Below, one piece after another: positions 1-36,955 of a stretch of DNA of 36,955 bases. The DNA is taken from contig NZ_VWNB01000016.1 in the NCBI RefSeq assembly GCF_013387475.1, positions 1 through 36,955 on the forward strand, read 5' to 3'. Within the stretch, counting starts at the first letter, position 1. Every line of letters begins with the position of its first letter. The notes under the pieces were generated by a model. The model was not told the DNA's origin and did not search any database. It worked only from the letters and a program-made list of their open reading frames with translations. Position numbers and translations under genes: made by a program. Source of the stretch: Mariprofundus sp. KV (GTDB taxonomy: Bacteria > Pseudomonadota > Zetaproteobacteria > Mariprofundales > Mariprofundaceae).

Positions 1-13
1 AACGGATAAACCA

Positions 14-44
14 CCCGATCAAAGCCAATCAGGCGATGATCGGG
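14..44 (-). terminator. Possible terminator hairpin downstream of the porin gene
   Basis: CCCGATCA (14-21) pairs with TGATCGGG (37-44), and an inner GCC/GGC pair extends the stem. On the minus strand the hairpin is followed by TGGTTTAT, a short T-rich stretch. It lies about 70 bases after the stop of the minus-strand porin gene at 113, so it could end the zinc-locus transcript. The T tract is weak and the distance is long, so this is only a candidate. Confidence 0.35.
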
Positions 45-112
45 GGATAAATAAGCAAGTTTGCCAAAATTCGCGCTCGAAACAGGGGCGAGGAAAAATA
101 ATCAGGGGTTAT

Positions 113-1324
113 TCAGAGCATCCCTAGCTGAATGCGCAGACCATAGGCCCAGACGCTGCCATAGACATCCGCAGGTGTTGCTGTTGAAAGGTTGTTGGCA
201 TTGTGGTGATACTGAATATCCGGGCTGATGGCGATCTCATCGGTGATCTGCCAGCGATAGTAGATCTCGGCGACTGTGCTGTTGGCACCGCTGTTTGGTG
301 CCAGTGAGGTTTTATAGTCATTGAGCAGGCCAGAGTGGGCGACACCGGCACCAAAAGCGTGCTGCTCGTTGATACTGTATTCCGTGGAGAGAGAGGCAAA
401 GCTGTTCACACCACCGGTGATATCGGTTTTGCCATTGTTGAAACCGAAACGTGCTGACCATGCGAGATCACCCACTGCGCCATCAATATTCACATAACCG
501 CCAAGCGTACTTTTGTCATTGCCTGCGCCATCATAACGGGCTGCTTCCATGGTGCTGAGCCAACCGCCAACCGTGAGCAGTGAACCATTCTGAGACAGTG
601 GCAGACGCAGCTCAGCCAGAGAGAAGAGTCCTTTTCGCTCACCGGTTGGTGTGTTGCCGAATTTAAACAGCTGGCTGTAGTTGCCACGCGGATTATCGCC
701 CAGGCCGTAGGCATTACCGGACAGGGCGGTGAACTGCAGACCACCCTCTTCACCATAATTGAATACGATGGCCGGGGTGTAGTCGGGAAATGCGATGGTC
801 GGGTTATTTACCAGTGCATCAGCCAGAAACTGAACACCCTCATCATTGGCCGTTGCCGTGGCATCGGCAAAAGCGGTCAGATCCATCACACCGATATTGC
901 TGTTCAGCGCACCAACATCAAAACCGAAGGAGATTTCAGAGAGCTGAATGCGCCCCTTGCCTGCAGGTGTGGCCGCTGTGCCCGCATCGGCATTGGCACC
1001 ACCGACAAGGCTTGATGCCGAGATATCGGCTGTTGAAGCCCCCTCTCCGTAGAGGTGCAGAGTGCCAAAGCCGAGATCGGCATCAATCACCAGATCAAGG
1101 CTGCCAACCAGATCTTTAGTGATATCGCCATTTTTCTTACTGATCTGCTGCCCAACAAAGGTTGAGCCCAGCTCGATGCTGATGCCATCCTCTCCAAACA
1201 TTTCACCTGCGCCAACCGCGTTACTGCCGACCAGCATGGTTGCAGTAAGCGTCAGTATAGGGATTAACCGCTGCTTCCGGGAGGTGGGGCCAGCGGCGTG
1301 CAGTCTGTTATCACCACGTTTCAT
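113..1324 (-). CDS. OprB-like carbohydrate-type outer-membrane porin
   Basis: Predicted 403-residue outer-membrane beta-barrel. The N-terminus has a basic stretch, then a hydrophobic segment (LIPILTLTATMLVG) ending near a small-residue cleavage site (NAVGAG), as expected of a signal peptide. The middle holds a motif typical of OprB-related porins (NNPTIAFPDYTPAIVF followed by FTALSGNAYGLG), and the C-terminus alternates polar and aromatic residues as barrel strands do. The ATG at 1324 is chosen because it gives the shorter leader; a GTG at 1348 would add eight residues, and neither start has a clear ribosome-binding site. It is the last gene of the minus-strand zinc-uptake cluster, 117 bases after znuB, so it could have its own promoter. 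OprB proteins are usually sugar channels; this context suggests general or metal-linked uptake, which is inference. Confidence 0.75.
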   Translation of the reverse strand: MKRGDNRLHAAGPTSRKQRLIPILTLTATMLVGSNAVGAGEMFGEDGISIELGSTFVGQQISKKNGDITKDLVGSLDLVIDADLGFGTLHLYGEGASTADISASSLVGGANADAGTAATPAGKGRIQLSEISFGFDVGALNSNIGVMDLTAFADATATANDEGVQFLADALVNNPTIAFPDYTPAIVFNYGEEGGLQFTALSGNAYGLGDNPRGNYSQLFKFGNTPTGERKGLFSLAELRLPLSQNGSLLTVGGWLSTMEAARYDGAGNDKSTLGGYVNIDGAVGDLAWSARFGFNNGKTDITGGVNSFASLSTEYSINEQHAFGAGVAHSGLLNDYKTSLAPNSGANSTVAEIYYRWQITDEIAISPDIQYHHNANNLSTATPADVYGSVWAYGLRIQLGML

Positions 1325-1441
1325 GGCGCAATCATTAGAATATTTCACGCTGTTTGCAAATCATGGCCTAGCTCTGGTTGATTCAGATATCAGACTCCGC
1401 TCTTATTCTAACGGCCTCCTGATTCAGCAAGCAGCCTGAAT

Positions 1442-2179
1442 TCAGGAGTTTTCTCTGTTGATCGATGTTGAAATACCGCGCCAGAGCAGCGCTATTGCAG
1501 CAAGAAAGACAACAACGGCCGATGAGGGTGGGTAATCGAAGTAGTTGGAGAAGAGGAGGCCACACACACTCGCAATAGCAGAAATGACCACCGCCAGTAG
1601 TGCAGACCCATTCTTGCCATCTCGCCAGACCGCAAGCCCCGGCATCACCAGCATGGCAAAGACCAGAATCACACCCACCGCATAGATGGCAGGCACCACC
1701 GCAACTGCGAGTGCGCCGTAGAAAGCCACGCGCCCACCATAACTGTCCCTCCTACCCAGTTTCGAAAGAAGTAGTGCAGCAATGCCAGCGATGGCAATAA
1801 TTGCCAGTTCAACCTCATTGACACCAAGCACGCTACCAAAGAGCAGCTCCATCATCTGCCCTTCGGCATGAGGCATCATCGCAAGAATCATCATGCCGAG
1901 TGAGGCAGCCAGGGCATACAGTGCGCCCATTACCGCCTCTTTCGGCAGATCACTCTCTTCAGACAGGGTTGCAATAAGCAGCACAGTTACTGCAGTAACT
2001 ACGCCTGCAAACAGCATGCCGTTAGCATCCATAGCCATGCCTATGGCGTAACCGACCGCCGCCACCTGCGCTAAAGCCAGATCGATAAAGATTACCCGGC
2101 GATGCAGAATCTTCTGACCCAGCAATGGCAGGAACAGAGAGACCAGCAAACAGGCGGCAAGGCTAAACCAGAGTATCAT
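1442..2179 (-). CDS. znuB: Zinc/manganese-type ABC transporter permease (ZnuB family)
   Basis: A 245-residue polytopic membrane protein of the ABC-3 permease family, which forms the inner-membrane channel for Zn or Mn import. It is nearly all hydrophobic segments. The cytoplasmic stretch LHRRVIFIDLALAQVAAVG near residues 26-45 matches the conserved part of this family ahead of its ATPase-coupling loop, and the length is close to the usual 260-280. The start codon lies three bases after the znuA stop and has an AGGGG-type ribosome-binding site, so the two genes are co-transcribed. The ATPase partner (znuC) is not next to it, nor anywhere in this window. Metal specificity cannot be read from the permease; zinc is inferred from the neighbours. 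Confidence 0.88.
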   Translation of the reverse strand: MILWFSLAACLLVSLFLPLLGQKILHRRVIFIDLALAQVAAVGYAIGMAMDANGMLFAGVVTAVTVLLIATLSEESDLPKEAVMGALYALAASLGMMILAMMPHAEGQMMELLFGSVLGVNEVELAIIAIAGIAALLLSKLGRRDSYGGRVAFYGALAVAVVPAIYAVGVILVFAMLVMPGLAVWRDGKNGSALLAVVISAIASVCGLLFSNYFDYPPSSAVVVFLAAIALLWRGISTSINRENS

Positions 2180-2182
2180 GTT

Positions 2183-3070
2183 TTAATCCCCTGACGCTTT
2201 CTGAAGCAACATATCTATCAGCTGGATATAACCCTCTGAACCATGCCCCTCATTCGCATCCGGCATCGGGATAAGGGGTGCACCCGAAAGTTGGGCTATT
2301 CGCTTTGCCACACGTCCAACATGATAAGGCTCAACCCATAGCTGCCTGACCCCTTCTGCTTTTACCCTGCTCACCAGTGAATCCAGATGCGCGGGTGATG
2401 CTTCCACGCCCGGCTTGGGCTCAATGAAACCGATCACCGGAATGGCAAAGCGTTCACTAAAGTAGCGGTAGGATTCGTGATAACTCACCACTGGCGAAGC
2501 ATTGCTAAATCGAGATTTCCAGGCTGCCGTCATCTCATGCAGACGAGAGGCAAAAGCTGCAGCACGCTGTCTGTAGTTATCGCCATTCGCCGGATCAATT
2601 GTCGCAAGGCGATCAGCCAGAGCTATGGCAACCTGTGATCCACGAATCGGATCAAGCCACCAGTGCGGATTGCCTTCAGGATGCACATCGCCCATTGAGC
2701 GATCAACACCAGCCTTAGCACCGAGCACGTCGATAACCGATGCCCCCTCGAAATAGCCTGAAGCTCCGGGACGGATGGTCTGGTTACGCGCCACCTCTAT
2801 CAGTGACGGCAGCCAACCCGACTCCAAGGCAAGGCCTGCAGAGAAAAGCAGATCGGCACGCGCAAGGTGACGTGCCAGTGTCGGTTTGGGCGGCACAAAG
2901 TGAGGATCCTGCCCCACTCTGGCCAGGACCTTTACCTCGCCATCCTCACCGGCCACCGTTTCAGCTATCTGCCCCAGTGCCGGCAGTGTGGCAACTATCT
3001 GCAGCTCTGCATGGCTGATTACAGGAAACAGGAGCAGCAGAACAAGGATTGAGCGTTTTAGAAATGTCAT
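2183..3070 (-). CDS. znuA: Zinc-type ABC transporter periplasmic substrate-binding protein (ZnuA-like)
   Basis: A 295-residue cluster A-I metal-binding protein that would capture Zn (or Mn) in the periplasm and pass it to the permease. A signal peptide (SILVLLLLFPVISHA) precedes the mature domain. Likely ligands are in the usual places: His in GQDPHFVPPKP, His in GNPHWWLDP, His in VSYHESYRYF and an acidic residue in IPMPDANEGH. The long His-rich loop of many ZnuA proteins is absent; only short His-containing stretches such as DVHPEGNPH are seen. A strong AGGAGA ribosome-binding site sits before the ATG at 3070. The upstream outer-membrane gene ends ten bases away and znuB follows after three. 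Family assignment is firm; zinc over manganese is inference. Confidence 0.88.
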   Translation of the reverse strand: MTFLKRSILVLLLLFPVISHAELQIVATLPALGQIAETVAGEDGEVKVLARVGQDPHFVPPKPTLARHLARADLLFSAGLALESGWLPSLIEVARNQTIRPGASGYFEGASVIDVLGAKAGVDRSMGDVHPEGNPHWWLDPIRGSQVAIALADRLATIDPANGDNYRQRAAAFASRLHEMTAAWKSRFSNASPVVSYHESYRYFSERFAIPVIGFIEPKPGVEASPAHLDSLVSRVKAEGVRQLWVEPYHVGRVAKRIAQLSGAPLIPMPDANEGHGSEGYIQLIDMLLQKASGD

Positions 3071-3079
3071 CTGATTCTC

Positions 3080-4330
3080 CTAATAGGGGTGTGCGCCGTG
3101 TGGACCAATGGCCACAACCCAGCGCAGATACCATGCATTCGCATTTCCTCCTGCAGCGATCCCCAGATCACCTGCCACCTCAGCCAGCGCATTGCGAGTA
3201 TGTTTATACTGCAGAGTAAAACTCTGAAACTCACTGAACGTCCATACCAGGCCTGCCGATATTGCACTCTCCTTCAACCAGCCAGCTGTTGCCGGAACAT
3301 ACTCCCGGGAGTAATCAAAGCGTGAGAAGAGATGCCAGTTACGATTCAACGAGACTGTTGCCAGCAGATAACTACCATCGTTAATTGCCGTTGAGACACC
3401 TGTACCCTGCTCTTGCCAGCGACGAAGCCATTCGCCTTCCAGTGAAAATCCGGCATGAGCAAGGTTCTGGTGTTTGATGGCAAAGTGGCCACCGCCTATA
3501 CGTGTCATCGAGCCCGTTGTCGCAATACCATTTTTACCCTGAACATAGTTAGCACCCAATTCAAACGTAGCACTATCACCGATATCCCAGAGGCCTGTCC
3601 AACGAGCCAGAGCCGCATACTGAGCGGAGCCTGTCGGGTCGAACGCAACATCATTTTCGGTAGAAAAGAATCCGCTCGTCAGTGTCTGTACTGAATCGCC
3701 GATGAAGATTGGTTTATCCAACAGAACTCCATCTCCGATAAATATCTCTGGTCCAAAGAGATTAACCAACCCATTGGGACGATCAGCATAAATCAATACA
3801 TGCGGATGCATTTCGTTAACCCGTCCGACGGGCAGGAACTTGCGCCCTGCACGCAGATTCACTCCCCACGGCAGGTAGGCAGTAATAAAGCCCTCTTCAA
3901 CTGCCATGCCGCCATTGGCAGCGGTAACGGTCACATCGAGTCGTGCATGCGAATCGATATTGGCACCAAAGATAAATTCAGCTTCGGAGAGCGGTAGAAA
4001 ACTACTGCTACGCACACCGCCATCGCCGCGGATACGTTGACCGGTGAAGTTTCCAATCACCGAAATGGATGGGTTACCGCTGTTTTCAGCTGTAGCGGTA
4101 CGAGCTGACTTGCGTACTTCATTTGAGGATGCGGAAGCTGCTGCCTCTTCTGTATTTTCTGCCTGAGATGCAGCAACGGGAGCCTCCTTATTGGTGGTTT
4201 CCAGTTGTTCAATGCGGTCCATGAGTTGCTGAACCTGATTTTTCAATGCTTCCAGTTCACTGGCCGCATAAGCGTTGCTGCTGACCAGAATGGCCGCAGC
4301 AAACACCGCACGTTTAAGTGCATGTTTCAT
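3080..4330 (-). CDS. Zinc-locus outer-membrane barrel protein with N-terminal coiled coil
   Basis: A 416-residue predicted outer-membrane protein. Residues 1-22 are a signal peptide (ending NAYAA). Residues 24-45 form a short heptad-like coiled coil (LEALKNQVQQLMDRIEQLE), and an Ala/Glu/Ser-rich linker follows to about residue 85. The rest is barrel-like and begins with ISVIGNFTGQRI. The stretch GRKFLPVGRVNEMHPH resembles a motif of a protein family commonly found beside ZnuA-type genes and annotated as zinc-regulated outer-membrane proteins. There is no TonB plug domain. The gene directly precedes znuA and has an AGGAG site upstream. It probably brings metal, or a metal complex, across the outer membrane; this is inferred from position and family resemblance, not from known chemistry. 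Confidence 0.75.
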   Translation of the reverse strand: MKHALKRAVFAAAILVSSNAYAASELEALKNQVQQLMDRIEQLETTNKEAPVAASQAENTEEAAASASSNEVRKSARTATAENSGNPSISVIGNFTGQRIRGDGGVRSSSFLPLSEAEFIFGANIDSHARLDVTVTAANGGMAVEEGFITAYLPWGVNLRAGRKFLPVGRVNEMHPHVLIYADRPNGLVNLFGPEIFIGDGVLLDKPIFIGDSVQTLTSGFFSTENDVAFDPTGSAQYAALARWTGLWDIGDSATFELGANYVQGKNGIATTGSMTRIGGGHFAIKHQNLAHAGFSLEGEWLRRWQEQGTGVSTAINDGSYLLATVSLNRNWHLFSRFDYSREYVPATAGWLKESAISAGLVWTFSEFQSFTLQYKHTRNALAEVAGDLGIAAGGNANAWYLRWVVAIGPHGAHPY

Positions 4331-4380
4331 AATAAATCTCCTAATTTGTTTTGATTACGCCACTAAAGACGAGGTTGGGA

Positions 4381-4659
4381 TTAGGAGTAGATAGGGGGGG
4401 CTCGGATAGGAGTTGCTGATCGCGTGGCCGCAACTGTAATTGACTGTTTAGAGACCGCCGATGTGATATCGGAGAGGTCTAATGATTGGGTTGGAGCTAC
4501 TGAGACTGCTGCACTGTGAGACGTAACATCTTCAAGATCACAGCTGACACATGCACTCTCAAGCGCATGCAGACCACTCTCATGGCTATGTAGAGAGCCA
4601 ACTGAGAAGAGGCATACCGCAATCGCCAGCATGGAGAGCATCCACTGCATACGACGCAT
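4381..4659 (-). CDS. Small exported Cys/His protein (DUF2946-like)
   Basis: A 92-residue protein beginning with a signal peptide (MLSMLAIAVCLFSVGSLHSH). The next stretch holds several His residues and a CxxC motif (HESGLHALESACVSCDLED), and the low-complexity Ser/Ala/Thr tail ends in RAPPIYS. This layout (leader, His, CxxC, R-x-PP end) resembles the DUF2946 group often found in metal loci. An in-frame ATG at 4710 overlaps the lipB stop (ATGA) and would give 109 residues. I prefer 4659 because the leader starts cleanly there and a GGGG stretch precedes it. It lies between lipB and the zinc outer-membrane gene. A periplasmic metal-binding or metal-handling role is inferred; no function is established. 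Confidence 0.6.
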   Translation of the reverse strand: MRRMQWMLSMLAIAVCLFSVGSLHSHESGLHALESACVSCDLEDVTSHSAAVSVAPTQSLDLSDITSAVSKQSITVAATRSATPIRAPPIYS

Positions 4660-4706
4660 GAGGTTGACCCCATGTAAGCTGACTTCACTCCATTGCATGG
4701 TCGCAA

Positions 4707-5315
4707 TCATCGAAACAATTCAATCATTTTGCAAATCACAGCTTCAACATCTGCCCGATCTGCTTCGACACCCAGCTGCCACATCGAGGTGACAGGGCTA
4801 TCGCTCATGCCACAGGCAACGATACCGGCGAAGTGGTTGAGGTTGGGATTAATATTCAGGGCAATGCCGTGGTAGGTGATCCATTTGCGGCAGCGTACAC
4901 CCACTGCGGCGATCTTGTTGCCATCCACCCAGACACCGATACCGCGCTTATCACGTGTGGCCGCGATACCGAACCCGGCAAGTGTGCGAATCACCATCTC
5001 CTCCAGTCGCCAGACATGCCTGTGCAGATCCTGCTCATCTCTCTGATCGGCAATGACATAACAGATAAGCTGGCCGGGACCGTGGTAGGTCACTTCGCCA
5101 CCACGCCCTGTCGGGTAAACTTCAATGGCTTCGCCATCAACATCACGACTTAACACGTCCGCTTCAGATCCTGATGAGCCGATGGTATAGATCGGCGGAT
5201 GCTCGGTGAGGATCAGTGAGGGTTCCGATTCTCCAGCCAGAACAGCAGCCACAAGCGCCTCCTGCTCAGCCAGCGAATCGGGGTAAAGCTGCCTTTGATG
5301 GCGGATAACCTGCAT
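4707..5315 (-). CDS. lipB: Octanoyl-[acyl-carrier-protein]:protein N-octanoyltransferase (LipB)
   Basis: Transfers octanoate from acyl carrier protein to lipoyl domains of 2-oxoacid dehydrogenases and the glycine cleavage H protein, the first step of endogenous lipoate synthesis in the cytoplasm. At 202 residues it has the usual LipB length. The family signature RGGEVTYHGPGQLICY is intact, and the catalytic Lys (about 134, in GNKIAAVGVR) and the acyl-carrying Cys (about 168, in ACGMSDSPVTS) are both present. Its ATG overlaps the stop of the upstream DUF481 gene (TGATG), so translation is probably coupled. The partner gene lipA is not in the window. Confidence 0.95.
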   Translation of the reverse strand: MQVIRHQRQLYPDSLAEQEALVAAVLAGESEPSLILTEHPPIYTIGSSGSEADVLSRDVDGEAIEVYPTGRGGEVTYHGPGQLICYVIADQRDEQDLHRHVWRLEEMVIRTLAGFGIAATRDKRGIGVWVDGNKIAAVGVRCRKWITYHGIALNINPNLNHFAGIVACGMSDSPVTSMWQLGVEADRADVEAVICKMIELFR

Positions 5316-6061
5316 CAGAAGCGAAGCTCCAGACCGGTTTTATAACTTATGTCGGTATCCTTGATGGTCGCCGGGGGCCGCGAATCGTTGGCTATTTCGA
5401 CCGCAAGCTTCAGATCGAGAGTGTCGGTAAGGGACAGGCTCACGGCCACATCATCAAGCAGGCGAAAATCAGCCGGATCTCTCCATGCCGGCTGGTAGTA
5501 GAGCGTATTCTGCAGGCGGACCCGCTCATTCAAGGCATAATAGAGGGAGATATAGCTGTTGCCACGCCAGAGGCTGGTGACAGGTTCATTGGCAGCAGCC
5601 TTTAGCTCTTCACGCTCAATGAAGGAGCCCAGCCCGATTGCCAGCGAAAGACCTCCCTGCTGTTGCGACCAGCGCAGGCCACCACCAAGCAGCGTGCGCA
5701 GCTTCAGAAGGGCGAACTCATTCTGTTGAGCCTGTCCGAAAAGCTCCGCATCCCATGTCCTATCAAGGGCATAACGGTGGCGCAGGTGGGCGAATGATTT
5801 GTTGGTATCACGCACGCCACGGCTTTTGCCATAGGCGTGGCTGGCTACGAACATGTTGGTGTGGGGGCCATGCCTCCAGAGCAGGCGCCCGCTCGCTTCA
5901 CCGGCCACTTTTTCACTATTACCGGAACTGCCGCTGACAGAGAACCCGAATTTGCCGCCAAAACCCTCCGCATCGACGGAGAGATCAAGGTCCTCGGCAT
6001 TAATGATCGCCCAGGCCTGCGCCGGGGTAAAAAGCAGGAAGAGAATGATGATAATTTGCAT
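5315..6061 (-). CDS. DUF481-family outer-membrane protein
   Basis: A 248-residue predicted outer-membrane beta-barrel of the DUF481 (YdiY-like, salt-stress-induced) type. A short leader (FLLFTPAQAWA) is followed by repeated amphipathic strands, beginning with GKFGFSVSGSSGNSE, a typical start for this family. Strand pairs such as RLLWRHGP and HLRHRYALD continue to the end, and the last residue is Phe, as in many barrels. It is the first gene of the minus-strand run and starts within the region shared with the divergent xseB promoter. Its stop overlaps the lipB start. The biological role of DUF481 proteins is poorly known, so only location and fold are proposed. Confidence 0.75.
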   Translation of the reverse strand: MQIIIILFLLFTPAQAWAIINAEDLDLSVDAEGFGGKFGFSVSGSSGNSEKVAGEASGRLLWRHGPHTNMFVASHAYGKSRGVRDTNKSFAHLRHRYALDRTWDAELFGQAQQNEFALLKLRTLLGGGLRWSQQQGGLSLAIGLGSFIEREELKAAANEPVTSLWRGNSYISLYYALNERVRLQNTLYYQPAWRDPADFRLLDDVAVSLSLTDTLDLKLAVEIANDSRPPATIKDTDISYKTGLELRF

Positions 6062-6089
6062 GTGCGAAGCCTAGCTGCGCTCCTGCACG

Positions 6090-6117
6090 TTGACCAAGCC
6101 TCATTGCCTCCTAGAAT
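6090..6117 (+). promoter_or_regulatory. Sigma-70-type promoter for xseB-ispA-dxs
   Basis: TTGACC (6090-6095) and TAGAAT (6112-6117) are separated by 16 bases and match the -35 and -10 consensus at five of six positions each. Transcription would start near 6124, about 29 bases before the GTG of xseB. This position rules out the upstream in-frame ATG at 6090 as the xseB start. Confidence 0.65.
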
Positions 6118-6152
6118 CAGCAATTCCCTTCCGGGAAAAGGAGCGGCCAGTT

Positions 6153-6368
6153 GTGAGCAGCAAGACCGAAACAGACCAACTCTCATTCGAACAGGCACTG
6201 GAGCAGATGACGCTGCTGGTTGAGAAACTGGAGTCTGGTGAACTGCCTCTGGAAGAGAGCGTGGCCGCATTCGAGCAGGGCGTGAAACTATCCCGCCGCT
6301 GCGAATCACTACTGGATAAAGCCGAACAGCGTCTGCAGGTACTCAATAGTAGCGAAGACGCTGGCTGA
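6153..6368 (+). CDS. xseB: Exodeoxyribonuclease VII small subunit
   Basis: A 71-residue helical protein that binds the large subunit XseA to form exonuclease VII, which degrades single-stranded DNA in mismatch repair and DNA processing. The family core is clear: [20 protein letters not shown], then [13 protein letters not shown] and a final helix with [11 protein letters not shown]. The start is the GTG at 6153, nine bases after a good AAGGAG site; the ATG at 6090 overlaps the promoter. The stop overlaps the ispA start (TGATG). The order xseB-ispA-dxs is a well known proteobacterial arrangement. Confidence 0.93.
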
Positions 6369-7258
6369 TGCAGGCTCCTGTTTTTCTTGCTGCGCATGCC
6401 TCGCATGTCGAAAAAGCACTTATCAACACACTGGATGCCCGCTCATCTGTCGTAGCCGAACGGCTGCTGGAAGCGATGGGTTACAGCCTGCTTGCCGGTG
6501 GCAAACGGGTACGCCCCGGACTGGTGGTTGAGTGTTTTCTCGCCTGTGGTGGCACAGATATCGCAGCAACCATGCCTGCTGCGATGGCCATCGAGTGCAT
6601 CCACACCTACTCACTGATTCATGATGACCTGCCCTGCATGGATGATGATGACCTGCGCCGTGGCAATCCTACCTGCCACAAAAAGTTTGATGAGGCGACG
6701 GCGGTACTGGCTGCCGATGCGCTACAGGCACTGGCTTTTGAGCTGCTTGCAACCTCTGATGCCCCGGCCGATCTACGCTGTGAACTGATCCGCACGCTTG
6801 CCATCGCTTCGGGATGCCAGGGCATGGTTGGTGGGCAGATGCTCGATATCCAGAGTGAGAGCAGTGGCTCGGATATCGACATTCTTGCTGTGGAGCGCAT
6901 CCACCTGCATAAAACAGGCGCCCTGCTGCGCTGGTGTTGTGAAGCCGGCGCCCTGCTGGCCGAAGCCAGTGCAGAGCAGTTTGAAGCCTGCTCCCGTTAT
7001 GGCAAAGCGGTCGGTCTGCTTTTCCAGATCGCTGATGATATCCTCGACGTGACCGCCAGCTCCGATAAACTGGGCAAAAGTGCAGGCAAAGATGAAGCCC
7101 AGAACAAGGCAACCTATGTATCACTGATGGGGCTGACCCGGGCTCGCGAACTGGCTGATGAGATGCGCGAACTGGCCATCAATGCCTGCGAACCCCTGCA
7201 TGATAACGGCCTCCAGCTACAGGCGCTGGCCAACTATATTCTGGAGCGTGAGAGCTGA
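6368..7258 (+). CDS. ispA: (2E,6E)-farnesyl diphosphate synthase
   Basis: Condenses isopentenyl and dimethylallyl/geranyl diphosphate to farnesyl diphosphate, the C15 precursor of ubiquinone, undecaprenyl carrier and other isoprenoids. The 296-residue protein has GGKRVRP (44-50), the first Asp-rich motif DDLPCMDD (86-93) and the second Asp-rich motif DDILD (223-227), which hold Mg-diphosphate. The four-residue spacing in the first Asp-rich motif fits bacterial short-chain synthases. Its ATG overlaps the xseB stop and its stop overlaps the dxs start. A geranylgeranyl product cannot be excluded from sequence alone, but the operon position favours IspA. Confidence 0.94.
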   Translation: MQAPVFLAAHASHVEKALINTLDARSSVVAERLLEAMGYSLLAGGKRVRPGLVVECFLACGGTDIAATMPAAMAIECIHTYSLIHDDLPCMDDDDLRRGNPTCHKKFDEATAVLAADALQALAFELLATSDAPADLRCELIRTLAIASGCQGMVGGQMLDIQSESSGSDIDILAVERIHLHKTGALLRWCCEAGALLAEASAEQFEACSRYGKAVGLLFQIADDILDVTASSDKLGKSAGKDEAQNKATYVSLMGLTRARELADEMRELAINACEPLHDNGLQLQALANYILERES

Positions 7259-9111
7259 TGTTTGAGCTACTGAACCGAATCAAAGGCACAGCTGATCTGA
7301 AAGCGCTCTATCCCGAGCAGCTGCCGCAACTGGCTGATGAGATGCGCAACTATCTGATCGAAACGCTGGCCCCTATTGGCGGCCACCTCGGTGCAGGTCT
7401 TGGCGTGGTTGAGCTCTCGATTGCACTGCACTACCTCTACAACTCTCCCCACGACAAAATCGTCTGGGATGTGGGTCATCAGGCCTATCCGCACAAGATT
7501 CTCACCGGACGACTGGCCCAGATGCCAACGATCCGCCAGTACGGCGGCCTCTGCGGCTTTACCAAGCGTAGCGAATCTGATCACGATCCCTTCGGTGCCG
7601 GTCACGCCTCCACCTCAATCTCAGCCGCCTATGGTATCGCCGCAGGCCGTGATCTGAGCAATGAGAATTATCAGGTGGTTGCTGTTATCGGCGATGGCGC
7701 ACTCACCGGCGGCATGGCCTTTGAAGCACTCAATCATGCTGGCGCCCACAAAAACCGGTTGCTGGTGATCCTCAACGACAATGAGATGTCGATTGCTCCG
7801 AATGTGGGGGCGATGTCCTCCTATCTTGCCCGCATTATCACCGGCAAGCCCTACACGCAGGCCAAGGACACCGCCAAACGCATCCTCGGCAAACTGCCGG
7901 GCGCGCTCGATGCCGCTAAACGGCTGGAGGAGCATGTGAAAGGCATGATCACACCGGGCACGCTGTTTGAAGAGATGGGCTTCCGATATGTTGGCCCCAT
8001 CGACGGTCACGATTTTGAGCATCTGCTGCCAACACTGGGTAACTGCAAAGAGCTGGATGGCCCGATCCTGCTGCATGTGGTGACCAAAAAGGGGCTCGGC
8101 TTCTCACCTGCAGAGGAGGACCCGGAGACCTGGCATGGCCTTGGCCCCTACAATGTAGAGACCGGTATTCCGCACAAGAGCAACGGCACCCCACCCACCT
8201 ACACACAGATCTTCGGCGATACGCTTGCCGATATGGCTGATCACGATGCGCGCATTGTGGCGATTACCGCTGCGATGCCAGCCGGCACCGGCATCAACCG
8301 CTTTGCCAAGCGTCATCCCGAGCGCTGCTTTGATGTCGGCATTGCCGAACAGCATGCTGTCACCTTTGCCGGTGGTTTAGCTGTAGCAGGCAAGCGCCCC
8401 TTTGTGGCGATCTACTCCACCTTTATGCAGCGCGCTTATGATCAGATTATTCACGATATCTGCATCCAGAATCTGCCGGTCACATTCTGTCTGGATCGGG
8501 CCGGCATCGTCGGTGCCGATGGCGCAACCCATACCGGCATGTTTGATATCGCTTTTATGCGCAACCTGCCGAACATGACAGTCATGGCCCCCAAGGATGA
8601 GGCCGAGCTGAAGGATATGCTGCTAACCGCAAACACCATCAACGGGCCAGTATGCATCCGCTATCCACGTGGCAATGGTTACGGCGTTGATACCACGCAA
8701 TCGGCTGTTCTGCCGGTCGGCAAAGCCGAGGTACTGGAAGATGGTGGTGATGGTCTGGTGATTGCCGTGGGCAACCGCGTTCGCGATGCACTCAAAGCGG
8801 TAGAGACACTGCGCAAGGAGGATGGCCGCGCGATGACCCTGCTCAATCTGCGTTTCATCAAACCGCTGGACGCGGAGTCGATCCTGCTGCACCTGAAAGC
8901 GGCCAAACCTCTGGTGATTATTGAAGAGGGCGTGGCGCAGGGAGGCATTGGTCAGGAGATTGCAGCCCTTGCCCTGAGCGCAGGCTGGAGCGGCCCCTTT
9001 GCCCATATCGCCATGCCCGATCATTTCCCGGCTCACGGCACACAGAACGAAATCCTGCGTGATCTTGGACTCGATGCAGAGGGTATTCTCAAGCAGCTGC
9101 GCAACCACTAA
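7258..9111 (+). CDS. dxs: 1-deoxy-D-xylulose-5-phosphate synthase
   Basis: First and flux-controlling enzyme of the MEP pathway: thiamine-diphosphate-dependent condensation of pyruvate and glyceraldehyde 3-phosphate. The 617-residue protein is full length. VWDVGHQAYPHKILTGR contains the conserved active-site His (74). The thiamine diphosphate/Mg motif starts GDGALTGG (145-152) and ends with Asn 173 in LNDNEMSIAPN. The catalytic Glu lies in DVGIAEQHAVTFAGG, and the transketolase C-terminal domain follows. It overlaps ispA by one base (TGATG), so supply of C5 units and their condensation to farnesyl diphosphate are co-expressed from one promoter. Confidence 0.97.
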   Translation: MFELLNRIKGTADLKALYPEQLPQLADEMRNYLIETLAPIGGHLGAGLGVVELSIALHYLYNSPHDKIVWDVGHQAYPHKILTGRLAQMPTIRQYGGLCGFTKRSESDHDPFGAGHASTSISAAYGIAAGRDLSNENYQVVAVIGDGALTGGMAFEALNHAGAHKNRLLVILNDNEMSIAPNVGAMSSYLARIITGKPYTQAKDTAKRILGKLPGALDAAKRLEEHVKGMITPGTLFEEMGFRYVGPIDGHDFEHLLPTLGNCKELDGPILLHVVTKKGLGFSPAEEDPETWHGLGPYNVETGIPHKSNGTPPTYTQIFGDTLADMADHDARIVAITAAMPAGTGINRFAKRHPERCFDVGIAEQHAVTFAGGLAVAGKRPFVAIYSTFMQRAYDQIIHDICIQNLPVTFCLDRAGIVGADGATHTGMFDIAFMRNLPNMTVMAPKDEAELKDMLLTANTINGPVCIRYPRGNGYGVDTTQSAVLPVGKAEVLEDGGDGLVIAVGNRVRDALKAVETLRKEDGRAMTLLNLRFIKPLDAESILLHLKAAKPLVIIEEGVAQGGIGQEIAALALSAGWSGPFAHIAMPDHFPAHGTQNEILRDLGLDAEGILKQLRNH

Positions 9112-9115
9112 TACG

Positions 9116-9865
9116 TTGGCTGCAAAACCAAAAAAACTCCGCCTCAGCGAGATCCTCTTTGATCGAGGTCTCTCTGATTCGGTTGATATTGCCTCCCGTC
9201 AGATCATGGCCGGCCTTGTCTATGTCAGTGGCCAGAAGGCCGACAAACCGGGCATGCTGTTTCGCGAAGATGCTGAGATTGAAGTGCGTGAAGTGCTCAA
9301 ATATGTCTCTCGCGGCGGCCTGAAGCTTGAGAAGGCTCTGGAAGTTTTCCCCTTTAGTGCTGAGGGCATTATCGCTCTGGATGTTGGCGCCTCCACCGGT
9401 GGCTTTACCGATGTGCTACTGCAGAGTGGTGCGCAAAAGGTCTATGCCGTTGATGTCGGCCACGGCCAGCTGCACTACAAACTTCAAAATGATGAGCGTG
9501 TGATCAACATGGAGAAGACCCATGTGCGCAAACTCAGCGATGCACTGATCCCCGAGCCGGTTGACGCACTGGTGATCGACACCTCATTCATCTCCCTTAC
9601 CCGTGTACTGCCCTGCGCCTGGCCCTTTGTGAAAGCAGGTGGCTGGTGCGTAGCACTGATCAAACCGCAGTTTGAGGTCGATCCCAAACATCTCGATCGT
9701 GGTGTTGTCCGTGAAGAGCAGTGGCGACAGTGGGCCATCGACCGTGTCACCACCATGGTAGAGAGCGAGCTCTCAGGTGCCGAGATCATCGGCATCGAAG
9801 CCTCCCCGATCCATGGCCCCAAAGGTAATGTTGAATATCTGATGGGGTTAAAGCGAACGCATTAA
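9116..9865 (+). CDS. tlyA: TlyA-family rRNA 2'-O-methyltransferase / hemolysin-like protein
   Basis: A 249-residue protein with an N-terminal S4 RNA-binding domain (LRLSEILFDRGLSDSV, then MAGLVYVSGQKADKPG) and an FtsJ-type SAM methyltransferase domain. Visible family marks are YVSRGGLKLEKALEVF, the SAM loop DVGASTGGFTDVLLQSG and VALIKPQFEVDPKH. TlyA methylates ribose 2'-OH groups in 16S and sometimes 23S rRNA in characterised species; many homologues are labelled hemolysins. The TTG at 9116, four bases after the dxs stop, is chosen because the S4 domain begins right after it, but no clear ribosome-binding site is present. An ATG at 9074 inside dxs is an alternative. Confidence 0.85.
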   Translation: MAAKPKKLRLSEILFDRGLSDSVDIASRQIMAGLVYVSGQKADKPGMLFREDAEIEVREVLKYVSRGGLKLEKALEVFPFSAEGIIALDVGASTGGFTDVLLQSGAQKVYAVDVGHGQLHYKLQNDERVINMEKTHVRKLSDALIPEPVDALVIDTSFISLTRVLPCAWPFVKAGGWCVALIKPQFEVDPKHLDRGVVREEQWRQWAIDRVTTMVESELSGAEIIGIEASPIHGPKGNVEYLMGLKRTH

Positions 9866-9884
9866 GCGCTGCAGAACAACGTTC

Positions 9885-10367
9885 CTACTGCCTCTTACGC
9901 TCCAGATGATCGAGCAGTTTTTCGGCATTGGCCACCAGCATCTGATAGGCATCCTCAAAACCGTGCGCGCCACCGTAGTAGGGGTCAGGCACATCAGGGG
10001 CGTGACCACTCTTAACCTCGAACTGGCGCATCATCAGAATGCGTGATTCGGGCACTCCCATGCGCAGAAGATTGGCTCTGTTGTCACTATCCATGGCGAC
10101 CAACCAGTCCCACTGCTGGCAATTGCTGGCAGTAACCTGCTGGGCGCGATGGCGACTTAAATCCAACCCCTTCTCTTTCGCCTTGGCGGCAGAGCGCGGA
10201 TCGGCGGGGCCACCGACATGCCAGTCGCCTGTACCTGCAGATTCGAAATGATAACGATTGAGCCCGCGCTGCGCTGCTACACCTCGTACAACGACTTCCG
10301 CTAACGGAGAGCGACAAATGTTGCCCAGACAGACAAACAGGATTTTCTCTTTTTCAGTTTCAGCCAT
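9885..10367 (-). CDS. Low-molecular-weight protein-tyrosine-phosphatase
   Basis: A 160-residue cytoplasmic phosphatase. The phosphate-binding loop CLGNICRS (13-20) has the catalytic Cys 13 and Arg 19 in CX5R spacing, and the general acid Asp lies in VPDPYYGG near residue 127. Bacterial members dephosphorylate tyrosine kinases that control polysaccharide export, or arsenate in related families; the DPYYGG loop and length favour tyrosine phosphatase. It is the last gene of the galU-tsaB run, overlapping tsaB by eight bases, and converges with tlyA across 19 bases. No tyrosine kinase gene is nearby, so the substrate is unknown. Confidence 0.9.
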   Translation of the reverse strand: MAETEKEKILFVCLGNICRSPLAEVVVRGVAAQRGLNRYHFESAGTGDWHVGGPADPRSAAKAKEKGLDLSRHRAQQVTASNCQQWDWLVAMDSDNRANLLRMGVPESRILMMRQFEVKSGHAPDVPDPYYGGAHGFEDAYQMLVANAEKLLDHLERKRQ

Positions 10368-11016
10368 GAAGATTCTTCTCCGCCTGTGATCGTTGCAGAT
10401 AAACCGGTGCCGGGTATCGCGGCAACTGGCTTATCGACGCCAGAGCATCCAGCTCTGCCAGTGTGGCCGTCAGCAGTGCCTGTGAGCGACTGACTGTTAG
10501 CGGCAAGCGACTCCACCCGTCCAGTGCAACAGGAACATCGTTGTGGCAGACAAACAGGCCCGCCTGCATCGCCATTACCTCGTGCCAGGTTAAACACTGG
10601 TCTGCACATCTCGGCGATCCGTTTTGATAGCAACCGACAAAGGCCTCTCCGGCCCGTGCATCTTCAAGCACCCAGATCGCTTCACTGCTATCACACTGGC
10701 GTGCTGTAATGGCCAGTGATGAGAGGTGTAACATCGGCAGATTCAGCCCGCTGTTGATGCCTGCCAGTGTTGCTGCAGCGATACGCAGTCCGGTAAAAGC
10801 ACCGGGGCCTGCACCGAGCGCCAGCAGATCCAGCTGGTTCCAGGTCAACCCTGCCTGCTGCAACAGCTCAGCAAGTAGCGGCACAATAGCGGTTGAACGG
10901 GTTTTACCCTGCTCCGGGGTTGCCGCAGTCAGAAAAGCACCGTCAGCAGTATGCATGCATGCCGATATCTCACCGAATGCAGTATCCAGCGCGAGAATAT
11001 GCAGATCAGATTTCAC
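10360..11016 (-). CDS. tsaB: tRNA t6A37 biosynthesis protein TsaB
   Basis: A 218-residue ASKHA-fold protein that pairs with TsaD and TsaE to transfer threonylcarbamoyl to A37 of ANN-decoding tRNAs. It starts with the family pattern ILALDTAFGEISACM, then HSRSA-like KTRSTAIVPLLAELL and the glycine-rich LGAGPGAFTGLRI (66-78). TsaB is a non-catalytic scaffold, and its usual length is about 220-230. Its ATG overlaps the galU stop (ATGA). A TsaC-like gene for the preceding step lies in the same minus-strand array at 14924-15517; tsaD and tsaE are not in the window. Confidence 0.9.
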   Translation of the reverse strand: MKSDLHILALDTAFGEISACMHTADGAFLTAATPEQGKTRSTAIVPLLAELLQQAGLTWNQLDLLALGAGPGAFTGLRIAAATLAGINSGLNLPMLHLSSLAITARQCDSSEAIWVLEDARAGEAFVGCYQNGSPRCADQCLTWHEVMAMQAGLFVCHNDVPVALDGWSRLPLTVSRSQALLTATLAELDALASISQLPRYPAPVYLQRSQAEKNLHG

Positions 11017-11876
11017 AGGTGCTCTTTCAGCGCCAGACGCAGAGATTCACCATACTCCGGGTGTTGAAGACCAAGTACCGTGTTGGCCACAAGGAAACCT
11101 TCCGGATTACCGGCATCAAAACGCTGCCCTTCAAGTAGTACACCGTAGACCGGCTCCTCTCTGGCCAGTGCGGCAATGGCATCAGTCAGCTGAATCTCAC
11201 CGCCGCGACCCGGCATAACCTCTTTCAGCAGCTGCATCAGTCGCGGCGTAAAGATATAACGCCCGACAATCGCCATATGAGAAGGAGCCTCATCAACTGA
11301 AGGTTTTTCGATCATGTCGGTCAGACGAAGCAGACCACTCTTTTCGGCGTGGTAATCAACAATACCATATTTGGATACATCGCTGGCCTGCACCTGCATT
11401 AGTCCAATCACCGAACAGCCGGTCTGCTCATGCACCTCGCGCAGCTGCTGCATGGCTGGTCTCCCGCCTATAATCAACTCATCGGCAAGGGAGACACCAA
11501 ACGGCTCATCTGCCACCCAGTGATCTGCACAGAGTACCGCATGGCCAAGGCCGAGCGCCTCTTTCTGGCGCAGGTAGATCACCTCGGCCATACGCGCCAC
11601 ACGGGAGACCTCTTTATAGAGGGCACTTTTACCGGCTTTTTTCAGGTTGGCTTCAAGCTCGGCTGAGATATCGAAATGATCCTCGATGGCGCGCTTGCCA
11701 CGGCCGGTGACCATAATGATCTGCTCCATGTTTGCCGCCAGCGCCTCTTCCACGCCATACTGAATCAGCGGTTTATCGACAATGGTGAGCATCTCTTTCG
11801 GACTGGCTTTGGTAGCCGGGAGAAAGCGGGTGCCCATGCCAGCGGCCGGAAAGATAATTTTACGCAGTGGTTTCAT
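11013..11876 (-). CDS. galU: UTP-glucose-1-phosphate uridylyltransferase
   Basis: Makes UDP-glucose from UTP and glucose 1-phosphate, feeding lipopolysaccharide, exopolysaccharide and trehalose pathways. The 287-residue protein is of normal GalU length. The nucleotide-binding signature PAAGMGTRFLPATKASPKEM (10-29) is intact, and the family segments DKPLIQYGVEEA, GLGHAVLCA and KYGIVDYH are clear. It lies 45 bases after the ccsA start-side gene end and overlaps tsaB by four bases. A ferredoxin-type or dTDP-specific relative (RmlA) is unlikely given the IEDHFD and GNPEGFL segments. Confidence 0.93.
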   Translation of the reverse strand: MKPLRKIIFPAAGMGTRFLPATKASPKEMLTIVDKPLIQYGVEEALAANMEQIIMVTGRGKRAIEDHFDISAELEANLKKAGKSALYKEVSRVARMAEVIYLRQKEALGLGHAVLCADHWVADEPFGVSLADELIIGGRPAMQQLREVHEQTGCSVIGLMQVQASDVSKYGIVDYHAEKSGLLRLTDMIEKPSVDEAPSHMAIVGRYIFTPRLMQLLKEVMPGRGGEIQLTDAIAALAREEPVYGVLLEGQRFDAGNPEGFLVANTVLGLQHPEYGESLRLALKEHL

Positions 11877-11921
11877 GATTGCCCCCTCTCAATGCAACCA
11901 ACTATACACCAAAGTTACCGA

Positions 11922-13163
11922 TCAGGTGAGGCGCCCGTAGGAGTGCAGGCCGGAGAGGTACATATTCACGCCAAGGAAGCAGAATATCGTCACCAGGAAG
12001 CCGGCCACTGCCCACCATGCCAGTGCCTTACCATGCCAACCGTGCGATACGCGTGCATGCAGATAAGCACCGTAAACCAGCCATACGATCAGTGCCCAGG
12101 TCTCTTTCGGATCCCAGGACCAGTAACCGCCCCAGGCTTCTGCAGCCCAGGCGGCACCAAGAATGGTAGCCAGCGTGAAGGCGGGGAAACCGACAGCGAC
12201 GGATTTATAGGCCAGCTGATCGAGCTGATCCAGTGACGGAAAGACATTGAGCATCTTCGATCTGCTGCCTTTGCTCTCCATGCGATGCCGCAGCAGGTAT
12301 GTCATACCCGCACCACAAGCCACCGCAAATGCACCGTAACCGACAAAGTTCATCGGCACATGGATCTTCATCCAGTAGGACTGCAGTGCAGGCACCAGCG
12401 GCTTGATATCGGCCTGACCAACAGAATCGAGCCAGATTCCGAAGAATACACCGGCAGAGACCAGCAGCATCACAAATGCGCCCATGCCCTTGGCGCCATA
12501 GCGACGCTCAAAGGAGAGGTAGACAGTAGCCGTAATAATGAACAGCAGGATAAATACTTCGTAGAGATTGGAGACCGGGGCGTGGCCGATCTCGACATCG
12601 ATCAGATAGGACTCATGCCAGCGCAGCAGCAGGGCGGTTCCACCGGCATAGACACCGATCCAGGCCGATGCTGTTGCGATGCGCCCGATAAACGCTTCAG
12701 GTGCAAAGAGGTAGGCGATATAGGCAACAGCCGAGAAGATAAATACGATATTCATCGTCATGATAATATTCGCAGCCAGCAGGTTGGATTGATCCTCATA
12801 GGCAACCTGACTTGCAGCAGGCTCAAAGAGTGCGACGATCACCGCCAGAATTACCATCAGCAGTGAACCATCCAGCCACGGCACGGTGTTGGGAGCCACG
12901 CGCCCCTCAAGAATGGTTGGTTTGATGGCAATAAACACTGCCGCAAGAGCAGCCCCGATCAGTGCACCGGTTCCGCCCCAGAGCAGCCCCTGCATGCTGA
13001 GGATCTGGTAGAGGAATGCATCCTCGTCATAACCACCGGATGCGTACATCGCCATGGCAGAGATGCCGAGCGAAAGACCGATATAGGCGTAGAAGCGAAT
13101 CAGCGCCCAGCGGCCACGATTTACCACCTCCCATATTGATGATTCAGCAGTTATTGCAGTCAT
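11922..13163 (-). CDS. ccsA: Cytochrome c biogenesis protein CcsA (system II heme lyase subunit)
   Basis: A 413-residue polytopic membrane protein of the heme handling (HemAT/WWD) superfamily. The tryptophan-rich periplasmic motif WGGYWSWDPKETW is near residues 344-356, and several His residues sit at the ends of membrane segments (for example in SYWMKIHVPMNF and HGWHGKALAW). With ResB it exports and presents heme for covalent attachment to apocytochrome c at the outer face of the inner membrane. The order resB-ccsA with a 52-base gap is the standard split system II arrangement. The CcmF/CcmC system I proteins share the WWD motif, but the ResB partner identifies this one. The long N-terminal membrane region is typical of proteobacterial members. 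Confidence 0.93.
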   Translation of the reverse strand: MTAITAESSIWEVVNRGRWALIRFYAYIGLSLGISAMAMYASGGYDEDAFLYQILSMQGLLWGGTGALIGAALAAVFIAIKPTILEGRVAPNTVPWLDGSLLMVILAVIVALFEPAASQVAYEDQSNLLAANIIMTMNIVFIFSAVAYIAYLFAPEAFIGRIATASAWIGVYAGGTALLLRWHESYLIDVEIGHAPVSNLYEVFILLFIITATVYLSFERRYGAKGMGAFVMLLVSAGVFFGIWLDSVGQADIKPLVPALQSYWMKIHVPMNFVGYGAFAVACGAGMTYLLRHRMESKGSRSKMLNVFPSLDQLDQLAYKSVAVGFPAFTLATILGAAWAAEAWGGYWSWDPKETWALIVWLVYGAYLHARVSHGWHGKALAWWAVAGFLVTIFCFLGVNMYLSGLHSYGRLT

Positions 13164-13215
13164 GCATATCTCCTTTTGATGTCCGGTTCGGGATTACAGC
13201 CGATGCGTTACCGGT

Positions 13216-14892
13216 TCAGCTGCGGGCGAAATCTTCATCGAGCTTTGTGAACAGATCGTTAAAGGTTTGTTGAAAAGCGATCTGATTGCGGTTGGTCATA
13301 CCTACCAGCTCTACCCGGGTGGTTTCACCCTCAGGGCGAATAACAAGCCAGAGCTTACGATGTGGCACATAAAACATGATGCAGAGGCCGATTACCAGGA
13401 TGGCACTACCGACCCAGACCACATTCATTCCGGGGTCTTTCGCCAGCTGCAGACCGGTGTAATAGACGTGCGTGAAGTCATCCAGCATCGGAATCACCGG
13501 CCACGGCAGCTGCGGAATCAGATTCACCGCCTGCACGGTACGGCTGCCAATCTCCTGAATGTTTTCCGGCGGATTATCACCGTAGACATCAGCCATGGCT
13601 CTCTGGAAAGCCTCAAAATTGGCCTTCTCACTGGCCTTGCCCTGTACCTCGGAGAGATGAACGATAAAGGCGTGGAAGAGACGCCACTCATCAGGACTGG
13701 TCAGATCCAGACCCAACCCTACCGACTGGTAATCCTTGGCATCACCTGTGAGTGACACCATCATCCATGAGCCCTGATTGTGGCCGTGGCCATCAACAAA
13801 GGGGTTCATAAACGATTTAACCTTAACCGGCTTCATGCCCGGACCACGGATCACATACTCTACTGAAGGGCCGATATCCTTGAACTTACGCGGCTCGCCC
13901 GGATCAGCGACATTCTCTACGTTGTACGGCCTGAAATCGGTCACCTCCAGCGAGATACCGGTCTCCGCATCACTCCAGGTTTTGTAAACACCGGTGTTGA
14001 TAATGCGAGTTTTCTGACTGCCATCCATATGGAAGAGCTTGAAGCTGACATCAGAACCGCCATCACCAAAACTGGCCTGATAGATATAGACACCCTTATA
14101 GAAGAGTGGCTCATTGACGATGATATCAGAGGTCAACACCTCTTTGCCTTCATCAATAATAGTCAGATTACTACGGAACGCTTTGGGTGCACCTGTTGGA
14201 AAGAAGTCGATCTCAAAAGAGTTGCAGCGCACCTCAAACGGCATATCCAGACCTACCGTCTCTGTCCCCTTCAAAAAGGAGATGCTGTGCTCCATCTTGC
14301 CCTCAGGCACCGCCATATTGCCACGGAAACCAAACTGCACACTGATCCAGCCGCCCACCAGTACGATCAGGATGGCCGCATGTACCGAGATATAACCCCA
14401 CTTGTGGCTACGCCCCTTATCGGCACGGATAATGTGCTCCCCGTTCTCTTCGGCAGACTTGAACTCCCATCCGTACAGGCGCTTTCGGAAACGCTGCTCC
14501 AGCTCCTCGGGTGACACAGCGCCATCCAGCTGCCACTTCTGCTGCAGCGCCATGCGGTTGCGTGAACGCTCATTGATGGAGACCTTACGGCTGCGCATCT
14601 CCTTGAGCATCTTGGGCACATTGCGCCACAGACAGGCGGTCAGCGAGAGCATCAGGAAGCCGAGCAGGGTCTGGAACCACCATGTGTGGTACATATCGAA
14701 GAGGCCGAGTGAGCGGAACACCCAGTACCAGAGCGGGCCGAACTGCTGCAGGTAGTCGGTCTGTTCCTGATTCTGCAGCAGCACCGTACCGATCACGGAG
14801 GCGATAGAGAGCACCATCAGCAGAACGATGGCCAGTGACATCGAACCGAGACGCTGCCACAGCTGTTTCAAAAAATCGGAGAATGAATTCAT
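13216..14892 (-). CDS. resB: Cytochrome c biogenesis protein ResB (CcsB)
   Basis: A 558-residue ResB-like protein. Residues 10-90 hold paired membrane helices: SLAIVLLMVLSIASVIGTVL is the first, and WFQTLLGFLMLSLTACLWRN the third. A third membrane region (YISVHAAILIVLVGGWISVQ) lies near 170-190. A large periplasmic domain then runs to a final membrane segment (VVWVGSAILVIGLCIMFYVP) and a cytoplasmic tail. It forms the system II synthetase with CcsA, guiding heme and keeping it reduced. It follows the tsaC-like gene by 31 bases. The presence of both subunits implies a respiratory organism with c-type cytochromes, although none are encoded here. Confidence 0.93.
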   Translation of the reverse strand: MNSFSDFLKQLWQRLGSMSLAIVLLMVLSIASVIGTVLLQNQEQTDYLQQFGPLWYWVFRSLGLFDMYHTWWFQTLLGFLMLSLTACLWRNVPKMLKEMRSRKVSINERSRNRMALQQKWQLDGAVSPEELEQRFRKRLYGWEFKSAEENGEHIIRADKGRSHKWGYISVHAAILIVLVGGWISVQFGFRGNMAVPEGKMEHSISFLKGTETVGLDMPFEVRCNSFEIDFFPTGAPKAFRSNLTIIDEGKEVLTSDIIVNEPLFYKGVYIYQASFGDGGSDVSFKLFHMDGSQKTRIINTGVYKTWSDAETGISLEVTDFRPYNVENVADPGEPRKFKDIGPSVEYVIRGPGMKPVKVKSFMNPFVDGHGHNQGSWMMVSLTGDAKDYQSVGLGLDLTSPDEWRLFHAFIVHLSEVQGKASEKANFEAFQRAMADVYGDNPPENIQEIGSRTVQAVNLIPQLPWPVIPMLDDFTHVYYTGLQLAKDPGMNVVWVGSAILVIGLCIMFYVPHRKLWLVIRPEGETTRVELVGMTNRNQIAFQQTFNDLFTKLDEDFARS

Positions 14893-14923
14893 GGCGGCAT
14901 GTTAGCCATTCATCACTGCGCCG

Positions 14924-15517
14924 TCATGGCCGAATTGTGGTGGAATCATTACGCCATACACGCAACAGAACTGAGGCTTTGCCACTACTTGCAGGCCCCT
15001 GCAGTACCGCATCGAGATGACGATGCCAGCGCATGCGCAGTTTTCGACCCGGTTCGGCTGTCGCCCCCCCCCTGCGATTAAGGCTGGATGAGAGCAAAAA
15101 ACCGCCACAGGCAGCTGCCAGCTGACGGGCCTGCAGGCTGGCATCAACGCGCACAGCCAACGTGCTTTTACGATAGCAGACAGGGTTCAAACCCGGTTTG
15201 GCAGGAATAATCAGCGTAAAAGGCCCCGGCCAGGATGTGCGGATCACCCTGCGCAGCGCCGGTGAGTAGAAACGAATCAGGCCACAGGCGCGCTGTACCG
15301 AATCCGCCAACAGCAGGAATGGCCCGCGCCGCTGCTTAAAGCGCACCAACCTGTTTACCGCCTTGGCAGATCGTGGATTGGCCGCCACCCCCGGCAGGGT
15401 GTGGGTATGATGGGCAATGATGCCACCCCGATGAAGCAGTGCTGCCGCCCTGAGGGCGGCCAGCTTGCTACGGACCGGACTAGGCTTCAGCGAGAATAGC
15501 CTCTGCCTGAGCGGCAC
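14924..15517 (-). CDS. Sua5/YrdC/TsaC-type threonylcarbamoyl-AMP synthase, divergent
   Basis: A 197-residue YrdC-fold protein, probably the TsaC enzyme that makes threonylcarbamoyl-AMP from Thr, bicarbonate and ATP for t6A37 tRNA modification. It keeps several marks: KQRRGPFLLLADS (KxR substrate loop), SWPGPFTLIIPAK, LAVRVDASLQARQL and SSSLNRRG (the SxN element). The usual YPTETVYGLG start of the active site is replaced by HHTHTLPGVA, so it is an atypical member. The GTG at 15517 lies inside the end of purE, with GAAGG seven bases upstream; no better start exists downstream. It shares the minus-strand array with tsaB. A regulatory YrdC-fold protein is the alternative. Confidence 0.78.
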   Translation of the reverse strand: MPLRQRLFSLKPSPVRSKLAALRAAALLHRGGIIAHHTHTLPGVAANPRSAKAVNRLVRFKQRRGPFLLLADSVQRACGLIRFYSPALRRVIRTSWPGPFTLIIPAKPGLNPVCYRKSTLAVRVDASLQARQLAAACGGFLLSSSLNRRGGATAEPGRKLRMRWHRHLDAVLQGPASSGKASVLLRVWRNDSTTIRP

Positions 15518-15953
15518 GGTCTGCCTTCAGTTTCGCAGCGAGGTCTTCATCATCCTGGGCCAGCATCTGCACAGCCAGCAGGCCTGCATTCCTGGCGCCG
15601 TTGATGCCAACCGTGGCAACAGGAAGTCCCGGCGGCATCATCACAGTAGAGAGCAGTGCGTCCTCACCATTGAGCGGGCCGGATGCAATCGGCAGTCCGA
15701 TTACCGGTTTCACAGTTTTGGAGCAGACCACGCCAGCCAGATGCGCGGCCATACCGGCTGCACAGATAAAGACTTTACAGCCCGCCTCTTCAGCCTCTTT
15801 CACAGCCTGCACAGTCGCCTCAGGTGTACGGTGAGCTGAACGCACCATCGTCTTATAGGCTACACCAAACTCATCAAATACAGCCTCAGCCTTGGCTACC
15901 ACAGGTCTGTCATTGGCGCTGCCCATCAGAATCAAAACTTTAATCGCTTCCAT
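15480..15953 (-). CDS. purE: N5-carboxyaminoimidazole ribonucleotide mutase (PurE)
   Basis: Moves the carboxyl group of N5-CAIR to make CAIR in purine synthesis. The 157-residue protein shows the class I pattern: VLILMGSANDRPVV near the N-terminus, the phosphate/active-site segment SAHRTPEATV, AAHLAGVVCSKT and PVIGLPIASG, then VATVGINGARNAGLLAVQML. The ATG at 15953 is chosen because GGGAGAG lies just upstream; the longer open frame to 16049 lacks a site. Its C-terminus overlaps the tsaC-like gene by 38 bases. PurK, its usual partner, is not adjacent; purD and purH are upstream in the same direction. Confidence 0.94.
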   Translation of the reverse strand: MEAIKVLILMGSANDRPVVAKAEAVFDEFGVAYKTMVRSAHRTPEATVQAVKEAEEAGCKVFICAAGMAAHLAGVVCSKTVKPVIGLPIASGPLNGEDALLSTVMMPPGLPVATVGINGARNAGLLAVQMLAQDDEDLAAKLKADRAAQAEAILAEA

Positions 15954-16041
15954 AGATCTCTCCCATCCGCAAAAGAGCGTCCTGCCTTTTGCTTCTCTTA
16001 CGCTCATCAACTGCGCGGAGTTAATTCGCTCACGCTTCGCG

Positions 16042-16059
16042 CCGGCCATCCATGGCCGG
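16042..16059. repeat. Perfect 8-bp inverted repeat between purD and purE
   Basis: CCGGCCAT and ATGGCCGG are separated by two bases, giving a GC-rich hairpin in either strand. It sits in the 135-base gap between the purD stop (16089) and the purE start (15953). No T run follows on the minus strand, so it is not a classic terminator. It could stabilise an mRNA end or be a dispersed palindrome; only one copy is visible here. Confidence 0.55.
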
Positions 16060-16088
16060 AGGTTGGGTGCTCATCGACACCCTTTGAA

Positions 16089-17369
16089 CTATTTCCCTTC
16101 TTCTCTTGCTACCGCACGGTAGCCGATATCTTTACGGTAGAAACCACCGGGCCACTCCAGCTTCTCAAGTGCTTTGTAAACCGTAGCCTGTGCCTCTTTC
16201 ACTGTTGCTGCCACAGCCGTCACGCCGAGTACGCGACCGCCGGCATTAACGATAGCCCCATCTTTTTCTGCAGTACCCGCATGGAACACTGCAGCACCGG
16301 CTGCCTCAACCGCATCCAGCCCGCCAATCACCTGCCCCTTATCAAAGCTTGCCGGATAACCGTCGGAGGTAACCACCACACAGAGTGCCGTGCCAGCGTC
16401 CCACTCAAGCGTGACACCATCAAGCTTTTTGTTGGCGGCAGCCAGCAGCACTTCACCCAGATCGGATTTCAAACGACTCATCAGCGGCTGACACTCAGGA
16501 TCACCAAAACGCACATTGAACTCCAGCGTTTTAGCTCCCTCATCGGTCAACATCACACCGGCGTAGAGAATACCAATAAACTCTGCACCGCGTTTCTTCA
16601 GTGCCGCCACAATCGGGCGGGCTATCGTTTCAAGGACTGTCTCTTCAACCTCTGCCGTCACACATGGTGCCGGAGAATATGCACCCATGCCGCCGGTGTT
16701 CGGCCCTTTGTCACCATCAAGCAGTGCCTTATGATCCTGTGAAGAGGCCAGCGGAATGATGGTGTCGCCGGAAACAATGAACAGACAACTCGCCTCTTCA
16801 CCAACCAGACACTCTTCAATCACCACCTGCGAACCGGCATCACCAAAACTGTTACCGGCCAGCATATCGCGCACCGCATCAATCGCCTCTTTCTCACTCT
16901 GGGCGACAATCACACCCTTGCCTGCAGCAAGGCCGGAGGCCTTGACCACAATCGGAGCACCCCATGAACGGATCGTCTCGACCGCCTCTTCCACATCCAC
17001 ATGTACTTCAAAACGTGCCGTTGGCACACCTGCTTCATACATCAGACGTTTGGAGAATGATTTACTTCCCTCAAGATTGGCTGCCGCTTTATCAGGACCG
17101 AAAACCGGAAAGCCCTCTTCACGCAGCTGATTACCCAGCCCAAGCACAAGAGGCACTTCAGGGCCGATCACCACCAGATCCGGTTTCTCTTGCAGGGCAA
17201 GCTTCATCAGCCCCTCAATATCCTCAGCCCCCACATTGATGCAGCGGGCATCGCGTGCAATGCCCGGATTTCCCGGTGCACAGAGCACCTCAGTGACACT
17301 GGGGGAGCGCTTTAGCTTCCAGCACAGCGCATGTTCGCGACCGCCACCACCGACAACCAGTACTTTCAT
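16089..17369 (-). CDS. purD: Phosphoribosylamine-glycine ligase (GAR synthetase)
   Basis: Second step of purine synthesis: ATP-dependent ligation of glycine to phosphoribosylamine. The 426-residue protein is full length with an ATP-grasp fold. The N-terminus has VLVVGGGGREHALCWKL, and the ATP-binding region includes VVKASGLAAGKGVIV and IEECLVGEEAS. The dipositive-metal end is KTLEFNVRFGDPECQ. It sits between purH and purE in one direction, a cluster of purine genes that is common as purH-purD. The 92 bases before its start are AT-rich with no strong hairpin. Confidence 0.96.
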   Translation of the reverse strand: MKVLVVGGGGREHALCWKLKRSPSVTEVLCAPGNPGIARDARCINVGAEDIEGLMKLALQEKPDLVVIGPEVPLVLGLGNQLREEGFPVFGPDKAAANLEGSKSFSKRLMYEAGVPTARFEVHVDVEEAVETIRSWGAPIVVKASGLAAGKGVIVAQSEKEAIDAVRDMLAGNSFGDAGSQVVIEECLVGEEASCLFIVSGDTIIPLASSQDHKALLDGDKGPNTGGMGAYSPAPCVTAEVEETVLETIARPIVAALKKRGAEFIGILYAGVMLTDEGAKTLEFNVRFGDPECQPLMSRLKSDLGEVLLAAANKKLDGVTLEWDAGTALCVVVTSDGYPASFDKGQVIGGLDAVEAAGAAVFHAGTAEKDGAIVNAGGRVLGVTAVAATVKEAQATVYKALEKLEWPGGFYRKDIGYRAVAREEGK

Positions 17370-17461
17370 GACTTCAATCCTCTTGTTTGACGCAAATGAC
17401 CACGAAAAACATTTATTATTCTATTTGGCACTTCTCTGTCTGCATCTGTGTCAGTTATTAA

Positions 17462-19015
17462 TTAATGCCGGAAATGGCGGATGCCGGTAAAGATCATCGC
17501 CAGACCGTGCTCATTGGCTGCAGCAATCACCTCGTCATCACGCACAGAACCGCCGGGCTGAATCACCGCTTTGGCACCGGCATCAGCCAGCGCATCAACG
17601 CCATCACGGAACGGGAAGAAGGCATCGGATGCCACTGCCGAACCTTTAATCGCCTCGCCACCATGGAAAGCGGCAATACGGGTAGAGTTGACGCGGTTCA
17701 TCTGACCGGCACCAACACCAAGGGTGGTACCATTTTTGGCAAACACGATGGCATTTGATTTTACATGCTTGGCAACCGACCAGGCAAAGAGCATATCGTT
17801 CCACTCAGCCTCTGTCGGTGCCCGCTCCGTCACCACCCTGCATGCATCGCGATCAAGAATATGGGCATCACGCTCCTGCACCAGCAGGCCACCATTGACA
17901 CGCTTGAACTCCCAGCCACCGGCTACTGCATCAACCGAAGGTGCCAGCAACAGGCGCAGATTTTTCTTCGCCGCCAGCGCCTCGCGCGCCGCATCGGAGA
18001 AACCCGGTGCAATCACCACTTCCATAAATGTTTCAGCAATCAGTGCCGCTGTTTCGCCATCAAGCGGGCGATTGAAGGCAGCAATGCCTCCGAATGCAGA
18101 GGTGGCATCAGCGGCACGGGCACGCTCATAGACCTCAGCCTGAGAGCCGCCGACCGCCACACCACACGGGTTGGCATGTTTCACAATCACTGCAGCGTTG
18201 TCAGAGAAGTCACGTACGCAGGCGAAAGCGGCATCAGCATCGGCAATATTATTATAAGAGAGTGCTTTACCCTGCAGCACTTCACAATCAGCCAGCGAGA
18301 GCCCCTCATCTTCGATGTCCGCATAAAATGCGCCATCCTGATGCGGGTTCTCACCGTAACGCAGCTCATCGGCAGTTTTGATAAACTGGCGGGTAAAGAT
18401 ATCAGGGAATTTACGTTTGGAGCCATCGCTGTTCAGTGCCGAGAAGTGGTTGGCAATCGCGCCATCATAGGCGGCGGTATGGGCAAACGCCTTGGTCGCC
18501 AGACCACGACGCACATCCTCACTCAGCAGATCACTATCGATGGCAGCGATGATCATCTCGTAATCGGAGGGGTCCACAACGATAGTGACAAACTTATGAT
18601 TCTTGGCAGAGGCACGCACCATGCACGGGCCGCCGATATCGATGTTTTCAATCGCATCTTCAATCGTGCACCCCTCTTTGGCGACCGCTTCACGGAACGG
18701 ATAGAGATTCACACAGACCAGATCGATCTGCTCAATACCGTGCTCGGCCATCGATGCCAGATCACCCTCGTTATCACGACGGGCAAGGATGCCGCCATGC
18801 ACTTTCGGGTTAAGGGTTTTCACGCGACCATCCATCATCTCAGGAAAGCCGGTATAATCCGATACGTCACGGCACTCAATGCCGACTTCACGCAGCAGCT
18901 TGGCAGTGCCGCCGGTGGAGAGGATTTTAACGCCTCGATCAGCCAGCGCTCTGGCAAAAACCTCCACGCCTGTTTTGTCTGAGACACTGATCAGCGCCTG
19001 TTTGATAGAAGCCAT
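17462..19015 (-). CDS. purH: Bifunctional AICAR formyltransferase / IMP cyclohydrolase
   Basis: Last two steps of IMP synthesis. The N-terminal cyclohydrolase domain starts [20 protein letters not shown] and includes the STGGTA phosphate loop and [15 protein letters not shown]. The C-terminal transformylase domain carries [11 protein letters not shown], whose Lys-His pair is catalytic. The length of 517 residues is normal. The ATG at 19015 is chosen: CGGAG lies eight bases upstream, whereas the GTG at 19024 has none. It is the first gene of the minus-strand purine/t6A/cytochrome array and is divergent from the diguanylate cyclase across about 300 bases. Confidence 0.96.
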
Positions 19016-19318
19016 GTGAGCCACTCCGGAAATGGGGAATAAAAAGGACTCGGAAATCTACCCGATGGCACTCCAATCGCAACCATCGTCATCAAATGGC
19101 TGTGCAACAGCGCATTTTTGCTGACTCATTCAACAGATAACAACAAGCCCTCTCCGCCTTAAACTATCAAGCCTTTGCTCTTTATAAATCACAGAAAGTT
19201 ATCCTAAGAAACAGCCAGTGTGATAAGAAGCACGGTTTTTTCACCTTTGCAGCATTAGCAACGCTGCAGTATGCTTTGAGTATCACAGTCGCATCACCAC
19301 GACCAACAGGAAGTTAAT
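19016..19318. other. Divergent intergenic region purH / diguanylate cyclase
   Basis: About 300 bases without a supported gene. The right end holds a promoter candidate for the cyclase. The left end holds the purH ribosome-binding site. An inverted GCAGC/GCTGC pair lies near 19249-19267, overlapping the promoter spacer. I see no riboswitch, small RNA or clear purine-repressor operator. Confidence 0.5.
19247..19275 (+). promoter_or_regulatory. Candidate sigma-70 promoter for the diguanylate cyclase
   Basis: TTGCAG (19247-19252) and TATGCT (19270-19275) have a 17-base spacer, each matching the consensus at four of six positions. The predicted start point is roughly 37 bases before the ATG at 19319. 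The match is moderate. Confidence 0.4.
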
Positions 19319-20179
19319 ATGCCTCATTTTCATTATGAAGCGGAATGCGCCGCCACCCCCATTCTTGGCGCCAACTGGCAGGATAGCCCCGAGAGTGCAA
19401 TCATCACCTTTCAGAATGAGAAGGCGATTTCACGCTTTGGCGACCTGCGCGGCCGAACGTTGCTCAAACTGTTTGACGACATCCTTGAAAACAGCGCCAA
19501 CAAACATATCAATGGTCAGAAGCTGCTAAAGAAGCTGATGAATGAGGGCTCACTAAAAGCTGTCGCGGGATCACTGGCCGGCATGCGCGTTGAGCTCTTT
19601 GCTTCTGTACAACAGGACTCAGAAAAAACCATTCAGATGAGCCTGTTCGATGTCACCGAACGCTTTCTTGATCACCTGAGTCAGATTCCAGGCCGGGAGC
19701 TCTTTTTTGATCTGCTCGATATGGAGCTGCATCGTGCCACACGCGACAAGACCGAGCTGCATGTCTGCTTCCTCGACCTTGACGGCTTCAAACAGACCAA
19801 CGACCTCTACGGCCATAAAGCCGGTGATGATGTGATTGTTGAGGTGGCTCGCCGCCTGAAAAGGTGCCTGCGCAAACATGAGACAGTAGCCCGCTTCGGC
19901 GGCGATGAGTTTGTTATGCTGCTCTCGGGTAAAACGATCGATTCAGTGCATCTGGCTGAGAAGAAGATTATCCCGCTGATCAATGAGCCCTACCACTCTG
20001 ATGGCCATGTTATCGATTTTATCGGCGCCAGCATCGGCGTCTCCTATGCCCCGGCCCATACCAGCAATGCCGATGAACTGATTAACCATGCCGATGATGC
20101 GATGTATGTCGCCAAGGATCGCGGCAAAAACCAGATTGTTGTCTTTGAGCCGGGCATGGAGGGGATGAAAAAACACTAA
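19319..20179 (+). CDS. GGDEF-domain diguanylate cyclase
   Basis: A 286-residue, apparently soluble protein that would make cyclic di-GMP from two GTP. The C-terminal GGDEF domain starts near residue 125. The metal-binding Asp is in CFLDLDGFKQTND, and the active-site loop ARFGGDEFVML is intact (GGDEF 194-198), as is the late segment HADDAMYVAKDRGKNQIVVF. The inhibitory site five residues before GGDEF reads RKHE (185-188) instead of RxxD, so product inhibition may be weakened. Residues 1-115 may be a PAS-like sensor (FQNEKAISRFGDLRGRTLL) but I cannot name it. AGGAAG precedes the ATG. It stands alone, facing the RDD gene. Confidence 0.9.
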   Translation: MPHFHYEAECAATPILGANWQDSPESAIITFQNEKAISRFGDLRGRTLLKLFDDILENSANKHINGQKLLKKLMNEGSLKAVAGSLAGMRVELFASVQQDSEKTIQMSLFDVTERFLDHLSQIPGRELFFDLLDMELHRATRDKTELHVCFLDLDGFKQTNDLYGHKAGDDVIVEVARRLKRCLRKHETVARFGGDEFVMLLSGKTIDSVHLAEKKIIPLINEPYHSDGHVIDFIGASIGVSYAPAHTSNADELINHADDAMYVAKDRGKNQIVVFEPGMEGMKKH

Positions 20180-20219
20180 ACAGCAACTGTTGCCCCTGAA
20201 ACACCGCCCCGGAACCGCT

Positions 20220-20678
20220 TTAGCGCTCTATCATTACAACTGTTTTGGCCAGCTTATCATGCCATCCCTGTTTGCGGCGATCATAGGCTACCCAGAGCAG
20301 CCCCCCGCCAAGTGGTATCGATGAGACGAAATAACCAAGGTAACGGATTACCAGCTGTTGCATATTCGCAGGAGCAAGCGTTTCAGCATCTACAATGCGC
20401 AGTCTGAAGATCATTTTACCCGGTGATGCACCTTTAAAATACCAGAAGATGATGACCGCCACGGCTGGTAGCAGCCATGAAATAAGCACATCCCAAAAAC
20501 CGGCAGCGATCTGGTTCGGATTAAAATATTGATCGCCATAAATACTATAGAGAAGCGGTGTAGTGAGCAGCACAATCAGCAGCGAATCGATCAGCGTAGC
20601 ACCTACACGCAGCCAGAAACCGCCGTATTGCACAGCAGCATCAACTGCATCATCCCGGACAATCTCCGTCTCACGCAT
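20220..20678 (-). CDS. RDD-family membrane protein
   Basis: A 152-residue protein with an RDD domain. The family feature is visible in GGFWLRVGATLIDSLLIVLL (Arg and Asp in the first helix), followed by a helix pair (VLISWLLPAVAVIIFWYFKG) and the conserved GASPGKMIFRLRIVD. It ends WVAYDRRKQGWHDKLAKTVV, typical of the family. These are small inner-membrane proteins of mostly unknown function; some act in ion transport. It converges with the diguanylate cyclase across 40 bases without a clear terminator and is divergent from the M16 peptidase genes. Confidence 0.85.
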   Translation of the reverse strand: MRETEIVRDDAVDAAVQYGGFWLRVGATLIDSLLIVLLTTPLLYSIYGDQYFNPNQIAAGFWDVLISWLLPAVAVIIFWYFKGASPGKMIFRLRIVDAETLAPANMQQLVIRYLGYFVSSIPLGGGLLWVAYDRRKQGWHDKLAKTVVMIER

Positions 20679-20800
20679 CGCTCAATCCTGACATGACCGC
20701 CAGTGTAACGATTTCCCCGTCGATGCAAACATCGCGATTTGCGCACCTCCCCGCTTTGAATCATGATCGCCACCCTGACAAACACCTCGCTGGAGAGCCC

Positions 20801-22123
20801 ATGACCAAGCTACTGCTGACATTTTTTCTACTGATAAGTTTCATGCCTGTTCTGCAGGCAGCGGAACTTCAAGAGAGCATCTACAAAAATGGCGTCAAAC
20901 TGATCGTTGAAGAGGATCACTCAGCTCCGGTTGCCATGGTACAAATCTGGCTGCGGGTTGGTGGTCGTGACGAGCTGCCGGGCAAAACAGGGCTGGCACA
21001 TGTCTTTGAGCATATGATGTTCAAGGGCTCCGACAAGCTTGCTCCGGGTGAGTACAGCAAACGCATCTCGGCCATGGGCGGCAATGACAACGCCTTCACC
21101 TCTACCGATTTCACCGCCTATTTTGAGACAGTGCCAGCCAAACGGGTCGATGAGGTACTGGCGATGGAGGCTGAGCGCTTTGCCAGGCTGAAACTGCGTG
21201 ATGAGGATTTCCAGAAGGAGATCAGGGTGATTATGGAGGAGCGCCGCATGCGCACCGAGGATGATCCCAACAGCCGCATGTTTGAGGAGCTCTCCGCCGC
21301 CTCGCTGCGCCTGCACCCCTACCGCAATCCGGTAATCGGATGGATGCAGGATCTTGAAAAGCTGACCATCGAGGATGTAAAGGCATTTTATAAAAAGCAC
21401 TATGTGGCAGGTAATGTGGTTGTGGTTGTGGTCGGGGATGTCGATTTTGATCAGATGAAGAAGGTCGTGGGCAAAACCTTTGGCCGCCTGAAGGCAGCCC
21501 CTGTTCCGGCCCGTTTTAATCCGCTTGAACCCAAACCCTTCGGCCCCAAACGTATTGAAGTCACGCTGCCTGCCCAGCTGCCAATGCTGGCGGTTACCGT
21601 GCCTGTACCTGTATGGAAGCCGGGTGAAAACGACCGCGAGGCAGCAGCACTCGCACTGGCCACCCAGATTCTGGCTGGCGGCAGAGCGGCACGTATGCAG
21701 CGTGAACTGGTCGATGAGCAGCGCCGAGCTTTTGCTGCCGGTGCCGGTTACGATGCCCACGGCATGGGTCTGGATCTCTGGTATGCCTACGGCATGCTCG
21801 GCCCGGGTCAGACTCCTGAGGCATTTGAAAAGAGCCTGTGGCAGCTGCTGGATGGGATGGCCGTTAAACCGGTTGATGAGAAACAGCTCAATGCCGCCAA
21901 ACGTAATATTATTGCCGCCAGTGTATTCTCCCAGGATTCACTCTATCTGCGTGCCAAGGAGATCGGCCGCATGGAGGTTGTCGGCATCGGTGCAAACAAC
22001 CGGGATCGCTGGATCGATGCGATCAAAGCTGTCACGGCCGAGGATATCAAAATGGTCATGGGTCGCTGGCTGAAACAGGAGCGCTCCACCACGGGCACAC
22101 TGCTTCCGGAGGTGAAATCATGA
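20801..22123 (+). CDS. M16 family zinc metallopeptidase, catalytic subunit
   Basis: A 440-residue exported peptidase. The signal peptide (LLLTFFLLISFMPVLQA) starts at the ATG at 20801, preceded by GGAGAG; the longer frame to 20693 is not needed. The inverted zinc motif HVFEH (67-71) holds the two His ligands and catalytic Glu. The third ligand Glu lies about 75 residues later in IMEERRM. M16 proteins cleave short peptides, and some bacterial ones process signal or transit peptides. It overlaps the next M16 gene by four bases, so the two proteins probably form a heterodimer in the periplasm. Substrate unknown. Confidence 0.9.
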   Translation: MTKLLLTFFLLISFMPVLQAAELQESIYKNGVKLIVEEDHSAPVAMVQIWLRVGGRDELPGKTGLAHVFEHMMFKGSDKLAPGEYSKRISAMGGNDNAFTSTDFTAYFETVPAKRVDEVLAMEAERFARLKLRDEDFQKEIRVIMEERRMRTEDDPNSRMFEELSAASLRLHPYRNPVIGWMQDLEKLTIEDVKAFYKKHYVAGNVVVVVVGDVDFDQMKKVVGKTFGRLKAAPVPARFNPLEPKPFGPKRIEVTLPAQLPMLAVTVPVPVWKPGENDREAAALALATQILAGGRAARMQRELVDEQRRAFAAGAGYDAHGMGLDLWYAYGMLGPGQTPEAFEKSLWQLLDGMAVKPVDEKQLNAAKRNIIAASVFSQDSLYLRAKEIGRMEVVGIGANNRDRWIDAIKAVTAEDIKMVMGRWLKQERSTTGTLLPEVKS

Positions 22124-23427
22124 GATACCGTCTCTTTGCATCGCTTCTGTTTCTGCTCTCCTTCTCATGCACGGCCTCAGCTGTACCTGCGATTCAACAG
22201 GCACAACTGGACAATGGTCTGCGCATTCTGTTGATGGAGGCACACAATGTGCCCATGGTCTCGATGAATCTCGCCATGGTGGGCGGCTCCCGCTTTGATG
22301 CGCCCTCTAAAGGCGGCACAGCAGCCATCCTCGCATCAATGCTCACCGACCATACCGGCAAGCATGACCATGAGGCCTGGGCCGATCTGCTCGATGGTGA
22401 TGCTATTCAGCTGGGCGGCAGCGCAGGCAGTGATGAGATGAACCTCTCCCTGACCGTACTGAAGGAGGTGCTGGTGCCGGGGCTGGATGCCTTTACCGAA
22501 GCGCTGCTGCAGCCGGGCTGGGACAAAAAGCGTTTTGCCATCATGAAACAGAATGCACTGGCAGCCGCACAAAAGGAGCAGGAGGAGCCCGGCGTGCAGG
22601 CAGGCGAGGCAGGTGCCGCACTCCTCTTTGCAGCCCACCCCTACGGCCACCGCTCCGCTGGTTCGCTCGCCTCACTGAAACAGATCGAGATCTCCGATCT
22701 CAAAGCGCTCTATGCGACCCAGATCCGACCACAGGGGGCAGTGCTGGCCGTCAGTGGTGATATCACCATGGCTGAACTAAAACCGCTGCTGGAGAAAAAG
22801 CTGGCCACATGGTCCGGCTCGCCAGCCAAAGCGCTCACCGATATCTCTGCGCCTGAGCCGGTGCATGGTAAAAATGTGGATGTGTTACTGCCAACCAGCC
22901 AGACACAGCTGCAGCTGCTGCGTCTGGGCCCATCACGCAGTGATGCCGACTTTTTCCCTCTCTTTGTTCTCAATCATATTCTCGGTGGCGGCGGCTTCGG
23001 TTCGCGCCTGATGGAGGAGGTGCGCGAGAAGCGCGGGCTGGCTTACGGCGTCTACTCCTACTTCTCACCACTGGCGACCAACGGTCCGTTCGTGATCAGC
23101 CTGCAAACGCGTTCAGATCAGGCTGCTGAAGCGGAGGCGGTGGTGCGCACCGTTCTCGCTGAAATGGCTGCCGGCAAGATCAGTCAACAGCAGCTGACTG
23201 AAAGCCGCGAGAATCTGACCGGCAGCTTTGCCCAGCGCATGGACTCCAACCGTGAACGCGTATCCCTGATCTCCATGATCGGGCTGTACAATCTGCCTCT
23301 GGACTATCTGAGTGTCTGGACAGAGCGTATTGATGCCGTGACCCTGCAACAGCTGCGTGATCAGGCGGCTGCCTACCTGAATCCTGAGCAGTGGAACCGT
23401 GTCAGGGTTGGATCAAATCTAAAATGA
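22120..23427 (+). CDS. M16 family peptidase-like protein, non-catalytic subunit
   Basis: A 435-residue exported protein with a leader ending near FSCTASAVPA. It has the two M16 halves, but where the partner has HxxEH it reads GGTAAILASMLTD, so zinc cannot bind and it should be inactive. The C-terminal half keeps the substrate-binding Arg/Tyr element in GSRLMEEVREKRGLAYGVYSY (first Arg through Tyr). This matches the active/inactive M16 pairs related to the two subunits of mitochondrial processing peptidase. Its ATG overlaps the stop of the catalytic gene and its stop overlaps rsmD (ATGA), giving tight coupling. Confidence 0.9.
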   Translation: MRYRLFASLLFLLSFSCTASAVPAIQQAQLDNGLRILLMEAHNVPMVSMNLAMVGGSRFDAPSKGGTAAILASMLTDHTGKHDHEAWADLLDGDAIQLGGSAGSDEMNLSLTVLKEVLVPGLDAFTEALLQPGWDKKRFAIMKQNALAAAQKEQEEPGVQAGEAGAALLFAAHPYGHRSAGSLASLKQIEISDLKALYATQIRPQGAVLAVSGDITMAELKPLLEKKLATWSGSPAKALTDISAPEPVHGKNVDVLLPTSQTQLQLLRLGPSRSDADFFPLFVLNHILGGGGFGSRLMEEVREKRGLAYGVYSYFSPLATNGPFVISLQTRSDQAAEAEAVVRTVLAEMAAGKISQQQLTESRENLTGSFAQRMDSNRERVSLISMIGLYNLPLDYLSVWTERIDAVTLQQLRDQAAAYLNPEQWNRVRVGSNLK

Positions 23428-23957
23428 GGATTACCGCTGGAGAGTTGCGCGGACGAGTGCTCAATGTGCCCGATGAACCGGGTCTGCGCCCGACACCTGC
23501 CAAGGTGCGGCAGGCGCTGTTTAACATCCTCGGCTCCATCGATGAGATGCGACTGCTCGATCTCTATTCAGGCTCAGGTGTGATGGCACTGGAGGCGATA
23601 TCACGGGGAGCATCAGCACTCTCCATCGAACAGAACCGCCGCTTAACCCGTGATATGGAGCAGATTCGCCAGCAGTGGCATCTGGCCGATAGCTGGCAGA
23701 TCAAAACCGGCACAGTGGAGAGGGGACTGCAGGCTTTGGCGGGCGAGCATTTTGATCTGATTTTTGCCGATCCCCCCTACCGGCAGAGTTTGGCTGAAAA
23801 GCTACCGCAATGGCTGGATGAGCAGGCGATCCGTTGTGATCTTCTGGTCATCGAGGAGTCGGCGCATGTCAATCCGAACTGGCCTGAGGGGTGGCAGTGT
23901 GAACAGAGTCGCCGCTATGGAGACTCCACCCTCCACTTCCTCTACAGGGCCTCCTGA
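23424..23957 (+). CDS. rsmD: 16S rRNA (guanine966-N2)-methyltransferase
   Basis: Methylates G966 of 16S rRNA in the 30S subunit using SAM. The 177-residue protein starts MRITAGELRGRVL, a typical RsmD beginning, followed by LRPTPAKVRQALFNIL and the SAM-binding DLYSGSGVMALEAISRGA. The catalytic motif is FADPPYRQ. The ATG at 23424 overlaps the stop of the M16 gene; a longer frame from 23391 would run inside that gene and is not used. The order M16-M16-rsmD is known in many proteobacteria. Confidence 0.93.
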   Translation: MRITAGELRGRVLNVPDEPGLRPTPAKVRQALFNILGSIDEMRLLDLYSGSGVMALEAISRGASALSIEQNRRLTRDMEQIRQQWHLADSWQIKTGTVERGLQALAGEHFDLIFADPPYRQSLAEKLPQWLDEQAIRCDLLVIEESAHVNPNWPEGWQCEQSRRYGDSTLHFLYRAS

Positions 23958-24032
23958 CTACAGCGGCACAAATCCGCGATTCCCTAACAAAGGCTTCAAC
24001 GCTACGGTTCGCTTCCTGATCTGGAGGTTATA

Positions 24033-24962
24033 GTGACTCACATCCGTATTGCAACGCGTCGTTCCCCGCTGGCCCTGTGGCAGGCTGAATATGTCTCGGC
24101 TGAACTCAAAAGGCTCGACCCATCGGTGACCACCGAACTGGTCAAGATTGTCACCAAGGGCGACAAGATTCTCGATGTACCGCTGGCTCAGGTGGGTGGC
24201 AAAGGGCTGTTCACCAAAGAGATCGATGAAGCACTTCTGGATGGCCGTGCCGATATCGCTGTGCACTCGATGAAAGATGTGCCGACGCAGCTGCCTGAAG
24301 GAACCAGCATCCGCGCCCATCCCAAACGTGAAGATCCACGCGATGCGATTGCCACCATCACCAAGGGTGGGCTCGACTCACTGCCTGAAGGCTCCACGAT
24401 CGGCACCTCAAGCCTGCGCCGTATTGCCCAGCTTCAATCCAGATACCCCTCTTTCATCTTCACCTCGATTCGCGGCAACATCCAGACGCGCCTCTCCAAG
24501 CTTGGCACAGAGGTCGATGCTGTGATTCTGGCCGCCGCAGGTGTATGCCGTATGGGCATGGAAGCAGAGATGCACGAGTTCATCGCTACTGATGTTATGC
24601 TGCCTGCCGTTGCACAGGGCACGCTCGGCATTCAGACCCGTGATGCTGATGATGGCATCAATGCACTGGTTGATCAGATGAATGATCCGGAAACAGTTGT
24701 GCGCACCAGGGCAGAGCGCGCCTTTCTCGCCACCCTTGAGGGGGGCTGTCAGGTGCCGATTGCGGCCTATGCCACACTTGATGGTGATTCGCTGCATCTG
24801 AAAGGGCTGGTCGGTTCAGTCGACGGTAAGGTTGTTATTGTACGTGAAGCAACCGGTTCAGCGGCTGATGCGACACAAATCGGAACCGATCTTGCCAATG
24901 AAGTACTTGATGCCGGTGCCCGTCCGATCCTCGAAGCGCTCTACGCCGAATCAAACCAGTAA
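24033..24962 (+). CDS. hemC: Hydroxymethylbilane synthase (porphobilinogen deaminase)
   Basis: Polymerises four porphobilinogens into hydroxymethylbilane for heme synthesis. The 309-residue protein starts at a GTG with a strong GGAGG site six bases upstream. Visible marks are the N-terminal IRIATRRSPLALWQAEYV, the catalytic region with KGLFTKEIDEALL and AVHSMKDVPTQLPEG, and RRIAQLQSRYP. The dipyrromethane cofactor attaches to Cys in EGGCQVPIAAYA (Cys about 239). It follows rsmD by 75 bases with no obvious terminator between. The supply of heme fits the system II cytochrome c genes elsewhere in the window. Confidence 0.96.
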   Translation: MTHIRIATRRSPLALWQAEYVSAELKRLDPSVTTELVKIVTKGDKILDVPLAQVGGKGLFTKEIDEALLDGRADIAVHSMKDVPTQLPEGTSIRAHPKREDPRDAIATITKGGLDSLPEGSTIGTSSLRRIAQLQSRYPSFIFTSIRGNIQTRLSKLGTEVDAVILAAAGVCRMGMEAEMHEFIATDVMLPAVAQGTLGIQTRDADDGINALVDQMNDPETVVRTRAERAFLATLEGGCQVPIAAYATLDGDSLHLKGLVGSVDGKVVIVREATGSAADATQIGTDLANEVLDAGARPILEALYAESNQ

Positions 24963-25100
24963 TTTACCACTAAGGCACAGAGACACAAAGAAAAACATAA
25001 AAACTGAGGTCTTTGGCATCAGTCGAAAGTCGCAGCCAATCTGATAATTGCTTCCTTCTATTCCTCTCTTTGTGCCTTCGTGTCTTTGTGGTTAAAGATT
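24963..25100. repeat. Inverted pair of degenerate CCACAAAG-type sequences after hemC
   Basis: CCACTAAGGCACAGAGACAC (left, about 24967-24986, continuing AAAG) and the reverse complement of the right part (about 25068-25092, reading CCACAAAGACACGAAGGCAC then AAAG) match at 19 of 24 positions. Similar AC/AG-rich sequences are a well known dispersed intergenic repeat type in environmental bacterial genomes. The two arms face each other across about 75 bases in the gap between convergent hemC and the glycosyltransferase gene. They could form a hairpin that ends transcription from both sides, but the spacing is long and no T run is evident. Confidence 0.6.
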
Positions 25101-25101
25101 A

Positions 25102-26334
25102 TTAGCGGTTTTTGGCTTCGATCCAGCGGGACATGAATTCTGTACTGCGCTGATGATGATGGCGCAGCATGGCACCGGTGAAATTATTCAACCGGTGCTG
25201 CTTTAAATTAGCCTGAATCTCTTTGATGCGTGAGATCAGTTCAGGGCCGTTTTTTTCTGCGCTGAACTGTGCACGCACAATATCAAAGCCCTGTTCTCTC
25301 GCCTCTGACCAGGCCGACTCATCACGATAAAGCGACACTGCAGCTTCGGCAAACTCCTCGGCACTATCGGCAACCATGCCGCTCCACGGCAGATCACCAG
25401 CCATGCCCTCTGCGCCAACGCTGGTGGTGACATTCGGCGTACCATTTCTCATTGCATCGGCCAGTTTGGTCTTGATGCCTGCACCAAAACGCAGTGGCGC
25501 CAGACATATGCGCGCCTGCTGCATCACCGCATCTGCATCTGCTGCCCGGCCAAGTACCCTAAAACCTGTTTTCGCATCATCCAGTGCGGTTGCTTTGGGT
25601 GGTGCATAGGCACCGTAAACATGCATCTCGGCATTGGGAAGCGCTTTCCTGATCTTCGGCCAGATCTCCTGTTTCAGCCACACAACGGCATCCCAGTTCG
25701 GAGCGTGGCGGAAGTTGCCGATACTTACAAAGTGGGCGCGACTGCTGAATTCAGGCGCGTCGGCATGAATCGCTGACTCATCGAACATGAACGGGCAGCA
25801 GTGCAGCAGGGAGGGATCAATTGCGAACTGTTTTTTGAGCAGTTCCATCTCATAGCCTGAGACCAGAATCGACAGATCCGAGCGCAGAAGAGAAGCGATC
25901 TCACGCACGGCAACTTCATTGATTAACTCGTTTTTCGAGAGTTCGCAGATAACACTCTTGCTCGCTTTGAACTGCTTGTGGCGCGCCTCACGTAAAAAAT
26001 GAAGATCGACGGTCTCCACGATACGCATCGCATCCGGACAGTTTTTTTCAACTCGCCAGCCAAACTGCTCCTCGGTGGAGAAACGATCAAACAGAACAAT
26101 CTCCGGCTTAAGATCTGATACAAATCGGTCGAAACTACTGTCATTCATCAGAATCTCGACGCTATCAATGCCGAACTGTTTCAGATCCACCGAATGCTCA
26201 TTTGTTGCCGCTGTAGCGGCGTAGGTTGCCCGCCAACCCTGCTGTTTAAACAGTTTACTCAGCTCCAGCATACGCAAGCCCGCACCGGATGAGGCGGGTT
26301 CAGGCCAGAGGCCTCCAACCATCAATACTTTCAT
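25102..26334 (-). CDS. Glycosyltransferase (GT4/GT1-type, GT-B fold)
   Basis: A 410-residue GT-B fold enzyme of unknown acceptor. The N-terminus MKVLMVGGLWPEPASSGAGL and the C-terminal part (LGRAADADAVMQQARICLAP, then GAGIKTKLADAMRNGTPNV) match the donor-binding half of family 4 or 1 transferases; the usual Glu-containing stretch is partly recognisable. The ATG at 26334 is chosen because GGAG sits six bases upstream. It is isolated, opposing hemC and divergent from the ferredoxin-reductase. No other envelope polysaccharide genes are nearby, so its role (surface sugar or glycan) is undetermined. Confidence 0.82.
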   Translation of the reverse strand: MKVLMVGGLWPEPASSGAGLRMLELSKLFKQQGWRATYAATAATNEHSVDLKQFGIDSVEILMNDSSFDRFVSDLKPEIVLFDRFSTEEQFGWRVEKNCPDAMRIVETVDLHFLREARHKQFKASKSVICELSKNELINEVAVREIASLLRSDLSILVSGYEMELLKKQFAIDPSLLHCCPFMFDESAIHADAPEFSSRAHFVSIGNFRHAPNWDAVVWLKQEIWPKIRKALPNAEMHVYGAYAPPKATALDDAKTGFRVLGRAADADAVMQQARICLAPLRFGAGIKTKLADAMRNGTPNVTTSVGAEGMAGDLPWSGMVADSAEEFAEAAVSLYRDESAWSEAREQGFDIVRAQFSAEKNGPELISRIKEIQANLKQHRLNNFTGAMLRHHHQRSTEFMSRWIEAKNR

Positions 26335-26454
26335 CGCTTTCTCCACTGACATAGACGCCATCTCAACAGCGGCACCCTCAACGGTCAATAGCCCCAAACT
26401 CTTTACGTTGAATTAGCATGATTCGGGCTCAGGATAGCGGGATATTCCGGATAT

Positions 26455-26484
26455 GCTGAAAACCACACAGGTCTGATTTTCAGC
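26455..26484 (+). promoter_or_regulatory. Dyad GCTGAAAA/TTTTCAGC upstream of the ferredoxin reductase
   Basis: GCTGAAAA (26455-26462) and TTTTCAGC (26477-26484) form a perfect 8-bp inverted repeat with a 14-base loop, followed by GTTTTCTT. It ends 24 bases before the ATG at 26509. It could be an operator or an early hairpin in the leader. No promoter was recognised with confidence. Confidence 0.35.
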
Positions 26485-26508
26485 GTTTTCTTAAGCCACG
26501 GAGATTTT

Positions 26509-27468
26509 ATGCCGACTATCACCTATCAGGGTAACAGCTATGAATGCAGTTCGGAGCAGACACTGCTGGACGGGGTGAACAGTCAGGGTGCCAATCTCCC
26601 CTATGGTTGCCGCAGCGGCCTCTGTCAGGGCTGCCTGGTTAAAGCGGTGAAGGGGATACCCCCTGCATCTGCACAGATGGGTATCAAGCCGACCCTGAAA
26701 GAGAAGGGCTATTTTCTCTCCTGTCTCTGTAAACCTGAGTCTGACCTTGAAATCAGCCGCCCTGACCGCAGGGACGAATATATTCCGGTAACAGTCAGTA
26801 AGATCGAACAGCTTAACCCGTCAATCATCAGGCTGGTAACAACTTCTCCTGATAACTTCAGTTACAAACCGGGCCAGTTTGTAAACATCATCCGCTCCGG
26901 CGACGGTCTGGCTCGCAGCTACTCCCTGGCCTCTGTTCCCGATGATGGGCAGCTGGAGTTTCATATCCGACTGCTGCCCGACGGCAAAATGAGCGGCTGG
27001 ATTGCCAATGAGCTGAAGAGTGGTGATGAACTGCTGCTCAGTGAGGCGATGGGTGATTGCTGTTACCGCAATGCCTATGCTGATCGGCCACTGCTGCTGG
27101 CTGGCACCGGCACCGGTTTAGCTCCTCTCTACGGTATTCTTCGCGATGCGTTGTCGTTCGGGCACAGGCGGGAAATCACCCTCTTGCATGGAGGCCTCAG
27201 TAGCGATGATCTCTATCTTCATACGGCGTTGTCTGAACTGGCTGCTGAACATGACAATCTCAGCTATATCCCCTGCGTGTTGCATGGCGAAGCGCCCGAG
27301 AATGGCCTGAGCGGCTCTATCGACACGCTGATTCCGGCTCAACTCGGCTCTGGAGATGACTGGGCTGCTTTTCTCTGTGGTGACGCTGCCATTGTCACAG
27401 CCATGCGCAGAAACTGCTTTAGGCATGGCGTGGATGAGAACTCAATCCACAGCGACACCTTCGGATAA
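26509..27468 (+). CDS. 2Fe-2S ferredoxin-NAD(P)H reductase (oxygenase-reductase type)
   Basis: A 319-residue electron-transfer flavoprotein. An N-terminal plant-type ferredoxin domain carries Cys 34, 39, 42 and 72 in CX4CX2CX29C spacing. It is followed by an FAD domain with RSYSLAS (136-142) and an NAD(P) domain with LAGTGTGLAPLYGIL and a late CGDAAIVTAMR. This order matches class IB/II oxygenase reductases such as BenC/MmoC and the CDP-sugar reductase AscD. GGAG precedes the ATG. No oxygenase or sugar-deoxygenation gene is nearby, so the partner is unknown. It faces the EF-hand gene across a good terminator. Confidence 0.88.
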   Translation: MPTITYQGNSYECSSEQTLLDGVNSQGANLPYGCRSGLCQGCLVKAVKGIPPASAQMGIKPTLKEKGYFLSCLCKPESDLEISRPDRRDEYIPVTVSKIEQLNPSIIRLVTTSPDNFSYKPGQFVNIIRSGDGLARSYSLASVPDDGQLEFHIRLLPDGKMSGWIANELKSGDELLLSEAMGDCCYRNAYADRPLLLAGTGTGLAPLYGILRDALSFGHRREITLLHGGLSSDDLYLHTALSELAAEHDNLSYIPCVLHGEAPENGLSGSIDTLIPAQLGSGDDWAAFLCGDAAIVTAMRRNCFRHGVDENSIHSDTFG

Positions 27469-27486
27469 ACTCACGATCAAACAGAA

Positions 27487-27510
27487 GCGGCCACCCGATT
27501 GGGTGGCCGC
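27487..27510. terminator. Bidirectional hairpin between convergent genes
   Basis: GCGGCCACCC (27487-27496) and GGGTGGCCGC (27501-27510) form a perfect 10-bp GC-rich stem with the loop GATT. It lies 18 bases after the reductase stop and 31 bases past the EF-hand stop. The minus strand continues TTCTGTTTGAT, a partial T tract; the plus strand has only CATCTTCATC. It probably ends both transcripts. Confidence 0.7.
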
Positions 27511-27540
27511 CATCTTCATCAACAAGACGCAATAAAGAGG

Positions 27541-28035
27541 TTAATCTTTACTATCACTATCCGTCTGGCTCTTTTTGAGATCCGCCAGCCTGAGCTCCCA
27601 GAAGGTAACCAGCTCCTGGCGGGTAATCGTATGATCCAGATCGCGATCAATTCTCATAAATTCATTACGCACAGACTCCAGCTTCTCATCCCTGCTGATC
27701 TGCCTGTCCTTGTTACTATCCCAGCGTTTCATGATGCTGTTAATCATCTGCGCTCGAACTTCCGGTGTCTTGATATTCATCTCTGAACGGCCGGCATAGC
27801 GCTTGGCATACATCTCCTCGCCACTGATAAAACCATCACCATTGGTATCGATTTTATCAAACTGGTGGGAGGCCACCTGCTCAAATTCAGCAGCATCGAT
27901 CTTGCCGTCATGGTTGTAGTCTTTCACCGCCATCACCTGGTCTGCGGTCACCTCTGGATCATAGGAGGGCAGAAAAGCGGCCTGGGCAGGCGCTGCCAAC
28001 ATCATAAAACCCGCAAACAGTAGTAATTTTTTCAT
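27541..28035 (-). CDS. Exported four-EF-hand calcium-binding protein
   Basis: A 164-residue exported protein (leader LLLFAGFMMLAAPAQAA). Four EF-hand loops are visible: D39-E50 (DYNHDGKIDAAE), D63-E74 (DTNGDGFISGEE), D106-E117 (DSNKDRQISRDE) and D130-E141 (DRDLDHTITRQE). The first two are canonical; the last two have Arg and His at the usual Gly-6 position, so calcium binding there may be weaker. GGGG lies before the ATG. A second EF-hand gene is 950 bases upstream in the same direction. Function (calcium sensing or structural) is unknown. Confidence 0.85.
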   Translation of the reverse strand: MKKLLLFAGFMMLAAPAQAAFLPSYDPEVTADQVMAVKDYNHDGKIDAAEFEQVASHQFDKIDTNGDGFISGEEMYAKRYAGRSEMNIKTPEVRAQMINSIMKRWDSNKDRQISRDEKLESVRNEFMRIDRDLDHTITRQELVTFWELRLADLKKSQTDSDSKD

Positions 28036-28087
28036 CGATTATTCCCCTTTCTATCAGCAGATGATGGATAGATTCCGAACATCACAA

Positions 28088-28116
28088 ATCATAGCGCATG
28101 TACCGGCGTTCACCAA
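28088..28116 (-). promoter_or_regulatory. Candidate sigma-70 promoter for the four-EF-hand gene
   Basis: On the minus strand TTGGTG (28111-28116) and TATGAT (28088-28093) have a 17-base spacer; the -10 matches five of six positions and the -35 three of six. The transcript would start about 45 bases before the ATG at 28035. Confidence 0.4.
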
Positions 28117-28229
28117 CAGTGCCCGCCGCGACACAAACGTTGCGGCAATCTAGCGGCGCCCTCTTATTAGTAAATTAACATATAATTAAAGCGATCCTAA
28201 TGTTTCTGACAACATCCATCAGTGAGCGA

Positions 28230-28868
28230 CTACATGAACTGTTGTGGCAGCGGAGCCATCCATAGTCCATAAATAACTGCACCGTACAAAAACAGATAAG
28301 AGCGCCAGCTCTGGCTGCTGAACAGAGTCAGTGCACTTCCGAAAGAGGCCTTGATCGAAGCGCCGAGAAAATTAACGCTGTAGAGTTCATCAAGCAGCAG
28401 ATGCAACAGATAACCACCGGCAACAAAGGCCGCCGCCAGCCATGCAAAAGCCGCCGCCCAGCCAAGCAGGTGGTGGCCGGAAAAGAGCGTAGCCATGCCA
28501 AACAGCAGTGCCATCGGCAGAGAGTGGAACAGGCCTCTGTGCTCCGTGGTCGCAGCAAACAGCGGCAAAAGCAGCAGGCGAACAAAGAGTGCCGCCAGCA
28601 GTGATAAGGCAAGCAAGGGCAGAAGGCTTAAAGCTGTATAACAGAGAAAAATGACCGCAACTGCCGTGGCAACGCTGAGTATCGTAAAGAGTATTCGGGC
28701 AGGAATGGAGTGGTCAGAATCGATATCCGGCAGCAGCCCGGCATGCAGGGCCAGCAGAAACAGCAGCAAAGCCTGCATATGGCTTATTACTCCTGCCTGC
28801 ATAACCAGCGCCGTTGCACTCAAGGCTCCAGCCGCAGCAACGGTCAGATGGGTTCTGAAGTTAGCCAT
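28230..28868 (-). CDS. YdjM/DUF457-type membrane-bound metal-dependent hydrolase
   Basis: A 212-residue membrane protein with the metal-binding pattern of the DUF457/YdjM family: an early HLTVAAAGAL, then LLPDIDSDHS, HRGLFHSLPM and LLHLLLDELYSVNFLG. The residues H, D, D, H and H, D are spread around membrane helices as in the family. The ATG at 28868 is preceded by AGGGGGA; a longer frame from 28886 has no site. E. coli YdjM is induced by the SOS response, but no SOS box was recognised here. It lies between two EF-hand genes. Substrate unknown. Confidence 0.8.
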   Translation of the reverse strand: MANFRTHLTVAAAGALSATALVMQAGVISHMQALLLFLLALHAGLLPDIDSDHSIPARILFTILSVATAVAVIFLCYTALSLLPLLALSLLAALFVRLLLLPLFAATTEHRGLFHSLPMALLFGMATLFSGHHLLGWAAAFAWLAAAFVAGGYLLHLLLDELYSVNFLGASIKASFGSALTLFSSQSWRSYLFLYGAVIYGLWMAPLPQQFM

Positions 28869-28977
28869 ATCATCCCCCTGATCCATTCACCGGGAGAGCG
28901 TAACGATATCAATATCTCACGCCGTGAGCCTGCTCACGGCAATTCAGGAAACCTCTTCCCCCGTCCATGAACCCGGG

Positions 28978-29295
28978 TTAAAACTCCATCTGTTGCGGCT
29001 CATCCTCGAGAATAAATGGTTTAAGAAGCTCTTCAAACCAGCGCTCCAGCTTCTCCACCCCCTCGCGCACATCATCAAAATCTTTATCGGAGATCACACC
29101 ATCTCTATTTCTATCCATTGCGTCGAATGCAGGTCTGGCGGCCTTCTCCAGTCGCTGCATCACCTCGGCAAAGGTGATCTGACCATCACCATTTGCATCA
29201 TAGGAGCCCACACTCTTTTCACCTGCCAGTGCTGGTGTGGCTGATAGCAGCAGAGCTATAAACAGTGCCACCACAGTTGTTTGTAACGCTCTCAT
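28978..29295 (-). CDS. Small exported two-EF-hand protein
   Basis: A 105-residue exported protein (leader TTVVALFIALLLSATPALA). It has two EF-hand loops, D33-E44 (DANGDGQITFAE) and D61-D72 (DRNRDGVISDKD), the second ending in Asp instead of Glu. The tail is acidic and helical. The ATG at 29295 has a near-perfect AGGAGGT site; the longer frame to 29319 is ignored. It is unlike the four-loop protein in length, but both combine a leader with paired loops. Role unknown. Confidence 0.82.
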   Translation of the reverse strand: MRALQTTVVALFIALLLSATPALAGEKSVGSYDANGDGQITFAEVMQRLEKAARPAFDAMDRNRDGVISDKDFDDVREGVEKLERWFEELLKPFILEDEPQQMEF

Positions 29296-29392
29296 CCGGA
29301 CACCTCCTGATTTAGACAACCCTGACTCTGCGACCGACTTGCCATTGCTGCAGTCGCTATAACAGCGCTGCTTATCGCATAAATTCCCCGCA

Positions 29393-30055
29393 TCACCGCT
29401 TCAACGCCAGTGTCATACCATCTGCTACCGGCAACATCACCAGATCAATGCGCGGATCACCCTTCAGTTTGTGATTAAATGCGCGGATCGCTTCGGTTGC
29501 ACTGTCGAGCTTCGTTTCATCAATCACACTGCCACCCCATAGCACGTTATCGATGACAATCAATCCACCCGGTCTGATAAGCTGCAGGCAGCGTTCAAAA
29601 TATTGCTGATAGCTCTCCTTGTCGGCATCGATAAAAGCGAAGTCAAAACACTCCGCCTCATTGCACTCAAGCAGCTCATCAAGTGTCTGCAGAGCGGGGC
29701 GCAGATGCAGGGAAACCCTCTCCTGAACACCGGCCTGCTTCCAGAAGTCACGGGCAACAGCACTCCAGCGCTCGGAGATATCACAGGTGATAATCTTGCC
29801 ATCATCAGGCAGGGAGAGTGCCATCCAGAGGGTGGCATAACCGGTATAGGTGCCAACCTCGATCACCCGCCTTGCTCCTGTCAGACGAATCAGCATCGCC
29901 ATCAACTGCCCCTGCTCCGGTGCGGAGCGCATCACCGACATCTCTTCAGCTTCGGTGGCCTCTCTTAAGCGCTGCAACACCTCCGGTTCACGCAGCCCCA
30001 TCTCCAGAAGATAGCTGTAGAGCTGCTCATCCATATGAATGGTTTGATTTGCCAT
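29393..30055 (-). CDS. Class I SAM-dependent O-methyltransferase (COMT-like)
   Basis: A 220-residue methyltransferase of the caffeoyl-CoA/catechol O-methyltransferase family (methyltransf_3). SAM motif I is IEVGTYTGYATLWMAL; the metal-binding and catalytic segments are DFAFIDADKESYQQYF and LIVIDNVLWGGSV. The end reads LPVADGMTLALKR, standard for the family. These enzymes methylate catechol-like oxygens with a divalent metal; the substrate here is not known. It follows the ion-transporter gene by 11 bases and is probably in the same transcript. Confidence 0.92.
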   Translation of the reverse strand: MANQTIHMDEQLYSYLLEMGLREPEVLQRLREATEAEEMSVMRSAPEQGQLMAMLIRLTGARRVIEVGTYTGYATLWMALSLPDDGKIITCDISERWSAVARDFWKQAGVQERVSLHLRPALQTLDELLECNEAECFDFAFIDADKESYQQYFERCLQLIRPGGLIVIDNVLWGGSVIDETKLDSATEAIRAFNHKLKGDPRIDLVMLPVADGMTLALKR

Positions 30056-30066
30056 GTTTCAGTAAC

Positions 30067-31380
30067 CTACAGAAATGTCGAGAAGAAAAGGCTATAGACC
30101 AGACTGGCAATGATCAGGCTATAGAGCATGGTGGGAATGCCTATTCTCATCCAACCCATGGGTGTAATGGCTGCACCGCGAATGCCACAGCGCTCAGACT
30201 CAGTGATGGCAATCAGGTTGGCTGTTGCACCGATATGGGTGCCATTACCACCAAGGCCTACACCTATCGCCAATGCCCACCACAGCGGCGTAATGTTCAC
30301 CCCCATCGATTCCAGCCCCAGAACAATCGGTATGATCGTTACGGTAAAGGGGATATTATCGACAATAGCACTGAGCAGCGCTGCACTCCACATTACCACC
30401 AGCCCGGTCATCAGTAACTTTTCAGGATCACGGGCAACATCAACCAGCTGCAATCCGACCCATTGCAAAAGACCGGAGCTATCAACACCACCAACAATAA
30501 TGAACAGGCCAACAAAGAAGGCGAGAACCGACCAGTTGACCTGCCCGAACAGTGCCCCCGGTTCTGGCCGCTCAAGAATCAGTACGATGCAGAGGCCGAT
30601 AAAGGCGGCATAGGCGGGATAGATATCAAGCAGATGATGGATAAAAAAGAGCGCGATGATCACGACCAGAGCAAAGAGCGAGCGCTTGAGGCCTGCACTA
30701 TCGTGTATGGCTCTTCGCTCATCCAGATCAACAGGTCGATCTACTTTGGGCAGGTGCCTGCGAAACAGAAACAGAATCAGCAGCACTGTAAACAACCAGA
30801 CCAGAAAGATGATCGGCCCCATGTGGATGATAAAGCGGGTGAAATCGATGCCGCCCGCTGTACCGATCATGATATTTGGCGGATCACCCACCAGTGTGGC
30901 AGCACCACCAATGTTGGAGAGCATCGCTTCAGCCATCAAAAATGGCATCGGATTCACTTCAAGAATTCGCGCGATAAGGATAGTGATCGGTGCAAAAATG
31001 ATCACCGTAGTCACATTATCAAGAAACATACTGATGATACTTACAGCCAGACTCAAATAGATAAGCAGCAGGCGGGTATCGCCGCGAGAATACTTGGAGA
31101 GCACTACCGCCACATACTCAAAGCCACCGGTGGGCCGCAACATCGCCACCACCATCATCATCGCGGTCAACAACAGGATTGTATTGCCATCAATGGCAGC
31201 GATGGCCAGATCCTGTGAATAAAATCCCGCCATCATACCCACTCCGATCATCACCACAGCTCCGATGATCGCCGCACTGGTGCGATGTAGAACTTCACTG
31301 AAGATCAGCACATAGGCCCCCAGCATCACGGCCAGGGCGATATACATATCAGAGGTCAATTCAGTAGCGTTTTCAACCAT
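30067..31380 (-). CDS. ArsB/SLC13-type ion transporter (P-protein like)
   Basis: A 437-residue polytopic inner-membrane protein of the ion transporter superfamily that includes ArsB, the human P protein and NhaD-type antiporters. Two inverted halves are visible by the paired signatures SMFLDNVTTVIIFAPITI and SAIVDNIPFTVTIIPIV, and by GDPPNIMIGTAGGIDF and GVGLGGNGTHIGATANLIAI. These give the hairpin loops that bind the ion. It starts two bases after the CBS gene stop. Substrate (Na+/H+ exchange, anions or arsenite) cannot be told from sequence alone; no ars genes are nearby. Confidence 0.88.
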   Translation of the reverse strand: MVENATELTSDMYIALAVMLGAYVLIFSEVLHRTSAAIIGAVVMIGVGMMAGFYSQDLAIAAIDGNTILLLTAMMMVVAMLRPTGGFEYVAVVLSKYSRGDTRLLLIYLSLAVSIISMFLDNVTTVIIFAPITILIARILEVNPMPFLMAEAMLSNIGGAATLVGDPPNIMIGTAGGIDFTRFIIHMGPIIFLVWLFTVLLILFLFRRHLPKVDRPVDLDERRAIHDSAGLKRSLFALVVIIALFFIHHLLDIYPAYAAFIGLCIVLILERPEPGALFGQVNWSVLAFFVGLFIIVGGVDSSGLLQWVGLQLVDVARDPEKLLMTGLVVMWSAALLSAIVDNIPFTVTIIPIVLGLESMGVNITPLWWALAIGVGLGGNGTHIGATANLIAITESERCGIRGAAITPMGWMRIGIPTMLYSLIIASLVYSLFFSTFL

Positions 31381-31382
31381 AA

Positions 31383-31835
31383 TCAGAACTGATGATATTT
31401 GAGCAGAAGTCGGGCAATGGCCATGCGCGTAATCACGCCGATATATTGATCGCCATCCACAAGAAACACATAACTGGAGTTGTACTTTTCCATAATTGAT
31501 AGGGCTTTAATCACCGGAGAGTGAGGGGTAATTGTGGCAATATGGCCGGTGATATAGGGGTCAACGATGAGCCTGAGGATATCACCGTTGACCACTTCTG
31601 GTGCGCTTTCACTGCATATTCTGTCGCCGAGAAGATGCGCATGATGGGAAATGTCCTGAGGCAGGCAGAGACTTTTAAAGGTATGGCGCAGTGAAAACCG
31701 CCCCACCACTTTACCTTCCGCATTGCAGTACGGCAGACCACCCACGTTGTGGGTAACGCATTCACGAAAGGCCTCACCAATAAGCATGCCTGCATAGACA
31801 ACACCAGTGGGTATTACAACATCCATCAGCTTCAT
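31383..31835 (-). CDS. CBS-domain protein, partner of the ion transporter
   Basis: A 150-residue soluble protein with two CBS motifs. The first is partly divergent (VGGLPYCNAEGKVVGRFSLR), and the second is clearer (ATITPHSPVIKALSIMEKYN, then YVFLVDGDQYIGVITRMAIA). CBS pairs bind adenosyl nucleotides and gate transporters or enzymes. The stop is two bases before the transporter start, so it probably regulates that transporter according to energy charge; this is inference from position. The start ATG at 31835 is followed by MKLMDVVIPTG. Confidence 0.85.
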   Translation of the reverse strand: MKLMDVVIPTGVVYAGMLIGEAFRECVTHNVGGLPYCNAEGKVVGRFSLRHTFKSLCLPQDISHHAHLLGDRICSESAPEVVNGDILRLIVDPYITGHIATITPHSPVIKALSIMEKYNSSYVFLVDGDQYIGVITRMAIARLLLKYHQF

Positions 31836-31901
31836 AAGGACTCCTGTTTCATCCCCGCCACCCCTAGTTTAGCCTGAAATCAAGCTGATTGCTGTATAGA
31901 C

Positions 31902-32381
31902 TCAATCATTCAGAAGCCTGGCAAGCTGCTCAACCTCCAATTCACTGAATACAGCGATGCCGTGCCGTCTCAGTAAACGGGCAGTCACACCCTCACCTTC
32001 GACCTTCACGCCGGAGAATCTGCCATCATTAATTCGCGAGACGCCACAGGAGGGGCTGCCCTCCTTCAGAATCGCCAACCCGATCTTATGCCTGATACAG
32101 AGCGCCAGCGCTTTTTCTGCACCATCAACAAATGCATCGGTCACATCTGCGCCATGCTCTGTGCATATTTTCCCGCAACCACGCAATACAAAATCTGCAT
32201 CACCAAGCACCATCTCTGCAGGCGGCCTTGGCACAGGCAATCCACCAGCCACCTCGGGGCATATCGCAATCAGCCGTCCTTCGCTCTGCCACTGCGCAAT
32301 CAGACCAGCCTGACAACAGTCGCCACCATCGTAACGAACCTTCTCACCCAACAGGCATGCGCTTACCATAATCTTCTGCAT
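31902..32381 (-). CDS. DUF523 / TudS-like iron-sulfur desulfidase homologue
   Basis: A 159-residue stand-alone DUF523 protein. Three Cys are in the family places: Cys 9 (SACLLGEKVRYDGG), Cys 41 (AICPEVAGGLPVPRPPAE, with Glu 43) and Cys 112 (EGSPSCGVSRINDGRFSG). Characterised DUF523 members (TudS) use three such Cys to hold a [4Fe-4S] cluster that removes sulfur from thiouracils or 4-thio-UMP. The ATG at 32381 is used; a TTG at 32399 is possible but has no better site. It is the last gene of the lipocalin/YbgA cluster. Desulfidase activity is inferred from the family. Confidence 0.85.
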   Translation of the reverse strand: MQKIMVSACLLGEKVRYDGGDCCQAGLIAQWQSEGRLIAICPEVAGGLPVPRPPAEMVLGDADFVLRGCGKICTEHGADVTDAFVDGAEKALALCIRHKIGLAILKEGSPSCGVSRINDGRFSGVKVEGEGVTARLLRRHGIAVFSELEVEQLARLLND

Positions 32382-32438
32382 GATAGCATGGTTATACAAA
32401 AGCAGGGCTCACACAAGCTGCGACAGGGGAGAGCGCCA

Positions 32439-32984
32439 TCACTCATGAGCTGCCTCTCCATGGCTGACCCGTATCAGTCCATCGACATTAAAGCCGAGCC
32501 CCTTCGCTTGAACCACGAATAGAGTCATCACTGCAGGGGGTGCCTCCGGGGTTCTCGACAAAAGCCACAGGTATGATCTGTCTGGGCCGGTAACGAAAGC
32601 GTAGCGATACTCCGGATCCAGTTCGAAAACAACATATGATGCGTAAAATGGCCCGAAGAACGACACCTTAAGATAACCCTCATCTGGCTGATCAACAAAA
32701 TATGCTTTGCCTTCGGCCTGCTTCCATGAGTTGTCATCAACCGAGTAGCCCCTGTTGATCACCTTCACACCACCATCATCACGCAACACATATTCGGCAC
32801 TCACCTGAGTCAGCCCGCGCTCAAATGAGTGGTCCAGTCGAGCAATTTCATACCATTTCCCAAGATAACGGTTGAGTTCAAACCCGCTCACCGGCTGCAC
32901 GCCTTCGGGAACACCAGTACACCCATTCAAGAGCAGCAAAACCACGGAGATCAGACAGAGGCCGGCACGCCTTATTTCCAACAC
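32439..32984 (-). CDS. blc: Bacterial lipocalin lipoprotein (Blc-type)
   Basis: A 181-residue lipocalin. The N-terminus carries a lipoprotein leader ending LLLLNGCTG (lipobox Cys 22). The core begins GKWYEIARLDHSFERGL, the typical Blc motif, and later has FVTGPDRSYLWLLSRTP, including the conserved Arg near the end. Blc is anchored to the outer membrane and binds lysophospholipids or fatty acids under stress. The GTG at 32984, 19 bases past the YbgA stop, is chosen because the leader starts there; a frame reaching 33086 would overlap YbgA. Lipocalins are frequent in light- or photolyase-linked operons of other bacteria, which fits this neighbourhood. Confidence 0.88.
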   Translation of the reverse strand: MLEIRRAGLCLISVVLLLLNGCTGVPEGVQPVSGFELNRYLGKWYEIARLDHSFERGLTQVSAEYVLRDDGGVKVINRGYSVDDNSWKQAEGKAYFVDQPDEGYLKVSFFGPFYASYVVFELDPEYRYAFVTGPDRSYLWLLSRTPEAPPAVMTLFVVQAKGLGFNVDGLIRVSHGEAAHE

Positions 32985-33003
32985 ACCGGGGTATGCTTGC
33001 ACC

Positions 33004-33969
33004 TCAACGACCGGAATCTGAGAGTTCAAACAGGGCTCTGGGATATGGCTCAAGAAAGTGCTGCGAACCAAGGTAGTCATGATCAAAGCGGATCACATAT
33101 GATTTCAGCAGATGTTGCAGTGTCGCCAGCGTCACCCGCTCATCGCGGTACTCCTCAAGCGCATCAAGAAACAGTTTTTTCTCTGCACTATTCAGCCCCT
33201 CAGAGATCCAACCGAAACCATGAAAGAGGGCGTTGATAATGTTGCTCTGGCGGGGCATCTGCATCAGCGCCTCGCGGAAGGCTGTAGCGTAGGCCTGCAC
33301 CAGATCCTGCAGTGGAAGCTTCTCATGATTGGCTGCGATGCGGCCACAGACGCGCATCTGCTCCTGATGGTAGCACATCAACAACAGCTTGTGGCTGGCG
33401 TGGAAGGTTGATATAGCAGATGCTGAAGAGGCGCGCTCAAGTCCACGCAGGCGCGCCAGCGCAAACAGGCGCATTAGATAGGCCTCTCGAATCTGGAAGT
33501 TTTTCAGCCGCCCTTCATCCTCAACTGCGGCGTAGGGGAATGCCTTGATCGCCGCATAGGCGAACATGCCCATCCCCTTAATCGCTGAACTCCCCTTCAG
33601 ATCGCTACTGTAAATTTTGACCACCGACGGACCACAGGAGGGAGAGCGCCCCTTAAAAAGGAAACCGTCGATCTCTGTCAACTCAGCTCTCTGCTTGTCG
33701 ATATATGCATGCATCGCATCAGTAACATCGGCACCGCTTGAAGGCTGCACCATACGCACCTGATCTCCCTGCTGCACCAGCCGTACCGGCTGACGCGGGG
33801 TACCTAAGCCAATATCAGCCTCCGGACAAATCGTGATGATCTCAACAAACGGCTTCAAACTTTCAACCAGATCATCGGCGATCGTCTGGCCGTTGTAACG
33901 ACACGGCTCAAAGCCGAGGCAACGGCTGACAACCAGACGCGGTTTACAGGCATTCTCTAGATCATTCAT
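33004..33969 (-). CDS. ybgA: DUF523-DUF1722 protein (YbgA family)
   Basis: A 321-residue two-domain protein. The DUF523 half (about 10-155) has Cys 17 and 23 (SRCLGFEPCRYNG), Cys 48 (ITICPEADIGLGTPRQP) and Cys 112 (GRSPSCGPSVVKIY), matching the TudS iron-sulfur ligand positions. The DUF1722 half (about 185-318) shows FHASHKLLLMCYH, NALFHGFGWISEGL, KKLFLDALEEYRD and the end DYLGSQHFLEPYPR. E. coli ybgA is immediately upstream of phr (photolyase); the function is not established. AAGGAGAG precedes the ATG. The endonuclease V-like gene ends ten bases upstream, so both are co-transcribed. Confidence 0.9.
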   Translation of the reverse strand: MNDLENACKPRLVVSRCLGFEPCRYNGQTIADDLVESLKPFVEIITICPEADIGLGTPRQPVRLVQQGDQVRMVQPSSGADVTDAMHAYIDKQRAELTEIDGFLFKGRSPSCGPSVVKIYSSDLKGSSAIKGMGMFAYAAIKAFPYAAVEDEGRLKNFQIREAYLMRLFALARLRGLERASSASAISTFHASHKLLLMCYHQEQMRVCGRIAANHEKLPLQDLVQAYATAFREALMQMPRQSNIINALFHGFGWISEGLNSAEKKLFLDALEEYRDERVTLATLQHLLKSYVIRFDHDYLGSQHFLEPYPRALFELSDSGR

Positions 33970-33978
33970 ATGCTCTCC

Positions 33979-34659
33979 TTAAACCCAAAGCGCCAACTCG
34001 GAAAGTGCTGTGGAGTGCAGCAGATACTCCACCCTTCTCTCCACGACTGCAGTGCGGATTGCATCCAGCAGTACAACTGGCTGCTGTGGCGGTGGTATGT
34101 CCCCTTTGACATAACCCCACATATGCTGAAGTGCATTATACAGTCGTCCCGCATCAACTGGTGCTCTGAGCGTTTCAACCAACAGGCTGGTAAGCCCCTC
34201 CATATCATCGCGATAGCGGCCATGTGCAACTTCCGGGCCAATTACTTTATAGAGATTGGGATCATGCGCCATCACTGAATATTTATGCTGTGCCCAGAGT
34301 TGCTGGCTGTTTACGGGTAACGGAATACGCCCGGACCTCTGATCAGCAGCATATTTACCTGCTAAGAGTCTAAGCTGCTGCGCGGGCGGATCGATATAAA
34401 TATCTGGCCAGACAACTTCGCCCAGCTGTTCTGCCAGTGGTGAATGATGGTTATAACCACGCAACAGCATTTCAGAGACCAGTAGCTCATGACGCCGCTT
34501 CAACGCTTCTATGCAACCCACCCAGCGCAGAGTTTCAGGATGGTTGGCATAACCCTTTTTACCCTGATCGAGGATATTAAACATGCCGTGCAGCTCTCTG
34601 TGTTCGCCAAGCAGTTGCTGGCGAGCCAGATAACCCGGATCGATATCCCATATACGCAT
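33979..34659 (-). CDS. T4 endonuclease V-like pyrimidine-dimer glycosylase fused to a DUF1722-like domain
   Basis: A 226-residue protein with two recognisable parts. Residues 1-70 match the Pyr_excise family (T4 endonuclease V type): MRIWDIDPGYLARQQLLGEH, then RELHGMF with Arg 21 and Glu 22 aligned to the T4 Arg 22/catalytic Glu 23, then ALKRRHELLVSEMLLRGYN. Residues 119-205 resemble DUF1722: LWAQHKYSVMAHDPNLYK and NALQHMWGYVKGDIPPP. The last DUF1722 segment (YLxxQxFLxPYP) seems missing. It would excise UV dimers in DNA. The ATG at 34659 is chosen because it places the N-terminus exactly where T4 has its Thr 2 amine; an ATG at 34713 would add 18 residues. Activity is inference. Confidence 0.75.
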   Translation of the reverse strand: MRIWDIDPGYLARQQLLGEHRELHGMFNILDQGKKGYANHPETLRWVGCIEALKRRHELLVSEMLLRGYNHHSPLAEQLGEVVWPDIYIDPPAQQLRLLAGKYAADQRSGRIPLPVNSQQLWAQHKYSVMAHDPNLYKVIGPEVAHGRYRDDMEGLTSLLVETLRAPVDAGRLYNALQHMWGYVKGDIPPPQQPVVLLDAIRTAVVERRVEYLLHSTALSELALWV

Positions 34660-34734
34660 GTGTGCCAGCGTACCGTTAACGATCAAAATCTGAAACAGTT
34701 TTGCAATGGCCATCGCATCGCTAGAGTCGGCAGT

Positions 34735-35547
34735 ATGAAGCGACTGACTATCACGCTGCTTGCTCTGTTTTGCTCATCCACCGCCTGGGCTGAGGAGCAG
34801 GATGATGCACCGCCACTGTGGGAGTTGGGCATTGCTGTGGGAGGCGCATCCCTGCCACACTATATGGGCAGTGATGAGCGCTACCTTGTTGGTGCGCCTG
34901 TGCCCTACGTCATCTATCGTGGTCAGCGTATGCGCATTGACCGCTCCGGCATCACACGCAAACTCTTCGGCTTTAACAATATTAACATCGACGCATCACT
35001 GGGTGTGGGACTGCCGGTTCGCAATACCAATCGCGCCCGTGCCGGCATGCCTGAACTCAAATTCAGTTTTGAGATCGGCCCGCGTCTGAACTGGCAGATC
35101 ATCGAAGAGGAAGACCGTAAACTGATGCTGCGACTGCCCTGGCGTGGTGTGGTTGATACCTCCGGCAGCTGGCTGGGATGGGTCGTTGAGCCTGAACTAC
35201 GCCTTGAACAGCAGATCAGTGAGCAGCTGCAGCTCAATCTTGCGACCGGCCTCCTCTATGGTTCAACCGCCTATCATAAGCACTACTATGACGTGGCTCC
35301 GGCTTATGTCACGGCAACCAGATCCGCTTATCAGGCTGCACGAGGGCTGCACTCACTCTCTGCCACAGCCAGCCTTCGCTATGCCATCAGTGACTCACTG
35401 AACCTGTTTTCAGTCTTACGTTATCGCAATCTCTCTGCCGGTGTAATCACCAATAGTCCTCTGGTAAAAGATAAAAACTATGTCGCAGTTGCTGCGGGTC
35501 TGGCCTGGAGCTTCTGGAGTTCGGAACGGCGCGGTTCAGCCGATTAG
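34735..35547 (+). CDS. MipA/OmpV-family outer-membrane protein
   Basis: A 270-residue outer-membrane protein of the MipA/OmpV family. The leader MKRLTITLLALFCSSTAWA is cleaved before EEQDD; next comes WELGIAVGGASLPHYMGSDE, typical of the family. The barrel continues with GVGLPVRNTN and FSFEIGPRLNW, and the C-terminus reads AGLAWSFWSS plus a short tail. MipA interacts with murein enzymes in E. coli; many homologues are general barrels. The ATG at 34735 is used because it gives the signal peptide; the longer frame to 34489 lies antisense to the glycosylase gene. It is divergent from that gene, so a shared control region is possible. Confidence 0.85.
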   Translation: MKRLTITLLALFCSSTAWAEEQDDAPPLWELGIAVGGASLPHYMGSDERYLVGAPVPYVIYRGQRMRIDRSGITRKLFGFNNINIDASLGVGLPVRNTNRARAGMPELKFSFEIGPRLNWQIIEEEDRKLMLRLPWRGVVDTSGSWLGWVVEPELRLEQQISEQLQLNLATGLLYGSTAYHKHYYDVAPAYVTATRSAYQAARGLHSLSATASLRYAISDSLNLFSVLRYRNLSAGVITNSPLVKDKNYVAVAAGLAWSFWSSERRGSAD

Positions 35548-36411
35548 AGCATGAACCTCTGCAGCATTTGGCAGGGCAGGGCGGGCACCGAGTTTGGTGC
35601 AGGTGAGTGCGCCGACTGCGGAGGCGAAGCGCAGCAGATCAGGCCACGCCATGCCTCTGGCAAGGCCGAGTGCAAAAGCGCCGTGGAAGGCATCGCCTGC
35701 ACCGGTGGAGTCAACGGCATGCACTTGAAAGGCGGGCATCGCTCCCTTTTCTCCATTGCGATACCAGATCAGCCCCTTTTCACCGAGTGTGATCACCACG
35801 GTGTCTGACACTGCTGCCAGTTCATCCAGGGCTTTTTCCATATCATTAGTTCCACACCACTGGCGTGCGAACTTCTCCGAAGCCACAAGATAATCAACAA
35901 GGCCTGCCAGCTCCTGTGTACCTTTGTGCAACGATCCTGCATCCAACACGGTTGGCACTCCCATCTTGCGTGCCTGATGACATAACGGCAAAGAGAGCAG
36001 CGGTTCATGACCATCAAAGAGCATCACTTTAGGACTGCTCTCTATACTAACGGCATCGGCTGCCAGCCAGGGAGTCTCTCCCTTATAATTGACCAGCGAA
36101 CGTTTGCCATCGGCTTTGGCGAGAATCTGTGAGACAGGCGAGGGATACGCGCCGCGTTGAACCAGCGAGGTATCAACACCCTCAGATTCCAACTCACCAA
36201 GATGGATATCACCAAACAGATCGTTGCCAAGATAACCACAGAAGCCTGCCACAGCCCCCAGTCGTGCCGCACACACTGCCGCATTGGCAGCAGGTCCACC
36301 GCCAGCCAGCTGCATGGCATCAGCAAATATCTTCTCATCCGGCCCGGGATGACGGGCGGAGGACATGGTAATATCGTAGGAGGCGTGGCCGACACAGAGA
36401 AGATCAAGCAT
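35536..36411 (-). CDS. PfkB-family carbohydrate kinase
   Basis: A 291-residue ribokinase-fold sugar kinase. The N-terminal substrate region has LLCVGHASYDITMSS and GGGPAANAAVCAARLG; the C-terminal ATP and catalytic signature is VDSTGAGDAFHGAFALGLA, with the base Asp in GAGD. The substrate may be ribose, fructose, adenosine or a related sugar; the sequence does not decide. It converges with the MipA gene and overlaps its end by 12 bases. Upstream is a long noncoding region with tandem repeats. Confidence 0.88.
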   Translation of the reverse strand: MLDLLCVGHASYDITMSSARHPGPDEKIFADAMQLAGGGPAANAAVCAARLGAVAGFCGYLGNDLFGDIHLGELESEGVDTSLVQRGAYPSPVSQILAKADGKRSLVNYKGETPWLAADAVSIESSPKVMLFDGHEPLLSLPLCHQARKMGVPTVLDAGSLHKGTQELAGLVDYLVASEKFARQWCGTNDMEKALDELAAVSDTVVITLGEKGLIWYRNGEKGAMPAFQVHAVDSTGAGDAFHGAFALGLARGMAWPDLLRFASAVGALTCTKLGARPALPNAAEVHALIG

Positions 36412-36452
36412 GCAGCAAGCTTACCTTAAAGCAGCGATGGCTGAATAGCTGT

Positions 36453-36515
36453 ATGAAAACAGGCAAAGCAGGCGGTGGCATGAAGTCACTCGGGATTAAG
36501 AACAAAACCCACTAA
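36453..36515 (+). CDS. Possible 20-residue basic peptide before the repeat array
   Basis: An ATG opens a 20-codon frame encoding a Lys/Gly-rich peptide (MKTGKAGGGMKSLG and six more residues) that ends at the TAA just inside the first 55-bp unit. No ribosome-binding site is clear and no family is recognised. The last 11 codons align in length with a pseudo-unit of the repeat (CTCGGG, 18 bases, TAACGCG). It may be the remnant of a gene whose end was duplicated, a real small protein, or chance. Confidence 0.2.
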   Translation: MKTGKAGGGMKSLGIKNKTH

Positions 36516-36775
36516 CGCGAAAGAGGCGAGTAACATTAAGTTGCTCAGGTTTATGATATTAAAGGCCTAACGCGAAAGGGGCGAGTAACATTAAGTTACT
36601 CAGGTTTATGATATTAAAGGCCTAACGCGAAAGAGGCGAGTAACATTAAGTTACTCGGGTTTATGATATTAAAGGCCTAACGCGAAAGAGGCGAGTAACA
36701 TTAAGTTACTCGGGTTTATGATATTAAAGGCCTAACGCGAAAGAGGCGAGTAACATTAAGTTACTCGCCTCTTTC
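36512..36775. repeat. Five tandem 55-bp units, each with a hairpin
   Basis: Units start with CTAACGCGAAAG at 36512, 36567, 36622, 36677 and 36732, exactly 55 bases apart. They differ at only a few positions (for example GGGG for GAGG in unit 2 and TTGCTC for TTACTC in unit 1). Units 2-5 hold GAGTAAC, ATTAA, GTTACTC, a short stem; unit 1 has one mismatch in it. Unit 5 diverges after GTTACTCG and continues CCTCTTTC, which completes a long stem. Each unit boundary includes AGGCCT. A further degenerate unit (CTCGGG, 18 bases, TAACGCG) lies just before unit 1. Confidence 0.95.
36739..36775 (+). terminator. Rho-independent-type terminator at the end of the repeat array
   Basis: GAAAGAGGCGAGTAAC (36739-36754) pairs perfectly with GTTACTCGCCTCTTTC (36760-36775) around the loop ATTAA, a 16-bp stem followed by TTGTTGG. 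The T-rich right side (TTTCTTGTT) fits termination on the plus strand. The gene it would serve on that strand is unclear, since the nearest sure gene on the left reads the other way. Confidence 0.65.
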
Positions 36776-36933
36776 TTGTTGGTACGGGGACTGGTCTCAC
36801 ATAACACTCTTAAATATCTAATATTTGAATCGTCCTCAAGAACCCTCAAGCTATTGATATATAACAATAAGTAATCATTTATGGTAGCGTAAAGTGCAAG
36901 GACAGGTGGCATTCTCACCCAAAAGGCTTGCAC

Positions 36934-36955
36934 ATGATACGTGAAGAAGATGACC
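36934..36955 (+). CDS. Possible 5' end of an IS21-type transposase gene, cut by the window
   Basis: An ATG begins MIREEDD and runs off the edge; AAAAGG lies seven bases upstream. IS21-type IstA proteins often begin with M-x-x-x-E-D ahead of a helix-turn-helix. A GTGCAAG/CTTGCAC inverted pair (36892-36898 and 36926-36932) and GGTGGCATTCTCACCC are also present just upstream, a pattern that could be an element end. Seven residues are too few to identify the gene, so this is a guess. Confidence 0.25.

Follow-up and report, generated by a model that had tools for sequence, protein, structure and literature searches.

To our knowledge, RudS is so far the only characterised context of DUF1722. This DUF1722-TudS protein, described in 2024, removes 4-thiouridine (s4U) from tRNA, and its DUF1722 domain was assigned to tRNA binding through docking and mutants, with Ser243 and Arg244 of an anticodon-side loop mattering for function (PMC11417400). 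RudS often sits in light-responsive operons, and among DUF1722 proteins 74.4% are joined to TudS and 21.4% are stand-alone (PMC11417400); about 4% are therefore left in other, undescribed arrangements. In Shewanella, a ybgA gene heads an operon containing photolyase (PMC4336711). Another system that resembles the locus studied here is T4 endonuclease V, whose catalysis depends on the amine of the processed N-terminal Thr1 plus Glu22 (PMC3285167).

The window, a stretch of 36,955 nucleotides from Mariprofundus sp. KV, holds a minus-strand gene in which a domain of the T4 endonuclease V type is joined to DUF1722. The open reading frame lies where a first-pass annotation, made by a model from the letters alone, had placed it, and every segment quoted there was recovered: QHKYSVMAHDPNLYK (residues 124-138) and NALQHMWGYVK (residues 175-185) in the fusion, and SHKLLLMCYHQEQMR with NALFHGFGWIS in its 321-aa neighbour. 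No paper on a Pyr_excise-DUF1722 architecture was found in the open-access literature, and automatic domain databases may list it. The features of the locus are as follows.

33979..34659, minus strand: Pyr_excise-DUF1722 fusion protein, 226 aa; ATG start, complement ends at 34659
34318..34659, minus strand: T4 endonuclease V-like catalytic domain, residues 1 to ~114 (Pfam core 1-75)
33982..34317, minus strand: shortened DUF1722 domain, residues ~115-226 (Pfam, hhalign, helix order, invariance)
33004..33969, minus strand: RudS-type protein, 321 aa, TudS (2-thiour_desulf) plus full-length DUF1722 (Pfam 6.9e-35, 1.6e-33)
32439..33086, minus strand: lipocalin (Blc-like), downstream (Lipocalin_2 2.5e-40)
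31902..32399, minus strand: stand-alone TudS (2-thiouracil desulfurase), downstream (Pfam 6.5e-43)

Along the minus strand, the fusion is followed by RudS, a lipocalin, a stand-alone TudS, a CBS protein and a transporter. RudS belongs to the same apparent operon as the fusion; it starts 9 bases beyond the fusion stop, and its AAGGAG overlaps that stop codon. Around the operon, matches to consensus promoters and terminators showed no excess over shuffles. A MipA outer-membrane protein gene (window 34489-35547, plus strand) is divergent from the fusion, with a likely start at MKRLTITLLALFCSSTAWA near position 34736, so that about 76 bases separate the two starts. The adjacent protein had been called YbgA. 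It is instead of the RudS type, since it contains a 2-thiouracil desulfurase domain and a full-length DUF1722, whereas E. coli YbgA consists of DUF1722 alone and thus has in common with the fusion only that domain, without a fused catalytic one.

The DUF1722 half

Pfam matched Pyr_excise (PF03013) at residues 1-75 of the fusion (E 2.3e-27, 95.6 bits against a cut-off of 23) and DUF1722 (PF08349) at residues 126-191 (E 3.7e-10, 40.5 bits against a cut-off of 22.5), and so upheld the reading of the gene as a fusion of the repair-glycosylase type. DUF1722 was also above the cut-off in the RudS-type protein, as expected from the claim that neighbouring genes both carry this domain. The match in the fusion covers profile positions 1-69 of 117, and some relatives cover 1-114. 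PF04463 (TudS) was absent from the fusion protein, which is thus not a RudS and, in contrast to RudS, would have no iron-sulfur site.

BLASTP between the fusion and the adjacent RudS gave an unconvincing match (22% identity, E 0.04), and profiles were therefore required to see the kinship. Profile-profile comparison of the two families with hhalign aligned 106 columns at 97.7% probability and E 2e-12. The weak pairwise similarity could be read as an effect of chance or composition, with the C-terminal half being merely the tail of the endonuclease. That reading is vanishingly improbable and was ruled out by the profile comparisons; DUF1722 was above the cut-off not only in the window protein but in 50 of 50 fusion-bearing genomes tested, and the helix order is equal. 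In the models, the DUF1722 helices span 118-132, 134-146, 153-164, 170-185 and 194-208 in the fusion and 183-200, 202-213, 220-235, 241-258 and 281-295 in RudS (pLDDT 84.6, from six sequences only). The fusion domain is one helix shorter, as RudS helix 261-275 is missing from it, and the structural likeness is one of helix order. Similarity between the two domains was thus found by Pfam, by hhalign and in the succession of helices, as the first-pass annotation had anticipated. No known structure matched this half of the fusion in Foldseek, and a Dali search in the RudS paper likewise failed for DUF1722 (PMC11417400).

Seven residues of the DUF1722 half do not vary among the 80 core sequences: Lys126, Tyr127, Ala131, Asn175, His179, Trp181 and Tyr212. 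The RudS counterparts of Lys126, Asn175 and His179 are Lys194, Asn246 and His250, which are invariant in six aligned RudS sequences, suggesting a shared binding surface. RudS Ser243 and Arg244 are not matched by conserved residues in the fusion, and in the same alignment they are missing from the window's own RudS as well; the numbering from fusion to RudS_KT is approximate, with the alignment via related RudS loci about one residue off. By analogy with RudS, docking on nucleic acid is a likely function for the DUF1722 half of the fusion.

The endonuclease V-like half

An AlphaFold model of the fusion, built from 82 sequences, reached a pLDDT of 96.5 and a pTM of 0.92, with the two domains as one confidently predicted body. 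A sequence search with the fusion protein found nothing significant among solved structures. With the model, the top four Foldseek matches in the PDB were all T4 endonuclease V (denV), at a probability of 0.99-1.00 and a TM-score by target of 0.56-0.58, with E-values that alone are not significant. The Chlorella virus pyrimidine dimer glycosylase, also of PF03013, was among the top matches in a viral structure library.

Met1 and Glu22 of the fusion occupy the positions of Thr1 and Glu22 of T4 endonuclease V at equal spacing, without a gap from the start to the catalytic Glu. The N-terminus of the fusion can be taken as exact because a start codon stands at position 1 in 79 of 79 relatives (74 ATG, 4 GTG, 1 TTG) and an in-frame stop immediately precedes it in eight. 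Met1, Arg2, Trp4, Asp5, Glu19, His20, Glu22, His24, Arg45, Arg56, His57, Arg67 and Arg111 are likewise fixed throughout the 80 core sequences. Methionine aminopeptidase prefers small second residues, and Met1 is therefore probably retained owing to the invariant Arg2, in contrast to the processed Thr of the T4 enzyme. The fusion also differs from that enzyme in carrying DUF1722, which adds about 110 residues.

Short relatives of the catalytic half alone, the "MRMW" pyrimidine dimer glycosylases, occur in Stenotrophomonas and Mycobacterium phages and on a haloarchaeal plasmid. They are 39-44% identical over the first 77-86 residues, have the start and Glu22 as in the fusion, are about 108-118 residues long when counted from the aligned start, and do not carry DUF1722. 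A phage origin of the fusion was rejected, since a search of 50,697 phage records, of plasmids and of IMG/VR contigs gave no full-length relative and the short phage relatives match the catalytic half only. Judging from the conserved positions, the N-terminal domain is quite probably catalytic, and we infer that the fusion would be a Schiff-base glycosylase/lyase that is docked by DUF1722 and works in light stress.

Relatives, hosts and gene neighbourhoods

In a scan across genomes, 196 relatives of the fusion were confirmed. The best 80 of these were kept; nearly all span residues 1-226 at about 47-67% identity, and in the tree they come from about nine phyla, many of them being metagenome bins with uncertain labels. 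Hosts include Zetaproteobacteria, Desulfobulbaceae and other Thermodesulfobacteriota (cable bacteria included), Gammaproteobacteria, Myxococcota, Spirochaetota, Bipolaricaulota, Delongbacteria, Acidobacteriota and others, and several are from dark sediments or the subsurface. By its sequence the fusion is a genuine and widespread two-domain protein, predicted to be an enzyme. The copy in Mariprofundus sp. EBB-1 (L036) was placed apart from the other Mariprofundaceae copies, where tree support is weak, which suggests that it was acquired separately.

Two gammaproteobacterial relatives (L017:1501-2163 and L018:1270-1914), on very long branches in the tree, have a decayed endonuclease V half that has lost Glu22 and the N-terminal motif, with a well-preserved DUF1722-like half (RI(P/R)LP, HKYS/YKYS and HMWGYV motifs). 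Proteins of this type likely form a family of catalytically dead versions, suggesting that the catalytic half may be dispensable in some lineages.

A strict partnership with RudS was ruled out: of 50 genomes with the fusion, only about 8 have a second DUF1722 protein, and the fusion therefore needs no RudS partner. In five other Mariprofundaceae genomes (G017, G033, G040, G060 and G108), the next gene after the fusion is a TudS gene, and this linkage may be a single event in one family. Light-operon neighbours are missing at most fusion loci. Outside Mariprofundaceae, single genes of the light-stress type, in common with RudS surroundings, were seen at about a quarter of loci, taken as a raw share; they encode TspO, lipocalin, DUF1731 epimerase, SRPBCC, DUF1499 and cyclopropane synthase. 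The richest such context is in a Nitrococcus bin (L069:3587-7705), where RudS, photolyase, TspO and the fusion stand in a row. Related gene sets belong to the ChrR/RpoE and LitR light-stress regulons (PMC4336711, PMC5507510, PMC11417400). In a Kangiella genome (L101:7794-10070), three tandem paralogues (MLLRRITQHVKDQNWFAVFVDFLIVVVGVFIGIQVANWNE...) lie immediately downstream of the fusion.

ThiI is present in the window's own genome, and strong ThiI matches were obtained in 16 of 50 fusion-bearing genomes. Most of the others have a shorter ThiI-like protein; examples of roughly 350 aa were seen in L107-L110, genomes without a strong match, and the one copy scanned with Pfam (L109) is ThiI plus NFACT-R_2. 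This protein is possibly an alternative 4-thiouridine synthase. The strong matches alone would speak against an obligatory link to canonical ThiI, but with the shorter proteins the comparison is uninformative. Since ThiI-like genes are common everywhere, their presence says little, though it is compatible with a tRNA substrate.

Possible substrates and role

In the scheme that we propose, the alpha-amine of Met1 would attack C1' of a damaged nucleotide with Glu22 assisting, the N-terminal domain would free the base, and beta-elimination would then cut the strand. DUF1722 would dock the enzyme on its substrate via the surface common with RudS (Lys126, Asn175, His179). The fusion would be part of a bacterial toolkit against light and photo-oxidative stress, in which RudS would pre-empt tRNA cross-linking through s4U removal, the fusion would open those tRNAs in which damage had occurred, and TudS would recover 4-thio-UMP from what is left of them. 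A UV or light role is somewhat likely. If one substrate is to be named, light-damaged, 4-thiouridine-bearing tRNA would be the most likely, as a tentative choice, with UV-damaged DNA close behind. Whether tRNA is the target instead of DNA is likewise a matter on which we lean only tentatively; the DUF1722 precedent and the RudS and TudS neighbours favour tRNA, and the known chemistry of the catalytic domain favours DNA. The complete scheme, a tRNA-directed pyrimidine photoproduct glycosylase/lyase in which DUF1722 recruits a DNA-repair fold to light-damaged tRNAs such as those cross-linked at s4U8-C13, in a pathway of avoiding, culling and salvage with RudS and TudS, is rather unlikely to hold in every part. 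Counting against the tRNA reading are the unmatched Ser243/Arg244 and the action of characterised catalytic-domain relatives on DNA, and the dispensable RudS partner, the mostly absent light-operon neighbours and the several dark-habitat hosts weigh further against tRNA and light.

It is possible, if doubtful, that the fusion repairs DNA independently of light, as a glycosylase/AP lyase for pyrimidine dimers in the manner of T4 endonuclease V, that DUF1722 only helps to bind the DNA or to position the enzyme, and that the fusion does the job of photolyase in bacteria mostly without one. The characterised relatives work on DNA dimers, the catalytic positions are conserved, and the endonuclease domain is more basic than the DUF1722 part (mean charge +5.2 against +1.7). 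Photolyase FAD-domain matches were found in only 4 of 50 fusion-bearing genomes, a scarcity that fits a light-independent repair role. Photolyase adjoins RudS in four of the five photolyase-bearing Mariprofundaceae genomes found, and in the window's genome, which is without photolyase, the fusion takes this place next to RudS. However, photolyase is rare in Mariprofundaceae whether or not the fusion is present (2 of 12 with it, 3 of 49 without), so there is no pattern of exclusion and a replacement of photolyase in this family was rejected. Repair of DNA would also leave unexplained the TudS and RudS neighbours and the invariant attachment of a domain known from tRNA work. Relatives of the catalytic domain in phages and archaea manage without DUF1722. 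It is improbable that the endonuclease fold serves as a scaffold, either inactive or with another chemistry, for a DUF1722 job in RNA binding or modification, with UV lesions uninvolved. The divergent relatives that kept the DUF1722-like part without Glu22 and the N-terminal motif would suit such a scaffold, as would the hosts that dwell in the dark, but the N-terminus, Arg2 and Glu22 are invariant across about nine phyla in the core family, which makes catalysis hard to deny.

4-Thiouridine is a light-sensitive tRNA modification, not damage. The first-pass annotation had taken the domain fusion as a strong hint that DUF1722 acts on damaged nucleic acid, and this stood in part. DUF1722 keeps company with UV repair, being adjacent to photolyase in sister genomes and fused to a glycosylase here, but the RudS work gives tRNA binding and s4U removal as its setting instead of damage.

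The fusion provides a second conserved partner of DUF1722, of an unrelated catalytic fold for UV products, and thus an independent handle on what DUF1722 recognises. It also makes base-excision chemistry on tRNA a testable question. By analogy, some bacteria may process light-damaged tRNA using an enzyme of the DNA-repair type. Should the substrate prove to be DNA, DUF1722 would need a new reading as a domain that docks on nucleic acids in general, and such a reading would also touch on the so far unexplained proximity of ybgA-type genes to photolyase.
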